From Agathobaculum sp. NTUH-O15-33 (GTDB lineage: Bacteria > Bacillota > Clostridia > Oscillospirales > Butyricicoccaceae): 64,000 nt of DNA. How positions within the stretch are numbered: the stretch's first letter is position 1; every line of letters begins with the position of its first letter. Under the pieces are notes generated by a model that was not told where the DNA came from, did no database searches, and saw only the letters and a list, made by a program, of their open reading frames with translations. The stretch covers positions 1,426,001-1,490,000 of the forward strand of contig NZ_CP136187.1 of the NCBI RefSeq assembly GCF_033193315.1. The letters are read 5' to 3'. Shown here piece by piece: positions 1 to 64,000 of this stretch. The position numbers were made by a program, and so were the translations under genes.

Positions 1-34
1 CTTTTTTCAAACGTTGCCCCATCAATAGCTTCAT
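1..34 (-). CDS. Possible gene start running off the left edge
   Basis: On the minus strand an ATG at 34 follows a GAGGGC ribosome-binding site and a TATAAT-like -10 (plus-strand 69-74). Only eleven codons are visible (MKLLMGQRLKK), which resembles the start of a helix-turn-helix regulator but is far too short to assign. No good -35 was found. The rest of the gene lies outside the window. Confidence 0.3.
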   Translation of the reverse strand, partial: MKLLMGQRLKK

Positions 35-152
35 GTTTTGCCCTCTTTTTTTGCTTTATTGTAGCTTCATTATAACCCGTCTTGTATCATTCATGTTTCG
101 TGATAAGGAAACATTGGGCTGTCATGAGAAACCGAATATAAAAAACGCGGCC

Positions 153-395
153 GTAGGGCGGGCTGACCCAGCCCGCCGAAAGCGAAGCGCCAAGACAAGT
201 GGGCGCGCGAAACTAGGCCGGTCCGGCCGAGCGGAGCAACCCGTCCACTGAATCCCCCGGCATCCGGTACAGCACCGTCAAAAATTGTTTACATGACTAA
301 AGCGCGGCTCACACCGCCCCCAAGCAGGAGAAGGGAAAAGAATGGAGTTCAAAGGGGAAGGAAAAACCGTATGGTTGTTCCTTCCCCTTTGCCCC
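153..395. repeat. Dispersed repeat family A, copy 1 (243 bp)
   Basis: This stretch matches 9751-9993 along its whole length, with the same size of 243 bp. Shared blocks include GTAGGGCGGGCTG at the left, the GGCCGGTCCGGCCGAGCG block, the AAAATTGTTT block, and a right-end hairpin with arms GGGGAAGGAA and TTCCTTCCCC. No convincing gene was found in it; the short ORFs crossing it are compositional. With the repeats that follow, the 1-773 stretch holds no supported complete gene. Confidence 0.75.
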
Positions 396-469
396 CGCGC
401 CGGGCGGCGCGTTCGTCCTTCGCGGCTACCGCCGCGCATTTCATCGCGAGCGCAGCGAGCCTCCCAAAA
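391..469. repeat. Dispersed repeat family B, copy 1
   Basis: A GC-rich unit of about 79 bp containing CGCGGCTACCGCCGCG followed by a GCGAGCGCAGCGAGCC block. It is repeated directly at 652-728 and, in inverted orientation, three times at 27021-27160. The unit abuts the right end of repeat A. It is non-coding, probably a REP-like palindromic element. Confidence 0.7.
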
Positions 470-651
470 TAGCGAACCGGCGAGCCACGCACCTCATGAA
501 CGTAATCCCTTACGCCCCCCATTCGTCACGCGCCTACGGCGCGCGCCACCTTCCCCTCGTGGGGGGAAGGCCAGATCGCGCGCGTTGCTTAAGTTTACGC
601 ATATGCCTCGCCGGGGGAAGCCCAAATAAGGAACGCCGCTCAGGTGTTCGT

Positions 652-728
652 CCCCGCGCCGGGCGGCGCGTTCGTCCTTCGCGGCTACCGCCGCGTATTT
701 GATTGCGAGCAAAGCGAGCCACCAAAAA
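652..728. repeat. Dispersed repeat family B, copy 2
   Basis: A direct repeat of 391-469, starting with the same CCCGCGCCGGGCGGCGCG run and diverging slightly at its right end (GTATTTGATTGCGAGC instead of GCATTTCATCGCGAGC). It ends where the terminator of the aldehyde dehydrogenase gene begins. Confidence 0.7.
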
Positions 729-762
729 AGGGCACGCCGCAAAAACGCGGCGCGCCCTTTTT
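725..762. terminator. Bidirectional terminator after the aldehyde dehydrogenase
   Basis: A GC-rich hairpin (GGGCACGCCGC / GCGGCGCGCCC) is flanked by an A-run on one side and a T-run on the other, so it can work on either strand. It lies just past the stop codon of the minus-strand aldehyde dehydrogenase gene. Confidence 0.8.
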
Positions 763-773
763 CATACAGGTGC

Positions 774-2270
774 TTACATATCCTTCATCTGCTGCGCGAC
801 CTGCGCGCGGAAGTTGGAAAGGAAATCGCCCATGCCGTCGGCATGCTCGTACAGGCGCTCCTTGGGGGAAACGTCGCAGAAGCCGTAGGTCTTTAGGCGT
901 GTGAACTCAGCGCAGGAGTAGCCCGCGCCCTCGTTGCCGATGCCGGTGCCCTTGCAGCCGCCGAACGGCTGGTCGTTATGGCGCAGCGCGCTGGAACCGT
1001 TGACCCATACCGCCGAGGATTCCACGTGCTCGGTGTAGTAGAAGGACTTCTTCAGGTCCTTGGTGATCACGCAGGCGGACAGGCCGTACTGGCTCTGGTT
1101 GGCGATCGCGACGGCCTCTTCGTCGGTCTCAAAGGTGATGATCGGAACGACGGGGCCGAATACCTCCATATCGCACGCGATATCCATATCCTTGGTCACG
1201 TTGTCCAGAATGGTCACGTCCATTTCGGGGCCGTTGCGCTTGCCGCCGTAAAGGAGCTTCGCGCCCTGATCGATGGTGTGCTGAATCTGCTTCTCGACGC
1301 GCTCGGCCGCCTTGGTGGAGACCAGACGGGTCAGCTGCGCCTCGGGATCGGTCGCGTGGCCGCGCTTGAGGGTGGAAACAAAGTTCACAAGGCACTTGAC
1401 GAACACATCGTGCGCCTTCTTATGTACGATGGTGCGCTTGGGGGAGGCGCAGACCTGCCCGTTGTTCTCGTTGATGCGGCCCCAGCACAGGCACTCGATC
1501 GCCTTGGCGATCAGTTCGGGATCGTTCGCGGCTTCCTCGGTGATGATGAGGGGATCGTTGCCGCCCAGTTCCAGAATGACCTTCTTGATGGTGGGCGCGG
1601 CGTCGTGCATCATCTCTGCGCCGGCCTCGGTGCTGCCGGTCATGGCGATGCAGGCGACCTTTTTGTTGGTCAGCAGGTTTTCGGTGCAGTCCTCGCGGCT
1701 GCCGGTGACGAATTGCAGCACGTCCTGCGGCACGCCGGCTTCGATCGCCAGATCGATCAGCTTCTTGACGCAGCAGGGGGCCGTGGTGGATGCCTTGACG
1801 ATCATGGTGTTGCCCATCAGAAGCGCCGGAACGACCTTTTGCAGGGTCAGCTCGACCGGGTAGTTGAAGGGGATGACCGCCGCGACGACGCCCAGCGCTT
1901 CGTGACGGACCATGACCACGTGATCCTCGTAGCCCTCGGAGCTGTCGCACAGCACCTCGCCGTACATGTGCTTGCCCACTTCGATGTTGGCGCGGCCGAT
2001 CTCGGCGGCGTAGGTGGTCTCCGCGCGGGACTGAAGGATGGGCTTGCCCATTTCGCAGGACATGTAGTTTGCGATCTCCTCGCGGTTCTGGTCGATCAGG
2101 TCGCAGAACTTGTAAAGAATTTGGCCGCGCTCGAACAGCGGCACCTTTTCCCAGCGGGGCTGCGCCGCGTAAGCGACGTCTACCATTTCCGCGATCTCCT
2201 TGCCGTCGTAGTGCGGGACGCTGCCCACTACCTTACCGGTCGATTCATCGATGATTTCCATCATGCGCAT
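774..2270 (-). CDS. NAD(P)-dependent aldehyde dehydrogenase (succinate-semialdehyde type)
   Basis: A cytosolic aldehyde dehydrogenase of 498 residues, full length for the family, oxidising an aldehyde to the acid. The general base Glu234 is in ELGGNDP and the nucleophile Cys274 in NGQVCASP. The N-terminal half carries the Rossmann cofactor domain. The sequence resembles succinate-semialdehyde or similar short oxo-acid semialdehyde dehydrogenases, but the substrate cannot be read from sequence. The start at 2270 has an AGGAGG site nine bases upstream and a consensus promoter at 2342-2370. It is monocistronic, with its own terminator. A role with the DapA-like enzyme downstream (for example 2-oxoglutarate semialdehyde oxidation in hydroxyproline breakdown) is possible but unproven. 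Confidence 0.9.
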   Translation of the reverse strand: MRMMEIIDESTGKVVGSVPHYDGKEIAEMVDVAYAAQPRWEKVPLFERGQILYKFCDLIDQNREEIANYMSCEMGKPILQSRAETTYAAEIGRANIEVGKHMYGEVLCDSSEGYEDHVVMVRHEALGVVAAVIPFNYPVELTLQKVVPALLMGNTMIVKASTTAPCCVKKLIDLAIEAGVPQDVLQFVTGSREDCTENLLTNKKVACIAMTGSTEAGAEMMHDAAPTIKKVILELGGNDPLIITEEAANDPELIAKAIECLCWGRINENNGQVCASPKRTIVHKKAHDVFVKCLVNFVSTLKRGHATDPEAQLTRLVSTKAAERVEKQIQHTIDQGAKLLYGGKRNGPEMDVTILDNVTKDMDIACDMEVFGPVVPIITFETDEEAVAIANQSQYGLSACVITKDLKKSFYYTEHVESSAVWVNGSSALRHNDQPFGGCKGTGIGNEGAGYSCAEFTRLKTYGFCDVSPKERLYEHADGMGDFLSNFRAQVAQQMKDM

Positions 2271-2341
2271 GATTTTGTTCCTCCTATTTTGACGATGTTG
2301 TATGGTGGAGCGACGTTTGACCGCTGCTTTTTATTAGCTTT

Positions 2342-2370
2342 AATTTAACACATAAAATAAAGCCTGTCAA
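2342..2370 (-). promoter_or_regulatory. Promoter of the aldehyde dehydrogenase gene
   Basis: On the minus strand TTGACA (2365-2370) is separated by 17 bp from TAAATT (2342-2347), about 70 bp upstream of the start codon. It is a sigma-A type promoter. Confidence 0.7.
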
Positions 2371-2441
2371 TGAAAATTTATAGGTTATTTTAAAAATCGA
2401 AGAAAATGTGTTTTTTGTTATTCAATTATTTAAAATAAATA

Positions 2442-2470
2442 TTGACAAAAGCCGGCGCAAGTGCTATAAA
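2442..2470 (+). promoter_or_regulatory. Strong orphan plus-strand promoter
   Basis: TTGACA (2442-2447), a 17-bp spacer and TATAAA (2465-2470), preceded by an extended TG. No plus-strand gene follows; the next gene is the convergent regulator ending at 2712. The transcript would run through the inverted repeat at 2521-2585 to the hairpin at 2674-2708, so it may be a small RNA of roughly 230 nt. Confidence 0.55.
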
Positions 2471-2520
2471 GAGAATATACGGAAAGACAATGTTATTCAG
2501 TTAAGGCATTTTCGTAAGTT

Positions 2521-2585
2521 TGTCATCCTGAGCGAAGCGAAGAATCTCGCGCGAACGCGCGGAATCTACGTTCCTCAGGATGACA
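2521..2585. repeat. Short palindromic repeat (TGTCATCCTGAG family)
   Basis: Twelve-base inverted arms TGTCATCCTGAG (2521-2532) and CTCAGGATGACA (2574-2585) enclose GAAGCGAAGAATCT-like sequence and a small GCGCGAACGCGC hairpin. This looks like a dispersed intergenic palindrome of a type seen in Firmicutes. It is non-coding. Confidence 0.65.
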
Positions 2586-2673
2586 ATGGGGTAGCTTAAC
2601 TTCATGACATCGGACGGAAATATCCTTCTATTCTAGTTTCGACCTATTCTTCCTTTTTTCTTCTTCTCTCGGG

Positions 2674-2708
2674 AAAGCGTCGCAGGCAACACGTCCTGCG
2701 GCGCTTTT
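2674..2708. terminator. Terminator-like hairpin after the MerR-type regulator
   Basis: AAAGCGTCGCAGG and CCTGCGGCGCTTTT form a 12-13 bp stem around an eight-base loop, four bases beyond the stop of the minus-strand regulator. The T-run is short on both strands. It could end the regulator mRNA and any transcript from the orphan promoter at 2442. Confidence 0.55.
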
Positions 2709-2711
2709 CTG

Positions 2712-3593
2712 TTATTCAAAAATCTTCACGGGGATCTGTAGCTTGACCAAAATGTTGTTGTTGCAGTAATCAAAGATCGACATCTTGGCGATGACCTCGC
2801 CAAGGTATGGGCCGACGATCTGGTAGCGCTTATCCCGGATGAATTGCAGCAGCTTATCCAGCCCGATACATTCCGAGCGGCCGTCCATGGCGATATAGTT
2901 GCGGTAGATACAGGCATAGGTTCCGGCCTGCACGATCGTATGGGGAATGCTTGCCTGCATGGGGCCGTCGATCAAAAGCAGCGCGCCGCCGCACAGATAG
3001 TCTTCCTCCAAAAGCGCTTGCTGCGTGATGGTGCAGCAGGCCTGATTGAGCAGGGAAGCGGATAGGTTGTTTTCCTGAAGCGCCTCCTTGATCTGCACCA
3101 GCACCTTGGACCAAGGCGAGCCGTCGCAATAGCTTTGCCGCAGATCATACGGTTCGATCTCAAACGCCAATGCCGCCCGCTTGGGGATGAACTCGATGAA
3201 CGCGGAATCCAAAACCGGGGGATTGCGCATGTGGGCGCAGCTATTGAGCTGCTTGATCAACAGGTCGCGCAGCGTGGTATCCGCCGTGATCTTTTCATTG
3301 AGCGTGTCGATCCGCTCGCTGAGCAGCGCTTCAAACACCGAAAGGTTCCGCTCGTCCAGCATGGATTTGATCTGCCGGAGCGACAGGCCCACGGATTTCA
3401 TTTGAATGATCTTTTCCAGCCGCGCAAATTGGTTGCGCGAGTAATAGCGGTAGCCGTTATAGTCATCCACGTTTTGCGGTACCAGCAGGCCCATATCATG
3501 ATAAAGGCGCAGGGTGCGCCGTGAAATGTTGAAAATCTCCGACATATCCCCGATGCTGTACCGGTCGTTTTCTCTTGAAAAGTACTGATCCAC
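2712..3593 (-). CDS. MerR family transcriptional regulator with GyrI-like effector domain
   Basis: A DNA-binding activator/repressor of about 293 residues. The N-terminal winged helix (YSIGDMSEIFNISRRTLRLYH) is typical of MerR, followed by a dimerisation helix and a C-terminal GyrI/BmrR-like small-molecule domain of about 150 residues. A GTG at 3593 is preferred, since AAGGAGGG lies eight bases upstream; a GTG at 3611 would sit inside that site. It is transcribed away from the dapA-like operon, whose promoter has the 19-bp spacer expected for MerR control. A 13-bp sequence at its own transcription start recurs, inverted, next to that promoter. It probably controls both itself and the operon; the ligand is unknown. 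Confidence 0.85.
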   Translation of the reverse strand: MDQYFSRENDRYSIGDMSEIFNISRRTLRLYHDMGLLVPQNVDDYNGYRYYSRNQFARLEKIIQMKSVGLSLRQIKSMLDERNLSVFEALLSERIDTLNEKITADTTLRDLLIKQLNSCAHMRNPPVLDSAFIEFIPKRAALAFEIEPYDLRQSYCDGSPWSKVLVQIKEALQENNLSASLLNQACCTITQQALLEEDYLCGGALLLIDGPMQASIPHTIVQAGTYACIYRNYIAMDGRSECIGLDKLLQFIRDKRYQIVGPYLGEVIAKMSIFDYCNNNILVKLQIPVKIFE

Positions 3594-3664
3594 GGAGATG
3601 CCCTCCTTCACAAGAATGACGGTCGGAACGATCCCGCCGTATAGAAGGGATCGTTTAAAATGTG

Positions 3665-3678
3665 GGCTAAATATAGCC
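3665..3678. promoter_or_regulatory. Candidate operator 1 (palindrome at the regulator's start site)
   Basis: GGCTAAATATAGCC is a near-perfect palindrome lying just downstream of the -10 of the MerR-type gene promoter. Thirteen of its bases recur as the exact reverse complement at 3838-3850 beside the divergent operon promoter. Such a shared site suggests binding of one regulator at both promoters. Confidence 0.5.
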
Positions 3679-3685
3679 TAGTAAT

Positions 3686-3714
3686 AGATTAGCATTATTT
3701 CCCGTTTCAGTCAA
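3686..3714 (-). promoter_or_regulatory. Promoter of the MerR-type regulator
   Basis: Minus strand: TTGACT (3709-3714), 17-bp spacer, TAATCT (3686-3691). It overlaps candidate operator 1 at the expected transcription start. Confidence 0.6.
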
Positions 3715-3790
3715 GCGCCGGACGAATCGTAAAACCTTGACGTTGCGGTAGGCCATAGGGAACCTTTGCTTCGATGGAATATTGGATATA

Positions 3791-3813
3791 CCGCTGGAAA
3801 CAGCGGTTTTTTT
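3791..3813 (+). terminator. Compact intrinsic terminator in the divergent intergenic region
   Basis: CCGCTG-GAAA-CAGCGG followed by seven T residues, a textbook intrinsic terminator on the plus strand. No plus-strand gene precedes it closely, so it may end an unrecognised short RNA or insulate the operon promoter from upstream transcription. Confidence 0.6.
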
Positions 3814-3837
3814 ATGCTCTTTTCACAAAAAAAGCAG

Positions 3838-3852
3838 GGCTATATTTAGCTA
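3838..3852. promoter_or_regulatory. Candidate operator 2 (upstream of the dapA-like operon promoter)
   Basis: GGCTATATTTAGCTA directly abuts the -35 at 3853. Its first 13 bases are the reverse complement of 3666-3678 at the regulator's own promoter. Confidence 0.5.
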
Positions 3853-3883
3853 TTGACCCTATCGCAGGGGGAGTAGGTACAAT
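3853..3883 (+). promoter_or_regulatory. MerR-type promoter with 19-bp spacer for the dapA-like/TRAP operon
   Basis: TTGACC (3853-3858) and TACAAT (3878-3883) are 19 bp apart instead of 17. The spacer holds a partial dyad with outer half-sites CCTA and TAGG. Overlong 19-bp spacers with an internal dyad are the hallmark of promoters that MerR-family proteins activate by DNA distortion, and a MerR-type gene lies divergently next to it. Confidence 0.65.
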
Positions 3884-3968
3884 GGCACTATAAGCAAAGC
3901 AGGGAAACGCCGATAACGGCGGCACGCTTTCTGCAATGCCGGTCAACAAGGATAAGGAGGCATACAAA

Positions 3969-4862
3969 ATGAGAAACACCAAATTTGACGGGGTCATGAC
4001 CGCGCTGATCACGCCGTATAACAAGGATGGCTCTGTAAACGCGGAAATGCTGAGGGCGCACACGGACTTTGTGATCGAGGGCGGCGTGGACGTCGTGATC
4101 GCGTCGGCCGGCAGCGGCCAATACGTCAACATGAACGCGGAGCAGCGCGCGTTTACCGTAAAAACGGTCGTGCAAGCGGCGGCGGGCCGCGTGCCGGTGA
4201 TCGGCGGCGTTTTGGAGCCCGGCTTTGCCGAGGCGGTCATAAACGGCAGAAACGCGCTCGACGCGGGCGCGGAAGCTCTGCTGGTCCTGCCGCCCTATTA
4301 TGTAAGCGTTACGCAGCAGGGTATTTACGATTATTTTCAGGCGCTGTATCAGGCGCTGCAAGCGCCCATGATCGTATATAACTATCCCGGCCGCATCGGC
4401 ACAAACGTCATGCCGGAAACGCTCGCGCGCATGATGCGGGAGATTCCGGGCGTGATCGGCTGCAAGGAGTGTTCGGATTATACGCAGTTTTTAAACGCGG
4501 TGCGTCTGGCGGGCGACGACGGATCGATCTACAGCGGTTCCGATCTGGCGTTTGCCGATCAGGTCCTAGCGGGGGCGCGCGGCGGCGTGATCGCGGCATC
4601 CTGCGTGCTGCCCCGCGAATATGCCGAGATATACAAGCTGGCTCGGAGCGGGGAATCGCAAAAGGCGCACGCGCTCATCTTCCGGTATTTCGGTCTGGTA
4701 AAGGCGCTGTTCGGCAACGGCATGCACCCTTCGCCCCTAAAATACGCCATGCAGCTGATGGGGCAGGAGACCGGCGCATGGACCGTGCCCGTGAACGAAC
4801 CGGACGAGGAGACAAAGGCGCTTTTACGTGCCGAGCTGGAAAAGCACGGCATGCTCGCGTGA
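3969..4862 (+). CDS. Dihydrodipicolinate synthase/N-acetylneuraminate lyase family protein
   Basis: A class I aldolase or hydro-lyase of 297 residues forming a Schiff base with a 2-oxo acid. The catalytic Lys166 is in GCKECS and the proton-relay Tyr137 in VYNYPGR; the TIM-barrel length is normal. The ATG at 3969 is chosen because AAGGAGG lies seven bases upstream; an in-frame start 33 bases earlier lacks a site. It is the first gene of an operon with a ProC-like reductase, a 2-hydroxyacid dehydrogenase and a TRAP importer, so it probably acts in catabolism of an imported acid and not in lysine synthesis. Candidates include a hydroxyproline-derived pyrroline or a sugar acid; the sequence does not settle this. 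Confidence 0.88.
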   Translation: MRNTKFDGVMTALITPYNKDGSVNAEMLRAHTDFVIEGGVDVVIASAGSGQYVNMNAEQRAFTVKTVVQAAAGRVPVIGGVLEPGFAEAVINGRNALDAGAEALLVLPPYYVSVTQQGIYDYFQALYQALQAPMIVYNYPGRIGTNVMPETLARMMREIPGVIGCKECSDYTQFLNAVRLAGDDGSIYSGSDLAFADQVLAGARGGVIAASCVLPREYAEIYKLARSGESQKAHALIFRYFGLVKALFGNGMHPSPLKYAMQLMGQETGAWTVPVNEPDEETKALLRAELEKHGMLA

Positions 4863-4877
4863 AGGAGGAAAAATAGC

Positions 4878-5678
4878 ATGAATCAGTTGCCTACCCTTGG
4901 TTTTGTCGGCACCGGCGCGATCACAACCGCGATGGTCACCGGTTTTTGCAGCCGCGCGGCCGATGTTCCGTACCCCATCGTCGTTTCGCCGCACTATGAA
5001 AAAAACGCCGCCAAGCTAAAGGCGGATTACCCCGACCGCGTCACCGTGGCCGACAGCATTCAGGCCGTGGTGGACGCGGCGGATTGGGTCATTCTGGCCG
5101 TGCTGCCCGAAGCGGGCGAGGAGGTTTGCCGTTCCCTGCGTTTCCGCCCGGCGCATAAGATCATCAACGTCATGTTCGATAAAACGGTGGAGCAGATCGC
5201 CGCTTGGATCAACTGCAAGGTGGATACCATGCTGCATATGGTGCCGTTAACGTTTAACGCTTTTACCGACGGCCCGATCGTACAGTGTCCGCCAACACCC
5301 GAGGCGGCGGAGATTTTCGGCCACATCGGCAAGATCATCTCGGTCGAAAAGCGGTACCAAGCCGCCGTGTTCGGCGCGATTACCGGCTGCGTGACCTCCA
5401 TGTTCGCCGTCATGGATCAGCTGATCGGTTGGGCGCAGTCCGAAGGGCTGAGCGCCGAGCAGGCGACGGGCTATGTGACCAATTTCTTTGCCGCCGTCTG
5501 TCAGGAGGCGATTCGGCAGGATCGCACGGGCGTGCGTACGATGGCCACCGTCTCAACGCCCGGCGGCATCAATCTGCAAAATCTGGAGCTGATCGACGCG
5601 GCGGGCGGCATCAAGGCGTGGGCCGATGCGATCCGGCCGGTTTTCGCCCGCACCGTCGGCGATATCCCTAAGAACTGA
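4878..5678 (+). CDS. Pyrroline-5-carboxylate reductase-like NAD(P)-binding protein
   Basis: A 266-residue oxidoreductase with an N-terminal Rossmann fold (GFVGTGAITTAM, residues about 8-19) and an all-helical C-terminal half carrying STPGGINLQNLE, the counterpart of the SPGGTT motif of ProC. This suggests reduction of a cyclic imine or a related NAD(P)-linked step. A GGAGG site lies just upstream of the ATG, 15 bp after the DapA-like gene. Its place between an aldolase-type enzyme and a 2-hydroxyacid dehydrogenase argues for a catabolic, non-proline-synthesis role. The substrate is unknown. Confidence 0.8.
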   Translation: MNQLPTLGFVGTGAITTAMVTGFCSRAADVPYPIVVSPHYEKNAAKLKADYPDRVTVADSIQAVVDAADWVILAVLPEAGEEVCRSLRFRPAHKIINVMFDKTVEQIAAWINCKVDTMLHMVPLTFNAFTDGPIVQCPPTPEAAEIFGHIGKIISVEKRYQAAVFGAITGCVTSMFAVMDQLIGWAQSEGLSAEQATGYVTNFFAAVCQEAIRQDRTGVRTMATVSTPGGINLQNLELIDAAGGIKAWADAIRPVFARTVGDIPKN

Positions 5679-5699
5679 GTTGGAAAGGCGAGGGAACAC

Positions 5700-6938
5700 A
5701 TGATGCATACCATCGTACTGATCGAGCCCACCATCCATCCGGCGGGCGTTCAGCTGCTAAAAGAAAAGGCCCGCGTGGTCATGGCGCCGGACGGCGGGGA
5801 GCAAACGCTGATCCGCGCCATTCAGGAAAGCGGCGCGCAGGGGCTGCTGCCCCGCATCGAACCGATCACCCGCCATATCATCGAAAGCTGCCCGACGCTT
5901 CAGGTTATCGCGGAGCCCGGCGTCGGACTGGACAATATCGACGTTGCGGCGGCGACCGAGCGCGGGGTGCGGGTCCTCCATGTGCCCGACGGAAACTATA
6001 CCACGGTGAGCGAACACGCCATGCTGTTTATTCTCGCCTCGGCGCAAAACCTAATTCGCGCGGATGCGAATGTGCGCCGCGGCAACTGGCGGTACCGCGA
6101 CACCAACCTGCCAAGCGACATTGCCGGAAAGACCCTGCTGGTCGCCGGTTTTGGACGGATCGGCCGCGAGGTCGCCAAAAAAGCGCAGACGTTCGGCATG
6201 CGGGTGCTCGCGTATGACGCGTTCGTGCCCGCCGGCCAAATGCTGGAAACGGGCGCGGAAAAGGTGGAGGTGCTGGAGGACGGCCTTCGGCGGGCGGACT
6301 TTGTCAGCATCCATCTGCCGCTGACGCCTGAGACGCGCGGCCTGTTTTCCACCGCCCAATTTGAAGCCATGAAGCAAAGCGCCTATCTCTGCAATCTGGG
6401 ACGCGGCCCGGTCGTCGATGAGGCGGCGCTTTACCGGGCGCTCGTCGGCGGGATCATCGCGGGCGCGGCGCTCGATGTATTCGACCCCGAGCCGCCGTTT
6501 GCGGAAAACCCGCTGTTCCAGCTCGACAATGTGATCCTGACCCCGCACAGCGGCGGCGATACAAGGGAATCGCGCGAGCGCCTCGCGGTCAGGGCGGCGG
6601 GCGCGCTGCTCGCCGCGCTGGACGGAGAAACGCCGCTGGTCAACTGGGCGAACCGCCGCGACATGGAAGCACGCTGGAAGCCTTTCTTCACGTGCGGCCG
6701 ACAAGGTTTCAACAACCATCAGGAAAAGGAGTATTCGCATGAAAAGATTTCTCTCTTTGCTTGCAGCCGCCGCACTCGTTTTCACCACGCTGTCCGGCTG
6801 CGGTCCACAAACGGGCGTGCCGTCCGGCGCGGGCGGCGCGGACACAGACGCGGCCGCGGCCCCGCAAAGCGAAACCACCGGCCCCGCGCAGCCGCTTGCC
6901 GGCGCGAGCGTGGTGCTCAAGCTGAGCCACGGCGATAA
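5700..6938 (+). CDS. D-isomer-specific 2-hydroxyacid dehydrogenase, 3' end overrunning dctP
   Basis: An NAD-dependent D-2-hydroxyacid dehydrogenase (phosphoglycerate/glyoxylate reductase type). The cofactor motif GFGRIGREVA, the catalytic Arg in NLGRGPVVD, Glu in VFDPEPP and His in TPHSGG are all present. Homology ends near residue 320 (about position 6660), the normal family length. However, no in-frame stop occurs until 6938, so the ORF runs 200 bases into dctP and gives an implausible Arg-rich tail. Another frame has a TGA at 6740 overlapping the dctP start, so a lost stop or a small indel near 6650-6735 is likely. The true product is probably about 320-347 residues. Confidence 0.8.
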   Translation: MMHTIVLIEPTIHPAGVQLLKEKARVVMAPDGGEQTLIRAIQESGAQGLLPRIEPITRHIIESCPTLQVIAEPGVGLDNIDVAAATERGVRVLHVPDGNYTTVSEHAMLFILASAQNLIRADANVRRGNWRYRDTNLPSDIAGKTLLVAGFGRIGREVAKKAQTFGMRVLAYDAFVPAGQMLETGAEKVEVLEDGLRRADFVSIHLPLTPETRGLFSTAQFEAMKQSAYLCNLGRGPVVDEAALYRALVGGIIAGAALDVFDPEPPFAENPLFQLDNVILTPHSGGDTRESRERLAVRAAGALLAALDGETPLVNWANRRDMEARWKPFFTCGRQGFNNHQEKEYSHEKISLFACSRRTRFHHAVRLRSTNGRAVRRGRRGHRRGRGPAKRNHRPRAAACRRERGAQAEPRR

Positions 6939-7869
6939 TGATACCAGCATGCTCAAAAACACATGGAACTGTTACGCCCGCGTGTTCAAAAAGTCCATAG
7001 AGCTGTATTCCGGCGGCGAAATGACGCTTGAGATTTACCCGAACGATTCGCTCGGCAGCACGACCTCGTGCTTGGAGCAGTGCTCGCAGGGGACGATCGA
7101 TATCGCGCTGTCCGCCTCGGTCGGCGCGCTGGCCGGTTGGGTGCCGAACGTGAGCGTGTTCGACATGCCCTACCTGATCGAGGACATCGATGTGTGTAAT
7201 CTGGTGTGCGAGGGCGAGATCAAGGACGAACTGAGCGCCCAGCTGCAAAGCGCCGCAAATATGCGCCTGCTCAGCCTGATCCAGACCGATTTCCGCAACC
7301 TCGACACGTGGAAGGCGCCCGTGCGTTCGCTGGCCGACATGGCCGGCATGAAAATGCGCGTGCAGGAGATCGATCCGCACATCGCCATGGTGGAAAGCTG
7401 GGGCGCGGTCCCATCCTCGGTCGCCTTTACGGAGCTGTATTCCGCGGCCTCGACCGGCGTGATCGATTGCTATGAAAACTGCAATTACACCCTGTTCATG
7501 AACAACCTGTACGAAACGGTCAAATACATCACCGAGACCAAGCACGCCGCGAACGTTTGCATTTGCGCCATGAACGAAGGCTCTTGGAACAAGCTGACCC
7601 CGGAGCAGCAGGATATCATTCTGCGCGCCGAGATGGACGCGCGCCGCGCCACCAGCGGCGTGGTGGCCGCGAACAATGTGGATAACCTAAACGTTTTGGA
7701 AAGCAGCGGCATCGAGATCGTTTCGCTTACCGATGAAGAGCGCGCGGCCTTCCGGGACGCCTGCTTTGAAGCCGGCAAGGCGGCTGTGATGAACAAGGTG
7801 GACCCCGCGTTCTACGACCGCTTTACCAAGGCCTATGACGCCGCCGCCATGCTGATGGGACGCGCGTGA
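6739..7869 (+). CDS. dctP: TRAP transporter substrate-binding lipoprotein (DctP family)
   Basis: The extracytoplasmic solute receptor of a TRAP importer, 376 residues. The N-terminal signal ends in a lipobox (TTLSGC), so it is a lipoprotein on the outer membrane face of this Gram-positive cell. The DctP fold is evident from segments such as NDSLGSTTSCLEQ, VSVFDMPYL and GMKMRVQE, with the conserved Arg that binds a ligand carboxylate. An AAAGGAG site precedes the ATG. With DctQ and DctM it should bring in an organic acid, perhaps the substrate of the three upstream enzymes. Confidence 0.92.
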   Translation: MKRFLSLLAAAALVFTTLSGCGPQTGVPSGAGGADTDAAAAPQSETTGPAQPLAGASVVLKLSHGDNDTSMLKNTWNCYARVFKKSIELYSGGEMTLEIYPNDSLGSTTSCLEQCSQGTIDIALSASVGALAGWVPNVSVFDMPYLIEDIDVCNLVCEGEIKDELSAQLQSAANMRLLSLIQTDFRNLDTWKAPVRSLADMAGMKMRVQEIDPHIAMVESWGAVPSSVAFTELYSAASTGVIDCYENCNYTLFMNNLYETVKYITETKHAANVCICAMNEGSWNKLTPEQQDIILRAEMDARRATSGVVAANNVDNLNVLESSGIEIVSLTDEERAAFRDACFEAGKAAVMNKVDPAFYDRFTKAYDAAAMLMGRA

Positions 7870-7897
7870 GCGGCCGCCGCTTTGTGAGGATTACGCT

Positions 7898-8392
7898 ATG
7901 GATAAAATCAAAAGGGTGCAAAGCGCGATCGCCCGCTTCTCGCTGGCGATCGCCGCGGCGGGACTTTCCACCATCGCGGTATCGGTTTTTCTTTCGGTGC
8001 TGTGCCGCTATGTGCTGAAGATCAGCGCGATGTGGGTGGAGCAATATACCCGGTACATGCTGATCTGGGTCGTGTTTCTGGCGGCCAATGTGCTCATCTA
8101 CAAAAACACGCTCATGCGGGTGGACTTTGCGGACAAGATCTGGCCGAAGGCGTTTCTCCGGGTGCGCGAAGGGCTTTATACCGTGCTGTTCGTCGTCATC
8201 CTGTGCACGCTGACGTGGCAGGGCTGGCTGCAGGCGCAAAGCTACTGGGGCGTTCCCGTGACCGGGCTGCCGGTGGATAAGTTCTGGGTCTATCTGTCCG
8301 TGCCCGTCGGCTCGTTTCTGATGCTGGTGCAGTATTTGCTGAATTTGGCGGCGCTTTTTTGCGCACAAAAAAGCGGAGGTGCGAACGAATGA
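7898..8392 (+). CDS. dctQ: TRAP transporter small permease (DctQ)
   Basis: A four-helix membrane subunit of 164 residues that joins the DctP receptor to the DctM channel. Hydrophobic segments lie near residues 15-37, 50-68, 88-110 and 130-150, and the WVEQYTRYMLIW segment is typical of DctQ. The stop codon overlaps the dctM start (ATGA), so the two permease subunits are translationally coupled. Confidence 0.9.
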   Translation: MDKIKRVQSAIARFSLAIAAAGLSTIAVSVFLSVLCRYVLKISAMWVEQYTRYMLIWVVFLAANVLIYKNTLMRVDFADKIWPKAFLRVREGLYTVLFVVILCTLTWQGWLQAQSYWGVPVTGLPVDKFWVYLSVPVGSFLMLVQYLLNLAALFCAQKSGGANE

Positions 8393-9688
8393 GTATGCAA
8401 CTGATTCTGGTGCTGGTGATCCTGTTCGGCCTGCTCCTTGTCGGCTCGCCGGTGGTCATGGCGATCGGCACCGCCGCGATGAGCTACTTTGTGTTCAAGC
8501 CGGACATGCTGGGCAACCTGATGATGTACGCCCACCGGCTGTTCACCGGCATGGATAGCTTTATTTACATCTGCATTCCGCTGTTTATGCTCTCCGGCGA
8601 GCTGATGGGCCTGACCGGCCTGATGGACCGCGTGGTGGACTTTTGCCGCATCTTTGTCGGCCGCCTGCGCGGCGGCGTGGCGTATGTCAACGTGCTGGCC
8701 AGTATGCTGTTCGGCGGTATTTCGGGCTCCGCGCTGGCCGATATCGCCGCGCTTGGGCCGATCGAAATCTCCATGATGGAGGCGGACGGCTACGAGCGGG
8801 ATTTTGCCGCCGCGCTGACCGCGACCTCCGCCATACAGGGGCCTGTGATCCCACCGTCGATCCCGGCGGTCATGTTCGCCAGCCTGACGGCGGTTTCCGT
8901 GGGCGGCATGTTCATCGGCGGCGTGGTGCCCGGCATTATGCTGGGTCTGGGCCAGATCCTCGTGATCTTCTTTCTGGCGCGTAAGCTGCATTTTCCCAAG
9001 AGCAATGTCCGTTACAGCGCGAAAGAGGCGCTGCTTATCACGCTCAAATCCTTTTCCGCCATTTTTATGATCGTGATCGTGCTGGGCGGCATCATTTCGG
9101 GCGTTTTCACCGCGACGGAAGCCTCGGCGATCTCGGTGGTCTACGTGCTGCTGCTCGATCTGCTGTTCTACCATAAGCTGGAAGCCGCGCGATTTGTGGT
9201 CTTCCCTCAAAAACGCGGCGACCGGCTCGGCCTCGATCTTTCTGATCATCGGCTTTACCTCCATTATCAGCTGGATCTTGACCATGGAAAGCGTGCCGCT
9301 GATGATCAACAACTGGGTGGCCGCCGCCAATATTTCGCCCTATCTGCTGCTGTTTCTGGTCAACCTGTTTTTCCTGTTCAACGGCATGTGGATCTCGGAT
9401 TCCGCGCAGCTCGTGCTCTTTGCGCCGATCTTTGCCCCGATCTTTCAGCAAATGGGCATTCATCCGATCCACTTTGGCGTTGTGATGGTCGTAAACGTCA
9501 TGATCGGCCTGATCACGCCGCCCTTTGGCGTGGGCCTGTACACCGCCGCCAGCGTCAGCGGCTGCGAGCTCAAGGATATCGTAAAGGCTTCGCTGCCGTT
9601 TACCGCGTCCTGCATCGTGGTGCTCCTGCTGATCACCTACATCCCGAATCTTGTTTTGATGCTGCCGTGGCTGGCCGGGTACATTTGA
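8389..9688 (+). CDS. dctM: TRAP transporter large permease (DctM), interrupted by a frameshift
   Basis: The ion-coupled channel subunit, with about 12 membrane segments. The start at 8389 overlaps the dctQ stop. The first frame is good to about 9187 (LLFYHKLEA); from about 9188 homology continues in the +1 frame (RDLWSSLKNAATG) and ends at 9688. Removing one base near 9187 restores a single 432-residue protein of ordinary DctM length, including the substrate-path segments GGISGSALADIA and ITPPFGVGLY. The shift lies in GCCGCGCGAT, not a homopolymer, so it may be a sequence error or a real lesion that would disable the importer. Confidence 0.85.
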
Positions 9689-9750
9689 TCCTTCTACAAA
9701 CAAGGGCTGCGACGAAACGAAAGGGAAAAAAACAAGGGATTCACCGGATC

Positions 9751-9993
9751 GTAGGGCGGGCTGTCCCAGCCTGACGAAAGCGAAGCGCCAGCAAAGCTGG
9801 GTGCACTGGACAGGCCGGTCCGGCCGAGCGAAGCAACTTGTCCGCTGAATCCCTCGGCACCCGGTACGGCACCATAGAAAATTGTTTGTATCACAAAAGG
9901 GCGGCAAGCGCCGCCCTCGGATAGGCGTAAGGGAAAAGAATAGCGGTCAAGGGGGAAGGAAAAACCGGAAGGTTGTTCCTTCCCCTTTGCCCC
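9751..9993. repeat. Dispersed repeat family A, copy 2 (243 bp)
   Basis: Same length and order of blocks as 153-395. It is preceded by AAAACAAGGGATTCACCG, which also occurs in the MITE-like elements near 27.5 and 50.7 kb. The region from dctM to the iolE-like promoter (9689-10219) contains this repeat, a terminator and AT-rich sequence; I see no credible gene. A 190-codon minus-strand ORF over it is a repeat-derived shadow. Confidence 0.75.
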
Positions 9994-10037
9994 TGCGGCG
10001 GGAGCCGCACCGTCCTCGCGTCTACCGCAAACACCGA

Positions 10038-10075
10038 GGGCTACGACGTTTGTCGTTTCGTCGCAGCCCCTTTTT
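10038..10075 (+). terminator. Terminator downstream of the TRAP operon
   Basis: GGGCTACGACG and CGTCGCAGCCC form a stem followed by TTTTT. A second copy of its right arm, reverse-complemented, lies at 9707-9723 right after dctM, so the repeat in between appears to have landed in or beside the original terminator. Confidence 0.65.
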
Positions 10076-10219
10076 GTATCTGCGATTATTAATATGAATA
10101 TATAGACATATTCAAATGAATGGATCAAGTTTTTGGAAACGGACCGATCAATTAATGGACAATATGCATAAAATAAAAGCAAAAACAATGAGATAATATA
10201 CGAAAATGCGAAGGATGGG

Positions 10220-10248
10220 TTGACATAATTCATATTATAAAATACTAT
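10220..10248 (+). promoter_or_regulatory. Promoter of the iolE-like operon
   Basis: TTGACA (10220-10225), 17-bp AT-rich spacer, TACTAT (10243-10248), about 45 bp upstream of the start codon. Confidence 0.65.
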
Positions 10249-10293
10249 ATAGGCACAACGTAACATTAATAAAACTTGAACGGAGGAATGTTT

Positions 10294-11199
10294 ATGAAAC
10301 CGCTATTTCAGAATGTCCGGTTCGGCGCGCACCCGATCTGCTGGTGCAATGACGACATGCTCGACCTTGGTGACGAGTACTCCTTTGAAAATATCATCGA
10401 CGAGGCGGCGGAAGCGGGCTATACCGGCATAGAGCTGGGCCGCAAATTTCCCAAGGAACCCAAGGCGCTCCGGCAGGCGCTGGACGCGCGCGGCCTGCGG
10501 CTGACCTCCGGCTGGTGCGATACCATGTTCGCCTGCGCCGAGCTGCGCGACAAGTATTTCGACATGTTCCGCGAAAAGGCGAAATTCTTGCGGGATTGCG
10601 GCTGCGACGTCGTCGTCGCGGCGGAGGGCACGGGCTCGCGCTGCTGGGACCCGCGCGAATACCGCGCCAAAAAGGGCGTGGAAAAGCTGGACGACGAACA
10701 GTGGAAACTGTTTTTGGACGGCCTGAATGAAGCCGGGGATTTTGTAAACAGCCTTGGCATGAAGCTCGTCTACCACGTGCACACCGGCACCTGCTGCGAG
10801 ACTTATGAGGAGACCCAGCGCCTCTGCGCCGGCACCGACCCGGACAAGCTGCACCTGCTGGCCGATACCGGGCACCTGCACTACTGCGGGGTCGACCTTG
10901 CGCGGTTCTTCCATGATTTCGCGGACCGCATCGCCTATGTGCACTTGAAGAACATCCGCGAGATCGTGCTCGACGTGGTGGAGGACTACGATATGGATTT
11001 CAACTCCTCGGTCAAATGCGGCATCTTCACCGTGCCGGGGGACGGCGGCATCGATTTCCGGCCCATCATGCAGATCTTGGCGGACAAGGGGTATGAGGGC
11101 TGGATGATGGTGGAGGCGGAACAGTACCTGCCGAGCCCCAAGACCCTGCACTTTATGAAAATGGCGCGCGAATACCTGCGCGAGATCACCGGCGTTTGA
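10294..11199 (+). CDS. iolE: Myo-inosose-2 dehydratase-like (IolE) sugar-phosphate isomerase/epimerase fold protein
   Basis: A TIM-barrel enzyme of 301 residues of the AP-endonuclease-2 family. It follows the IolE pattern closely: an N-terminal P(I)xWCNDDM segment, LVYHVHTGTCCET, LADTGHLHYCG, and FTVPGDGGIDF near the C-terminus, with metal-binding His, Asp and Glu (VEAEQ). IolE removes water from 2-keto-myo-inositol. The ATG at 10294 has CGGAGG seven bases upstream; the TTG at 10276 is not used in this reading. It heads an operon with a deacetylase, an Rbs-type ABC importer and a zinc dehydrogenase. The substrate may be a cyclitol other than inositol, because no other iol gene is visible here. 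Confidence 0.82.
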   Translation: MKPLFQNVRFGAHPICWCNDDMLDLGDEYSFENIIDEAAEAGYTGIELGRKFPKEPKALRQALDARGLRLTSGWCDTMFACAELRDKYFDMFREKAKFLRDCGCDVVVAAEGTGSRCWDPREYRAKKGVEKLDDEQWKLFLDGLNEAGDFVNSLGMKLVYHVHTGTCCETYEETQRLCAGTDPDKLHLLADTGHLHYCGVDLARFFHDFADRIAYVHLKNIREIVLDVVEDYDMDFNSSVKCGIFTVPGDGGIDFRPIMQILADKGYEGWMMVEAEQYLPSPKTLHFMKMAREYLREITGV

Positions 11200-11233
11200 C
11201 GAAAACAGAACCGATAAAAGGGAGGCTGCAAAA

Positions 11234-11917
11234 ATGAATGTACTGGCAATCGGCGCGCACCCGGACGATATCGACATCTATGCGGGCGGCACCATGCTGC
11301 GCTATGCGGCGCGCGGCGACACGGTAAAATTCTGCGTCGTGACGAGCGGCAACATCGGCCATTACGACTATGACCGCGCGGAGCTGGCCGCGAAGCGCAA
11401 GGAGGAACAGCTGCACGCTGCGGCGGTCGTTGGCGCGGAGACCCTGTTTCTCGGCATGGACGAGCGCATCGTGGACGACAACCCGACGCGCGACGCGATC
11501 GTGAACGCGATACGCTGGGCCGATCCCGATGTGATCTTCACGCATTGGCCCGACGATTCCAGCGTGGATCACCATGTCATCGGCACGATCGTGAAGCAGG
11601 CGCTGCTGTGCCTGAAATGGAAAAACCAGAAGACCGAATACCCGCCGATCAGCAAACTGCCCAAGGTGTTTTTCTGGGAACCGAACGGCGGCTTCCACTA
11701 CCAGCCCGAGCAATATGTCGATATCACGGACCAGATGGAGCGCAAGCGCGCTATGCTGGCCTGTCACAAATCGCAGGTGGAGCTGGAACAGGACTATATG
11801 CACGCGATCGAAGCGATGGGCATGTACCGCGGTTTGCAGGCGGGCTATGCCTACGCGGAGGGGTTCAAGGCGCATCTCTCGTTTGAGAATCCGCCTGATT
11901 ATAAGCTGCTGCCCTAG
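11234..11917 (+). CDS. PIG-L family (LmbE-like) zinc-dependent N-deacetylase
   Basis: A 227-residue zinc hydrolase removing acetyl groups from N-acetylated amino sugars or their conjugates. The metal motif AHPDDIDIYAGG (near residues 8-19) and a later His (SVDHHVIG) are intact. RBS GGGAGG precedes the ATG. Its position between the iolE-like gene and the ABC importer suggests that the imported compound, or a derivative, carries an N-acetyl group, as in GlcNAc-inositol conjugates. That substrate idea is inference. Confidence 0.85.
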   Translation: MNVLAIGAHPDDIDIYAGGTMLRYAARGDTVKFCVVTSGNIGHYDYDRAELAAKRKEEQLHAAAVVGAETLFLGMDERIVDDNPTRDAIVNAIRWADPDVIFTHWPDDSSVDHHVIGTIVKQALLCLKWKNQKTEYPPISKLPKVFFWEPNGGFHYQPEQYVDITDQMERKRAMLACHKSQVELEQDYMHAIEAMGMYRGLQAGYAYAEGFKAHLSFENPPDYKLLP

Positions 11918-11978
11918 GGCGGCGCGCCGGACCAAAAGAGGAAGCATGCAAACCGCGTGATCGAAGGAGGGAACCCAC

Positions 11979-12977
11979 ATGAAAAAAAGACTATTGGCAT
12001 TGGGACTGAGCTTGGGACTGATTCTGGCGTGCGCCGGCTGCGGAAGCGGCGACGGCGCGGGCGACGCGCCGCAGGGCGAACCGCAGGCCGACGCGCCTAA
12101 GGCTGCGGAAAAGCTGCTGCTCGGCGTATCGCTGCAAAACACGGGCGACGTGTTCGACCGTATCCTGTACGAAGGCATGATGGCGTACGGCGAGGAGCAT
12201 AAGGACGAGATCGACCTACAGATTCTAAACGCCCAAGGCGACGTCAACACCCAGTTGACCAACGTCGATCAGCTGATTAACTCCAAGGTCAAGGCGCTGG
12301 TGCTGTGGCCGCGCGACGTGGACGCGCTCACGCCCGCGGTGGAGGCGGCGAACGCGGCCGGCATTCCGGTGGTCTGCGTCAACACCCGCACCAACGGCGG
12401 CGCGTATACCTATGTCGGCTCGAACGATGAGGAGGCCGGGCGCATTCAGGGCGAGTGGCTGGCCGAAAAGCTGCCGGAAAACGCGAAGTACTGCTATCTG
12501 ATGGGGCCGATCGGCCATTCCGGACAGATCGGCCGGAAAAAGGGTATGCAGGCGGTTTTGGCGGAAAAACGCCCCGATATCGAGCTTTTGGCCGAACAGA
12601 CCGCCGAGTGGGATCGCGCGAAAGCGATGAATATCACGGACGACTGGCTCAAGAGCTTTCCCGAGGTGACCGCGATCGTCAGCCAGAACGACAACATGGC
12701 GCTCGGTGCGATCGAAGCCGTGCGCACGGCGGACAAGCTCGATTCCATCCTCGTCACCGGCACCGACGCGACCGAGGAAGCGTGCGCCAGCATCAAGGCG
12801 GGCGATCTGGCCATGTCGGTCTACCAGAACGCGCACGATCAAGGCTATTTCAGCGCCGACGTTGCGTTGAAGCTCGCGCGGGACGAATGGACGAAGGGCG
12901 ATATGGATATTCCCTTTGAAGCGGTGGACGCGGAAAACGTCGACCAGTACATTGCGCAGTATGAGGCCACCGAGTAA
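11979..12977 (+). CDS. Sugar ABC transporter substrate-binding lipoprotein (RbsB type)
   Basis: A 332-residue periplasmic-binding-protein type I receptor, lipid-anchored: signal peptide then lipobox (LACAGC) near residue 20. The body shows the ribose/galactose-binding family features, for example NAQGDVNTQLTNVDQLI, VVCVNTRTN and a late VTGTDATEEAC. GAAGGAGGG lies upstream. It delivers a sugar or cyclitol to the ATPase and permease encoded next. Confidence 0.9.
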   Translation: MKKRLLALGLSLGLILACAGCGSGDGAGDAPQGEPQADAPKAAEKLLLGVSLQNTGDVFDRILYEGMMAYGEEHKDEIDLQILNAQGDVNTQLTNVDQLINSKVKALVLWPRDVDALTPAVEAANAAGIPVVCVNTRTNGGAYTYVGSNDEEAGRIQGEWLAEKLPENAKYCYLMGPIGHSGQIGRKKGMQAVLAEKRPDIELLAEQTAEWDRAKAMNITDDWLKSFPEVTAIVSQNDNMALGAIEAVRTADKLDSILVTGTDATEEACASIKAGDLAMSVYQNAHDQGYFSADVALKLARDEWTKGDMDIPFEAVDAENVDQYIAQYEATE

Positions 12978-13028
12978 CGGCAGGCCCGGCGGCGCGCCAT
13001 GGAGACGGCCTCGAATGGAGGGAACGGC

Positions 13029-14534
13029 ATGACCGATCAAGCTGATGTGATACTCGAGCTGAAAAATATCGAAAAATCCTTTCCGGGCGTTCGCGTGCTC
13101 AAGCAGGTGTGCTTTACGCTGCGCAGGGGCACGGTGCACGCGATCGTCGGGGAAAACGGCGCGGGCAAATCGACGCTGATGAAGATTCTGAGCGGCATGT
13201 ACCAGCCCGACGCCGGAGAGATCTGGCTGGAGGGCGAGCGGGTGCGCATCGCCAATGAAAGTCAGGGCATCGCGCGCGGCATTTCGATGATCTATCAGGA
13301 GCTCAATTCGGTGCTCGATATGACCGTGATGGAAAACGTGTTTCTGGGGCGCGAGATCACGCGCTTGGGGCTGACCGACAAGGCCGAAATGCGCCGCCGG
13401 ACGCGCGAGGCCCTCGCGGGGCTGGACATGGCCATCGACCCCGATACGATGATGCGCAGCCTTTCGGTGGCCAGCCGCCAGATGATCGAGATCGCCAAGG
13501 CGGTCTCGCGCGAAGCCAAGATCATCGTCATGGACGAGCCGACCTCCTCCATCTCGCAGCGCGAGGTGAGCGAGCTGTTCCGGCTGGTGCGAAAAATGAA
13601 AGCGCGCGGCATCTCCGTCATTTACATCTCGCACCGGTTGGAGGAACTGCCCGAGATCGCGGACGAGATCACGATCATCCGCGACGGCGCGTGCGTTTTT
13701 GAGGGCGCGGCGAACGCGGTGACGGAAGGCGAGATCATCCGCCACATGGTCGGGCGCGAGCTAAACGACCTGTTTCCTAAGACCGAGGTGCCGATCGGCG
13801 AGGAGCTGCTGCGCGCCGAGAATTTTTCCAGCGCGGGCGTGTTCCGCCAAATCAGCTTTTCCGTGCGCCGCGGCGAGATACTCGGCTTTTCCGGGCTGAT
13901 CGGCGCGGGCCGCACCGAGGTGATGCGCGCGATCTGCGGGCTGGACCCGTGCGATTCGGGCAGTGTGTTTCTGGCGGGCCGCCAAAAACGGATCAAAAAC
14001 CCGACGGACGCGATCAAAAGCGGCATCGCCATGATCTCGGAGGATCGCCGCCGGTACGGTCTGGTGGTCATCCGCAGCATCCGCGAAAACATGATGCTCG
14101 CGCATATGAAGGCGTTTGCCGGCAAGCTCGGCCTGCTGAACAAGCATAGGGAGACCGGCGTGATCGGGGAGCAGATCGAGCGGCTGCACATCAAAACGAG
14201 CGATATCGAGCTGCCCGCCTCGACCATGTCGGGCGGCAACCAGCAAAAGGTGGTGCTCGCCAAGTGGATGGTCCGGCCGCCGCAGGTGCTGATTATGGAC
14301 GAACCGACCAAGGGCATCGACGTGGGCGCCAAGTATGAGATCTACAAGCTGATGTGCGAGCTGGCCGGGGCGGGCATGGCGATTATCATGATCTCCTCCG
14401 AGCTGCCGGAAATTCTGGGCATGAGCGACCGCATCATCGTCATGGCGGATGGAGAAAAGCGCGGCGAACTGATGCGGCACGAGGCCACACAGGAAAAAAT
14501 CATGGCTTTATCAGCGGGAGGGAGCAGGAAATGA
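13029..14534 (+). CDS. Sugar ABC transporter ATP-binding protein (RbsA/MglA type)
   Basis: A 501-residue double-cassette ATPase energising sugar import. The first half has a good Walker A (GENGAGKST) and Walker B (IIVMDEPTSS); the second has a degenerate P-loop (GLIGAGRTE) with intact signature SGGNQQKV, as is normal for RbsA. The ATG at 13029 follows GGAGGG; an upstream in-frame ATG at 12999 has no site. The stop overlaps the permease start by ATGA. Confidence 0.93.
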   Translation: MTDQADVILELKNIEKSFPGVRVLKQVCFTLRRGTVHAIVGENGAGKSTLMKILSGMYQPDAGEIWLEGERVRIANESQGIARGISMIYQELNSVLDMTVMENVFLGREITRLGLTDKAEMRRRTREALAGLDMAIDPDTMMRSLSVASRQMIEIAKAVSREAKIIVMDEPTSSISQREVSELFRLVRKMKARGISVIYISHRLEELPEIADEITIIRDGACVFEGAANAVTEGEIIRHMVGRELNDLFPKTEVPIGEELLRAENFSSAGVFRQISFSVRRGEILGFSGLIGAGRTEVMRAICGLDPCDSGSVFLAGRQKRIKNPTDAIKSGIAMISEDRRRYGLVVIRSIRENMMLAHMKAFAGKLGLLNKHRETGVIGEQIERLHIKTSDIELPASTMSGGNQQKVVLAKWMVRPPQVLIMDEPTKGIDVGAKYEIYKLMCELAGAGMAIIMISSELPEILGMSDRIIVMADGEKRGELMRHEATQEKIMALSAGGSRK

Positions 14535-15505
14535 AAGCGAAACTCGGTGGATTGAATTTCGGGCAAATGTTCCGAAAATGCGGTATTTACGTGATTCTGG
14601 CGCTGTTTATCATCATCAGCACCATCCTGCGGCCCGATGTGTTCCTGACCAAAGCAAACCTGATCTCTATTTTGGTGCAGATATCCATGACCACGATCTT
14701 GGCCTGCGGCGAATGCGCGCTGATCTTGGCCGGCAGCGTCGATCTGTCGGCGGGCTCGCTGGTCGCGCTCACCGGCACGGTCATGGTGGGCGTGTATGAA
14801 AGCACGGGCAGCATTCTGGCCGGCCTTGCGGCGGCGCTGGTCATCGGCGCCGCGATCGGTCTGGTCAACGGCTTTATCATCACCCGGTTCGCGCTGCCCG
14901 CCTTTATCGTCACGCTGGGCACGCAGATTCTCTCGCGCGGCCTTGCGCTGGTCTACGCCAACGGCATGCCGATCCCGGTCACGGGCGCCTCGTTCCGCGT
15001 GCTGGGGCAGGGCAAGCTGTTCGGCCAGATCCCGTACCCCATTTTAGTGTGCATCGCGGTGGTTCTCTTTTCGCTGGTGCTGGTCAACCGCACGGCCTAT
15101 GGCCGCTCGCTCTACGCGATCGGCGGCAACGAGGAAGCCGCCAAGGCATCGGGCATTAAAACCGCGCGCGTGCTCACGGTGGCGCACGTTTTCATGGGCC
15201 TACTCGCGGCGATTACCGGCTATATCCTGATGAGCCGCACCAACGTCGGCCAGCCGTCCGCCGCGCTCAACTATGAGTTTGACGCGATCATCGGCGTGAT
15301 TCTGGGCGGCACCAGCTTTTCCGGCGGCATCGGCACGGTCGGCGGCGCCGTGGTCGGCTGCGTGGTGATGGGCGTGCTCGCCAACATCATGAACCTGATC
15401 AATATCTCGCCCAACTGGCAGTATGTGGTCAAAGGCATCATCATTCTGTTCGCCGTGGTGCTCGATGCGACGACCAAAAAGCTGAGCCTTCGCGCCAAAG
15501 CCTGA
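14531..15505 (+). CDS. Sugar ABC transporter permease (RbsC type)
   Basis: The membrane channel of the importer, 324 residues with about 8-10 hydrophobic helices. The family segment AGSVDLSAGSLVAL and the EAA-like loop (YAIGGNEEAAKASGI) that contacts the ATPase are present. The start at 14531 overlaps the ATPase stop and follows GGAGCAGG; reading further upstream only re-reads the ATPase in another frame. Confidence 0.92.
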   Translation: MKAKLGGLNFGQMFRKCGIYVILALFIIISTILRPDVFLTKANLISILVQISMTTILACGECALILAGSVDLSAGSLVALTGTVMVGVYESTGSILAGLAAALVIGAAIGLVNGFIITRFALPAFIVTLGTQILSRGLALVYANGMPIPVTGASFRVLGQGKLFGQIPYPILVCIAVVLFSLVLVNRTAYGRSLYAIGGNEEAAKASGIKTARVLTVAHVFMGLLAAITGYILMSRTNVGQPSAALNYEFDAIIGVILGGTSFSGGIGTVGGAVVGCVVMGVLANIMNLINISPNWQYVVKGIIILFAVVLDATTKKLSLRAKA

Positions 15506-15526
15506 TTTTCCAAAGGAGTGTAAGCT

Positions 15527-16579
15527 ATGAAAATGAAAGCGGTATATATGCACGGCCCGATGGACCTGCGGATCGGGGAGCGCGAGCTCGAACCGCTCCG
15601 CGAAAACGAGGTGCGCATCAAAATCGCGCGGTGCGGCATCTGCGGTTCCGATCTGGGCTGTTACAGCGGCAAAAGCAGCGAAGGGCGGTACGATATCGCG
15701 CCGTATATCCCGGGCCACGAATACGCGGGCACGGTGGTGGAGACCGGCCCCGCCGTGCGCGACCTTACGGTGGGCGACCGCGTGACCGGCGATTGCAGCA
15801 TGGGCTGCAACGCGTGCGAAAACTGCAAAAACGGCAAAATGCCCTCCGCCTGCCTGCACGGGGACGAGGTCGGCTTCCGGCCCTATACGCCGGGCGCCAT
15901 GGCCGAATACCTGACGCTGAAGGAAGGCAACGTGCATCGCCTGCCACCGGATTGGCCGTTTGAAATGGGCGCGTGGGTGGAAACCTTCTGCGTGGGTTAT
16001 TTCAGCATTTGGGGCGGTAACGGCCATCTGGACGCCGCGGAGGACGTGCTGATTATCGGCGCGGGCTCGATCGGCCTGTGCGCCGCCATGACGGCCAAGG
16101 CATCGGGCGCGCATGTGATCGCGGCCGATCCGCTCGCCTTCCGCCGCGACGTCATCCTGCGCTACGGCGCGGATGAAGCGCTCGACCCGACCGCGCCCGA
16201 CTTCGCCGAACAGCTTAAAGGGCTGACGGGCGGCACGGGCCCCAGCTATGTGGTGGAAGCCTCCGGCACGCCCGCCGGCGCGGAAAACGCGGTAAAGCTG
16301 GCGGCGGACGGCGCGCGGGTGCGGCTGGTCGGCATGTGCGAGCGGGACATCACCATCAAGCCCACCGATTTGATCTTTAAGAACCTGAGCGTCAGCGGCT
16401 TTAACGGCACCAAAAACGCCATGGTGCGCACGATCAAGTTCATGGACCGTATCCGGGACAGCTATGATTTCGCGGCGCTCAATACCAGCTTCTATCCCTA
16501 TGAGCAGGCCAAGGCGGCGTTTGATTACGCCCTGCAAAACGCGGGGAGCGAGATCAAGGTGATGCTCACGTTCGACTAG
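15527..16579 (+). CDS. Zinc-dependent alcohol/polyol dehydrogenase (MDR family)
   Basis: A 350-residue medium-chain dehydrogenase. The catalytic zinc site starts with CGICGSD (Cys near residue 36), GHEYAG carries the zinc His/Glu, four structural-zinc cysteines lie in CNACENCKNGKMPSAC, and the cofactor loop GAGSIG is intact. It resembles sorbitol, threonine and galactitol-phosphate dehydrogenases. In this operon it probably oxidises the imported polyol or cyclitol, supplying the keto substrate for the IolE-like dehydratase. Confidence 0.88.
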   Translation: MKMKAVYMHGPMDLRIGERELEPLRENEVRIKIARCGICGSDLGCYSGKSSEGRYDIAPYIPGHEYAGTVVETGPAVRDLTVGDRVTGDCSMGCNACENCKNGKMPSACLHGDEVGFRPYTPGAMAEYLTLKEGNVHRLPPDWPFEMGAWVETFCVGYFSIWGGNGHLDAAEDVLIIGAGSIGLCAAMTAKASGAHVIAADPLAFRRDVILRYGADEALDPTAPDFAEQLKGLTGGTGPSYVVEASGTPAGAENAVKLAADGARVRLVGMCERDITIKPTDLIFKNLSVSGFNGTKNAMVRTIKFMDRIRDSYDFAALNTSFYPYEQAKAAFDYALQNAGSEIKVMLTFD

Positions 16580-16682
16580 GGCGACGGCCGAAGCCCTGTT
16601 CCGTACTGCGGCTCCAATCGCGTTACGAGCGGCGAATATGCCTGAAAACGCCCCGATTTGTGCAGAATATTGCGTGCCTTGC

Positions 16683-16711
16683 TTGAAAGTGCGCCGGTAA
16701 ATCGGTATAAT
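16683..16711 (+). promoter_or_regulatory. Promoter of the LacI-type regulator
   Basis: TTGAAA (16683-16688), exactly 17 bp, TATAAT (16706-16711), about 50 bp before the regulator start. Confidence 0.75.
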
Positions 16712-16760
16712 AAATGGGGACATCATGAATAAATGGAATAAAGTTTGAGGGTAACCGAAA

Positions 16761-17747
16761 GTGAAAAGAGTAACGCTGAAGGAGATCGCGGACAGGCTGA
16801 ACGTGTCCGTCAATACGGTTTCGCTGGTGCTGCGCAACCAGCCGGGCATCAGCCGGGACACGCGGGAAGCTGTACTGAAAACAGCGGAGCAGCTCGGTTA
16901 TCAGCCGCGCGCCGTGGCCGCGTGGAGGAATGTGCTGATCCTTTCCAACATCGAAAATACGGGCGACACCTATTTTTCCAACGAGTTTTTCAAGCAGATC
17001 AAGCTGGAACTGGAGCTGAACGGCTGTATCGCCGTTGCGCTGCACAATTTAAACGCGGTCAGCATCGAACGCATGCGCGAGGTGATCGACGAAAAGGGCG
17101 TCGAGGGCATCGTGGTGATCGACGAGATCGGTGAACAGCACGCGCTGCTGTTGCAGCAGCTTGGGCTGCCGGTCGTGTTGTACAGCTTTTATTTTCCCAA
17201 AATACCGTTTAGCAGCGTGATGGAGGACAATATCAGCGCCATGAGCCTGATCGTGTCGCATCTGCGCGCCAAGGGGTATGCGCGCATCGGCTTTATCGGC
17301 AGTTTGGACAGCAGCAAATCCTTTGCCGAGCGCTGGCTGGGCACCATGCTCGCGCTCAAGGCGGAAGGCATGGAGGTGGACATGCGGCGCATGTTTATCG
17401 ACCATACCTACAGCGAATGCTGCGACGTCGGCTTTTTAACGCAGCTTTTTACCGCCAGCCCGCTGCCGGACGCGCTGCTTTGCGGCAACGATAAAATCGC
17501 CATGGCCAGCATCAAGGCGCTGGGGCGGCTCGGCTACGCCGTGCCGCGGGATATCGGCGTGGTCGGGTTCGACAATTCCGAGCTCGCGGGCCTGTGCATG
17601 CCGACGCTGACCACGGTCGATAACAATTCGCATTTGCAGGCGCGCACGGTCGTGCGCCGCCTGACCTATATGATGGACAGCGAGCGGCCGGTTCCGGTGG
17701 AACGCATCATCACCCCCGTCGCGCTGGTGCTGGGGGAATCCTGCTAA
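16761..17747 (+). CDS. LacI family transcriptional regulator
   Basis: A 328-residue repressor: N-terminal HTH (VTLKEIADRLNVSVNTVSLVLR), hinge helix, then a sugar-binding periplasmic-protein-like domain ending in the usual VGFDNSELA and LTTVDN segments. The start is GTG at 16761 with GAGGG upstream. It follows the iolE/ABC operon, has its own promoter, and probably responds to the imported sugar or cyclitol. Confidence 0.9.
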   Translation: MKRVTLKEIADRLNVSVNTVSLVLRNQPGISRDTREAVLKTAEQLGYQPRAVAAWRNVLILSNIENTGDTYFSNEFFKQIKLELELNGCIAVALHNLNAVSIERMREVIDEKGVEGIVVIDEIGEQHALLLQQLGLPVVLYSFYFPKIPFSSVMEDNISAMSLIVSHLRAKGYARIGFIGSLDSSKSFAERWLGTMLALKAEGMEVDMRRMFIDHTYSECCDVGFLTQLFTASPLPDALLCGNDKIAMASIKALGRLGYAVPRDIGVVGFDNSELAGLCMPTLTTVDNNSHLQARTVVRRLTYMMDSERPVPVERIITPVALVLGESC

Positions 17748-17775
17748 ACTTCTCTTTTCCTTTTTCTCTTCTTTA

Positions 17776-17819
17776 GGGCGCGCGGCGCGGGGCCAAAAAA
17801 GCCCCACGCCGCGCGTCCC
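17776..17819 (+). terminator. Hairpin terminator after the LacI-type gene
   Basis: A very GC-rich 18-bp stem (GGGCGCGCGGCGCGGGGC with its complement) around CAAAAAA. The following T-run is weak, but the hairpin lies 30 bp past the stop codon. Confidence 0.6.
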
Positions 17820-17862
17820 TGTATTTGCCTATGGAAAACTCCATACGGATTTCATAAAACCG

Positions 17863-17871
17863 TGCTATACT
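17863..17871 (+). promoter_or_regulatory. Extended -10 promoter of the two-component operon
   Basis: TGCTATACT forms an extended -10 25 bp before the response-regulator start; no good -35 is visible at the proper distance. Confidence 0.5.
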
Positions 17872-17896
17872 GGTCAAAGAGCGAGGAGGCGATCGC

Positions 17897-18562
17897 GTGA
17901 AGCGGATTTTGGTGGTAGAGGACGAACTGGAAATACAGGAGCTGCTGCTGGCGTACCTGCGCAGCGAGGGCTACGCGGTTACCCCGGCGGGGGACGGCAT
18001 GCAGGCGGTGGACTTTTTTCGCCGGGAGCCGTTCGATCTGGTGCTGCTCGACGTGCTGTTGCCCAAGATAGACGGCTTCGGCGTGTGCGAGCTGATCCGG
18101 CGGGAATCCCGCGTGCCGGTGATCATGCTCACCGCGCTGGACGGCGAAGCCGAACAGCTGCGCGGCTTTGATCTGGAAATAGACGACTATGTGACAAAGC
18201 CCTTTTCCATGCCCGTGCTGCTGCGCAAGATCGCGGCGGTGCTGCGCCGCGCGGGCGGGCAGACGGAGAGCAACCTGCTGCGCTACCGCGACCTGCTGCT
18301 CGATCTGGACGCGCGCGAATGCACGTTTCAGGGCGCGCCGGTCGAGCTGACCCAGCGCGAGTTCGACCTGCTCTGCGAGCTGGTGGGAAAGCCGGGCCGG
18401 GTGCACACGCGCGAGGTGCTTTTGAGCCGCCTGTGGGGCTATGACTTTTTGGGCGACGAGCGCATCGTGGACAGCCATATCAAGAACCTGCGCAAAAAGC
18501 TGCCCGCGGATTATATCGAAACCATCAGGGGGGTGGGCTACCGTGCTGCGAAGGAAGCTTAG
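17897..18562 (+). CDS. OmpR/PhoB family response regulator
   Basis: A 221-residue two-component regulator. The receiver domain has the acidic pair near residues 8-10, phospho-acceptor Asp52 (VLLDVLLPK), the Thr of MLTA and the Lys of VTKPF. The C-terminal winged helix (residues about 125-221) is of OmpR type. The start is GTG with GAGGAGG upstream. It overlaps the kinase gene by 20 bases. No obvious target gene lies adjacent, so its regulon is not apparent. Confidence 0.93.
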   Translation: MKRILVVEDELEIQELLLAYLRSEGYAVTPAGDGMQAVDFFRREPFDLVLLDVLLPKIDGFGVCELIRRESRVPVIMLTALDGEAEQLRGFDLEIDDYVTKPFSMPVLLRKIAAVLRRAGGQTESNLLRYRDLLLDLDARECTFQGAPVELTQREFDLLCELVGKPGRVHTREVLLSRLWGYDFLGDERIVDSHIKNLRKKLPADYIETIRGVGYRAAKEA

Positions 18563-20051
18563 AGAAAGCCTTACGTTCCGCATTTTCAGCGTCACCTGCC
18601 TGCTGCTTCTGCTCGCGGGCGCGGTGACCTTCGGCTTCATCGTTTGGGCAACGCCCACCTCGTATCTGACCATCATGACCAGCGATCTGGATGAAAAGGC
18701 CGAGGTTTTGGCCGAGCGCCTGTCCGCCACCGCGTTTGACGACAGCGGCCCCCTGCTGGACGCTTTTGTGCGGGACGAGGCGGACGTGATGATCGTCGGC
18801 CCGGATGGAAAAATCGTGCAAACGCCGTCCAACCTCGCGGTCAGCCCGGTGTACGAGGATAAAGATGAGAATGTCGTGGTCGTTTCCATCGGCGGGGGAG
18901 AGGATACGCTCGCCGTTTCGTCTGATGTTTCCGGTGCGGTCGCGGAAACGGTCTCTGTGCTCACCTCGTCGGATGCATCGGGTGAAATGACCTACGCCTT
19001 TGAATATCCCGACCGGCAGGGGGAATACACCATGGTGGTGTCGCCCCGCGTGCGGGTGGCGACCAATCAGGCGGTATCGGCGCTCGGCAAGGTCGCGCCT
19101 TGGCTGCTGGCCGTTATGCTGGTCTTTTCCGTTTTGTGCGCGCTGTTTTATTCCCGCTATATCACGCGGCCCATCGTGCGGCTGAGCGGCATTTCCCAGC
19201 GCATGGCGGAGCTGGATTTTGACTGGAAATGCGGCGAAAAGCGGCTGGATGAGATCGGCGTTTTAGGCCGCAGTCTGGATGAGCTGTCCGGCCGCCTGTC
19301 CGCCGCGCTGGGCGACCTGCAAACCGCGAATGAAACGCTCAAAAGCGATATCGACCGCGAACGCGAGCTCGAACGGCAGCGGCTGCAATTTTTCTCCGCC
19401 GCCTCGCACGAGCTAAAAACCCCGGTGACCATCTTGAAGGGCCAGCTCACCGGCATGCTCGAAGGGGTGGACGTGTATCAGGACCGCGACGCCTATCTGG
19501 CAAAATCCCTGCGCGTGACCGCTCGCATGGAAGCGCTGGTGCAGGAGATACTCACCGTGTCGCGCATCGAATCGAACGGGTTCGCGCTGCGGGAGCAGCC
19601 GACGGACTTGGGCGAAGCGGTAAGCGCCCAGCTCGCTTTGGATGAGGATTTGATCGAGCTAAAGGGCCTAACGCTCACCGCCGAACTGCCCACGGGCACG
19701 ATCGTTTCGGCCGACCCCGTTTTGCTGCGCAAGGTGCTGGATAACATATTGTCCAACGCGGTGTTTTACGCGCCGGAGGGGGCGAAGCTGCGCGTCGCCC
19801 TGCAAACGGAGCCGGAGGAGGCCGTGCTGACCGTGGAAAACAGCGGCTCGCACATACCGGAGGACGCGCTGGCCCATGTGTTCGAGGCCTTTTACCGGGC
19901 GGATAGCTCGCGCAACCGCCGCACCGGCGGCAGCGGGCTGGGTCTGTACATCGTCAAGATGATACTCGACCGCCACGGCGCCGGCTACGCCATACAAAAC
20001 ACGGCGGACGGCGTGCGGTTCACCATCCGCTGGCCGAAAAAACTACCCTAA
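18543..20051 (+). CDS. Membrane sensor histidine kinase
   Basis: A 502-residue kinase partnering the preceding regulator. Two membrane helices (near residues 10-33 and 175-200) flank an extracellular sensor of about 140 residues. A HAMP linker, the H-box (FFSAASHELKTPV), an N-box (LDNILSNAVFYA) and the G-box (GGSGLGLYIVK) follow. The GTG at 18543 is chosen because the protein begins with a basic segment and helix there; the 34 codons upstream re-read the regulator gene in another frame. The signal sensed is unknown. Confidence 0.9.
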   Translation: MLRRKLRESLTFRIFSVTCLLLLLAGAVTFGFIVWATPTSYLTIMTSDLDEKAEVLAERLSATAFDDSGPLLDAFVRDEADVMIVGPDGKIVQTPSNLAVSPVYEDKDENVVVVSIGGGEDTLAVSSDVSGAVAETVSVLTSSDASGEMTYAFEYPDRQGEYTMVVSPRVRVATNQAVSALGKVAPWLLAVMLVFSVLCALFYSRYITRPIVRLSGISQRMAELDFDWKCGEKRLDEIGVLGRSLDELSGRLSAALGDLQTANETLKSDIDRERELERQRLQFFSAASHELKTPVTILKGQLTGMLEGVDVYQDRDAYLAKSLRVTARMEALVQEILTVSRIESNGFALREQPTDLGEAVSAQLALDEDLIELKGLTLTAELPTGTIVSADPVLLRKVLDNILSNAVFYAPEGAKLRVALQTEPEEAVLTVENSGSHIPEDALAHVFEAFYRADSSRNRRTGGSGLGLYIVKMILDRHGAGYAIQNTADGVRFTIRWPKKLP

Positions 20052-20060
20052 CAAAATAGG

Positions 20061-20097
20061 AAAGGCTGTTGCAACATGGGTTGCAACAGCCTTTTTT
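20061..20097. terminator. Bidirectional terminator between the kinase and the OCD-family gene
   Basis: AAAGGCTGTTGCAAC and GTTGCAACAGCC form a perfect stem with a four-base loop, followed by TTTTTT on the plus strand and preceded by A residues for the minus strand. It serves the two convergent genes. Confidence 0.85.
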
Positions 20098-20100
20098 AGC

Positions 20101-21063
20101 TTATACAGTTTGATACACGGTGATGGCCATGGCCACATCCAGCACACAGGAGCCGACGCTTTCGTACAGGGTGATCTCGCCGTCGCTTTGGCGGCCGGGA
20201 ATGTTTTTTACCAGCACGTCGCCCACGCTGCCGCGCACCTTGTCACGCGCGATCAGGCCCTGCGCAAGGGGAATCAGAATATCGCCCGCGGCGGCCCACA
20301 GCCCGTCCACATGCTCGGTGACGACAAAGCTTGCTTGCTCAACGGTTTGCGCGTCAATCTCCTGCATCGTGGGGGTGAACGAGCCAATGGCGTTCACATG
20401 CGTGCCGGGGCGGAGCGCCGCGCCGTCAAAAACGGGCGTGCGCGAGGGGGTGGCGGTACAGACGATATCGGAGCCTTCCACGCACTGTTCGCCGCTGCCG
20501 CACGGGATGATTTCGTACGGGCGGTTGCGGGCGGCGGCGATCCGTTTGGCAAAAGCGTTCATGCGCTCCGTGGAGCGGTCGAAAATGCGAAGCTCGGTAA
20601 GGGGGCGGACCTCCTGAATGGCCAATGCCTGCGTAAAGGCCTGCGTGCCGGTGCCGATGATGCCGAGCCTGCACGCGTCCCGCCGCGCCAAAAGCCCGGT
20701 GGCGACCCCGGCGCTCGCGCCGGTTTTCAGCGCGGTCAGGTAATTGGCGCCGATCAGGGCGAGCTGCTCGCCGTTTCGCGTGGAATACAGGCTGATGGTG
20801 GATTGGTCGCAGGGCAGCCCTGCTTTCACGTTGTCCGGAAACACGGCTGAAAATTTGGAGCCGAAGATCGGGATATTGGTACAAACGGCGGTGAGCCATT
20901 GCCCCATGTTTTTTTCGCTGCCCACCGGCATGACGATGCGGCCGCCGGGGTACATTTCCCCTTTGACGCAGGCGCGGTAGGCGTTTTCCACGGTTTGCAG
21001 CGCGGCTTTCATATCGAGCGCTGCGGCGGCCTGCTCTTCCGGGATGATCTTCAAGTTTTTCAT
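20101..21063 (-). CDS. Ornithine cyclodeaminase/mu-crystallin family protein (probable pyrroline-2-carboxylate reductase)
   Basis: A 320-residue NAD(P)-binding enzyme with the family segments KTGASAGVATGLLARRD and LGIIGTGTQAF. The family holds ornithine cyclodeaminase, alanine dehydrogenase and ketimine reductases. Its minus-strand partner directly upstream is a proline-racemase-family protein, so reduction of 1-pyrroline-2-carboxylate to proline is the best guess. The ATG at 21063 is preferred, with AAAGGAGCG upstream; 26 further codons upstream have no such site. The two genes are 16 bp apart. Confidence 0.85.
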   Translation of the reverse strand: MKNLKIIPEEQAAAALDMKAALQTVENAYRACVKGEMYPGGRIVMPVGSEKNMGQWLTAVCTNIPIFGSKFSAVFPDNVKAGLPCDQSTISLYSTRNGEQLALIGANYLTALKTGASAGVATGLLARRDACRLGIIGTGTQAFTQALAIQEVRPLTELRIFDRSTERMNAFAKRIAAARNRPYEIIPCGSGEQCVEGSDIVCTATPSRTPVFDGAALRPGTHVNAIGSFTPTMQEIDAQTVEQASFVVTEHVDGLWAAAGDILIPLAQGLIARDKVRGSVGDVLVKNIPGRQSDGEITLYESVGSCVLDVAMAITVYQTV

Positions 21064-21079
21064 TAAGAAACGCTCCTTT

Positions 21080-22132
21080 TTACGCCCAGATATCGCCGAC
21101 CGTAAAACCGTTCGGGAAGGGGTCGGTCGGGTCGAGCACATAGGTGTTGTAGCCGTAGATCCACGATTGCCCGCCCACGGTGGGCACCACCGCGTCGTAA
21201 TCGCCGATCTTGGTCTCTTCCACCAGCTCGCCGGTGTAGACGATGCCGAGTATGCCCTCGTGCCGGAACTTTTGGTGCAGGGGGAGCTGGCCCTTTGCGT
21301 GCAGCACCGCCATTTTCGCGCAGGTGCCGGTGCCGCAGGGGCAGCGGTCGAGCGCGGCGGTCCAAGTGGCGGGATTGTTCAGATCAACAAAGCCGCTGCC
21401 GACGCGAACGGAGTTTTTCCAGTCTGCCGCCGGGTTGTCGGTGGGGCCGGACAGCTCCACATTGGTGATGCCGATGCCGGGATAGTCCGGGTGGGCGACC
21501 GGAAGCTGCTCCTGCGCCGCGCCGAGGATGAGCGACGTGACACGGGCGATCTCCGCGCCGTGCGACGGGATCAGCTCCAGCCCCGGGAACTGCCGCACAT
21601 CGGCGATCACGTAGAACATGCCGCCCCACGCCACGTCCACCGTCACCTTGCCCAGATGCGGCACCTCGATCTCCCGATCCAGATAGACCGCGAAGGCGGG
21701 CACGTTGCGGAAGGTGACCTGCGTGACCTTGCCGCCCTGACATTCGGCCTTGATGCGGATCAGCCCGGCGGGGGCTTCCAGCGTAAACTCTGTGACCGGC
21801 TCCTGCATGGGCAGCATACCGGTTTCCAGCAGCACGGTGGCGACGGAAATGGTGTTGCCGCCGGACATGACAGGGTATTCCACCTGCTCCATAATGATAA
21901 AGCCCGCGTCGGCCTCCGGGTGCTTGGGGGGCACCAGCAGGTTGACGCACATCGGCGGGTAGCCCCGCGGCTCGCGGCACATCAGCATGCGCACCTGATC
22001 GTCGTTTTGTTCCAGCCATTTCATTTGTTCGTATACGGTGGCCCCGGGAATATGCGGCACGCCGCCTGTGATTACGCGCATGGGTTCGCCGGAATGGGTC
22101 TCAACCGTGGTAAAAATCCTCTGAAAGCTCAT
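21080..22132 (-). CDS. Proline racemase family protein (probable trans-3-hydroxy-L-proline dehydratase or hydroxyproline epimerase)
   Basis: A 350-residue two-domain enzyme of the proline racemase fold. The second catalytic residue is Cys266 (PCGTG), but the first position is Ser90 (VMSGGNT) in place of the Cys of MCGH in true racemases. In this superfamily Ser/Cys pairs are linked to 4-hydroxyproline epimerase and trans-3-hydroxyproline dehydratase activities. The OCD-family gene downstream supports the dehydratase reading: it would reduce the resulting pyrroline carboxylate to proline. AAGGAGG precedes the ATG. A divergent GntR regulator probably controls the pair. Confidence 0.87.
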   Translation of the reverse strand: MSFQRIFTTVETHSGEPMRVITGGVPHIPGATVYEQMKWLEQNDDQVRMLMCREPRGYPPMCVNLLVPPKHPEADAGFIIMEQVEYPVMSGGNTISVATVLLETGMLPMQEPVTEFTLEAPAGLIRIKAECQGGKVTQVTFRNVPAFAVYLDREIEVPHLGKVTVDVAWGGMFYVIADVRQFPGLELIPSHGAEIARVTSLILGAAQEQLPVAHPDYPGIGITNVELSGPTDNPAADWKNSVRVGSGFVDLNNPATWTAALDRCPCGTGTCAKMAVLHAKGQLPLHQKFRHEGILGIVYTGELVEETKIGDYDAVVPTVGGQSWIYGYNTYVLDPTDPFPNGFTVGDIWA

Positions 22133-22158
22133 GACGGTACCTCCTTTTTGATAGTTTT

Positions 22159-22187
22159 ACAATAGTAGACCCGCGCGGGCAAAGCAA
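22159..22187 (-). promoter_or_regulatory. Promoter of the proline-racemase-family operon, with palindrome in the spacer
   Basis: Minus strand: TTGCTT (22182-22187), 17-bp spacer, TATTGT (22159-22164). The spacer contains the perfect palindrome CCCGCGCGGG (22170-22179), a candidate repressor site. Confidence 0.5.
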
Positions 22188-22360
22188 GCCGCACTTTGCA
22201 CAAAACACGCCCTGCTGTTTTTCCACTTTGCACAGTGGCCCAAAGGATTTTGAACCTGTAACGCAAGTGGTCCTTTATTTCGCGTACCACTGGACGTTTC
22301 TGTTTTCCACAAATTTTTATAGAAAGTTTCGTGAAATATGCCCAAGGTGGGTGGGAAAAC

Positions 22361-22389
22361 TTGCGGCCCCGCCCGGTACGCCTTATAAT
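22361..22389 (+). promoter_or_regulatory. Promoter of the GntR-type regulator
   Basis: TTGCGG (22361-22366), 17 bp, TATAAT (22384-22389), 30 bp upstream of the start. Between the two divergent promoters a dyad AGTGGT-N14-ACCACT lies near 22268-22295. Confidence 0.65.
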
Positions 22390-22418
22390 GAAAAATAACG
22401 GCAAGGGGGATTGTGAAA

Positions 22419-23150
22419 ATGAAACACCAATGTATTGAGGAAGATATCCGGGGCCTGATTCTTTCCGGCGACGGGGTGGCGGCGGACGGGCAGCTTTGCA
22501 GCGAGCGCGATCTGGCCGCCCGGTTTCGGGTCAGCCGTTCCGCGGTTCGCAAAGCGATTGATTCCCTGTGCAGCCAAGGCTGGCTGATCCGCTTCCACGG
22601 CCGGGGAACCTATGTGAAGAATATGAAGGATTTTCACTGCTCCCAGTCGCTCTATTCGGTCACGCGGTGCGCCCAGCACTATGAGGAGCTGGGCATGCAG
22701 CCGCTCGTTACCGTGCTGGAACAGGCGGTGGTGCCCGCGAACCAAACCATTGCGTCCTATTTGAAAATCGCGGAAGGCGATCCGGTTCTAAAGCTGCAAA
22801 AGCTCTATCAGGCGAACCGCCTGATCCTCAATCTATCGGTCTCTTATCTGTCGCCGGCGGATTTTCCGGGTATCGAAAATCAGGATTTTTCCATACCGAT
22901 CTGCGAGGTGCTCCGCGCCCGTTACGGCGCGTACCCCAGAAAAACGGAAAACACCATCGAAGCCGTGCTGCCCTCTGCGGAGATCGCCAAAAACCTAAAG
23001 ATCACGGAAACAACGCCCATTTTGCTGTTTGAATCGCTCACGACCGGCATCATGAACGGGCGTTATTTGCCGCTGGAATATTATAAGACCTATCACCGCA
23101 CGGATCACCTGCGTTTTCGCTTCGATCAGGAACACGAAGCGGTGGACTGA
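22419..23150 (+). CDS. GntR family regulator with UTRA ligand domain
   Basis: A 243-residue HutC-subfamily regulator: N-terminal winged helix (LCSERDLAARFRVSRSAVRKAID, recognition helix near residues 40-60) and a C-terminal UTRA domain of about 150 residues that binds a small effector. The ATG at 22419 lies eight bases after GGGGGA; a GTG six bases earlier is an alternative start. It is divergent from the proline-racemase/OCD pair and most likely represses it until a hydroxyproline-type ligand is present. Confidence 0.88.
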   Translation: MKHQCIEEDIRGLILSGDGVAADGQLCSERDLAARFRVSRSAVRKAIDSLCSQGWLIRFHGRGTYVKNMKDFHCSQSLYSVTRCAQHYEELGMQPLVTVLEQAVVPANQTIASYLKIAEGDPVLKLQKLYQANRLILNLSVSYLSPADFPGIENQDFSIPICEVLRARYGAYPRKTENTIEAVLPSAEIAKNLKITETTPILLFESLTTGIMNGRYLPLEYYKTYHRTDHLRFRFDQEHEAVD

Positions 23151-23254
23151 AACCGCCGTTTCTCCACACAAAACACAAATAGTCTTCAAGGGCGGTTCAA
23201 AGTCCGGCGGTATCCTTATCTCGTACTCCAAACGAGAAAGGATGCCTGAACCTT

Positions 23255-24115
23255 ATGGAAATCACGATCGATCACCTGAATATGACCTACCCGAACGGCA
23301 AGCGGGCGCTGCGCGATATCTCGCTCCAACTGGCAAGCCCCAATCTCATCGGCCTGCTCGGGCCAAACGGCGCGGGCAAAAGTACGCTGATGAAGCTGCT
23401 GGTGGCGGGCCTTATGCCGACGGAGGGCGAAATCCGCGTGGACGGCGCGCCGCTGCGGAAGCATGAAAAGGAACTGAAAAACCGGCTGGGCTATCTGCCC
23501 CAGTCCTTCGGCCTGTATGACGAACTGACGGTGTGGCAGTTTTTAGACTATATGGCCGCCCTCAAGAACATACCGGACGCTAAACGCGCGATTGACAGGG
23601 TCATCGAAGCGGTCAACCTATCGGAAAAGCGAAAGGCGCGTATCCGCACGCTGTCGGGCGGGCAGCGGCAGCGCGTGGGCGTGGCGCAGGCCCTGCTGGG
23701 CGACCCGCAGTTTTTGATCTTTGACGAGCCGACCGTCGGCCTCGACCCGGAGGAACGCATCCACTTCCGCAACCTGTTTTCCCGCGCCGCGCAGGACAAG
23801 ATCGTCGTCCTTTCCACCCATATTATCGAGGACGTGCAGTCCGTCTGCAACCGGCTGATCGTGATGGACCGGGGCCGCGTCCGGTTTGACGGCACGCCCT
23901 CGGCGCTCATCCAGCGCGCCGAGGGGCACGTGGGCGTTTTTGAACAGGCGGAGGTGCAGGCGACGGAAGGGCTGCACATCACCTCGCGCGTGAACACGGC
24001 GCGCGGCATCCGCTGCCGTGCGGTCGCGGAACTGCTGCCCCATTCTGTCGAGCCGGTCGAACCGACGCTGGAGGATGCGTACCTCTACTGCATCGCCGGG
24101 GAGGAAGCGCAATGA
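23255..24115 (+). CDS. ABC transporter ATP-binding protein (ABC-2 exporter type)
   Basis: A 286-residue ATPase: Walker A GPNGAGKST, Q-loop (YLPQSF), signature LSGGQRQRV, Walker B FLIFDEPTVGLD, His switch (LSTHI). The C-terminal extension of about 65 residues is common in ABC-2 type ATPases. It overlaps the next gene by four bases. The following two genes encode membrane subunits, one with a peptidase domain. No self-resistance or bacteriocin gene is adjacent, so the cargo is unknown. Confidence 0.92.
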   Translation: MEITIDHLNMTYPNGKRALRDISLQLASPNLIGLLGPNGAGKSTLMKLLVAGLMPTEGEIRVDGAPLRKHEKELKNRLGYLPQSFGLYDELTVWQFLDYMAALKNIPDAKRAIDRVIEAVNLSEKRKARIRTLSGGQRQRVGVAQALLGDPQFLIFDEPTVGLDPEERIHFRNLFSRAAQDKIVVLSTHIIEDVQSVCNRLIVMDRGRVRFDGTPSALIQRAEGHVGVFEQAEVQATEGLHITSRVNTARGIRCRAVAELLPHSVEPVEPTLEDAYLYCIAGEEAQ

Positions 24116-26316
24116 AAACGCTGCATTTCCTTTGGGTAGAGTGGGGGCGGCTGCTGCGCCGCCCGGCGCTGCTCGCGGTATGCGTGCTGTCGCTTTTGTC
24201 GCCCATTTTGGGGCTTACGATCTACCGCCCGCTTTTTTCGGCCAACGCGGATACCTACGCGACCACCATGTCCGGCATGTACATCGCCAACCCCGCGCTG
24301 GCGGGCGGCCTGCTCGGCGCGTTCCTGTTCGCCGCGCTCACCGTTTTGGAACTGGACCGCACGCGGCGGCACCGCGTCGATCTGCTGGTGGACGCGGTGA
24401 TCTCGCCGCTTACCGCCGCCATCGTGCGGCTGCTCGCGCTCATGGCCGCCGCGGTCACGGTGCAGGCGGTGGTGGCGCTCGTCTGGCTGCCCTTCACCAT
24501 GCTCGCGGTGGGCGCGGTGTTTTCACTGAAAACCTATTTGCTCTGCTACTTTGTTTTTATGTTCGGCGCGCTGCCGCTCGCCATTCTGTTTGCCGCCGCC
24601 GCGTACCAGATCACCGCGCGGGCCGATCTGTCCATCGCGCTGTTTATCGCGTTTGCCGCGCTCAGCCTCACCGTATGGAGCGGTAATTGGCTTCTTCGCT
24701 GGCTGAACCCCTCGGTTTTCGCGGTGTCGGACGATTTTTCCAACAATCGGCTGTTTCTCACCATTGTCTATATGCGCCTGACTTGGCTGCTCGCGCTTTT
24801 GGGCGTGTGGATCGTGTCGTACCTGTGCGTGCGGCGGTACGGCAGGGGCGCGCTCGGCTCGCTCCGCGTCAACCTGCGCCGGGCGTACCGGCCCGCTCTC
24901 GCGGCGCTGCTGCTCTTTGCGAGCGGCGCGGCCTATGCCCGGCAGCCGTTTTTCGATCACAGCGCGCCCTATGACGAAAACAGCGCGTTTTACCAAATGG
25001 AAGCGGATGGCGCGGTCGCTTGCTCCGAGCGCTATGCCGATGTCCGCCCCAATGTGCGCACGGGCGAGCTTTTCGGAACCGCCACCTACAAGCTGCATAA
25101 CCTAAGCGGGCAGCCGTGCACGGCCACGTTTGCGACCGATCCCGGCTACGCCATCGATTCCGTGACGGCAAACGGCGCGCCCGCGCCCTTTACCATGGGC
25201 GAACTGGAGGAGCAAAACGCGAAAACCTTTACCGTGGAGCTGCCCGCGGACGCGGACATAGAACTGCGGATCGACTACGGCGGTTACCCGCAGGATTGGA
25301 ACATCGTCAGCGAAACGCCGGGCGACCCGGAGATCAGCGATACCTATATGCGGCTGGAAAACTGGGTGCTCGCGCCCACGCCGCGGGGTGTGGGGTACGC
25401 CGGGGAAGGGCCTGTGCCCGCTATTATGGATTTGACGCTGCCCGCCGGTATGCAGGCCGTGCAGTTCGGCGACGCAAAAACCGAGCGCCGCAGCGAGAAC
25501 GCGGACGGCACGACCACTTGGCGCATCACGGACACCGGCTATAACATGATCGTTTACGCGGGCGATTACGTGACCGAGCAGATCGAGGCGGCGGGGCTGA
25601 CCATCGACCTGTACATCGGCCGCAAGCACAAGGAGATCATGGAGCAGGTGGGCGCGAAGGAGTCCATCCGGCAGGTGATCGAATACTGTACAAAAAAATA
25701 CGGCCCGCTAGAGTTCTACGCGGACGGCAGGTTCAAGCTGATCCAGACCCGCGTGGCGGGCGGCGGCTATGCCGGGCGCGGGGCCAGCTCGATGAACGAA
25801 CTGGATTTTACCGCGAAAAACCTAAAGGATACCGGAAAGGGCGGCGTCGCGGGCGAAGTCGTCATTCACGAGCTGGTGCACCAGTGGTGGGGGCTTGGCA
25901 ATATGTTCAGCGAAGACGATTTGTGGTCGTCCGAGGGACTGACCGTTTACACCACCTACCGCATCGCCAAGGAGCTTTACGGCGAAGCGTACGCCAAGTC
26001 GAACTATATCGACCGTTGGCAGACGCAAGCGGATGATTACTATAAGAATTTTTACGTGCGCCATCCAGAATATCTGGACGCGCTGCCCGAAGAATTTCAG
26101 CTGGCGATCACCGCGGGTCTCACCGGCACGCGCCGCTACGCCGAAATGCCGCTGAAAATATTAAAGGCGGAGCAGCTCGTCGGCGGCGAGCAAGCCATGG
26201 ACAAGATCCTTTACGGCCTTTTCCGGCGCGAGATCGATTATACGAATCCGTACCTGACCTACCAGCAATTTTTAGACGCCTGCGGGCTGACGGAGGGGGA
26301 TCTTGAACTTGGGTAA
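24112..26316 (+). CDS. ABC-2 permease fused to an M1-type metallopeptidase domain
   Basis: A 734-residue two-part membrane protein. Residues 1-270 hold about six to seven hydrophobic helices of an ABC-2 permease; residues about 285-734 form an outward-facing domain resembling M1 aminopeptidases. The zinc motif is HELVHQWWG (586-594) with the third ligand in LWSSEG (Glu608), and GASSMNE resembles the GAMEN exopeptidase motif. The spacing from the second His to the Glu is 17 residues; the classical M1 spacing is 18. The gene overlaps both neighbours, so ATPase, fusion and second permease are one complex. It may trim or handle peptides at the membrane; the substrate is unknown. Confidence 0.87.
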   Translation: MKTLHFLWVEWGRLLRRPALLAVCVLSLLSPILGLTIYRPLFSANADTYATTMSGMYIANPALAGGLLGAFLFAALTVLELDRTRRHRVDLLVDAVISPLTAAIVRLLALMAAAVTVQAVVALVWLPFTMLAVGAVFSLKTYLLCYFVFMFGALPLAILFAAAAYQITARADLSIALFIAFAALSLTVWSGNWLLRWLNPSVFAVSDDFSNNRLFLTIVYMRLTWLLALLGVWIVSYLCVRRYGRGALGSLRVNLRRAYRPALAALLLFASGAAYARQPFFDHSAPYDENSAFYQMEADGAVACSERYADVRPNVRTGELFGTATYKLHNLSGQPCTATFATDPGYAIDSVTANGAPAPFTMGELEEQNAKTFTVELPADADIELRIDYGGYPQDWNIVSETPGDPEISDTYMRLENWVLAPTPRGVGYAGEGPVPAIMDLTLPAGMQAVQFGDAKTERRSENADGTTTWRITDTGYNMIVYAGDYVTEQIEAAGLTIDLYIGRKHKEIMEQVGAKESIRQVIEYCTKKYGPLEFYADGRFKLIQTRVAGGGYAGRGASSMNELDFTAKNLKDTGKGGVAGEVVIHELVHQWWGLGNMFSEDDLWSSEGLTVYTTYRIAKELYGEAYAKSNYIDRWQTQADDYYKNFYVRHPEYLDALPEEFQLAITAGLTGTRRYAEMPLKILKAEQLVGGEQAMDKILYGLFRREIDYTNPYLTYQQFLDACGLTEGDLELG

Positions 26317-27041
26317 AATATATCGTTATGAGCTAAAACGCCTGCTTTTCAATAAGTTTTTCATCGGCATTCTCGCGGTGACGCTGTTTTACGGCTATCA
26401 GGTGTTAACGCTTGAAGTGGTGCGGGGCATATCCCACACGGCGCCGTTTTCGGCGTGGAGCTTTGGGTATTATCTGGCGCGGGTGCTGCCGCTCGTCTGC
26501 ATCGGCGAATTGTTCTTTCTCACCTTTTTTGTTTCCAAAGCGGAAAAGCGCGTGGCGGTGCTGACGAACGCCACGCCCGTAAACGAGCGGCGCTATCTGC
26601 TCACGCGCAGCCTTGCCGCGCTTACGGGCACGGCGCTGCTCGCCGGGACCGTGCTGGTTCTGGGCGTGCTCTTTCTATACCGGCTGTTCGGGCCGCAGGC
26701 TTACGGCGCGCTCGTTCTTCCGGCTATTTTGGTGCTTTTGCCCGCCATTCTGTTCTGCTTGGGGCTGGGCTGGCTGCTGGGGCGCGCGCACCCGGCGGGG
26801 GTGTACGGGGCCATGGTGCTGGCGCTTTTGCTCAGTGTAGCGCCCCTGCCGATCGAAGCGGGGTTTTCCCTCAGCGCCTTTTTTTGCAAAAATGCCGCTC
26901 GGCACGTCCATGCTCGACCCGGCGTTCGCCGCGCCGCCCGCCATGCTGCTCATGCGGCTGTGCTATCTGCTCCTCGGCCTTGGCGCGCTGCTTTGGTGCT
27001 GCCGGGGCGCGGAGGTCGGTGGTTCGCTTCGCTCACAATGA
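26303..27041 (+). CDS. ABC-2 transporter permease, frameshifted in a T7 run
   Basis: The second membrane subunit of the exporter, with about six hydrophobic helices. It starts at TTG 26303 behind GGAGGGGGA and overlaps the preceding gene by 14 bases. At 26879-26885 a run of seven T breaks the frame: the first frame turns into an Arg/Ala-rich nonsense tail, while the +1 frame continues with MPLGTSMLDPAFAAPPAM and a final helix. One T fewer gives a single 245-residue protein. Its last codons and stop (27039-27041) lie inside repeat B, so the natural C-terminus may have been replaced by the repeat. Confidence 0.75.
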
Positions 27042-27160
27042 AATGCGCGGCGGTAGCCGCGAGGTTGGAGGTTCGCTGCGCTCACGATATAATGCGCGGC
27101 GGTAGCCGCGGGGCAGGTGGTTCGCTTCGCTCACAATTTCATGCGCGGCAGTAGCCGCGA
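27021..27160. repeat. Three tandem copies of repeat B (49-bp period)
   Basis: Units beginning GGTTCGCT at 27021, 27070 and 27119 are spaced exactly 49 bp apart, each containing ATGCGCGGCGGTAGCCGCG or a near copy. They are the reverse complement of repeat B at 391-469. The first unit overlaps the end of the ABC permease gene. Confidence 0.8.
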
Positions 27161-27216
27161 GCGGCCGCGTGAGGTCACGCGGCCCTACGTAGGGTGAAAC
27201 GCTTGTCTATGCGTAG

Positions 27217-27547
27217 GGCGGGGTGACCTCACCAATGTCATTTAGTTAAGCGTAATGCAAAGGCAAAAGCCGCGAATGACCGAAATAGTAGGGCGCGACG
27301 CCCTCGGCGCGCCGAACTCGGGAGAGCGTTACACCATCAGAAACCATGCTTCTCCGCTTGGCCTATCGGCCTGTTTGGTGCTTTCGCATACCCCGCCGCT
27401 TCGCTCCCGGCGCGCCGAGGCGTGGTCCAGACCAGCTTCTCTTGGCCTTCGGCCAATTCACCTTCTCGCGCCTTACAATCTCAGTGAATCCCTTGTTTTT
27501 TCCTATGCGTTTCCCTTATCTGAATGACATTGGCGACTCACCCCGCC
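27217..27547. mobile_element. MITE-like element, copy 1
   Basis: A non-coding element of about 330 bp with terminal inverted repeats: GGCGGGGTGA, a short mismatch, then CCAATGTCATT at the left, and the complement at the right. The core of 27234-27531 shares its ends and interior blocks (TAGGGCGCG, CCTCGGCGCGCCG, CCTATGCGTTTCCCTTA) with 50653-50912. No transposase ORF is present, so it would need one encoded elsewhere. The 27042-27636 stretch has no gene apart from repeats. Confidence 0.6.
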
Positions 27548-27575
27548 GTTGACCGAGGGTACGATTATCACATAC

Positions 27576-27626
27576 AAAAACAGCTAGACTATGTTCCTTT
27601 GTAAGAACACGGCCTAGCTGTTTTTT
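27576..27626. terminator. Terminator of the first XRE regulator (bidirectional)
   Basis: AAAAACAGCTAG and CTAGCTGTTTTTT form the outer stem, TGTTC and GAACA an inner one. It lies ten bases beyond the stop codon of the minus-strand regulator. Confidence 0.8.
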
Positions 27627-27636
27627 CGTTGTAAAG

Positions 27637-28020
27637 TTATTCTTGCGCCTGCTCGTCTTCGGTGGTATCCGCGTCTTCGTCCTTACTGGCAAGTGCAATC
27701 CCCCAACAATAGCAATTAAACATTTTTGTAGCTATTTGCGCATGCTTGCCGGGAAGTCTGGATAAACGAGATTCAATAGATGTAACATCAGAAATTTCAA
27801 TTTCATCTTTTATAAGAGCGTCGCATGGTACAAGAAGCACATCGCTTAATCTGCGCAGCACTGGTACAGACAAACCCACAATACCACGCTCGACACCTGA
27901 GATATATTGAGGAGTCATGCTAAGGCATTCTGCTAATTGTTCTTGTGTCAAACCTGCCGCCTCACGAGCGATCTTAACACGAAGGCCTGTTTTAATATCT
28001 TCCTCTTGTTTATTAGCCAA
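27637..28020 (-). CDS. XRE family helix-turn-helix regulator
   Basis: A small DNA-binding protein of about 127 residues. The Cro/CI-type HTH (AGLTQEQLAECLSMTPQYISGVERG) lies in the first half; the rest is an acidic tail with no known domain. TTG at 28020 is preferred because GAGGTGA sits six to eight bases upstream; a GTG at 28029 overlaps that site. The local sequence is much more AT-rich than its surroundings, as is the whole 27.6-29.5 kb stretch, suggesting a horizontally acquired piece. Confidence 0.82.
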   Translation of the reverse strand: MANKQEEDIKTGLRVKIAREAAGLTQEQLAECLSMTPQYISGVERGIVGLSVPVLRRLSDVLLVPCDALIKDEIEISDVTSIESRLSRLPGKHAQIATKMFNCYCWGIALASKDEDADTTEDEQAQE

Positions 28021-28124
28021 TACTCTCACCTCAATTTATACTTGTAGTTTAGATGAGATTGGGAGTATAATACCAGATATACACAATATGAATTTAAATC
28101 ATATTTAAAATTGATATGCATCAT

Positions 28125-28445
28125 TTACTGTGCTGCAAGTCGGTGGATTAGGTTTAACAATAGTATCAAATCGTCATATGAGAGCGGACGCATGTCATCC
28201 AATGCTTTGCGTATAAGCTGCGGATATAAAGTGTCAGAATCGAAAAATTGCATAGGTGTAATGTCAAAGTATTCACAAATATTTAAAAATTGTGCCATGG
28301 ATGGTAAAGACTTGCCGGAACTGATTCCTTGAATATAATTTCTACTCTGACCTAAGTCTAAGCTCATTTGATATTCGGAAATGTCTTTTTTCATACGAAG
28401 CTCAGTAATTCTATTGCGGATATATGTCGTGTAGTCAGTATTCAT
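28125..28445 (-). CDS. XRE family helix-turn-helix regulator (short)
   Basis: A 106-residue protein with an N-terminal HTH (DISEYQMSLDLGQSRNYIQGISSGKSLPS) and a C-terminal helix-rich tail. ATG at 28445 has GAGGTG eight bases upstream. Together with the other XRE gene and the plus-strand pair next to it, it forms an AT-rich cassette. It is divergent from the unknown gene at 28631 and may control it. Confidence 0.82.
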   Translation of the reverse strand: MNTDYTTYIRNRITELRMKKDISEYQMSLDLGQSRNYIQGISSGKSLPSMAQFLNICEYFDITPMQFFDSDTLYPQLIRKALDDMRPLSYDDLILLLNLIHRLAAQ

Positions 28446-28630
28446 TTTGTTTTCACCTCTACACAATCATACGGTTTTTTTTTACCCTAATAGCCAACTT
28501 AGAATATGCATATATAGTGAATATATTCGGTATACGCAAAGTTTAAAAGTGAAATTCATATTTGTATAAGTTTTTATTGCTCGATTTAATATTGAAATGA
28601 TCAAATGGGGAAACAAGGGAGTGAATTGTA

Positions 28631-29209
28631 ATGATAACAAAAATAACACAACAGGAATTGCACCAAATCCGGTATTATGACATGACCGATAAGCTGGTGG
28701 GAAAAAGCAATGCCACAGATTATAAAACACTGGTGTGTCAAATGATGGAGCAGTTTCAGGACCACTCGGTATTTCGTGCGGTCATCCGTCGCCTAGACGC
28801 TGAATTAAACGACTGGCTGGTGGAATCCAGCGAACAGAATATAAACGCTATATGGCCGGTAAGGGTACACTCAGAAATAAAGCTATGGAAAGTTACATTT
28901 TATGATGCTGGTGATAGGATCATCACGGATAAAACACAACCTTGGTGCCCGCATCCCAAAGAAAATCAGCGTGATCTAGTACGGTTTGGCGCTCTCTATT
29001 GTGTTTTATCAAACGCGATGGAAGGGGTGAGCCCGATTCTTGCTATACAAAGCAACGCGGCGCATGTACTTTATAACGGTAAAGCACATGTGTCGCACAA
29101 AAGGTCGGGAAAACTTTTTGAACAGGCCCTTGCCGAAGACTGGGCGGAAACCGAGAACCTTAAAATAGAGGCGGGGAGGGAAACTAGTGAAGCTGAAAAA
29201 CAGGATTAA
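28631..29209 (+). CDS. Hypothetical protein (192 residues)
   Basis: I do not recognise a family. The protein is soluble, with no signal or membrane helix, mixed charge, and a Trp-rich middle (NAIWPVRVHSEIKLWKVTFYDAGD). AAGGGAG lies ten bases before the ATG. It overlaps the following small membrane-protein gene by 23 bases, so the two are probably made together. It is AT-rich and opposite to two XRE regulators, a typical layout for small accessory or phage-derived cassettes. Confidence 0.75.
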   Translation: MITKITQQELHQIRYYDMTDKLVGKSNATDYKTLVCQMMEQFQDHSVFRAVIRRLDAELNDWLVESSEQNINAIWPVRVHSEIKLWKVTFYDAGDRIITDKTQPWCPHPKENQRDLVRFGALYCVLSNAMEGVSPILAIQSNAAHVLYNGKAHVSHKRSGKLFEQALAEDWAETENLKIEAGRETSEAEKQD

Positions 29210-29480
29210 CGAACAGTCCCTTGAGGAAGATACATTCTTTTTACCGGATTTCTTAGATTACTGCATGGCGCGATATTGGTATGTGTTCCTGCCCGGCACA
29301 GCTATGGGTATTCTTCTGGGATTGCAGATAGACCGCTTCGCTCAGTCACAACCGCTTATCGCTATTTTATATGCCTGTGGACAAATGGATACTTTCGGAG
29401 CGCTGGCTACTGGTTTTATTGCTGTTTATATTCCATTGTTCATTTTGTTCTATTTTGTGCTAAAGTTGAAGAAAAAATAA
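29187..29480 (+). CDS. Small membrane protein of unknown function
   Basis: A 97-residue protein with two or three hydrophobic segments (WYVFLPGTAMGILLGL, near residues 30-45, and ALATGFIAVYIPLFILFYFV, near 72-92) and a basic C-terminus. The start is GTG at 29187 behind GGGAGG, inside the preceding gene. A two-gene unit of a soluble unknown protein and a small membrane protein could be an effector/anchor or a toxin-like pair, but nothing in the sequence proves this. Confidence 0.7.
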   Translation: MKLKNRINEQSLEEDTFFLPDFLDYCMARYWYVFLPGTAMGILLGLQIDRFAQSQPLIAILYACGQMDTFGALATGFIAVYIPLFILFYFVLKLKKK

Positions 29481-29519
29481 AAGAAAGGATGTTGCGTTTA
29501 TACCGCAACATCCTTTCTT
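29481..29519. terminator. Bidirectional terminator with 16-bp perfect arms
   Basis: AAGAAAGGATGTTGCG and CGCAACATCCTTTCTT are perfect complements around a seven-base loop. On the minus strand a T-rich tract follows, so it suits the Cys-rich gene as well as the plus-strand pair ending at 29480. Confidence 0.85.
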
Positions 29520-29531
29520 TCATATAAACGC

Positions 29532-29828
29532 TTATTTTTCCTCGCTCTGCATCTTTTTCACGATATCCTGAAAGCGGCCTGTGATGTAGCCGTAGTTGTT
29601 TCGCTGATGCGGCGCCATGCAGGCGCTGCAATCCTTAATGCCGTTTTCGGTATAGGTAAAGTTGCCGCCGCAGTCCCGGCCCAGCGCGTAGAGCGGGCAA
29701 TAGCAGAACAGGCAGTTAAAATCCTCCGGCTTGTCGGTCTTGTGGCAGGGGAAGAACTCGCACGCGGTGTTTTGAAAAAAGGCGAAGCCCTTTCCGCGCC
29801 AATATTCGTTTTCATTTTCCGGACACAT
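29532..29828 (-). CDS. Cysteine-rich small-domain protein
   Basis: A 98-residue protein with about eight cysteines arranged as C-x2-C-x2-plus pairs (FPCHK, NCLFCYCPLY, DCGGNF, DCSACMAPH), presumably binding metal or an Fe-S cluster. This small domain (cysteine-rich small domain family) is often found beside clostridial cobalamin genes, as here, divergent from the cobalamin operon. GGAGG lies nine bases before the ATG. Its function is unknown; a corrinoid or cobalt link is suggested by context only. Confidence 0.8.
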   Translation of the reverse strand: MCPENENEYWRGKGFAFFQNTACEFFPCHKTDKPEDFNCLFCYCPLYALGRDCGGNFTYTENGIKDCSACMAPHQRNNYGYITGRFQDIVKKMQSEEK

Positions 29829-29943
29829 GGCTTGGCACCTCCAATAATTTTTTGCAATACTGCACAGTCATATTAGCACAGGCGGGGTAAAATTTCAAGG
29901 GGTAAAAATATTGCAAAACCGCGCTATTTTTGGCGATAAGCTA

Positions 29944-29972
29944 TTTACATGCGGGTTATAAAAAGATATAAT
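29944..29972 (+). promoter_or_regulatory. Promoter of the cobalamin operon
   Basis: TTTACA (29944-29949), 17 bp, TATAAT (29967-29972). Transcription would start near 29979, just before the riboswitch. Confidence 0.75.
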
Positions 29973-29985
29973 AAAAAGCGATCGG

Positions 29986-30140
29986 GAAGCTTCCGCCACT
30001 TTGTGGACGGAAGAGGAAGTCGGGTGAGAATCCCGCGCAGTCCCGCTGCCGTATTAGGCGAGCCCTCGCACAAAATGCCACTGGGGTGCTTTGCACCTTG
30101 GGAAGGCGTGCGCCGGGCGATGACCCTTGAGCCGGAATAC
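29986..30140 (+). ncRNA. Adenosylcobalamin riboswitch
   Basis: The leader has the conserved core: GGAAGTCGGGTGAGAATCCC, then GCAGTCCCGCTGCC, the B12-box ATGCCACTGGG (GCCACTG at 30077-30083), GGGAAGGCG and GATGACCC followed by GAGCCGG. It lies between the promoter and cbiM, so it should switch the whole cobalt-uptake and cobamide operon off when adenosylcobalamin is plentiful. A hairpin with a T-tract at 30230-30257 may be its expression platform. Confidence 0.9.
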
Positions 30141-30229
30141 GATCCGATCGATTGGTTTTCACACTCTACGGAAGATAGGGGGGTGTCATTTTTTATGACC
30201 AATTTGAACCGGCCCAGCGGATAAAACGG

Positions 30230-30257
30230 GCGCTCCGGGAGCGCAAACGGATTTTTT
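30230..30257 (+). terminator. Possible riboswitch-controlled terminator
   Basis: GCGCTCC and GGAGCGC pair around a single G; a TTTTTT tract follows seven bases later. The gap weakens it as a classical terminator, but it is well placed between riboswitch and cbiM. Confidence 0.45.
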
Positions 30258-30294
30258 AAGACAAAAACTAACCGCTGACAAAGGAAGGTGCCAA

Positions 30295-31017
30295 ATGAAT
30301 AAAAAAATAAAAATGCTGTCGCTTTTCGCGGCAGTCGCCTGCGCGCTTACGTTCAGCGCACAGGCCATGCATATCGCGGAAGGGTATTTGCCCGTATCGT
30401 GGTGCATCGGCTGGTACGCCGTGTGCATCCCGTTTATCGCGGCGGGCCTGCATTCCATCCGCAAAAAGTTGCAGATCAGCCCCCGTTCGATCACCCTGCT
30501 GGCCATGTGCGGCGCGTTCGCGTTCGTGCTGTCCGCGCTCAAGATTCCCTCGGTCACCGGCTCGTGCTCGCATATGACGGGCGTCGGTCTGGGCGCGATC
30601 CTGTTCGGGCCCGCCGCCACCAGCGTGCTTGGCCTGATCGTTTTGCTGTTTCAGGCCATTCTGCTCGCGCACGGCGGCCTGACCACCCTTGGCGCGAATG
30701 TGTTTTCCATGGCGATCGTCGGCCCGTTCGTTTCCTACGGCATTTACCGCCTGATGCGGAAAACCAAGCTGCCCGCGGCTGTGGGCGTATTCTGCGCGGC
30801 GTTTCTAGGCGATTTGCTTACCTATGTGACCACCGCCTTTGAAATGGCCTTTGCGCACAACGCCATCGGCTTTTCCGAAAGTCTTGCTACCTTCCTCGGC
30901 ATTTTCGCCGTCACGCAGATTCCGCTCGCCATTGCGGAGGGCCTGCTCACCGTCGTGGTGTTCAACGTGCTGGAAAAGTATACGGCAAACGAGCTGCGCG
31001 ACCTGCGCGTGCTTTGA
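30295..31017 (+). CDS. cbiM: Cobalt ECF transporter S component CbiM
   Basis: A 240-residue membrane protein that binds Co2+ for uptake. A signal-like helix is followed by [12 protein letters not shown], the family's hallmark N-terminus whose Met-His residues form the cobalt site after processing. About six further helices follow. It is the first gene after the riboswitch, with AAGGTG upstream. Confidence 0.95.
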
Positions 31018-31032
31018 GGGAGGAACGAACTG

Positions 31033-31323
31033 ATGAAAACAACTGCGATTTGGAAAAAGAACCTGCTGCTCATCCTGCTCGTTATCGTTTTGGCGGTGGC
31101 CCCGCTTTACCTGCGCCGCGGCGCCGAGTTTGGCGGCGCGGACGGCGAAGCGATGGACGCGGTGGAAACCATCCACCCCGGCTATGAAAGCTGGGCCGAG
31201 CCGCTGCTCGAGCCCGCCAGCGGCGAGATCGAATCCCTTTTGTTCGCCTTGCAGGCCGCGCTGGGCGCGGGCGTAGTGGGCTTTGTGCTGGGCCGCGTGA
31301 CCGCGCGCGGCAAAAAAGAATGA
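31033..31323 (+). CDS. cbiN: Cobalt transport protein CbiN
   Basis: A 96-residue accessory membrane protein with two helices (residues about 10-28 and 74-92) enclosing an extracellular loop with the family segment FGGADGEAMDAVE. It helps load cobalt into CbiM. Its stop overlaps the cbiQ start. Confidence 0.93.
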   Translation: MKTTAIWKKNLLLILLVIVLAVAPLYLRRGAEFGGADGEAMDAVETIHPGYESWAEPLLEPASGEIESLLFALQAALGAGVVGFVLGRVTARGKKE

Positions 31324-32105
31324 TTGGAACCGACCGCTATTCCTACCGATCGCGCTTAAAGGACGTCGACCCGACGGCCAAGCTCACCGCCAGCTTTGTC
31401 AGCGTCGTGCTGTGTCTGGGCACCGGCGGCATGCTGGCAAGCGTTACGGCGATTCTGGTCTTTGCCGCCCTTCTTCGCTGGAAGGGCGGCACGCCCGCCG
31501 GCGACTTCTTTCGGCTGCTCCGCGTGCCGTTCTGGTTCCTCGTGGTCGGCGCGGTTACGGTGGTGCTCGCCCGGTTCCCGGATCATACGGGGGTCTTGTG
31601 GGGCGCAGCGATCGGCGGCAGCGTGTACGGCGTGTCGGCCGCGTCGCTCCTCGCGGGCGCGCGGCTGGTCGTCCGCGCGCTGGGCTGTGTGGCGAGCGTT
31701 TACTTTACCGTGCTGTCCACACCGGTGACCGATCTGCTGCTCGCCCTGAAGCGCCTGCACGTGCCGAAGCTGCTGCTCACGCTGATGGAGCTGATTTACC
31801 GCTTCATCTTCGTTTTGACCGAAACGGCGGAGCGCATGCGCGTGGCGCAGCAGGCGCGTCTGGGCTACGGCACCCTGCGGCAGAGCTTTCACTCGTTCGG
31901 CACGCTCTTGGCCATGGTGTTCATGCGCGCCTACCGCCGGGCCGACCGCATCTACGTTTCGCTTGAAGCGCGCGGCTATGAGGGCGAGGTGCAAACGCTG
32001 CCGCCCCATTACCAAAGCGGGCGCACGGTTTATCTGTGGTGCGTGGGGCTGACCTGTGCGCAGCTTGCCGCGTACCTGCTGGAAAGGGGGCTTACGCCTG
32101 TATGA
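31320..32105 (+). CDS. cbiQ: Cobalt ECF transporter T component CbiQ
   Basis: A 261-residue transmembrane coupling subunit with about five helices and the cytoplasmic ARG-type motifs (near RVAQQARLGYG and SLEARGYEG) that dock the ATPase. It links CbiMN with CbiO. Confidence 0.93.
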   Translation: MIGTDRYSYRSRLKDVDPTAKLTASFVSVVLCLGTGGMLASVTAILVFAALLRWKGGTPAGDFFRLLRVPFWFLVVGAVTVVLARFPDHTGVLWGAAIGGSVYGVSAASLLAGARLVVRALGCVASVYFTVLSTPVTDLLLALKRLHVPKLLLTLMELIYRFIFVLTETAERMRVAQQARLGYGTLRQSFHSFGTLLAMVFMRAYRRADRIYVSLEARGYEGEVQTLPPHYQSGRTVYLWCVGLTCAQLAAYLLERGLTPV

Positions 32106-32944
32106 ACGCGATAGAAGCGGAAAGCCTTACCTATGTGTATGAGGATGGAACAAAGGCCCTTTCGGACCTGCGCCTCGCTGCGGCCGAGGGCGAGATCACC
32201 GGCATTCTGGGCGCGAACGGCGCGGGCAAATCCACGCTGTTTTTGTGCCTGAACGGGGTGCTGCGTCCCACGGGCGGCACGGTGCGCGTCGGCGGTTCGC
32301 CGGTGTCGTACGACCGCAAGGGGCTGCAAAATCTGCGCCAGCAGGTCGGCATTGTGTTTCAGGACCCGGACGATCAGCTTTTCTCGGCCGACGTGTACCG
32401 CGATATTTCGTTTGGCGCGGTCAATCTGGGCCTGCCGGAAAGCGAGGTGCGCGCGCGCGTCGAACGCGCGATGGAGCGCACCGGCGTGATGGCCCTAAAG
32501 GACAAGCCGACGCACGCCCTGTCCTTTGGGCAGAAAAAGCGCGTGGCGATCGCGGGCGTGCTCGTCATGCGGCCCAAGGTGCTCATTCTGGACGAGCCCA
32601 CCGCTGGTCTGGACCCGGAGGGCGTTGCCGATATTTTAAAGCTGTGCCGCGAATTTCAGCGCGATCTGGGCATGACCATTTTGCTCGCCACGCACGATAT
32701 CGATCTGGTGCCGCTCTACTGCGACCGGGCGTATATCATGGCGGAAGGGCGCATGGCGGCCTGCGGCACGCCGGAAGAGCTGTTCCGCGATCCGGCGCTG
32801 CTGCGCGAAAACCATCTGCGCCTGCCCAGAATTTCGCACCTGATGGAGATCCTCCACAATGAGGACGGCTGCGCGGTGGACACCGCCGCCGCGACCATCG
32901 GCCGCGCCCGGCGCGAGATCAAGCGCCTGACCGGAATAGAATGA
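32102..32944 (+). CDS. cbiO: Cobalt ECF transporter ATPase CbiO
   Basis: A 280-residue ATPase with Walker A GANGAGKST, Q-loop VFQDPDDQLF, signature LSFGQKKRV and Walker B LILDEPTAGLD. The ATG at 32102 overlaps the cbiQ stop; upstream codons re-read cbiQ. It completes the CbiMNQO cobalt importer. The last codons overlap cbiD by four bases. Confidence 0.93.
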   Translation: MNAIEAESLTYVYEDGTKALSDLRLAAAEGEITGILGANGAGKSTLFLCLNGVLRPTGGTVRVGGSPVSYDRKGLQNLRQQVGIVFQDPDDQLFSADVYRDISFGAVNLGLPESEVRARVERAMERTGVMALKDKPTHALSFGQKKRVAIAGVLVMRPKVLILDEPTAGLDPEGVADILKLCREFQRDLGMTILLATHDIDLVPLYCDRAYIMAEGRMAACGTPEELFRDPALLRENHLRLPRISHLMEILHNEDGCAVDTAAATIGRARREIKRLTGIE

Positions 32945-34095
32945 TTGGAAAGGAATTTGCCGTGGAGCAGTATGTTGTAAAAAACCAAAAAAAGCTGCGC
33001 CGCGGCGTGACCACGGGCAGCTGTGCGGCGGCGGCGGCCGAAGCCGCCGCGCGCCTGCTGCTGACGGGGCGCGTGCCCTCGGCAATCCTTTTGCCCGTGC
33101 CCGCGGGCGAAACCCTTGCGCTGACGCCGGAGGAGGCTGCGCTTTTGGAGGGCGCGGCCTCTTGCGCCGTGCGCAAGGACGCGGGCGACGACCCGGACGT
33201 GACCGACGGCATCCGCATTTTCGCGCGGGTGGAAAAGCGGCCCCACGGCACCGCGATACGGGGCGGCGCGGGCGTGGGCCGCGTGACAAAGCCCGGCCTG
33301 TCGCTGCCCGTTGGCGAAAGCGCCATAAACCCCGGCCCGCGCGCGCAGATCGGGGCGGCCGTGCGCCGCGCGGCGGCGGAAAACGGGTACGGGGGCGGCT
33401 TTCTCGTCACCATTTCCGCGGAAAACGGCGCGGAGATCGCCCTGCGGACCTATAACCCGCACCTTGGCATTGTGGGCGGCATTTCGATTCTCGGCACGAG
33501 CGGCATCGTCGAACCGATGAGCGAAGCGGCCCTGATGGAGACCACGCATTTGGAGCTAAAAAGCGCCTATGAGCAGGGCGCGCGCGTGGCGCTCCTATGC
33601 CCCGGCAACTACGGGGCGGATTTCGCGCGGGAAGCGCTGGGGCTCGATCTGTCGCGCGCGGTCAAGTGCTCCAATTTCATCGGGGACGCGCTCGATCACG
33701 CGGCCTACTTGGGGTTCCCGGAAATTTTGCTCATCGGCCACGTGGGCAAGCTCGTAAAGCTCGCCGCCGGGGTGATGAACACGCATTCCGCCGTGGCGGA
33801 CGGGCGGCGCGAGGTGTTCACCGCGAACGCCGCGCTGTGCGGCGCGCCCCTGCCGGTGCTGGAAGCGCTGATGGCGGCGGTATCGACCGACGCGTGCATA
33901 GAAATACTGGACGCGGCCGGCCTGCGGGAGCCGGTGCTGGCCCGCGTCGGCCTTGCGGTGGAAGAGCAATTATCGCGCCGCCTCGCCGGCAAGGCGCGGG
34001 GCGAATATATGATGTTTTCCAGCAGGCACGGCCTGCTCGCGCGGTCGCCCGGCGCGATGGCGCTCGTTCAAAAATTAAAGGAAACGGCAGGATAG
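32941..34095 (+). CDS. cbiD: Cobalt-precorrin-5B C1-methyltransferase CbiD
   Basis: A 384-residue SAM-dependent enzyme methylating C1 of the corrin ring in the anaerobic pathway. The N-terminal LRRGVTTGSCAAAAAEAA and the later GGISILGTSGIVEPMS are CbiD signatures. Full length. Its presence fixes the pathway as the early-cobalt type. Confidence 0.94.
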   Translation: MIGKEFAVEQYVVKNQKKLRRGVTTGSCAAAAAEAAARLLLTGRVPSAILLPVPAGETLALTPEEAALLEGAASCAVRKDAGDDPDVTDGIRIFARVEKRPHGTAIRGGAGVGRVTKPGLSLPVGESAINPGPRAQIGAAVRRAAAENGYGGGFLVTISAENGAEIALRTYNPHLGIVGGISILGTSGIVEPMSEAALMETTHLELKSAYEQGARVALLCPGNYGADFAREALGLDLSRAVKCSNFIGDALDHAAYLGFPEILLIGHVGKLVKLAAGVMNTHSAVADGRREVFTANAALCGAPLPVLEALMAAVSTDACIEILDAAGLREPVLARVGLAVEEQLSRRLAGKARGEYMMFSSRHGLLARSPGAMALVQKLKETAG

Positions 34096-34098
34096 AGC

Positions 34099-34791
34099 AT
34101 GAAACAAGGCATTTTATACGGCGTGGGCGTCGGCCCCGGCGACCCGGAGCTATTGACCCTAAAGGCGGCGCGCATTTTGCGTCAGTGCGATGTGATCGCC
34201 GCCCCGCGCGCGGGCGCGGGCGCGCAGGCGGCGCTTACCATCGCCGCGCCCTACGCGGCGGACAAGCCGGTGCTGCACTGTGATACCCCGATGACGCGCG
34301 ACGCGGAAACGCTCGCCCGCAGCCACGACAAGGCGGCAAACGATATCTGCGCCCTGCTGGGGCAGGGCAAGACCGTCGCCTTTTTAACGCTGGGCGACCC
34401 CTCGGTCTATTCGACCTATGCCTATGTGCACGACCGCGTGCGAGAGCGGGGCTTTGCGGCGGAGCTGGTGCCCGGCGTGCCTTCGTTCTGCGCGGCGGCG
34501 GCGGCGCTGGGCCGCCCCTTATGCGTGGGCGAGGAAATGCTGCATATTATCCCCGCGTCCCATGGGGCGACGGAGCAGGGGCTCGACCTGCCCGGCTCCA
34601 AGGTGCTGATGAAGGCGGGGCGCGAAATCCTATCCGTGCGCGACGAGCTTGCGCGCCGGGGCGAAATACAAAACGCGGCGCTCGTCGAGCGCGTCGGCAT
34701 GGAGGGCGAGCGGATCGTGAACGATCTGTCCGCGCTCGCCGATCCGACCGGCTACTTTTCCATTATTTTGGTCAGGGGGGACAAGGCATGA
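34099..34791 (+). CDS. cbiL: Cobalt-precorrin-2 C20-methyltransferase CbiL
   Basis: A 230-residue methyltransferase with the N-terminal GVGVGPGDPELLTLKA and the LGDPSVYSTYAYVH loop of CbiL/CobI. It makes cobalt-factor/precorrin-3. Its stop overlaps cbiF by ATGA. Confidence 0.93.
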   Translation: MKQGILYGVGVGPGDPELLTLKAARILRQCDVIAAPRAGAGAQAALTIAAPYAADKPVLHCDTPMTRDAETLARSHDKAANDICALLGQGKTVAFLTLGDPSVYSTYAYVHDRVRERGFAAELVPGVPSFCAAAAALGRPLCVGEEMLHIIPASHGATEQGLDLPGSKVLMKAGREILSVRDELARRGEIQNAALVERVGMEGERIVNDLSALADPTGYFSIILVRGDKA

Positions 34792-35543
34792 TCTACTTTG
34801 TCGGCGCGGGCTCGGGCGCGCCCGATCTCATCACCGTGCGCGGCGCAAAGCTGCTGTCGCAGGCGGATGTGATCGTTTACGCGGGCTCGCTTGTCAACCC
34901 CGCGCTGCTGGGCTATCAAAAAGAGGGCTGCAAAGTCTATGACAGCGCCAAAATGACGCTCGAGCAGGTGATCGAAGTCATGACGCCCGCCGCGAAAGCG
35001 GGGCAGACCGTCGTGCGCCTGCACACGGGCGACCCGTCGGTATACGGCGCGCACCGCGAGCAGATGGACGAGCTGGACCGGCTGGGGCTTGCATACGAAA
35101 TTTGCCCCGGCGTTTCCTCCTTCTGCGGCGCGGCGGCGGCGCTGAAAGCCGAATACACGCTGCCCGGCGTGAGCCAGACCGTGATCCTGACGCGCATGGA
35201 GGGCCGCACGCCCGTGCCCGCGCGGGAATCGATCGAGGAATTGGCCGCGCACGGGGCCACCATGGTGATTTTCCTGTCCGCCGGGCAGGTGGACGCGCTG
35301 TCCCGGCGGCTGATCGCGGGCGGCTACGCGCCCGAAACCCCGGCGGCCATTGTCTACAAGGCCACGTGGCCGGATGAAAAGGTCATCCGCACGACCGTCG
35401 CGGGCCTGCCCGAGGCCGCGCGGGCGGAGGGCGTGACCAAAACGGCGCTCATCACGGTGGGCGGCTTTCTGGGCGACCATTACGACCGCTCCAAGCTGTA
35501 CGACCCCGCGTTCACCACGGGTTACCGGAAGGCGGAAGCATGA
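34788..35543 (+). CDS. cbiF: Cobalt-precorrin-4 C11-methyltransferase CbiF
   Basis: A 251-residue methyltransferase with FVGAGSGAPDLITVRG at the N-terminus, HTGDPSVYGAHREQ and ILTRMEGRTPVP, as in CbiF/CobM. The ATG at 34788 overlaps the cbiL stop; a longer ORF upstream is a frame shadow of cbiL. Confidence 0.94.
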   Translation: MIYFVGAGSGAPDLITVRGAKLLSQADVIVYAGSLVNPALLGYQKEGCKVYDSAKMTLEQVIEVMTPAAKAGQTVVRLHTGDPSVYGAHREQMDELDRLGLAYEICPGVSSFCGAAAALKAEYTLPGVSQTVILTRMEGRTPVPARESIEELAAHGATMVIFLSAGQVDALSRRLIAGGYAPETPAAIVYKATWPDEKVIRTTVAGLPEAARAEGVTKTALITVGGFLGDHYDRSKLYDPAFTTGYRKAEA

Positions 35544-36559
35544 CGCATCTTAAGATTGTTTCGTTTACCGACCGGGGCGCCGCGCTGGGCAAGCGCCTTG
35601 CCGCGCTGCTGCCGGATGTGCTGACCGAGCGGTACGACCGCGCGGGCGACCCCTCTTTGCGGCAAACGTTTTTATCGCGCTTTGCGCAGCAGGCCATGGT
35701 CGATTCGGGCGGCATCGTTTTTATCGGCGCGGCGGGCATCGCGGTGCGCGCGGTCGCGCCCTATCTCGCGGGCAAGTCGCTCGACCCGGCGGTGCTCGTC
35801 GTCGACGAGGGCGGGCGGTTCGTCATCCCGCTGCTGTCCGGCCACCTTGGCGGGGCGAACGCGCTGGCGGAGCGCATCGCGGCCCTTCTGGGCGCGGTGC
35901 CCGTCGTCACCACCGCGACGGACGGGCGCGGCGCGTTCGCGGTCGATACATGGGCCAAGGAAAAGGGCCTTGCGGTCTATGACCCGGAAAATATCAAATG
36001 GATTTCAGCGGCGCTTTTGCGGGGCGAAACGGTCGGCCTTGCCTCGGCCTTCCCGGTGGAGGGGCGGCTGCCGCGCGGCGTCAGCCTTTCCGGCCCGGCG
36101 CAGTGCGGGTTTGCGATCGGGTTCGACCTTGCCGCAAAGCCGTTTTTGCACACGCTGCATCTGGTGCCGCGCATCGTCCATCTGGGCGTCGGCTGCCGTC
36201 GCGGCGTGGACCGGGCAAGGATAGAAGCGGTCTGCGCCGAAGCGCTGCGCGCGGCGGGCGCGCCGCTTTTGGCCGTCGCGGGCGTGTACTCGGTCGACCG
36301 TAAGCGCGACGAAGCGGGTTTGCTTCACTTTTGTGACGCGCAGGGGCTGCCGTTCACCGTCTATACGGCGGCGCAGCTCTCGGCGGTAAGCGGTACGTTT
36401 TCCGCGTCGGCGTTTGTGAAGGAAACCGTGGGCGCCGACAATGTGTGCGAACGCGCGGCGGTTAAGGGCGCGGGCGGCGGGGCGCTCATCTGCCGCAAAA
36501 CGGCGCGGGACGGGGTCACCGCCGCCGTCGCCGTTTCGGATTGGAGGGTATCGTTTTGA
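35540..36559 (+). CDS. cbiG: Cobalt-precorrin 5A hydrolase CbiG
   Basis: A 339-residue enzyme opening the lactone ring of cobalt-precorrin-5A. The central segment LSGHLGGANALAERIA and the C-terminal domain starting LGVGCRRGVDRARIE are characteristic. It overlaps cbiF (ATGA) and hemA (TTGA). Confidence 0.93.
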   Translation: MTHLKIVSFTDRGAALGKRLAALLPDVLTERYDRAGDPSLRQTFLSRFAQQAMVDSGGIVFIGAAGIAVRAVAPYLAGKSLDPAVLVVDEGGRFVIPLLSGHLGGANALAERIAALLGAVPVVTTATDGRGAFAVDTWAKEKGLAVYDPENIKWISAALLRGETVGLASAFPVEGRLPRGVSLSGPAQCGFAIGFDLAAKPFLHTLHLVPRIVHLGVGCRRGVDRARIEAVCAEALRAAGAPLLAVAGVYSVDRKRDEAGLLHFCDAQGLPFTVYTAAQLSAVSGTFSASAFVKETVGADNVCERAAVKGAGGGALICRKTARDGVTAAVAVSDWRVSF

Positions 36560-37754
36560 ATCTTTTGATGGTGGGCGTGGATTTTACGCGCGCGGATATC
36601 GCGCTGCGCGAGCCGCTCTCCTTTGTGCGCGGGCAGGTGCTGGCGCTGCTGCCGCGCATTGCGGAAAAGCCCGGCGTTTCGGGCTGCGCGCTGCTGGCCA
36701 CCTGCAACCGCACCGAGCTGTACGTGCATCTTGTGGACGGGGCCGAGGCGGACGCGCTTTCCTTGCTTTGCGCCGCCGCGGGCGTGCCGCCGGAAAGCTA
36801 CCGCGCCGCGGCGCAGGTGCTGCGCGGCAGCGCCGTCGCGCGCCATCTGGCCGAGGTCGCCGCGGGCGTGCAGAGCCAAATCTATGGGGACGACCAGATC
36901 GTTTCGCAGGTGCGGGACGCGGCCGCGCTCGCGCGGCAGGCGGGCGCGATGGACGCGGTGATGGACACCCTGTTCCGCCGCGCCGTGACCGCGGGCAAGC
37001 GCGTGCGCACCGAAACGCGGCTGCGCGGCGTGCCGCCCTCGGCGGCCCAGCGCGCGATCGAGCGCGCGGAAGTGTTTTTCGGCGGCCTTGCGGGCAAGCG
37101 GGCCGTGGTGATCGGCAACGGCGAAATGGGCCGCCTGTCCGCCGCGCTGCTACGGGACGCGGGCTGCGCGGTCACGATCACGCTGCGCACCTACCGGCAC
37201 GGCGAAACCGTGGTGCCCGCAGGCTGCGCCACCCACCCGTACGACGACCGCGCCGCCCTGCTGGACGGGGCCGACCTCGCCGTTTCGGCGACGACCAGCC
37301 CGCACCTGACCATTGCGGCGGAGCAGGTGCGCGCCATGAAACACCCGCCGCGTTTGCTGATCGACCTTGCCATGCCGCGCGATATCGACGGGGCGGCGGC
37401 AGGCGGGGGGTGGCGGTTTGGAACCTCGACGATCTGGGCCGCGCGGCGGATGAAAACGCGGCGGACCGCGCCCGAGCCATGGAGATCGTCGGGGAGGAGC
37501 TCGCGGCGTTTGCCGAATGGCACGCCTACCGCCGGTCGCTCCCCGTGATCGACGAGGTAAAGGAAACCGCCCTGCGGCGCCTGCGGTTCGACCATGACTT
37601 TTCGGCGCTTTATGAGGAAAACGATGTGGACGGTCTGCTGGAGCTGGCGGTCGGTAAAACGGTCGATTTGCTTTTGGGCGGCATGAAGGAAGCGGTCAGC
37701 CCCGAGCGGCTGACCGACTGTCTGGCCCGTATGAGAAAGGGAATGAACGGATGA
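36556..37754 (+). CDS. hemA: Glutamyl-tRNA reductase HemA, frameshifted in a G run
   Basis: Makes glutamate-1-semialdehyde from glutamyl-tRNA, the first tetrapyrrole step. The catalytic Cys is in LLATCNRTELYVH; the NADPH loop GNGEMGRLSAALL is intact. TTG at 36556, overlapping the cbiG stop and nine bases after GGAGG, fits the usual LNLLMVGVD start. At 37405-37410 a run of six G breaks the frame; the next frame continues (VWNLDDLGRAADENA) to the stop at 37754. One more G restores a 399-residue protein of normal length. Its place within the cobalamin operon points to a dedicated precursor supply. Confidence 0.87.
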
Positions 37755-38476
37755 TCTATGTAATCGGCCTAGGCCCGGGCGGCGCGGCGCAAATGACGGC
37801 GCGCGCGAAAAACGCCCTTGCCCGGTGCGACACCGTGGCGGGCTACGGCCTGTATCTGGACTTGATCGAAGAGCTGACGGCGGGAAAAACGCGCATCGCC
37901 ACCGGCATGACGCGCGAGACCGACCGCTGCCGGCAGGCGCTGGACGCGGCGCGGGCGGGGCATACGGTGGCCGTTGTTTCCTCGGGCGACGCGGGCGTTT
38001 ACGGCATGGCCGGGCTGGTTTTGGAGCTGGCGGGCGAGCGGCCGGACGTTGCGATCGAAGTCATCCCCGGCGTAACGGCGGCGCTTTCGGGCGGGGCCGT
38101 GCTCGGCGCGCCCATGACGAACGATTTCGCGTGCATCAGCCTGTCCGACCTGATGACGCCGTGGGCGGTTATCGAAAAGCGCCTGCGCGCCGCGGCGGAG
38201 GGCGATTTCTGCATCGCCCTGTACAACCCGATGAGCAAGAAACGGCGGGATCAGCTGCCCCGCGCCTGCGATATCCTGCTTGCCGCGCGCGCGCCGGAAA
38301 CCGTGTGCGGGCTGACGCGAAACATCGGCCGCGAAGGAGAAACATATGATTTGTTAACGCTCCGCGAACTGCGGGACGCGGCGGTCGATATGCTGACCAC
38401 CGTGTTCGTCGGCAATTCGCAGACCCGCGTGATCGCGGGCCGCATGGTGACGCCCCGGGGGTACCGGATCGAATGA
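37751..38476 (+). CDS. cbiH: Cobalt-precorrin-3 C17-methyltransferase CbiH
   Basis: A 241-residue ring-contracting methyltransferase. The N-terminal IGLGPGGAAQMTARA, SSGDAGVYGMAG and LYNPMSKKRRDQL are CbiH/CobJ motifs. Overlaps both neighbours by ATGA. Confidence 0.94.
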   Translation: MIYVIGLGPGGAAQMTARAKNALARCDTVAGYGLYLDLIEELTAGKTRIATGMTRETDRCRQALDAARAGHTVAVVSSGDAGVYGMAGLVLELAGERPDVAIEVIPGVTAALSGGAVLGAPMTNDFACISLSDLMTPWAVIEKRLRAAAEGDFCIALYNPMSKKRRDQLPRACDILLAARAPETVCGLTRNIGREGETYDLLTLRELRDAAVDMLTTVFVGNSQTRVIAGRMVTPRGYRIE

Positions 38477-39675
38477 GCGTTTTTGTTTTTGCGGGCACGA
38501 GCGAGGGGCGCGCGCTGCTGAAATTCCTTTCCGTGCGCGGCGTTTGCGCCACGGCCTTCGTGGCGACGGAGTACGGCGAGCAGGCGCTCGAACCCATGCC
38601 CGGCGTTACCGTGCGCGCGGGCAGGCTTTCGCAGCCGGAAATGGAGCGGGTGCTCGCGGTGGGCGCCGTCTGTATCGACGCGACGCACCCCTACGCGAGC
38701 GAGGTCAGCCGCCTGCTCGAAGCGGCGTGCGCGAATACGGGCGCGGAATATTTGCGCCTTGTCCGTCCCGCGCTTACGCGGCAAGGGGCCGATACCGTGC
38801 CCGATACCGAAAGCGCCGTTCGCTGGCTGAACGACCACCCCGGCCGCGTGCTGCTGACGACGGGCAGCAAGGAGCTTGCCGCCTACACGGCGGTAAAGGG
38901 CTTTGCGGAGCGGATATATCCGCGCGTGCTGCCCACGGCGGCGGTGATCGAAGCGTGCGTGGCGCTGGGCTTTCCGCCCGCGCATCTCATTGCCATGCAG
39001 GGCCCGTTTTCGCGGGAACTGAACGCCGCCTTGCTGCGGCAGGTCGGCGCGGAGATTCTTGTTACCAAGGATACGGGCCGCGCGGGCGGCTTTGCGGAAA
39101 AACTTAACGCCGCGCGGGACGCGGGCGCGCGGGTGCTGGTCGTTTCCCGTCCGCGGGAGGAAGCGGGCCGCACCCTTTCGGAGATGCGGGACTATTTGAC
39201 CGCGCGCCTTGGTCTCGCCAAGGCATTGCCGGAAGCGCCGCGCTTTCCGCTATTTGTTTCGCTCGCGGGGCGGCTGTGCGTGATCTTCGGCGCGGGGAAA
39301 ATAGCGGCGCGCCGCGCTTCTGTCCTTCGGCGCTTTGGGGCGGAAGTGCGCGTGATCGCGCCCGAAAGCCCCGCGGGGCTTGCCCTTTACGCGGCGCGCG
39401 GGTACGAGCCGGGCGATCTGACGGGCGCGTTTCTCGCGGTCGCGGCGACAAGCGACCGGGCGGTGAACGCCCGCGTCGCGGCGGACTGCCGGGCCGCGGG
39501 CGTGCCGTGCAGCGTGGCCGACCGCGCCGGGGAATCCACCTTCTTTTTCCCGGCCATCTGCGAGGGGAACGGCCTTGTCGCGGGCGTGGTGTCGGACGGC
39601 GCGCACCACGAAAAGACCGCCCTCATGGCAAAGCGCATCCGCGCCGTATTGGAGGAAACCGATGAAAACGATTAA
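38473..39675 (+). CDS. cbiJ: Fusion of cobalt-precorrin-6A reductase (CbiJ) and precorrin-2 dehydrogenase (SirC-like)
   Basis: A 400-residue two-domain protein. Residues 1 to about 250 match CbiJ/CobK (FAGTSEGRALLKFL, then CIDATHPYASEVSRLL and MQGPFSRELN). From about 256 a second Rossmann domain begins (FVSLAGRLCVIFGAGKIAARRA) that matches precorrin-2 dehydrogenase, the NAD-binding half of CysG/Met8. That domain oxidises precorrin-2 to sirohydrochlorin, the substrate of CbiK. One polypeptide would thus serve two non-adjacent steps. The C-terminus overlaps hemC by 14 bases. Confidence 0.88.
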   Translation: MSVFVFAGTSEGRALLKFLSVRGVCATAFVATEYGEQALEPMPGVTVRAGRLSQPEMERVLAVGAVCIDATHPYASEVSRLLEAACANTGAEYLRLVRPALTRQGADTVPDTESAVRWLNDHPGRVLLTTGSKELAAYTAVKGFAERIYPRVLPTAAVIEACVALGFPPAHLIAMQGPFSRELNAALLRQVGAEILVTKDTGRAGGFAEKLNAARDAGARVLVVSRPREEAGRTLSEMRDYLTARLGLAKALPEAPRFPLFVSLAGRLCVIFGAGKIAARRASVLRRFGAEVRVIAPESPAGLALYAARGYEPGDLTGAFLAVAATSDRAVNARVAADCRAAGVPCSVADRAGESTFFFPAICEGNGLVAGVVSDGAHHEKTALMAKRIRAVLEETDEND

Positions 39676-40528
39676 AATCGGCAGCCGGGACAGCCGCCTT
39701 GCGGTGTGTCAGGCGCAGGAGGTGCTGAACCGCCTTGGCGGCGGCACGCTCACCACCATGAAAACGCTGGGCGATAAGATTCTGGACCGCACGCTCGACA
39801 AGGTGGGCGGCAAGGGCCTGTTCGTCAAGGAGCTGGATCAGGCGCTGCTCGACGGGCGCATCGACCTTGCCGTGCACAGCCTGAAGGACGTGCCGATGGA
39901 GCTGCCCGAGGGCCTTACGCTTATGGCCTTTCCGCCGCGCGCGGACGCGCGGGACGCGCTCGTTTTGCCGGAAAGCGGCGTTTGGGATCAAACGAAGCCC
40001 ATCGGCTGCTCGGCGGCCCGGCGGCAGGCGCAGCTTGGCGCGCTGTTCCCCGAAATAGAGGTGCGGCCCGTGCGCGGCAACGTGCAAACAAGGCTTGCAA
40101 AGCTGGAAGCGGGGCAGTACGGCGCGCTGGTGCTCGCGGCGGCGGGGCTTACGCGCCTTGGCCTTTCGCACCGCATCAGCCGCGTGTTCACGCCGGAGGA
40201 GATGCTGCCCGCCGCCGGGCAGGGCATTCTGGCGGTGGAGGGCCGCGCGGGCGAGTGGGCGGAGGAGACGCGCCTTTTGGACGATGCGTCCGCGCGCGCC
40301 TGCGCCATGGCCGAGCGCGCCTTTGTCCGCACGCTGGACGGCGGCTGCTTTTCGCCCATCGCGGCCTATGCCGAAACCGGGGAAGGGCTGCTGCACCTGC
40401 GCGGCCTGTATGTAACGGGCGAGGGGCGCGCCGTGCGCGGCGCGCTGACCGGCGCGTGTGACAGCGCCGAAACGCTGGGCAGAACGCTTGCCCTACAACT
40501 CAAATGGGAAGCGGAGGGGCGCATATGA
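39662..40528 (+). CDS. hemC: Hydroxymethylbilane synthase HemC
   Basis: A 288-residue porphobilinogen deaminase joining four porphobilinogens. The dipyrromethane-binding Cys is in LDGGCFSPIAAY; SRDSRLAVCQAQ and HSLKDVPMELP are family motifs. The start at 39662 lies inside cbiJ; upstream codons are a cbiJ shadow. Confidence 0.94.
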   Translation: MKTIKIGSRDSRLAVCQAQEVLNRLGGGTLTTMKTLGDKILDRTLDKVGGKGLFVKELDQALLDGRIDLAVHSLKDVPMELPEGLTLMAFPPRADARDALVLPESGVWDQTKPIGCSAARRQAQLGALFPEIEVRPVRGNVQTRLAKLEAGQYGALVLAAAGLTRLGLSHRISRVFTPEEMLPAAGQGILAVEGRAGEWAEETRLLDDASARACAMAERAFVRTLDGGCFSPIAAYAETGEGLLHLRGLYVTGEGRAVRGALTGACDSAETLGRTLALQLKWEAEGRI

Positions 40529-42021
40529 CAGGGCTTGTCACACTCGTCGGCGCGGGGCCGGGCGATAAGGGCTTGCTGACGCTGGCGGGCGCGGAAGCGC
40601 TCCGCGCGGCGGAAGCGGTCGTATTCGACCGGCTGGTCGATCCTTCGATCCTCGCGCTCATCCCGGCGGGGGCCGAAACGGTCGACGTGGGCAAGCGGCA
40701 GGGCAGCCACCCCGTGCCGCAGGATGAGATCAACAGGGTTCTCGTCCGGCTCGCTGAAAGCGGCAAAAACACCGTGCGCCTTAAGGGAGGGGATTGCTAT
40801 CTCTTTGGCCGCGGGGGCGAGGAATGCGAGTATTTGCGGGAACACGGCGTGCCGTTTCGCGTCATTCCGGGCGTTACCTCGGCGCTGGCCGCGCCCGCGT
40901 TCGCGGGTATCCCGGTCACGCACCGCGATTTTGCTTCCTCGGTGCATCTCATAACGGCGCACGCGCGGGCGGGCAAGCCGCTCGAAATCGATTTTGAGGC
41001 GCTCGTGCGCCTGCGCGGCACGCTGGTGTTTTTCATGGGTCTTGCGGCGCTTAGCGATGTGATGCGGGGCCTGATTGCCGCCGGTATAGACCCCGAAACG
41101 CCCGCCGCCGTCATTGAAAACGGCGCGCGCGCCCGCCAGCGCAAGGTTGTGGCGACGGCTTCGTCGCTCACGGAAGCGGTGCGCGCGGCGGCGGTGCAAA
41201 GCCCGGCGCTCATCGTCGTCGGCCCGGTTTGCGGCCTGTCGGACGCGCTCGATTGGTTTTCGGCGCTGCCACTTTTCGGCAAGACCGTGGCGGTGACAAG
41301 GCCGCGCGACCGGGCGGGCACGCTGTCGGACCGCCTGCGCGCGCTCGGCGCGGAGGTGGTCGAGTGCCCGGTGATCGAAACGCGCGAGATAGAGGACGGC
41401 GCGGCCCTTTCCTCAGCCCTGCGGGAAACTTGGAATTGGGTCGTGCTGACCAGCCCGGCGGGCGTGCCCGCGATGGTGCGCGCGCTCACGCGGCAGGGGC
41501 GCGATCTGCGCGCGCTTTACGGCTGCCGCTTCGCCGTGATCGGCAAGGGAACGGAAGCGGCGCTTGCAAAGCTCGGCGTTCGGGCCGACCTGTGCCCCGC
41601 GCGGTACGACGGCGCGCACCTTGCGCGCGCGCTTGTGGCGGCGGCCAAACCGGGCGACCGCGTGCTGCTGCTGCGCGCGAAGGAAGGTTCGCCCGCGCTG
41701 CCCGAGGCGCTCCGCGCGGCGGGCCTGCCGTTTGCCGATGTGCCGGTTTACGAGACCGTGTACCGGGAAGAGGGCGCGGAGGCGCTGCGCGCCATGATCG
41801 CCGCCGGAAGGCTCTATGCCGCGACCTTTACCAGCGCGTCCACGGTCACGGGCTTTGTCCGCGTGTGCGGCGGCGCGCCGCTTTCCGGCTTTACCGCCGT
41901 GTGCATCGGCGAACAGACAGCTAATGCCGCCCGCGCGCACGGTATGCGCGTGCAAACAGCGAAAAACGCGACGATCGACGACCTGATCGCCTGCTTGATG
42001 GAGGGAAACAAACATGTTTAA
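40525..42021 (+). CDS. Uroporphyrinogen-III C-methyltransferase/uroporphyrinogen-III synthase fusion (CobA-HemD)
   Basis: A 498-residue bifunctional enzyme. Residues 1 to about 245 form the SAM methyltransferase CobA (VGAGPGDKGLLTLAG, LKGGDCYLFGRGGEE), and residues about 250-498 the HemD synthase (TVAVTRPRDRAGTLSDRL, FTSASTVTGFV). It closes the tetrapyrrole ring and makes precorrin-2. The ATG at 40525 overlaps the hemC stop. This fusion is common in Clostridia. Confidence 0.93.
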   Translation: MTGLVTLVGAGPGDKGLLTLAGAEALRAAEAVVFDRLVDPSILALIPAGAETVDVGKRQGSHPVPQDEINRVLVRLAESGKNTVRLKGGDCYLFGRGGEECEYLREHGVPFRVIPGVTSALAAPAFAGIPVTHRDFASSVHLITAHARAGKPLEIDFEALVRLRGTLVFFMGLAALSDVMRGLIAAGIDPETPAAVIENGARARQRKVVATASSLTEAVRAAAVQSPALIVVGPVCGLSDALDWFSALPLFGKTVAVTRPRDRAGTLSDRLRALGAEVVECPVIETREIEDGAALSSALRETWNWVVLTSPAGVPAMVRALTRQGRDLRALYGCRFAVIGKGTEAALAKLGVRADLCPARYDGAHLARALVAAAKPGDRVLLLRAKEGSPALPEALRAAGLPFADVPVYETVYREEGAEALRAMIAAGRLYAATFTSASTVTGFVRVCGGAPLSGFTAVCIGEQTANAARAHGMRVQTAKNATIDDLIACLMEGNKHV

Positions 42022-43000
42022 CGATACGATCCGCCCGCGCCGCCTGCGCGCTTCGGACAGCCTGCGGCGCATGGCGCGCGAAACGCGCCTGTCGCCGGAC
42101 AGCCTGATCTGGCCCATCTTCGTGCGCGAAGGCACGCATATCTATGAGGAGATCCCCTCGCTGCCCGGCCAGTATCACTATTCGCCGGACGAATTGGGGC
42201 GCGCGGTCGAGCGAGCGCGCGCGCACGGCGTTTCTCGCCTGATCCTGTTCGGCCTGCCCGAAGAGAAGGACGAGATCGGTTCGGGCGCGTGGGCCGAAAA
42301 CGGGATTGTGCAGCAGGGCCTGCGCGCACTGCGCGCGCTCGATCCCTCGCTCTACCTCATCACCGATGTGTGCATGTGCGAATACACCTCGCACGGCCAC
42401 TGCGGCATCCTGTGCGGGCACGACGTGGACAACGATCAAACGACCGAGCGGCTGGCGCAGATCGCGGTCAGCCATGTGCGGGCGGGCGCGGACATGGTCG
42501 CCCCCTCGGATATGATGGACGGCCGCGTGGCCGCCATCCGCCGCGCGCTCGATGAAAACGGCTTTGTAAACACGCCCATCATGTCCTACGCGGCCAAGTA
42601 CGCTTCGTTTTTCTACGGCCCGTTCCGCGACGCGGCGGGCTCGGCCCCGTCCTTTGGCGACCGCCGCTCCTACCAAATGGACTGGCACAATGGCCGCGAG
42701 GCTATGCGCGAGTGCGCGCTCGACGTGCAGGAGGGCGCGGATATCCTGATGATCAAGCCCGCCATGTCCTATCTCGATCTGGTCTATCAGTGCAAACAGC
42801 GGTTTGAACTGCCGGTCGCGGCCTATTCGGTATCGGGCGAGTACGCCATGATCAAGGCGGCGGCAAAGGCCGGTCTCATCGACGAGTACGGCGTGATGTG
42901 CGAATCGGCCGTCGGCATGTTCCGCGCGGGCGCGGATATTTTGATCACTTACTTTGCTCCCGAACTGGCGGACGCGATGCGGAAAGGGGATATCGGCTGA
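42014..43000 (+). CDS. hemB: Porphobilinogen synthase HemB
   Basis: A 328-residue delta-aminolevulinate dehydratase. The zinc site DVCMCEYTSHGHCGI, and the Schiff-base lysines in SYAAKYASFFYGPF and LMIKPAMSYLD are intact. It overlaps hemL by one base (TGATG). Confidence 0.95.
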   Translation: MFNDTIRPRRLRASDSLRRMARETRLSPDSLIWPIFVREGTHIYEEIPSLPGQYHYSPDELGRAVERARAHGVSRLILFGLPEEKDEIGSGAWAENGIVQQGLRALRALDPSLYLITDVCMCEYTSHGHCGILCGHDVDNDQTTERLAQIAVSHVRAGADMVAPSDMMDGRVAAIRRALDENGFVNTPIMSYAAKYASFFYGPFRDAAGSAPSFGDRRSYQMDWHNGREAMRECALDVQEGADILMIKPAMSYLDLVYQCKQRFELPVAAYSVSGEYAMIKAAAKAGLIDEYGVMCESAVGMFRAGADILITYFAPELADAMRKGDIG

Positions 43001-44283
43001 TGACAAACTCGGAACAGCTTTTTGAACGCGCCAAGCAGGTGCTGCCCGGCGGCGTCAATTCGCCGGTGCGCGCGTTCCGCGCGGTGGGCGGCAAGCCGCG
43101 CTTCATCGAAAAGGCCCTCGGCAGCCATGTTTTGGACGCGGACGGGCTGGAATACATCGATTACGTCGGCTCTTGGGGGCCGATGGTGCTGGGCCACAGC
43201 CACCCGGATATTCTCGCGGCCGTGCACGAGCGCATGCTCTCCGGCCTGTCCTTCGGCGCGCCGACGGCGCTTGAGGTCGAAATGGCCGAGCGCATGGTGG
43301 ATATGGTGCCGCATATCGAAATGGTGCGCATGGTCAATTCCGGCACCGAGGCCGTGATGAGCGCCGTGCGTCTGGCGCGCGGCGCGACCGGACGGGACAA
43401 GCTCATCAAGTTCGACGGCTGCTACCACGGCCATTCGGACGCGATGCTGGTCGGCGCGGGCTCGGGCGCGCTCACGCAGGGCGTGCCGGATTCCAAGGGT
43501 GTGACGGGCGGCGCGGCGCGGGACACGCTGCTCGCGCAGTATAACGATCTGGATTCTGCCCGCGCTTTGTTTGACGCCAACCCCGGGGCGGTCGCCGCCG
43601 TCATCGTCGAGCCGGTCGCGGCCAACATGGGCGTGGTGCCGCCGAAGCCGGGCTTTCTAGAAGGGCTGCGCACGCTCTGCGACCAACACGGCGCGCTTTT
43701 GATCTTTGACGAGGTGATCACCGGCTTCCGGCTGGCAAAGGGCGGCGCGCAGGAGTATTTCGGCGTCAGAGCCGATCTTACTACCTTTGGCAAAATCATC
43801 GGCGGCGGCATGCCGGTCGGCGCGTACGCGGGCCCGCGTGAGCTGATGGAGCAGGTCGCGCCCTGCGGGCCGGTCTATCAGGCGGGCACGCTGTCGGGCA
43901 ACCCGGTCGCCATGGCGGCGGGAATCAAGCAGCTGGAAATCTTAAACGAGCATCCGGACTGCTACGAGGTCATGGAGACCTCGGCCCTGTATTTGGCGAA
44001 CCACCTGCGCGAAAGCGCCCAAAAGTTTGGCGTGCCCATGCAGGTCAATCAAGTCGGTTCTTTGCTTTGCGCCTACTTTACGGCGGAGCCGGTCGATTGC
44101 TTCGCGGCGGCGCGGCGCGCGGATACGGCCCAATACGCCGCGTACTTTAACGGCATGCTGGCGCGCGGGGTCTATCTCGCGCCCAGCCAGTTTGAGGCGA
44201 TGTTTGTTTCGAGCGCGCACACGGTCAGTGATTTGGCGTTTACCGTAAAGGCGGCGGACGAAACGCTGGCCGAGATGCAGTAA
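43000..44283 (+). CDS. hemL: Glutamate-1-semialdehyde 2,1-aminomutase HemL
   Basis: A 427-residue PLP enzyme making 5-aminolevulinate. LPGGVNSPVRAF, the PLP Lys in TTFGKIIGGGMPVGAY and GTLSGNPVAMAAG are conserved. ATG 43000 follows GGAAAGGGG and overlaps hemB; longer reading is a hemB shadow. Confidence 0.95.
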   Translation: MTNSEQLFERAKQVLPGGVNSPVRAFRAVGGKPRFIEKALGSHVLDADGLEYIDYVGSWGPMVLGHSHPDILAAVHERMLSGLSFGAPTALEVEMAERMVDMVPHIEMVRMVNSGTEAVMSAVRLARGATGRDKLIKFDGCYHGHSDAMLVGAGSGALTQGVPDSKGVTGGAARDTLLAQYNDLDSARALFDANPGAVAAVIVEPVAANMGVVPPKPGFLEGLRTLCDQHGALLIFDEVITGFRLAKGGAQEYFGVRADLTTFGKIIGGGMPVGAYAGPRELMEQVAPCGPVYQAGTLSGNPVAMAAGIKQLEILNEHPDCYEVMETSALYLANHLRESAQKFGVPMQVNQVGSLLCAYFTAEPVDCFAAARRADTAQYAAYFNGMLARGVYLAPSQFEAMFVSSAHTVSDLAFTVKAADETLAEMQ

Positions 44284-44303
44284 AACTTTTGGAGGGCAAC
44301 AAA

Positions 44304-45498
44304 ATGGAGCGGCGGTTTTTCATCATAGGCGCGGGCATGGGCGCGCGGGACGGGCTGACGGGCGAGGCGAAGCGCGCGCTGGACGCGGCGGACGCGGTGT
44401 TTGCCACGGCGCGCTTTGCCGGCTTGCGCGCGGACGCGAAAATCTGTCCGCTTAGCGAGCTGGCCGAACGGGCCGTTTCATCCGGCGCGGCAAGCGCCGC
44501 GTTGCTCGTATCCGGCGATGTGGGCTTTTTTCAGCGCCGCGCCCCGGCTGCGGCAGGCGCTGCTGCCGCACGGCGCGGTAACGCTCTTTTGCGGCCTATC
44601 CAGCATGCAGGTGTTTTGCGCGAAGCTCGGCATCGCGTACGAGGATGCGTTCGCCGTCAGCCTGCACGGGCGGCGCGGCAGCCTGCTCGGCCCTGTCAGC
44701 TATCATGAAAAGGTGTTCGCGCTCACCGGCGGGGAAAACCGCGCGGACGCGCTGTGCGCGGGGCTGGCCGAAGCCGGGCTGGGGCGCCTGACGGCGCACC
44801 TTGGCGAAAACCTCGGCGCGGCGGACGAGCGCGTTACCACGGGCACGGCCGCGTCGCTCGCGGGCGCGGGCTGCGGCGACCTTGCCGTGCTGCTCGTGGA
44901 AAACCCGGCGGCGGCGGACGCTTCCGCGCCCATCCGCGATGCCATGCTCACGCGCGGCAAGGCGCCCATGACCAAAGAAGAGGTGCGCTGGGTCGCGCTC
45001 GCCAAGCTCGCGGTGCGGCCGCGCGATACCGTGTGGGATGTGGGCGCGGGCACGGGCGCGATGACGCTGGAGCTGGCCCGCCGCGCGCACTTGGGCCTGA
45101 CCTACGCGGTCGAACGAAACCCCGAAGCGCTGGCGCTGCTGCGGGAAAACCGCGTAAAGCTCGGCGGATACAATGTTCTGCCTGTGCCGGGCCTTGCGCC
45201 GGAAGCGCTGCACGCGCTGCCCGCGCCGGACTGCGTGTTCGTCGGCGGCAGCGGCGGGGCGCTCGCCGGGATTTTGCGCGCGGCGCGGGAAAAGAACCCC
45301 AAGGTGCGCGTCGCGGTCACGGCGGTTTCGCTGGAAACCGTGGGCGAAGCGCTGGGCGCGCTGAGGGAAGCGGGCTTTGCTAATATCGAAACGGTGCAGC
45401 TTGCGGCGGCGCGCGGGCAGACCGCGGGCAGCCACACGCTGATGCGGGCGAACAACCCGGTCTATCTGTTTACAGGGGGCGGCGCGCATGGCGAATGA
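44304..45498 (+). CDS. cbiE: Cobalt-precorrin-7 C5-methyltransferase/C15-methyltransferase fusion (CbiE-CbiT), frameshifted
   Basis: A CobL-like bifunctional enzyme. The CbiE half starts FFIIGAGMGARDGLTGEA; the CbiT half has the SAM motif VWDVGAGTGAMTLELA near the middle. At 44527-44532 a run of six T breaks the frame inside VSGDVGFF; the +1 frame continues (SAAPRLRQALL) to 45498. One T fewer gives an intact 397-residue protein. The ATG at 44304 has GGAGGG upstream. It overlaps cbiA by 11 bases. Confidence 0.87.
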
Positions 45499-46837
45499 CG
45501 CGGCGCGGCTGCTCCTTGGCGGCACGGGTTCGGGCTGCGGCAAAACCACGGTGACGAGCGCGGTTTTACGCGCGCTTGCCCGGCGCGGCGAAAAGCTGCA
45601 CGCCTTCAAATGCGGGCCGGATTATATCGATCCCATGTTCCACACCGCGGCGATCGGCGTGCCCAGCCGCAACCTCGACCTGTTCTTTGTGGAGGGCAAA
45701 ACGGCGAGAGCCATGCTGGCGGACTGCATCCCCGCCGGCGGCGTGGGCGTGGTAGAGGGCGCGATGGGTTTTTACGACGGCGTTTCGGGCGATACGGACG
45801 AGGCATCCGCCGCCCATCTCGCGCGGGAAACGGAAACGCCCGCCGTGCTGGTCGCCAGACCGCGCGGACAGTCGCTTTCGCTCGCGGCGGAGCTTTCCGG
45901 TTTTCGCACCTTTGGCGAAAACACGCTGGCGGGCGTTGTTTTAAACGACGTATCGCGGGCCATGTACCCCTATTATAAGAAAATAGCGGAAAAGGCGGGG
46001 CTGCGCGTATTCGGCCATCTGCCGCCCGTGGCCGAGGCCGCGATACCGGACCGGCACCTCGGCCTTGTCACGGCGGGCGAAATAGAGGATTTACAGCGAA
46101 AGCTCGACCTGCTGGCCGACGCGGCGGAGTCCTGCATCGATCTTGACGGGCTTGTGGCGCTCGCCCACCGCGCGCCGCCGCTTATGGACAAGCTTGAAAC
46201 GCCGCCGCCTGTCACGGCGGGGACGGTGCGCATCGCGGTCGCGCGGGACGAGGCGTTTTGCTTTTATTACGAGGATAACTTCGATCTGCTGCGCGCGATG
46301 GGGGCCACGCTCGTTTTCTTTTCCCCCTTGCGCGACCGGGCGCTGCCCGCCGGGGCGGACGGCCTGTACCTCGGCGGCGGCTATCCGGAGCTGCACGCCG
46401 ACGCGCTGCAAAAAAATAAAAGCATGCGGGAAAGCGTGCGGCGCGCGGTGGCGGGCGGTCTGCCCACGGTGGCGGAATGCGGCGGCTTTCTCTACCTGCA
46501 CCAAACGCTGTGCGGCCGGGCTATGGCGGGCGCGCTATGCGGCGCGGCCGATATGACCGCGCGCCTACAGCCCTTCGGCTATGTGACGCTTTACGCCGCG
46601 CGGGACAATTTGCTTTGCCCCGCAGGCGGACAAATCCGCGCGCATGAATTTCATTACGCGGCGTCCGGCCTTGCCGGGTACGGCTTTACGGCGCGCAAGC
46701 CGAATGGGCGCGCGTGGCCCTCGGCGGTATCTTCGCCCACGCTGTACGCGGGCTTTCCGCATTTGTATTTTCGCTCGAATCCGCTTTTTGCGGAGAATTT
46801 TATCCGCCGGTGCGCGGGGATGGAGGCTAAACGATGA
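45488..46837 (+). CDS. cbiA: Cobyrinate a,c-diamide synthase CbiA
   Basis: A 449-residue ATP-dependent glutamine amidotransferase adding the a and c amides. N-terminal P-loop GGTGSGCGKTTVT, FKCGPDYIDPMFH, and the C-terminal glutaminase Cys in VAECGGFLYL with the late YAGFPHLYF His. Full length; overlaps cobT by four bases. Confidence 0.95.
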   Translation: MANDAARLLLGGTGSGCGKTTVTSAVLRALARRGEKLHAFKCGPDYIDPMFHTAAIGVPSRNLDLFFVEGKTARAMLADCIPAGGVGVVEGAMGFYDGVSGDTDEASAAHLARETETPAVLVARPRGQSLSLAAELSGFRTFGENTLAGVVLNDVSRAMYPYYKKIAEKAGLRVFGHLPPVAEAAIPDRHLGLVTAGEIEDLQRKLDLLADAAESCIDLDGLVALAHRAPPLMDKLETPPPVTAGTVRIAVARDEAFCFYYEDNFDLLRAMGATLVFFSPLRDRALPAGADGLYLGGGYPELHADALQKNKSMRESVRRAVAGGLPTVAECGGFLYLHQTLCGRAMAGALCGAADMTARLQPFGYVTLYAARDNLLCPAGGQIRAHEFHYAASGLAGYGFTARKPNGRAWPSAVSSPTLYAGFPHLYFRSNPLFAENFIRRCAGMEAKR

Positions 46838-47892
46838 ACATCAAAGAGTGCAGGGCGGCCATTCGCCCCCCTTGCGGGGAGAGCGAGCAGGCGGCCAGAC
46901 GCCGCTTTTCCGATATCGCGATCCCGCTGGGCAGCTTGGGGCTGCTGGAGGACGCGGTCGTGCGGCTCGCGGGCATGCAGCGCACGGCGCGGCCAAAGCT
47001 CGCAAAGCGCGCGGCGGTGGTATTCTGCGCGGATAACGGCGTGGTCGCGCAGGGCGTGACGCAGTGCGGGCAGGAGATCACCGCCCTGGTCACCGAAAAC
47101 CTCAGCAAAGGCAGCACCTCGGTCTGCTGCATGGCGCGCCGCGCCGGTCTGGACGTGGTGCCGGTCGATATCGGCGTGGCACAGCCCGTTTCGGGTGCGA
47201 AAATACGGCAGCGCTGTGTGCGGCGCGGCACGGCCGATATGACGCGGGGCCCCGCTATGACGCGGGACGAGTGCGTCCGCGCGGTCGAGACCGGCATCGC
47301 CGTCGCGGACGAGCTCGCGGGCGAGGGGTACGCCCTTTTCGCGGCGGGCGAAATGGGCATCGGCAATACGACGACGAGCGCGGCGATCGCCGCCGTGCTC
47401 ACCGGCGCGCCGGCCTCCGAGATCACCGGGCGCGGCGCGGGCCTCTCCACCGAGGGGCTAAAGAAAAAGATAAGCGCCATCGAGACCGCGATCGCCCTCA
47501 GCCGGCCCGACGCCGCCGACCCGCTGGATGTGCTGCACAAGGTCGGCGGGCTGGATATCGCGGGGCTCGCGGGCCTGTATCTGGGCGCGGCGGCGCACGG
47601 CCTGCCCACCGTGCTGGACGGGCTGATCTCCTGCGTGGCGGCGCTCATCGCGGTGCGGCTGTGCCCGGCGGTTAAGGCGTATCTGATCGCTTCGCATGTA
47701 TCCGCCGAACCGGCGGGCCGCCGGGTGCTGGAGGAGCTGGGGCTTTCGCCGCTCATCTGCGCCGGTATGCGCCTTGGCGAGGGCACGGGCGCGGTGGCGG
47801 GCGTGGCGCTCATCGATCTGGCCCTCGCGGCGTACGACAACATGCCGAGCTTTGCGGAGATCGGCATGCAAGCGTACCAGCCGCTCACCTGA
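46834..47892 (+). CDS. cobT: Nicotinate-nucleotide--dimethylbenzimidazole phosphoribosyltransferase CobT
   Basis: A 352-residue enzyme activating the lower-ligand base as its alpha-ribotide. FCADNGVVAQGVTQ, GEMGIGNTTTSAAI and the catalytic Glu in RLGEGTGA are conserved. No bzaABCDE or bluB gene is visible, so the base may come from outside or from genes elsewhere. Confidence 0.95.
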   Translation: MNIKECRAAIRPPCGESEQAARRRFSDIAIPLGSLGLLEDAVVRLAGMQRTARPKLAKRAAVVFCADNGVVAQGVTQCGQEITALVTENLSKGSTSVCCMARRAGLDVVPVDIGVAQPVSGAKIRQRCVRRGTADMTRGPAMTRDECVRAVETGIAVADELAGEGYALFAAGEMGIGNTTTSAAIAAVLTGAPASEITGRGAGLSTEGLKKKISAIETAIALSRPDAADPLDVLHKVGGLDIAGLAGLYLGAAAHGLPTVLDGLISCVAALIAVRLCPAVKAYLIASHVSAEPAGRRVLEELGLSPLICAGMRLGEGTGAVAGVALIDLALAAYDNMPSFAEIGMQAYQPLT

Positions 47893-47897
47893 CCGCC

Positions 47898-48428
47898 ATG
47901 CTGCTACTCATCACAGGGGGCGCGGCCTCGGGCAAGTCGGCGCACGCCGAGCGCCTGCTTTGCTCTGCCGCGCCGGGGGACAAGCTCTACCTTGCCACCA
48001 TGGAGCCGTTCGGCGAAGCGGCCCGGAAGCGCATCGAACGCCACCGGGCGCTGCGCGCGGGCAAGGGCTTTCATACCGCCGAGCGCCCGTTGGGGCTGGA
48101 AGCCGTGGCTTTTGAAAAATCGTATGACGGCGTTTTGCTCGAGGACCTCGGCAATCTGCTGGCAAACGAGCTGTTCGCGCCGGATGGCGCGGGTGATCGG
48201 GCGGAAGCCGCGATTTTGCGCGGTATCGACCATGTGCGGGCGCACTGCGATACGCTTGCCGTTGTGACGGACGAGATATTTTCGGACGGCCTCGCGTATC
48301 CGGCGGAGACGATGCGGTATATGCACCTGCTGGCCCGGCTGAACGCCGCGCTGGCCCGGCGCGCGGACGCGGTGTACGAATCGGTTTGCGGCATTTTGCT
48401 GCCCATAAAGGAGGGGAAGGACACTTGA
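47898..48428 (+). CDS. cobU: Adenosylcobinamide kinase/guanylyltransferase CobU
   Basis: A 176-residue bifunctional enzyme forming GDP-cobinamide. P-loop ITGGAASGKSAHAE, YLATMEP, and VTDEIFSDG with the Asp/Glu pair typical of CobU. Its stop overlaps the cobS TTG start. Confidence 0.92.
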   Translation: MLLLITGGAASGKSAHAERLLCSAAPGDKLYLATMEPFGEAARKRIERHRALRAGKGFHTAERPLGLEAVAFEKSYDGVLLEDLGNLLANELFAPDGAGDRAEAAILRGIDHVRAHCDTLAVVTDEIFSDGLAYPAETMRYMHLLARLNAALARRADAVYESVCGILLPIKEGKDT

Positions 48429-49214
48429 AAAGCGTGGTAAGCGGCTTTCTGGTCGCGTTTTCCCTCTATTCGGCCATTCCCGTGCCGCAGGTGAATTGGG
48501 AAAAGAAAACCATGCGCTGGGCGCTGAGCTTTTTGCCGCTGGTCGGCTTGCTGATCGGCGCGGCGCAGTGGCTTTGGTTTTGGTTCTGCGCCAAGCATGG
48601 CGCGGCGGGGCTTTTCTATGCCGTGGGCGCCATGCTGCTGCCGCTCGTCCTTTCGGGCGGCATCCATCTGGATGGCTTCACGGACACGTGCGACGCGCTC
48701 TGCTCGCACGCGGACCGTGAAAAAAAGCTGCAAATCATGAAGGACCCGCACGTCGGCGCGTTCGGGCCCCTGTGGCTGACGGCTTTTTTTGCTGGCCGAA
48801 ACGGCCTGTTTTGCCCAGCTTTACCAGAAGCCCGCGCTCCTGCCGTTCGCCCTTACGGGCTTTGCGCTCTCGCGCGCGCTCGGCGGGCGGGAGATCGTCG
48901 CGCTTCCCTGCGCCAAGGAATCCGGCCTTGCCCATCTATTCGCGGAGGGGAGCGATAAAAAAGCCGTCGCGGCGACGCTGCTGCTCGAAACGGCGGTTCT
49001 TTTCGCCGCCGCCGTTCTTTGGCTGCGCGCTTCGCCCGGCGGCGTGGGCGCGGTTTGCGTGGGGGCGCTTGTTTTGCTGGCCGGGTATTGGCTGCACGGC
49101 AGGCTGTGCCGGGACGTATTCGGCGGAATCACGGGCGATTTGGCGGGCTTTTTCATTTCGCTGGCCGAGCTTTTTTGCCTATTTTTCGCCGCTGTGGGAG
49201 GACTTTCGTTATGA
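48425..49214 (+). CDS. cobS: Adenosylcobinamide-GDP ribazoletransferase CobS, frameshifted
   Basis: The membrane enzyme joining GDP-cobinamide and alpha-ribazole. The hallmark GGIHLDGFTDTCDALCSH and KDPHVGAFG are in the first frame. At 48784-48790 a run of seven T breaks it, and the +1 frame continues (LLAETACFAQLYQ, then RALGGRE and the last membrane helices) to 49214. One T fewer gives 262 residues, the normal length. TTG at 48425 behind GGAGGGGAAGG is the likely start. Confidence 0.87.
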
Positions 49215-49540
49215 CCGTACTGTTCATCGGGGGCGCTTATCAGGGCAAGGCGGCGCTGGCCAAGCGCCTGTATCCGGCCTTGCCGCTGGAAACGAATTTG
49301 CAGGACCGGGTCCGCGAGGAACTGGAAAACGGCCGCGACCCGATGGCGCTCAAAGCCCGCCTTTTGGGTAAGGCGGTCACCTGCGACGAGACCGGCTGCG
49401 GCGTGGTGCCGGTCGACCCGGCCATGGAGGGCTGGCGCGAAGCCGTGGGGCGGCTGTGCTGCGCGCTCGCCGCGGAGGCGGACGCCGTGGTTCGCGTGAT
49501 CGCGGGCGTGCCTCAATGGATCAAGGGGGAAGCGCCGTGA
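49211..49540 (+). CDS. Short CobU-like protein
   Basis: A 109-residue protein resembling only the N-terminal part of CobU: P-loop-like GGAYQGKAALAKRL, then CDETGCGVVPVD in place of the usual metal-binding VTDE region. It overlaps cobS and cbiB, so it is a regular operon member and not debris. A full CobU is encoded 800 bp upstream. It may be an accessory or diverged kinase subunit; its function is unknown. Confidence 0.75.
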   Translation: MTVLFIGGAYQGKAALAKRLYPALPLETNLQDRVREELENGRDPMALKARLLGKAVTCDETGCGVVPVDPAMEGWREAVGRLCCALAAEADAVVRVIAGVPQWIKGEAP

Positions 49541-50500
49541 CCATTACCTTTGCCGTAATTCTCGGATTTTTGCTGGACGCCGCCTTGGGCGACCCAAAGG
49601 GCGCTTGGCACCCGGCCTGCCTGATCGGGCGGCTGATTTCGCTTTTGGAGCGGGCGCTGCGGCGGCTGTTCCCCAAAACGCCGCGCGGCGAAACCGCGGC
49701 GGGCGTTTTGCTGTGGCTTTTGACGTGTGGGGTAAGCTTTGCGCTTCCCTTTTTCGCGCTGCGTCTGCTGTCCCGCCGGCATTTTTGGCTGGCCTTTGCG
49801 CTGCAAACGGCGCTTTGCTGGCTGCTGTTCGCGCGCAAAAGTCTCATGCGCGCGGGCGAGCATGTGCGCCGGGCGCTCAGCGTTTCGCTTGAGGAGGGGA
49901 GAACGGCCGTTTCGTGGTACGTGGGCCGCGACACGGGCGAGCTGGACGAGGCGGGCGTGACCAAGGCGGCGGTTGAGACCGTGGCCGAAAACCTGACCGA
50001 CGGCGTGGTTTCGCCCTTGGTGTTCATGCTGCTCGGCGGCGCGCCGCTCGGTATGCTGTACAAGGCGGTGAACACGCTCGATTCCATGGTCGGCTATCAC
50101 AATGAAAAGTACGAGTACTTTGGCAAGTTTGCGGCCAAAATGGATGATATCTGCAACTTTATCCCCGCCAGATTGGCCGCCGTGTGTTTGATCGCCGCGG
50201 CGGGGCTTTTTACGGTTTGACAGCCGGAACGCGCTGCGCGTTTGCCGCCGCGACCGGTCAAAGCACAAAAGCCCGAACGCCGGACAGACCGAAGCCGCCT
50301 GCGCGGGCGCGCTGCATGTGCAGCTCGGCGGGGATGCGAAGTATTTCGGCAAGGTGGTCAAAAAACAGGCCTTCGGCGACCCGGACCGCCGCATCGCCCC
50401 GATCGATATCACCCGCGCGTGCGATCTGATGACCATGGCGAGCGTGCTGGCGCTCACGCTGTGCTGCGCGGTGCGGCAGCTGCTCACGTGGCCGATGTGA
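49537..50500 (+). CDS. cbiB: Adenosylcobinamide-phosphate synthase CbiB, frameshifted
   Basis: The membrane enzyme attaching the aminopropanol phosphate arm. GTG at 49537 overlaps the previous stop; VILGFLLDAALGDPKGAWHP, TVAENLTDGVVSP and NTLDSMVGYHNEKY are CbiB motifs. A run of five T at 50208-50212 breaks the frame and gives a false stop at 50220. With one T fewer, the sequence continues RFDSRNALRV, HKSPNAGQTEAACAGAL and QLGGDAKYFGK to 50500, a full 320 residues. The 50501-50652 stretch after it contains no gene or clear element. Confidence 0.85.
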
Positions 50501-50652
50501 CAGATTTCGATCGAAACCACGCTTTCGATTGAGTATTCCGGCTGCGGCGCGCGCCTTTCAGGCACACTTCTACGCCGGTTTGTTAGCTCGTAGGCCTCAA
50601 TCCATTGACCGACGCTGTGCGTCGATCAAATGCAAAACCGTGATACATGCTC

Positions 50653-50912
50653 AATGTCATTTAGATAAGGGAAACGCATAGGAAAAAACAAGGGGTTCAC
50701 CGAGCTAGTAGGGCGCGCCGCCCTCGGCGCGCCGTGCTCGAAGGGACGTAACACTTCCTGAGAAACCATGTGCCCTCGCTCGGCCGTACCGGCCTGTTTG
50801 ATGCTCTCACTTATCCCGGTGCTTCGCTCTCGGCGCGCCGAGGGCGGCGCGCCCTACTTTTTATGTGATGGCGTTACCATTTTGCTTTGCCTGACCTTAT
50901 CTTAATGACATT
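50653..50912. mobile_element. MITE-like element, copy 2
   Basis: 260 bp bounded by AATGTCATTTAGATAAGG and its near-complement CCTTATCTTAATGACATT. Inside, GTAGGGCGCGCCGCCCTCGG and its continuation recur as an inverted copy at the right, so the transcript would fold into one long hairpin. It shares ends and blocks with 27234-27531. It sits between cbiB and cobD inside the cobalamin operon and encodes nothing. Confidence 0.65.
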
Positions 50913-50997
50913 GGTCACTTCGCTCCGCCGGACCGGCGTGTTTTTCGCGCCCATGTGGGTCGGCGCTTCGTTATTTGATAGGAAAGGGGTAAACTAC

Positions 50998-52062
50998 ATG
51001 CAATATCAGCACGGGGGCGATGTGTATTCCTATGCCGAAGGGCACGGGGGCGCGCTGCCGACCGATCTTTCGGCGAATATCAACCCCTATGGGCCGCCCG
51101 AAAGCGTTTTAGCAGCGCTGCATGACGCGGTGGCGCTCTGCGGCCGGTACCCCGACCCCTATTGCCGCGCGGCGCGGCGCGCGGTCGGCGCGCGGGAGGG
51201 GATAGACCCCGCGTGGATCTACCCCGGCAACGGCGCGGCCGACGTGCTCGACCGGCTGGCGCTTGTTTTACGCCCGAAAACCGCGCTGCTGCTCGCGCCC
51301 ACCTTCGCCGAATATGAGCGCGCGCTCGGCGCGTGCGAAACGCGCTTTCACGCCCTGCGCGAAGAGGAGGGCTTCGCCCTGACCGAGCGCATCCTGACCG
51401 ACCTTGCGCCCGCGCCGGACGCGGTGTTCCTCTGCAACCCGAACAACCCGACCGGCCGCGCCGTCGACCCCGCGCTGATGCGTAAAATCGCGGCGGTTTG
51501 CGAAAAAAACGATATCTGGCTGATCGTGGACGAGTGCTTTTCGGATTTTTTGACCGATGAAGCGCGGCATACGCTGAAGGATTTGCTGCCGCGCCATCAA
51601 AAGCTGGTGCTGCTGCGCGCCTACACCAAAATGTACGCCGTGCCCGGCGTGCGCTTTGGCTGGTGCATGACGGCGAACCGTGATTTGATCGAAGCGCTGT
51701 ATCAGGCGGGCCAGCCGTGGAACGTGTCGGTGTTCGCGCAGGCCTGCGCGGTCGCGGCGGCGGGCGAAGCGGCGTTCGCACGGGATTCCGCGCAGAGAAT
51801 CGCGGCGGAACGGGCGTTTTTAAGAACCGAGCTGGGCGCGCGGGGGCTTTGGGTCTGTCCGGGCGAGGCAAACTACCTGCTTTTCCGCGCTCCGGACGAG
51901 TCGCTTGCCGAAAAGCTTGCGGCGCGGGGCGTAATGGTGCGGGACTGCTCCAATTACCGGGGTCTCGCGCGCGGCTATTACCGCGCCGCCGTGCGCGGTA
52001 GGGCGGAGAGCGCGGCGCTTCTAGCCGCGCTCGACACGCTGAACGAGGGAGGAATGGACTGA
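50998..52062 (+). CDS. cobD: Threonine-phosphate decarboxylase CobD
   Basis: A 354-residue PLP aminotransferase-fold enzyme making (R)-1-amino-2-propanol phosphate for Cbi[12 protein letters not shown] at the N-terminus, NPNNPTGRA and the PLP Lys in [15 protein letters not shown] are conserved. ATG 50998 follows AGGAAAGGGG; 37 upstream codons come from the MITE. The histidinol-phosphate aminotransferase family is close, but the operon context favours CobD. Confidence 0.9.
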
Positions 52063-53560
52063 TGGCAAGGGCGATCATGGTACAGGGCACGGCGTCCAAC
52101 ACGGGCAAAAGCCTGCTGACCGCCGCGCTTTGCCGTATTTTCCGGCAGGACGGCCTGCGCGCCGCGCCGTTCAAGGCGCAGAACATGGCGCTCAATTCCT
52201 TTATCACGGCGGATGGGTTCGAGATCGGCCGGGCGCAGGCCATGCAGGCCGAAGCCGCCGGTATCCCGCCCGATGTGCGCATGAATCCGGTGCTGCTCAA
52301 ACCGTCGAGCGACGTCGGTTCGCAGGTGATCGTGAACGGCGTGGCGCGCGGGCACTACACGGCGCGGAAGTATTGGGGCCAAAAAAAGCGCTGATCCCGC
52401 AGGTGCGGCAGGCGTATGAAAGCCTAGCCGCCGAATACGACGTGATCGTGATCGAGGGCGCGGGCAGCCCGGCGGAGATCAACCTAAAGCAGGATGATTT
52501 CGTCAACATGGGCATGGCGCGGATTGCAAACGCGCCCGTGCTGCTCGTCGGCGATATCGACCGGGGCGGCGTGTTCGCCGCGCTGTACGGCACGGTCATG
52601 CTGCTGGACGAGGCGGAGCGCGCGCGCATTCGCGGGCTGATCATCAACAAGTTCCGGGGCGACCCGGAGATACTAAAGCCGGGGCTTGGGCAGCTCGAAG
52701 CGCTCACCGGCAAGCCGGTCGCGGGCGTGGTGCCGTGGACGCCGCTCGATCTCGACGAGGAGGATTCGCTGTCCGATACGCTGCGGCAGGACGGCGGGCG
52801 GGAGCCCTTATGCGTCGCGGTCGTGCGGCTGCCGCGCCTGTCGAATTTTACAGATTTTGCGGCGCTGGGCCATGTGCCGGGCGTTGGCGTGCGCTATGCC
52901 GCCCGCCCGCAAGAGCTTATGAACGCCGATCTGATCATCCTGCCCGGCACCAAGAGTACGCTGTCGGACCTAAAGTGGCTGCGCGAAAGCGGCATGGAAG
53001 CCGCGATTTTAAAGCGGCACGCGGCGGGCGCGCCGGTGTTCGGCGTGTGCGGCGGCTACCAGATGCTGGGCGAAACGATCAGCGACCCCGAAGGGGCCGA
53101 GGGCGGCGGCGAAATGCGCGGCCTTGGCCTATTGCCGGTCGATACCGTGTTCCGCCCGGAAAAAACGACCGTGCAGGCGGCGGGCGCGCTGCAAACCATA
53201 GCGGGCGCGCTCGCGCCCCTTTCCGGCATGGCGGTGCAGGGGTATGAGATTCACATGGGCGAAACGGTTCGCCGTCCGGGCGCGCGGCCGCTGGTCACGC
53301 TGCGGCGCGGCGAAACGGAAATAGAGGACGGCTGCCAGGCGGAAAACGCCTACGGCACCTATCTGCACGGCGTGTTCGACGGGGAGGGCGTCGCCCAGCG
53401 GCTGGCCGAAACGCTTGCCGAAAAACGCGGCGTTACGCTCGCCGCCGCGCCCGTCAGCGAGGCGCAGTATAAGCAAACGCAGTATGACAAGCTGGCGGAT
53501 ACCGTGCGCGCGTCGCTCGATATGGCGCTTGTGTACCGTATTTTGGAGGAAAACGCATGA
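52062..53560 (+). CDS. cbiP: Cobyric acid synthase CbiP (CobQ), interrupted at an A7 run
   Basis: An amidotransferase adding the b, d, e and g amides. N-terminal [20 protein letters not shown] and [13 protein letters not shown] are in the first frame, which stops at 52394. Homology continues in the -1 frame from the run of seven A at 52381-52387 ([25 protein letters not shown], glutaminase Cys in VCGGYQML) to 53560. One more A gives 499 residues, full length. The site reads A AAA AAG in the zero frame, with a stop two codons later, which is also the pattern of dnaX-type programmed -1 frameshifting. Confidence 0.87.
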
Positions 53561-54192
53561 ACATGAATTTAACGCCCGCCGAGATCGAGCGGCGCAGCTT
53601 CGAGATCATCGCGGAGGAGCTGGGCGGCCGCACCTTCCCGGCGGGGGAGCGCGAGGTGGTGTGCCGCGTCATCCACACCAGTGCGGATTTTGACTATGCG
53701 GAAAACCTGCGCTTTTCGCCGGACGCGGTGGAGCGCGGCAAAGCCGCCCTGCTTGCGGGCGCGACGGTCGTGACCGATACCAACATGGCTTTCGCGGGCG
53801 TCAACAAGGCGGCGCTGCAAACGTGCGGCGCGGCGGCGCGCTGCTTCATGGCGGAGGAGGACGTTGCGCGCGAAGCGAAGGCGCGCGGCGTGACCCGCGC
53901 CGTGGTTTCGATGGAGCGGGCGGCGGCGCTCGAAGGGCCGGTGATCTTCGCCATCGGCAACGCGCCCACCGCGCTCATTCGCCTGCACGAGCTGATACGC
54001 GAGGGCGCGGCGTCGCCCGCGCTCGTGATCGGCGTGCCGGTCGGCTTTGTCAACGTGGTGGAAGCCAAGGAGTTGTTTGTAGGCGGCGCAACGCCGCATA
54101 TCATCGCGCGCGGACGCAAGGGCGGCTCTAATGTGGCGGCCGCCATCGTCAACGCGCTGCTGTATCAGATCACCGAGCGGGAGGGATTCTAA
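53557..54192 (+). CDS. cbiC: Cobalt-precorrin-8 methylmutase CbiC
   Basis: A 211-residue enzyme moving the C11 methyl to C12. The catalytic His is in VCRVIHTSADFDYAE; VTDTNMAFAGVNK and GRKGGSNVAAAI are family motifs. ATGA overlap with cbiP; two alternative ATGs at the start differ by two codons. Confidence 0.94.
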   Translation: MNMNLTPAEIERRSFEIIAEELGGRTFPAGEREVVCRVIHTSADFDYAENLRFSPDAVERGKAALLAGATVVTDTNMAFAGVNKAALQTCGAAARCFMAEEDVAREAKARGVTRAVVSMERAAALEGPVIFAIGNAPTALIRLHELIREGAASPALVIGVPVGFVNVVEAKELFVGGATPHIIARGRKGGSNVAAAIVNALLYQITEREGF

Positions 54193-54195
54193 AGT

Positions 54196-54963
54196 ATGGG
54201 CAAAAAAGCATTGGCGGCGGTCAGCTTCGGCACCAGCTACCCGCAGGCGCGCGAGGCGATCAGCCGGATCGAGCGGGCGCTCGCCGCGGCCCGGCCGGAT
54301 TATCAGCTGTTCCGCGCGTTTACCTCGGGCATGGTGGCGGACCGGATCGAACGGGAAGAGGGCGTGCGCATTCCAAGCCCCGCGGCGCTCTTGGAGCGGC
54401 TCGCGGCGGAAGGGTACGACGAGGTGCTCTGCCAGAGCCTGCACGTGATCCCCGGGTTTGAATACGAAAAGCTGCAAAAGGCGATCGAGCCGTATGCGGC
54501 GCGGTTTAAAAAGCTGACGCTCGGCAAGCCGCTTTTGTGGGACACGAAGGATTATTTGCGCCTTTCGCGCGCGCTGCTCGCGCATATGCCGAAGCTTGGC
54601 GCGGACGAAGCGTTCGTTTGGATGGGCCACGGCACCGACCACCCGGCGAACGCGGCTTACGCGCTGCTGGAAAACACCTTCCGCTTTGACGGGGCGGAGC
54701 GCGTGTACGTCGCCACGGTCGAAGGGTTCCCGAATTTCGATTATGTGCTGCGCCGCCTGCACCGGCAGGGCGTGAGCCGCGTGCGGCTGGCCCCGCTGAT
54801 GGTCGTCGCGGGCGATCACGCGCAGAACGATCTGGCCGGGCCGGAGGAGGATAGCTGGAAGTCCGTTTTGGAGAGCGAGGGCTACCACGTCCAGTGCGAT
54901 CTGCGCGGCCTTGGCGAATACGAAGAGGTGGCCGCGCTGTTCGCGGCGCATCTGCCCGCGTAA
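54196..54963 (+). CDS. cbiK: Anaerobic sirohydrochlorin cobaltochelatase CbiK
   Basis: A 255-residue chelatase inserting Co2+ into sirohydrochlorin. VSFGTSYPQAREA and the metal-binding His in VWMGHGTDHPANAAY, plus a late VVAGDHAQNDLAG, match CbiK. It is the last gene of the operon, three bases after cbiC, and supplies the early-cobalt route. Confidence 0.94.
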   Translation: MGKKALAAVSFGTSYPQAREAISRIERALAAARPDYQLFRAFTSGMVADRIEREEGVRIPSPAALLERLAAEGYDEVLCQSLHVIPGFEYEKLQKAIEPYAARFKKLTLGKPLLWDTKDYLRLSRALLAHMPKLGADEAFVWMGHGTDHPANAAYALLENTFRFDGAERVYVATVEGFPNFDYVLRRLHRQGVSRVRLAPLMVVAGDHAQNDLAGPEEDSWKSVLESEGYHVQCDLRGLGEYEEVAALFAAHLPA

Positions 54964-55031
54964 GAACGTAGCGCCCACGCCCGCGTCCCGGAATATTTCG
55001 ACAAAAGCCGCGTAAAAATCCAAAAATACAC

Positions 55032-55060
55032 TTGATTACTCCTTAAAAGAATGATAAACT
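55032..55060 (+). promoter_or_regulatory. Promoter upstream of the c-di-GMP riboswitch
   Basis: TTGATT (55032-55037), 17 bp, TAAACT (55055-55060). Transcription would start near 55067, about 30 nt before the aptamer. Confidence 0.6.
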
Positions 55061-55094
55061 TTTTTTAACAAGAAAAGGGTTCGTTAAAAACTGA

Positions 55095-55185
55095 AACCGT
55101 GAATAGTAAAACCGGGGAAATCCGGCGACACAAAGCTACAGGGCCTACCCTCCCGTTTGGGGAGCACGGCTGCCAGCTGCCGCAC
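55095..55185 (+). ncRNA. Cyclic di-GMP class I riboswitch (GEMM)
   Basis: The leader shows the GEMM-I order: GTGAATAGTAAAACC, a CCGGG-GAAA-TCCGG tetraloop hairpin (55112-55125), GCGACACAAAGCTACAGGGC followed by CTACC, a short CUCCC/GGGGAG hairpin, and CGGCTGCCAGCTGCCG (55167-55182), the second conserved stem. The GAAA tetraloop and CAAAGC segment align well with known aptamers such as Vc2. It lies directly before a terminator and the M60 peptidase gene, so c-di-GMP should set transcription of the surface-protein operon. On or off control cannot be told by eye. Confidence 0.8.
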
Positions 55186-55201
55186 AAACAGGCGTCCCAT
55201 G

Positions 55202-55240
55202 GGGCTGTTTTCTGTCATTGTGCAGAAAGCAGCCCTTTTT
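55202..55240 (+). terminator. Intrinsic terminator of the c-di-GMP leader
   Basis: GGGCTGTTTTCTG and CAGAAAGCAGCCC form a strong hairpin with TTTTT directly after, 17 nt past the aptamer and 40 bp before the start codon. This is the expected expression platform for transcriptional control. Confidence 0.8.
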
Positions 55241-55280
55241 GTGACGCATAATCGGGAAAAAGAGAGATGGAGTGAGAGAG

Positions 55281-58200
55281 ATGAAGGCACAAAAGCGAAT
55301 GTTATCCGTTCTTTTGGCGGGCGCCATGCTCGTATCGCCGGTTCTGCCGGCGGCAAGGGCTGTGGACGAGCCGGCAGGGCGCGGCGAAACGAGCGTTCGA
55401 GGCGGCATCAGCGCGACGCTGCGGCTGGATTATGCGCAGAAGCTGGATGAGATCAAAGAGCGAAACGTCAGCGTCACCCTGATGAAAACGCAGGACGGCA
55501 AAGTAACGGAAACGCTGGGCACCGTCGCGCTGGGGGACGGCGCGCGGACAGGGGCGCTCGACGCGGTTGTTTCCGCCCGCAATGCCGATGGCGGCGAGCT
55601 GGGCGGCAGCGAATGGCCCGGCTATCTGGACGTGTCTTTCGGCGATCTGCCGCGGGGAACATACAGCCTGCGCTTTTCCGGCACGGGGTATACGACCCAT
55701 GAGCAGCCGGTCGATATGGATACTTACGCGCAGTCCGTCGTGCTCGGCACCGGCGACGGCACCTTTGGCCTTGGCGATGTGAACGGCGACGATAAGGTGG
55801 ACGGCGCGGATTGGGACGAGCTGTCCGGCGCGTTGGGCGCCGTGGACGAGGAGCAAATCCGGCAGTATGATCTGAACGGCGATGGCAAGATCGATATCAT
55901 CGACCTTGCCTATATCAGCCGCCAGAGCCATGCCGTGGGCGAAGCCGAAACGTATAACACCGTGCTGCTCGCGCCGCCCGTGCAAGCGGAGGCGTTAAAA
56001 AACGAACTGGAACAAACGCTTGTTATAACGGGCGACGTTGCAAACCTGTTTCAGGAGAATACCGAACCGGTCAAGCTGACCCCTAAGGAGGACGGCAAGC
56101 TCGACATCCCGATCGAGCTGGACAAGTCTGTCGAGATGGAGGTGATCGAGATCGCAACGCCCGAACAGGACGGCGCGATACAAAAGGGCACCGTCATTGT
56201 CGAGGATGAAAACGGTAAAAAGACCGAACACCCCTTTGACAACACCCTGCCAGAGGGCGTGCACGCCATCGGCCGGTCGGCCGGGAGCAACGTGGTCACG
56301 ATCAACCTTGGCGGTAAGGTGGCGGTCAAAAAGGTCACGATCTCGGTCACGCAGACCGCAAGCGGCAACTACGCCGTGGTCGATACCATTCGCTTTTTGC
56401 AGGATATCGTGCCGGAAAACCCCGTCGCGCCGAACAGCGTGGTCAAAACCGTGACCGCCGCGGAGGGGGACGCGCAGGTTACCCTGAAATGGGGCGAGCT
56501 GCCCAATGTAACGGGCTATAAGGTGCTGTACAGCCTTAAGGAGGGCGGCGAGCCCAAGGAGCTGCATGTGGACGTGCCCACCGCCGTGGTAACGGGGCTT
56601 AAAAACCTGCAAACCTACGCGTTTACCGTCACCCCCACAAATGGGGAGTGGGAGGGCAGGCCGTCTCAGGTCGTCGAAGCCACGCCGCAGCCCGCCAAAG
56701 CGCCGGACGCGCCCGACATGGTAAGCGTGCAGGCGCTCGACGGCGCGCTGAACGTTACATGGGGTAAATCCAAGAACGCGACCGCGTACGAGGTCTACTA
56801 TACGGATAAACAAAATGCTTCGGTAAAGGATTATGTCCGCGCGGGCGGCGCGCTCTCCGCGACCCATACGTCTGTTACCGGGCTAACGAACGATACAACG
56901 TATTATCTCTACGTCGTGGCCGTGAACGACGCCGGAAAAAGCGGCCCCTCCAAGATCGTGACCGGCACGCCGGCGGCGGTCAAGTACGGCGAACCCGCGG
57001 GCCTGCCCACGCAGCTGACCCGTATCACGCGCGATCAGGTGCAAAGCATCGCGTTGAAGGATACCGGCAACGTCAGCACATCCAAGAGCACCAAACCCTT
57101 TACGACGGATTACCTGATGGATGGGGATTATCAAACCAACTGGACCTCGCAGTCTTGGGGCGACGGCAACTATACCCGCAGCAAGCAGCTCATTTACACC
57201 TTCAAAGACCCGGTGGATCTAAGCTATGTGATCTATGTGCCCCGGGCGGACGGCTATGAGAACTGTATGCGCCTGTACGGCGTTACGGTCTGGGGCGAGG
57301 GCGACGACCTTGCCGGGCCGGGTACCGTGCTGGTTACGATGAACGGCAAAAACCAAACGCCGGTAAACGGTAAAATGGGCTCCGCGAAGGACGGCTACTT
57401 CGTCGCGCTGCCGTTCCCCGCGACCAAGGGCATCAAAAAGCTGGCCGTTGATATCGAGCAGACGGGGTACGGCGCGGTCGGCCTGTCCGAGGTCCTCTTC
57501 TTTGCGTACGATGAAACCAAGGATCTGGACAAACAGATCGACGGCCTGTTTGAAGATCAGGCCCATACCAAGCTGCGCGCGGGCGTGACGGCGCAGCAGA
57601 TCAGCGATCTTTCCGCGGCGCTTGCCGGGGACGAGGGCTACTATCTCTATCCGAATACCATGAAGGACGAGCTGAAGCTGGCGCAGGAGCTGCTCGCCGG
57701 CCAGAGCGCGGGCGTGGTGCTGCGCGGCGTCACGGCGCGCAGCAGCAGCGCGGATTCCGCGAAGTACGGGCAGGGCGGCAGCGATCTGCAGCCGCTGGGC
57801 GCGGCGGCAAAGGCCGGGCAGGAGATCACGGTCTATGCCGAGGGCATTCCCGCGGGCGAAAGCGTCGCCCTGTGGGCAACGCAGTTCCACGCCGAGGCCG
57901 CCGCATGGCAGGCCAAGGTGGGCGAGCTGCAAAATGGGCGCAATGTGCTCACGGTGCCGCAGATCGGCAGCCAGACCACGCCGCGCGGCGGCAGCCTGTA
58001 CTTTACCTATCATGGCGCGAACGGCGGGCAGATCACGCTGCACACGCGCCGGGCGACCGACGTGCCTGTTTTGGAGCTGGGTAACTGGCATACGCTGGAC
58101 GAAGCCGGGCGCAAGGCGGTGCTCACGGCTTATGTACAGGAGCTTACCGCGTACACCAAGACGATCGCCGATAACGGCAAGCAAAACAACTGCCTGAACG

Positions 58201-60200
58201 TGACCGAGCTTTCCCTCCCCACGGTGCTGCTTTCCCTGCCCGCCACGGCTGTGATGGATAATACCGCGAAGGGCGGCGCGGAAGAACAGGTGCGGATTCT
58301 GTACGACAATGTCCTTGCGTGGGAACAGCTGATGCATATCGCCAAGACGACGCAGGGTATCGACAATACCTATGAAAAGAATGATATGACCTCCCGCCAG
58401 AATATCCGCTATATGCAGATGTTCGCAGGCGCGTTCATGTATGCCGCGGGCAGCCATGTGGGTGTGGAGTACGGCTCGTGCGGCGGGCTGGTATGCGGCA
58501 AGCCAGTGGACGATGCGACGACAGAGAAAAACCGGCTGTTCGGCTGGGGCGTTGCCCATGAGATCGGCCACAATATGGACAAGCTGGGCAAGGCCGAATG
58601 CACGAACAATATCTACTCGCTCATGGTGCAGACCTTCGACGGTAAGGATAACACCCTGCCCTCCCGCTTGGAGGGCGGCAAGTACCCGCAGATCTTCACC
58701 AAGGTTGCGGAAGGCTACCCCGGCGCGTCGGGCGACGTCTTTGTGCAGCTCGGCATGTATTGGCAGCTGCATCTGGCCTATGACAATGGGCAAAACGATG
58801 CAAATGGCCCCATGGATTTCTACAACCGCTTCTTCAAGGCTTGGAAGGCGGGCACATACTTTGCGGGCGCTGTAAGCTACGACGATAAGGTGGCGCTGAC
58901 CGCCGCCGGAACCGCAAACAAAGACCTGACCGAGTTCTTCACCCGCTGGGGTATGCAGCTAAGCGAAAGCACGAAAACCAAGCTTAAGACCTACGAGAAG
59001 GAGCCGCGCGCTATCTGGTATCTGGACGACAACAGCCGCCGCGACCGTTTAAACAGCGTGCCGCAGGGCGCCGGCAGCATCATTGCCACGGCGAAAAAAG
59101 AGGGCGATCATCAGGTGGTTCTCTCCATGCGCGCCGATATGACAGCGGGTAAGGTACAGGGCTATGAGATTCGGCGAAACGATACCGTGATCGGCTTTAC
59201 GACCGAAGCTACCTATACCGATGTGATCGGTTCGGCCAACCACATGAACTTTGCCTACACCGTGCAGGCCTACGATTCGCTGGGCAACGCCATTGGCGAC
59301 GCGGTGCATGCGGGGGATATCCGCGTGGCCTACGATAAAACGCTGCGCGCCGATCAGTACACGATCGACCGCGACGTAGACACCGTGACGGTCACCCTGA
59401 CCAATGGGCCAACCGCCGTGTCCGGCGTCAAGCTGGTCAGCGAAAAGGCGCTCCCGCAAACCGGCGGCTACACCGTTACCGTGACAACGGAGCACGGCGA
59501 TGTGGTGGCAAAGCAGGGGGATTACGGCAAGAATGAAGCGGTGGACGATGCGGACAGCTACCTTGCCTACTTTAACAAGCCCGGTACGGACTCCGCGGAC
59601 AGCCGCATCTGGACGTATGATGCGACGAAGGTCGTCATGACGAATGTGCCGGAAAACGCGGCCGTACAGCTCATCAGCTACGCCGGGGACGACGTGGCCT
59701 TTACCGAGGGCGGCGCGGCAGGTATCCTCAGCGCGGATTATGTTTACGGCACGGAAACGGATGACGTGATCAAAGCGGGCACGCTTGTGATCACCGGCAC
59801 CTATCGCGGCGACCCTGTTTACAACACCCTGCGCGTCAAGGGCGAATTTACCGACAGCGCGCTGGATGCGAACGGGGAACCGCAAGAGCAAACCACCTTT
59901 CGCTATCTGGACGGCTACGCGCTCTTCTTCGCGGAGATACCGGAGGATAAGGAAGTAAGCGATATCAGCGACGGCGTCTTTATTTTCGTACCCAATGTGC
60001 AGCGGGAAGCGGAACTGCAAGGCGGGCAGTCGCACTGCGAGGGCGGCAGCCTGCTGCCCAGCCGCATGATGGCGGAGCTGAGCCGCACGGACGATCCAAA
60101 TAGCGCGGAAAACCAGTACCTAACGGCCAGCACTAGCTGGATCAGCGCGCCCGGCGGGGATAGCCTGCCCACCATAGAACTGAAGGGGGCGATGGAATAA
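55281..60200 (+). CDS. Secreted M60-type metallopeptidase with dockerin-like, Fn3 and discoidin-like domains
   Basis: A 1639-residue exported protein. The signal peptide (residues 1-30, ending PAARA) follows ATG 55281 with GGAG eight bases upstream. In order: an N-terminal beta domain; a dockerin-like pair of EF-hand loops (DVNGDDKVDGADW at 166, DLNGDGKIDIIDL at 197); a further beta domain; two fibronectin-III domains (about 386-472 and 474-570); a discoidin-like carbohydrate-binding domain (about 585-740); an M60/enhancin-like peptidase (about 850-1240) with zinc motif HEIGHN at 1093-1098 and a following Glu; and C-terminal beta domains. M60 enzymes often cut mucin-type glycoproteins. It is coupled to the SLH gene by a TAATG overlap and controlled by the c-di-GMP riboswitch. 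Confidence 0.88.
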   Translation: MKAQKRMLSVLLAGAMLVSPVLPAARAVDEPAGRGETSVRGGISATLRLDYAQKLDEIKERNVSVTLMKTQDGKVTETLGTVALGDGARTGALDAVVSARNADGGELGGSEWPGYLDVSFGDLPRGTYSLRFSGTGYTTHEQPVDMDTYAQSVVLGTGDGTFGLGDVNGDDKVDGADWDELSGALGAVDEEQIRQYDLNGDGKIDIIDLAYISRQSHAVGEAETYNTVLLAPPVQAEALKNELEQTLVITGDVANLFQENTEPVKLTPKEDGKLDIPIELDKSVEMEVIEIATPEQDGAIQKGTVIVEDENGKKTEHPFDNTLPEGVHAIGRSAGSNVVTINLGGKVAVKKVTISVTQTASGNYAVVDTIRFLQDIVPENPVAPNSVVKTVTAAEGDAQVTLKWGELPNVTGYKVLYSLKEGGEPKELHVDVPTAVVTGLKNLQTYAFTVTPTNGEWEGRPSQVVEATPQPAKAPDAPDMVSVQALDGALNVTWGKSKNATAYEVYYTDKQNASVKDYVRAGGALSATHTSVTGLTNDTTYYLYVVAVNDAGKSGPSKIVTGTPAAVKYGEPAGLPTQLTRITRDQVQSIALKDTGNVSTSKSTKPFTTDYLMDGDYQTNWTSQSWGDGNYTRSKQLIYTFKDPVDLSYVIYVPRADGYENCMRLYGVTVWGEGDDLAGPGTVLVTMNGKNQTPVNGKMGSAKDGYFVALPFPATKGIKKLAVDIEQTGYGAVGLSEVLFFAYDETKDLDKQIDGLFEDQAHTKLRAGVTAQQISDLSAALAGDEGYYLYPNTMKDELKLAQELLAGQSAGVVLRGVTARSSSADSAKYGQGGSDLQPLGAAAKAGQEITVYAEGIPAGESVALWATQFHAEAAAWQAKVGELQNGRNVLTVPQIGSQTTPRGGSLYFTYHGANGGQITLHTRRATDVPVLELGNWHTLDEAGRKAVLTAYVQELTAYTKTIADNGKQNNCLNVTELSLPTVLLSLPATAVMDNTAKGGAEEQVRILYDNVLAWEQLMHIAKTTQGIDNTYEKNDMTSRQNIRYMQMFAGAFMYAAGSHVGVEYGSCGGLVCGKPVDDATTEKNRLFGWGVAHEIGHNMDKLGKAECTNNIYSLMVQTFDGKDNTLPSRLEGGKYPQIFTKVAEGYPGASGDVFVQLGMYWQLHLAYDNGQNDANGPMDFYNRFFKAWKAGTYFAGAVSYDDKVALTAAGTANKDLTEFFTRWGMQLSESTKTKLKTYEKEPRAIWYLDDNSRRDRLNSVPQGAGSIIATAKKEGDHQVVLSMRADMTAGKVQGYEIRRNDTVIGFTTEATYTDVIGSANHMNFAYTVQAYDSLGNAIGDAVHAGDIRVAYDKTLRADQYTIDRDVDTVTVTLTNGPTAVSGVKLVSEKALPQTGGYTVTVTTEHGDVVAKQGDYGKNEAVDDADSYLAYFNKPGTDSADSRIWTYDATKVVMTNVPENAAVQLISYAGDDVAFTEGGAAGILSADYVYGTETDDVIKAGTLVITGTYRGDPVYNTLRVKGEFTDSALDANGEPQEQTTFRYLDGYALFFAEIPEDKEVSDISDGVFIFVPNVQREAELQGGQSHCEGGSLLPSRMMAELSRTDDPNSAENQYLTASTSWISAPGGDSLPTIELKGAME

Positions 60201-61843
60201 TGCGGAAACGGATTCTTTGCGCGCTGACCGCGTTGCTTCTTGCCTGCCCCCTGATGACGCACCCGGCCCTTGCGGCCGGGGCGCAGGGCGCGCTTACGCT
60301 GGACTGCGTCCGCGAGGACGACGGGATCGTTCTTTCCGTGGACGGGCTGGATGGCAAAACCAATATCTATGCCGTGCAGCTCGATCTTACGCTGGACGGG
60401 CTGCACCCGGACGCCAGACTGATACCGGCCAGCGCGGATGTGCAGACCCCGGAAAAGAGCGCTACAACAGAAAACGGCAAAACACACCTGACCGTCTATC
60501 TCGATTCGCAGGTGCCTATAAACGAGGGAAAAACGCTGCCCCTCGGTACGCTGACCGCGTCAGACAGCGTGCCGCTGCCTGAAAAGGCGGAGCTGATTTT
60601 ACTGGATCTATCGCTGCGAAAGGTCGCGTTTGCCGGCGCGCCCGCAGTCAGTCTGCCCGGCGGGGAGGACTCCGGCAACACCGGCGGCGACAGCGGCAGC
60701 ACCGGCGGGGATTCGGGCAATACCGGCGGTGATTCGGGCGACACAGGCGGCGACAGCGGCAGCACCGGCGGGGACTCGGGCAACACCGGCGGCGCAGGCG
60801 GTGGCGGCGGTTCGTCGGGCGGCGGAGGCGGCGCGGGCAGCGCCGCCGAAACAGCCGGTAGCAACGAAACCGTTTCCGCCGGTTCGCAGGGGCAGGCGAT
60901 CCTGACCCAAAAACAGCTCGAAAAAGTAAAGACATTGACCGTACAAAGCGGGGAAGCCTCGGTTTTCCTGCCGGAGAGCGCAGTCAAGGCGCTGCGGCAG
61001 GCGGGGACGGACGTGACGCTGACCCTCACTGCCGACGGCGCGGAGGGGCAGAGCAAAACCACACGGGCGCAAACCGGCGGCGCGCCGGTATATGCCTTTT
61101 CCAACGAGGCGGGGGGCAAGTATGTTGCGCTCGGCGGCGGCGTACAGCTCACCGCGCCGTTTGCTGGGAAGGGAACGCCCGTGGCCTATTCGCTCGGCGC
61201 GAACGGGAACCTGTCCCGGATGGGCGCGCTGACCGCGCAAAACGGCAGCGTGACGCTTGAACTGCCATCCGCCACAGCGGTGGCTGTTCTGGATATACGG
61301 CACCGCTTTGCCGACGTCGGCGGCTGGTACGAGGGGTATGTCAACACAATGGCGGCCAAGGGCGTCATGTCCGGTCTGGACGAGAAAACCTTTGGGCCCC
61401 AAAAGAATATGACGCGGGCCGAGCTGGTCACCACGCTGGCGCGTATCAGCGGGGGCAGCCTGCCGGAAGGCGCGGCTGCGGGCTTTGCGGATGTACCGGC
61501 GAACGCTTGGTACGCCCCCTATGTGGCGTGGGCGCATGAAAACGGCGTGGCGAACGGCATGACCGAAACCACGTTTGCGCCCGGCGGCGCGCTCACCCGC
61601 GAGCAGCTCGCGGTCATGCTGGTGCGTTTTGCCGGTATGCAGGGAACGACGCTTTCGCAGGAACAGCAGGCGGCGGAATTTGCGGATGCCGCCACAGTAT
61701 CCGGCTACGCGGCGGACGCGGTGCGGCTGATGCAGCGTTCGGGCATCATCAGCGGCCGGGGCGATGGACGCTTTGACCCCAAGGGCACGGCCACCCGCGC
61801 CGAATGCGCGAAAATGCTTGCGGTCCTGATGGAAGAGCTCTGA
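60200..61843 (+). CDS. Cell-surface protein with cohesin-like domain and three SLH domains
   Basis: A 547-residue exported protein. After a signal peptide (about 1-26) comes a beta-rich domain of about 120 residues (27-150) whose pattern (IYAVQLDLTLD, later LPLGTLTASD and LILLDLSLRKVAF) resembles cohesins. Then follow a low-complexity linker of GGDSGNT/GGDSGST repeats and glycines (about 154-215), a beta domain, and three SLH domains (about 366-547; for example FADVPANAWYAPYVAWAHE) that bind secondary cell-wall polymer. The start overlaps the stop of the M60 gene, so the two are made together. The natural reading is an anchored scaffold for the dockerin-bearing peptidase; the cohesin assignment is inference from pattern. 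Confidence 0.82.
   Translation: MRKRILCALTALLLACPLMTHPALAAGAQGALTLDCVREDDGIVLSVDGLDGKTNIYAVQLDLTLDGLHPDARLIPASADVQTPEKSATTENGKTHLTVYLDSQVPINEGKTLPLGTLTASDSVPLPEKAELILLDLSLRKVAFAGAPAVSLPGGEDSGNTGGDSGSTGGDSGNTGGDSGDTGGDSGSTGGDSGNTGGAGGGGGSSGGGGGAGSAAETAGSNETVSAGSQGQAILTQKQLEKVKTLTVQSGEASVFLPESAVKALRQAGTDVTLTLTADGAEGQSKTTRAQTGGAPVYAFSNEAGGKYVALGGGVQLTAPFAGKGTPVAYSLGANGNLSRMGALTAQNGSVTLELPSATAVAVLDIRHRFADVGGWYEGYVNTMAAKGVMSGLDEKTFGPQKNMTRAELVTTLARISGGSLPEGAAAGFADVPANAWYAPYVAWAHENGVANGMTETTFAPGGALTREQLAVMLVRFAGMQGTTLSQEQQAAEFADAATVSGYAADAVRLMQRSGIISGRGDGRFDPKGTATRAECAKMLAVLMEEL
60661..60840 (+). repeat. In-frame tandem repeat coding for the Gly/Ser/Asp linker
   Basis: Units of about 24 bp built around GGCGACAGCGGCAGCACC and related forms encode GGDSGST/GGDSGNT blocks and then a glycine-serine tract. 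Repeat number could vary between strains and change linker length. Confidence 0.75.
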
Positions 61844-61850
61844 TCAAATA

Positions 61851-61899
61851 AAACAGCGGAGGTAAAACGCCGGTTCACGGTGTTTTTCCTCCGCTGTTT
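61851..61899. terminator. Bidirectional terminator between the SLH and PHP genes
   Basis: AAACAGCGGAGG and CCTCCGCTGTTT form the outer stem around a second small hairpin, with A-rich and T-rich flanks. It separates two convergent genes. Confidence 0.8.
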
Positions 61900-61905
61900 C
61901 GTTTG

Positions 61906-62805
61906 TTAAAGCAGGCTTTGCAGCTCGCCCAGCATTTCCTCGTCCGTAAGGGGGCAGCCGTGCACGCCGAGCCGGATGGAGGGCTTGGTCTTGCCGTGGT
62001 AATCGCTGCCGCAGGTGACAAACAGGCCGGCGGCCCTTGCCTTGTCCGCGTAAAAGCGGCGCGCATCGTCCGTGTGGTAGCTGCTGTAGGCTTCCACGCC
62101 GTCAATACCGGTTTTGAGAAGCCCCTCCAGCAGTTCGTCGTGGCCTTTCAGGTTGACGCCGGGGTGGGCCAGCACGGCGCGGCCGCCGTTCCGGTGGATC
62201 AGCGCGACCGTGTCCGGCAGCGTCGGAAAGGCAATGGGCGCGTAACAGGGCTTGCCCTGCGAATAAAAGTCCCAATAGAAATTGACAAAGGGATTATCCG
62301 AACGCGCGCCGCCCGGCCGGTAGGGCATAAGCAGCGGGTGCTCCGCGTATTCCGGCTTGCCCAGCAGCACCTCGCCGAACATTTCGCCCGTCCATATGCT
62401 CTGGTGGAACATGCCCTCGGCCAGCTTGTTCAGATCGGCTTCCGTGATGGCAAAGCCGAGCCGCCTCGTCGCTTCCAGCATGATGTGGGACGCTTTTTCG
62501 CCCTGCGCTTCGATGTTCTGCTCGATCCCGGCGAAATCCTCCGACGCGGCGTCGATCCCATAGCCGAGCACATGGAAATTCACGCCCGCAAAGGTGCAGT
62601 CGATCTCGATCGAAGGGATATAGGTGATACCGGCCGCCGCCGCGGCAGCCGCGCCTTCCGCGTTCGCGCGCGCGCAGTTGTGGTCCGATATGGCCATGAT
62701 TTTTATGCCGCGTTCCGCGCACTGCCGCACCAGCTCCGCCGGGGAAAACTCGCCGTCGTCGCTGTAATGGCTGTGCATGTGCAGGTCGATACATTCTCCG
62801 TGCAT
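61906..62805 (-). CDS. PHP-domain phosphoesterase
   Basis: A metal-dependent hydrolase of about 299 residues, YciV/TrpH type (nucleotide or nucleoside-bisphosphate phosphatase). The PHP motifs are DLHMHSHYSDDGEFS at the N-terminus, ISDHN, PSIEIDC, AHPGVN and a late CGSDYHG; all His/Asp/Glu ligands are visible. ATG at 62805 suits the AAAGGA site 11 bases upstream; an ATG 12 bases earlier directly abuts that site. Monocistronic, with a role probably in nucleotide or RNA turnover. Confidence 0.88.
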   Translation of the reverse strand: MHGECIDLHMHSHYSDDGEFSPAELVRQCAERGIKIMAISDHNCARANAEGAAAAAAAGITYIPSIEIDCTFAGVNFHVLGYGIDAASEDFAGIEQNIEAQGEKASHIMLEATRRLGFAITEADLNKLAEGMFHQSIWTGEMFGEVLLGKPEYAEHPLLMPYRPGGARSDNPFVNFYWDFYSQGKPCYAPIAFPTLPDTVALIHRNGGRAVLAHPGVNLKGHDELLEGLLKTGIDGVEAYSSYHTDDARRFYADKARAAGLFVTCGSDYHGKTKPSIRLGVHGCPLTDEEMLGELQSLL

Positions 62806-62906
62806 GGTAGGTGCCATCCTTTCTCGTTTCGTAAGCTTACCCTAAGCATAGCTTATTTTGCCGTTGAATGCAAGGTGGATGAAGCTGGAATCTCCCGTTT
62901 TTCGCT

Positions 62907-62935
62907 TTGCAATCGCCGCCGAATCCTGCTATACT
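62907..62935 (+). promoter_or_regulatory. Promoter of the DUF4317 gene
   Basis: TTGCAA (62907-62912), 17 bp, TATACT (62930-62935), with an extended TG before the -10; 42 bp upstream of the ATG. Confidence 0.7.
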
Positions 62936-62977
62936 GGTAATGCACGAAAATCCCACTGCGAAAGGAATAGGACAGCG

Positions 62978-64000
62978 ATGAACATCACCAAACGAGACGT
63001 GCTGGAGCTGCGCCGCAGGCTGAAAAAGACCGAGTGCTCGATCACCCGGATCTGCGGCTGCTATGTAAACAGCGGCAAGCAGACCGTTCTGAAATTCGAC
63101 GAGCCGTTTTTGGATCTGGACGACGAGGAGTTTTTTAAATACTTAGAGATCGCCAAGAAAACGCTTTCCGGCTCGCTCGGCGCGAACCTGCTGGAGCTGG
63201 AATTCGACCGCACGGACGAAGCCGTGGAGCGGCAGCAATATCTGCTCGCCTTAAAGCAAAGCAAGCTGAAAAACGAGGAGCTGATCGACCGGCTGTACGA
63301 GCAGATCATCGAGCATTACGCCTATGCGGGCAATTACCTCATTCTTATTTACCATGATGTGTACGACGTGATGACCAAAACCACGGATAACATCAAGGTG
63401 GACGAGTCCGAGGAGGTCTATGAGTACCTGATCTGCTCGATCTGCCCGGTCGAGCTGTCCAAGCCCGGCCTCGGCTACCGCGAGGAGGAAAACCGCATCG
63501 GCGCGCGCGAGCGCGACTGGGTGGTCGGCCTGCCCGACCTGGGCTTTGTCTATCCCGCGTTCAGCGACCGGGGCAGCGATGTCAACGCGGTGATGTACTA
63601 TGTCAAGACCGGCAAGGAGTCCCATCCCGAACTGGTCGAGCAGGTGCTCGGCTGCATCAGCCAGCGCACGGCGGCGGAGGAAAAGAAGGTATTCCACGAG
63701 GTTATTCAAAACGCCTTTGAGGAAGACGAGGACGAGGCGGACACGGCCCTATTGAAGATACAAAAAACGATCAGCGGTTTGGTGCTCGAATCCGAAGAGG
63801 ATGAAGAAAGCGCCCCCGTCAGCCTGACGCGCGAAACGGTTTCCGGCCTGCTGGCCGAAGCCGAGGTGCCGGACGAGGCGCGCGAGCGCATCGAGCGCTC
63901 CTATGTGGAGGCGTTTGGCGATATGCCGCCGGTGGCGCACAACATCGTCGATAAAAAGATGGCGGAGGAAGCCGCGCGCCGCGAGCAAACCATGGCGCTC
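62978..64000 (+). CDS. DUF4317 domain-containing protein (3' end beyond the window)
   Basis: The first 341 codons of a soluble protein with an N-terminal NITKRDVLELRRRLKKTECS and internal RICGCYVNSGKQTV and YLLALKQSKLKN segments, matching the DUF4317 family common in Clostridia. AAAGGAATAG lies eight bases before the ATG. No function is established. The acidic region EEDEDEADTALLK lies near residue 250. The gene continues off the right edge with no stop in view. Confidence 0.88.
   Translation, partial: MNITKRDVLELRRRLKKTECSITRICGCYVNSGKQTVLKFDEPFLDLDDEEFFKYLEIAKKTLSGSLGANLLELEFDRTDEAVERQQYLLALKQSKLKNEELIDRLYEQIIEHYAYAGNYLILIYHDVYDVMTKTTDNIKVDESEEVYEYLICSICPVELSKPGLGYREEENRIGARERDWVVGLPDLGFVYPAFSDRGSDVNAVMYYVKTGKESHPELVEQVLGCISQRTAAEEKKVFHEVIQNAFEEDEDEADTALLKIQKTISGLVLESEEDEESAPVSLTRETVSGLLAEAEVPDEARERIERSYVEAFGDMPPVAHNIVDKKMAEEAARREQTMAL

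What the first reader, a model, noticed from the sequence alone, without database searches (positions are those of the whole stretch)
55281..61843. Self-contained dockerin-protease and cohesin-SLH scaffold pair
The peptidase carries a two-loop dockerin-like module, and the next, translationally coupled gene carries an SLH-anchored protein whose N-terminal domain has a cohesin-like strand pattern. Together they would form a one-enzyme, one-scaffold surface complex: a minimal cellulosome-like device devoted to proteolysis of host glycoproteins rather than plant fibre. This may be the undescribed system of the window.
Basis: partly seen in the sequence, partly recalled or inferred. Interest (0 to 1): 0.8.

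Follow-up and report, generated by a model that had tools for sequence, protein, structure and literature searches.

The report
Protease with its own surface dock
A gut bacterium encodes a large, probably glycoprotein-cutting enzyme side by side with a small surface protein that very likely serves as its private docking post, and the same two-gene kit is kept in dozens of related bacteria although the dock has no name in the family databases searched.

Summary
The M60 peptidase (55281-60200) has a two-loop dockerin above the Pfam cut-off, an intact HExxH...E site and a TAATG overlap with the next gene, which has three SLH repeats. The N-terminal domain of that second protein is not a recognised cohesin: Pfam does not list it, and profile comparison with true cohesins beats the controls but is weak. 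The strongest evidence is comparative. In 75 of 75 named relatives with enough downstream DNA the next gene carries this domain, found nowhere else in those loci. Elsewhere in the class it stays beside M60 genes while its anchor changes: SLH, LPXTG, CWB2 repeats or a membrane tail. Three distant M60 genes without dockerin lack it; so does one protease with SLH fused in cis. 23 of 35 genomes with such M60 genes have no Pfam cohesin. Best reading: a dedicated one-to-one docking pair displaying an O-glycopeptidase-type enzyme, working like dockerin-cohesin but with an undescribed receptor domain. Binding, calcium dependence and substrate are untested. New variant of a known kind.

The parts
55281..60200 (+). 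M60 peptidase gene (1639 aa, start ATG 55281), secreted by the look of its N-terminus
   Evidence: signal peptide judged by eye
55401..55754 (+). conserved module N-terminal to the dockerin (residues 41-158), X-module-like by position only
   Evidence: A4 alignment; no Pfam family over its cut-off; highest covariation with the partner domain
55770..55922 (+). dockerin, two intact calcium loops (residues 164-214)
   Evidence: PF00404 33.4 bits, cut-off 22.9; 39.4 bits on the genome DNA; the A4 profile hits solved dockerins, and calmodulins lower down
56430..56966 (+). two fibronectin type III domains
   Evidence: PF00041, 2 stretches; bounds of the first judged from the sequence
57078..57308 (+). 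F5/8 type C-like (CBM32-like) region, below the curated cut-off in the window protein
   Evidence: PF00754 21 bits, cut-off 28.2
58320..58952 (+). M60 catalytic domain; HEIGH at 58557-58571, third ligand candidate E1106 at 58596-58598
   Evidence: PF13402; H1093, E1094, H1097 and E1106 invariant in 11 members
59328..60197 (+). C-terminal region (residues 1350-1639), conserved, no Pfam family
60200..61843 (+). partner gene: surface protein of 547 aa, start overlaps the protease stop (TAATG)
60278..60649 (+). partner domain (residues 27-150), 'cohesin-like'; the part of this protein shared by the partners with other anchors
   Evidence: no Pfam or NCBIfam family in the window sequence
60650..60874 (+). 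Gly/Ser/Asp-rich linker
   Evidence: translation
61304..61840 (+). three SLH repeats (surface anchor)
   Evidence: PF00395, 3 stretches, E 2.4e-35
61852..61898 (.). inverted repeat AACAGCGGAGG...CCTCCGCTGTT after the partner gene, possible transcript end
   Evidence: by eye; not in the scan

Best explanation
The two genes make a dedicated surface-display pair. The secreted M60 peptidase is caught at the cell envelope by the N-terminal domain of the neighbouring protein, most likely through its dockerin with or without the module before it, and the neighbour's anchor (SLH here) fixes the complex to the cell. The likely purpose is to keep an O-glycopeptidase-type activity at the surface of a gut commensal. 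Shown by sequence: the domains, the intact catalytic and calcium-loop residues, the coupled genes, the near-obligate pairing, the exchange of anchors. Inferred: physical binding, calcium dependence, that the dockerin is the contact, mucin-type substrates. Open: whether the receptor domain is a divergent cohesin or an unrelated fold.
For: (1) Pairing: 75 of 75 named loci with at least 450 b of downstream DNA have the domain in the next gene (weakest 8.6e-16), with 0 other hits at E <= 0.001 in 7573 frames of all 80 loci (the 80 best of 240 relatives). All 18 dockerin-M60 loci at E < 1e-40 in 394 genomes of the order have it. (2) The reverse: of 13 genomes with the domain among 391 of the class, 12 have it beside an M60 gene (dockerin region seen in 11; in G615 the contig holds only the M60 C-terminus); the 13th, G563, is a marginal match in a phage-tail-like ORF. 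(3) Anchor exchange: SLH (75 of 76), LPXTG (22.4 bits, cut-off 20) and CWB2 (E 1.8e-49), membrane tails (by eye). (4) Negative controls: 3 M60 genes without dockerin region in G108 and G173 have no such domain in the stretches fetched. In G344 SLH is fused to the protease, the domain is not found in the locus, and the dockerin scores 10.4 bits, below cut-off. (5) 23 of 35 genomes with these M60 genes have no Pfam cohesin at E <= 0.001. (6) Two such proteases in G044, two partners. (7) The domain follows the protease tree (r 0.81) far better than the SLH part of the same protein does (r 0.31). (8) Overlap or gap of at most 25 nt in 72 of 75 pairs, by a start-site heuristic.
Against: No binding data. 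Given catalytic-domain distance, the partner domain covaries most with the module before the dockerin (0.51), then fn3a (0.45) and the F5/8 region (0.40), ahead of the dockerin itself (0.37), so the contact is not pinned to the dockerin. The domain is not a recognised cohesin. The dockerin-less M60 genes are distant relatives (E 1e-14 to 1e-17), so their lack of a partner may be ancestry rather than function. G344 still matches the dockerin-region profile (E 1.1e-17), and apart from the 11 members other dockerins were not scored with Pfam, so its low score may not be special. In four f76 genomes the partners show no SLH, and Pfam finds no anchor in the one scanned. 12 of 35 genomes, this one included, have a Pfam cohesin in another protein. 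Related genomes are not independent events.
Confidence: 0.7

Rival explanations
1. The dockerin of the protease binds the true cohesin encoded elsewhere in the genome (C1:3114018, in a 2041-aa SLH protein with metallophosphoesterase and phosphodiesterase domains), and the neighbour gene has another role.
For: At E <= 0.001 the genome has one Pfam cohesin, in an SLH protein, and one Pfam dockerin.
Against: 23 of 35 genomes with such M60 genes have no Pfam cohesin at E <= 0.001; it is the neighbour domain that accompanies the gene.
Confidence: 0.1
2. The neighbour protein docks the protease through another part of it (the module before the dockerin, or another domain); the dockerin is only a calcium-stiffened structural element.
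For: The module before the dockerin covaries most with the partner domain; G344 keeps a dockerin-like region although no partner domain was found in its locus.
Against: Dockerin region and partner domain are absent together in 3 distant M60 genes; of the templates tried, cohesin is the best, if weak, profile match of the partner domain, and cohesins are what dockerins bind (established knowledge).
Confidence: 0.2
3. The neighbour is an inhibitor, chaperone or maturation factor of the protease that happens to be surface-bound.
For: Obligate coupling is also what an enzyme-inhibitor or enzyme-chaperone pair would show.
Against: Several unrelated envelope attachments are fused to the same domain (SLH, LPXTG, CWB2, membrane tail), and where SLH is fused to the protease the domain was not found: the shared function is attachment.
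Confidence: 0.07

Closest known systems
Dockerin-bearing proteases bound to cell-surface scaffoldins of cellulosome producers (C. thermocellum S8 protease double dockerin with ScaD; R. flavefaciens X-dockerin cysteine peptidase with ScaE), as described in passages of the review PMC12484212
   Same: A protease is held at the cell surface by a dockerin on a surface-bound receptor rather than inside the main enzyme complex; one case has a module next to the dockerin.
   Different: There the receptors are recognised cohesins in cellulosome systems; here a dedicated one-to-one gene pair, an M60 enzyme, an unrecognised receptor domain, and no sign of a cellulosome in the window genome (one Pfam dockerin).
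SLH-anchored type II cohesins and X-module-dockerin of C. thermocellum (recalled, no call)
   Same: SLH anchor on the receptor; an extra module beside the dockerin.
   Different: No Pfam cohesin here; the relation of the N-terminal module to X-modules was not shown.
Minimalistic cellulosome of C. saccharoperbutylacetonicum (PMC7157769, abstract and section list seen)
   Same: A very small dockerin-cohesin system.
   Different: It is called the smallest cellulosome system known and belongs to plant-polysaccharide breakdown; here one enzyme, one receptor domain, and a protease.
M60-like/PF13402 peptidases, Nakjang et al. 2012 (PMC3267712, passages and section 8 seen)
   Same: Same catalytic family; of 415 such proteins their Table 4 lists 2 with dockerin, 1 with SLH, 5 with the LPXTG-type anchor, 78 with CBM32 and 30 with fn3.
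   Different: The word cohesin does not occur in the main text, and the sections seen describe no partner gene; their Figure 4 legend marks the anchor of the drawn Clostridium and Bacillus proteins as unknown.

Membership tests
Dockerin (PF00404) | Profile match above the curated cut-off | tested here: met
   33.4 bits against 22.9; 11 of 11 members of A5, the window included, match at E <= 0.01
Dockerin (PF00404) | Two intact calcium-binding loops | tested here: met
   D-x-N-x-D-x-x-x-D-x-x-D twice, residues 166-177 and 197-208 (sequence)
Dockerin (PF00404) | Calcium-dependent binding to a cohesin | not testable with these tools
   needs a binding assay
Cohesin (PF00963) | Profile match above the curated cut-off | tested here: not met
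   no match in the window protein; not among the 25 families shown of 48 for 76 proteins or of 37 for 69 domains
Cohesin (PF00963) | Homology by profile-profile comparison | tested here: inconclusive
   local P 0.0012-0.004, probability 8-20%; block shuffles reaching it: 2 of 100, 5 of 150, 0 of 150 local and global for the divergent set; true cohesin halves give 99.6-99.8% and cohesin against CARDB 24.6%
Cohesin (PF00963) | Nine-stranded jelly-roll fold | not testable with these tools
   structure prediction was not accepted
Cellulosome | Scaffoldin with several cohesins and several dockerin enzymes | tested here: not met
   one receptor domain in the partner; one Pfam dockerin and one Pfam cohesin in the genome
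Peptidase M60 (PF13402) | Profile match and HExxH with a downstream Glu | tested here: met
   E 2e-17; H1093, E1094, H1097, E1106 invariant in 11 members
Peptidase M60 (PF13402) | Cleavage of O-glycoproteins | not testable with these tools
   needs an enzyme assay
SLH-anchored surface protein | Three SLH repeats | tested here: met
   PF00395, 3 stretches; signal peptide by eye only

The most novel reading that the evidence does not exclude
The partner domain founds an undescribed receptor family, either a new cohesin type outside current profiles or an independent fold that took up dockerin binding. Clostridia use it as an exchangeable adaptor ('one protease, one dock, any anchor') to display M60 O-glycopeptidases, outside any cellulosome.
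Probability: 0.55. Interest if true: 0.72.

Novelty: new variant of a known kind. Interest (0 to 1): 0.6.

Why it matters
It would move dockerin-based assembly from plant-fibre machines to a one-to-one display device for probable mucin-type proteases in bacteria recorded as Butyricicoccus, Flavonifractor, Oscillibacter and others, and would answer for this group how such M60 enzymes are held on the cell, left open as '?-anchor' for other Gram-positives in 2012. It would give a function to a conserved surface protein that sources name 'hypothetical protein' or DUF5305 protein (names seen only for relatives of the G261 member). The naturally exchanged anchors make the claim testable with two short recombinant fragments, and a new receptor could be useful for protein engineering.

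Tried and rejected
Structure prediction and fold search: not available, so the cohesin fold could not be tested directly. Sequence search of the domain against PDB sequences: 0 hits, then 2 adhesin hits at E 0.6-0.7, no cohesin. Search of the protein database with the window domain found 2 near-identical proteins only; with two divergent members, 8 and 6 proteins at 58-100% identity, none carrying PF00963. The idea that the protease C-terminal region is itself a cohesin: pieces C1-C4 score at most 17.7 against true cohesins, dropped. The mirror-tree test was meant to single out the dockerin and did not. G028 could not be judged, its contig ends inside the M60 gene. L028 (G166) has the domain but only a C-terminal M60 piece next to it and no dockerin could be seen. 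CBM_3 as a control family gave matches in only 3 of 98 genomes and was not used.

Literature: dockerin+cohesin+M60+mucin (5 papers), dockerin+cohesin+protease+SLH+gut, dockerin+'peptidase M60', dockerin+mucinase, noncellulosomal+cohesin+dockerin (47 of which 10 were listed), and C. perfringens+dockerin+cohesin+FIVAR. The listings (titles, abstract starts) show no description of such a pair; subscription journals are mostly not held.

Rows dropped: of the 80 named loci, 5 have under 450 b downstream (L086, L113, L122, L143, L147), and L114 has no dockerin-profile match because its M60 frame is short (735 aa). The mirror-tree left out L129 and L114 and then near-duplicates (74 to 68). One of 30 cohesin loci (L173) was clipped and left out. 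Of 30 Big_2 loci 24 entered the control; of 30 CARDB loci I gave 22 and 21 entered. Alignment A7 holds 69 of 76 domain sequences.
Full report
What is there. The window lies in a 4.0 Mb single-contig genome; both genes are about 98% identical to those of Butyricicoccus faecihominis DFI.6.109 (L074), family Butyricicoccaceae in NCBI's taxonomy. The protease gene 55281-60200 encodes 1639 residues: a conserved module (41-158), a dockerin (164-214), two fn3 domains, an F5/8-like region below the Pfam cut-off, the M60 catalytic domain (1014-1224) and a conserved C-terminal region without a Pfam family. The catalytic residues H1093, E1094, H1097 and E1106 are invariant in 11 members. The partner gene starts inside the stop codon of the protease (TAATG) and encodes a signal peptide (by eye), a domain of about 125 residues, a Gly/Ser/Asp linker and three SLH repeats.

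Is the N-terminal domain a cohesin? By the membership rule, no. Pfam lists nothing there in the window protein. Among 76 homologous proteins SLH is found in 75, and Cohesin is not among the 25 families shown of 48; among 69 domain sequences it is not among the 25 shown of 37. NCBIfam finds no family in the window sequence, and only stray matches of E 0.01 or worse, in one or two members each, among the 69. PDB sequence searches gave no cohesin. Profile-profile comparison with 29 true cohesins of the same order gave P 0.004 and probability 8.4%, with a 72-column local alignment. 0 of 100 column shuffles, 0 of 100 reversed-block shuffles and 2 of 100 block shuffles reached that score. Thirteen other templates cut from the protease scored 19.0 at most against 21.5. 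Adding ten further members raised the match to 11.6% (5 of 150 block shuffles reach it), and those ten alone gave 19.6%, P 0.0012, with 0 of 150 shuffles reaching it locally or globally; Big_2 and CARDB scored much lower. Against this: true cohesins compared with each other give 99.6-99.8%, and cohesins against CARDB, another beta-sandwich family, give 24.6%. So the domain is probably a beta-sandwich and perhaps a far cohesin relative; the sequence says no more.

The pair is a unit. In 87 genomes of the family, 6 have the domain, and in all 6 the gene beside it is the M60 gene, broken by a frameshift in G055. In 394 genomes of the order a narrow domain profile found 9 genomes; 8 have the M60-dockerin gene beside it, and G166 has only a C-terminal M60 piece. 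In a search of 394 genomes of the order the dockerin-region profile found 18 loci at E < 1e-40, in 17 genomes; all 18 have the domain in the next gene. Four weaker loci were judged further: G266 and G369 have a next gene with the domain (E 0.012 with the narrow profile; E 1.5e-10) and a membrane tail; G344 has none, see below; G028 ends with its contig. The many other matches (176 of 394 genomes in all have a match) cover mainly the dockerin part, were taken to be dockerins of other proteins and were not examined, G261 excepted (below). Of these, 75 have at least 450 b after the M60 gene, and 75 of 75 have the domain there, the weakest at 8.6e-16; no other frame among 7573 has it at E <= 0.001 (with the first, narrower profile 74). 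79 of 80 M60 frames match the dockerin-region profile; the 80th, L114, is a short frame. By a start-site heuristic 42 of 75 gene pairs overlap and 72 of 75 overlap or lie within 25 nt.

The reverse test. Searching 391 genomes of the class with the domain alone gave 13 genomes. In 12 the domain lies beside an M60 gene: in 11 the dockerin region is seen, in G615 only the C-terminal M60 piece is on the contig. In one, G563, it is a marginal match (E 8.6e-4) inside a phage-tail-like ORF.

The anchor is exchangeable, the domain is not. The partners among the named relatives carry SLH (75 of 76 with the window, the odd one cut by its contig end). G725 has an LPXTG anchor (PF00746, 22.4 bits, cut-off 20) and G726 has CWB2 repeats (E 1.8e-49); G261, G266 and G369 end in membrane tails (by eye). 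Four f76 genomes have partners without SLH; Pfam finds no anchor in the one scanned. In G344 the protease itself ends in SLH repeats, the domain was not found in that locus, and the dockerin falls to 10.4 bits, below the cut-off of 22.9, although our own dockerin-region profile still matches (E 1.1e-17). An M60 search of 216 genomes of the order found 15: 12 have the pair, G166 has the M60 piece with the domain, and G108 (two genes) and G173 (one) have neither dockerin region nor partner domain in the stretches fetched. Those three genes are distant relatives, so this control is weak. G044 has two such proteases and two partners, one of them with an interrupted frame. The pattern fits attachment as the shared function.

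Partners elsewhere. At E <= 0.001 this genome has one Pfam dockerin and one Pfam cohesin, the latter in a 2041-aa protein with metallophosphoesterase, laminin-G, phosphodiesterase, FIVAR and SLH domains. It is a possible competitor. But of 35 genomes examined that have these M60 genes (G344, G166 and G615 included), 23 have no Pfam cohesin at E <= 0.001 and 12 have one or more. In the 23 the neighbour is the only candidate in sight, G344 excepted, which has no such neighbour.

Coevolution. Over 68 non-redundant pairs the partner domain follows the catalytic-domain distances (r 0.81), the SLH part of the same protein much less (r 0.31). With catalytic distance held constant, the module before the dockerin scores highest (0.51), then fn3a 0.45, F5/8 0.40, dockerin 0.37, the stretch after it 0.35; the C-terminal pieces C2-C4 0.08-0.24. 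The test supports a tie between domain and protease, weighted to its N-terminal half, but does not single out the dockerin.

Function. M60-like peptidases were described as a family linked to mucosal hosts and rich in glycan-binding domains (PMC3267712, passages and section 8; other M60 work seen only as listings). That this one cuts host glycoproteins is an inference from the family. One relative (L010) has an M64 'IgA peptidase' gene with F5/8, Rib and SLH domains next to the pair.

What is known. Proteases docked on cell-surface scaffoldins exist in cellulosome producers (review PMC12484212, passages seen), and in 2012 dockerin was listed in 2 and SLH in 1 of 415 PF13402 proteins, with the anchor of the drawn Clostridium and Bacillus members marked unknown. 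The searches named under Tried and rejected found no description of this gene pair in the listings of the open library. So what it works like is known; the dedicated pair, the receptor domain and the exchange of anchors appear new.

Verdict. A real, conserved, dedicated docking pair (confidence 0.7 for the mechanism as stated). Receptor domain: unnamed, cohesin-like at best. New variant of a known kind; interest 0.6.

Noticed in passing
window 55201-55236: A 15-pair hairpin followed by T's about 45 b upstream of the protease start; could end the preceding unit or attenuate the pair (the total of such sites is at chance level).
   Followed up: no
G000:C1:3114018-3114407 (L001, L014): The only Pfam cohesin found in the genome sits inside a 2041-aa SLH protein with metallophosphoesterase, laminin-G, phosphodiesterase and FIVAR domains, followed closely by a single dockerin-like loop (by eye).
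   Followed up: partly
L010 3675-7112 (-): An M64 'IgA peptidase' with F5/8, Rib and SLH domains lies directly after the pair in a relative.
   Followed up: partly
window 59328-60197: The C-terminal region of the protease is strongly conserved (GTYRGDPVYN stretch) and has no Pfam family.
   Followed up: partly
L011, L062, L066, L114, L028: Frames of the pair are interrupted in several relatives; assembly errors or decay not told apart.
   Followed up: no
L210 3569-4657 (-): The partner of G261 combines the domain with a FIVAR domain just below its cut-off and a membrane tail.
   Followed up: partly
window about 30000-54963: The genes before the pair read like a cobalamin (B12) cluster; names recalled from reading the translations, no family search made.
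   Followed up: no
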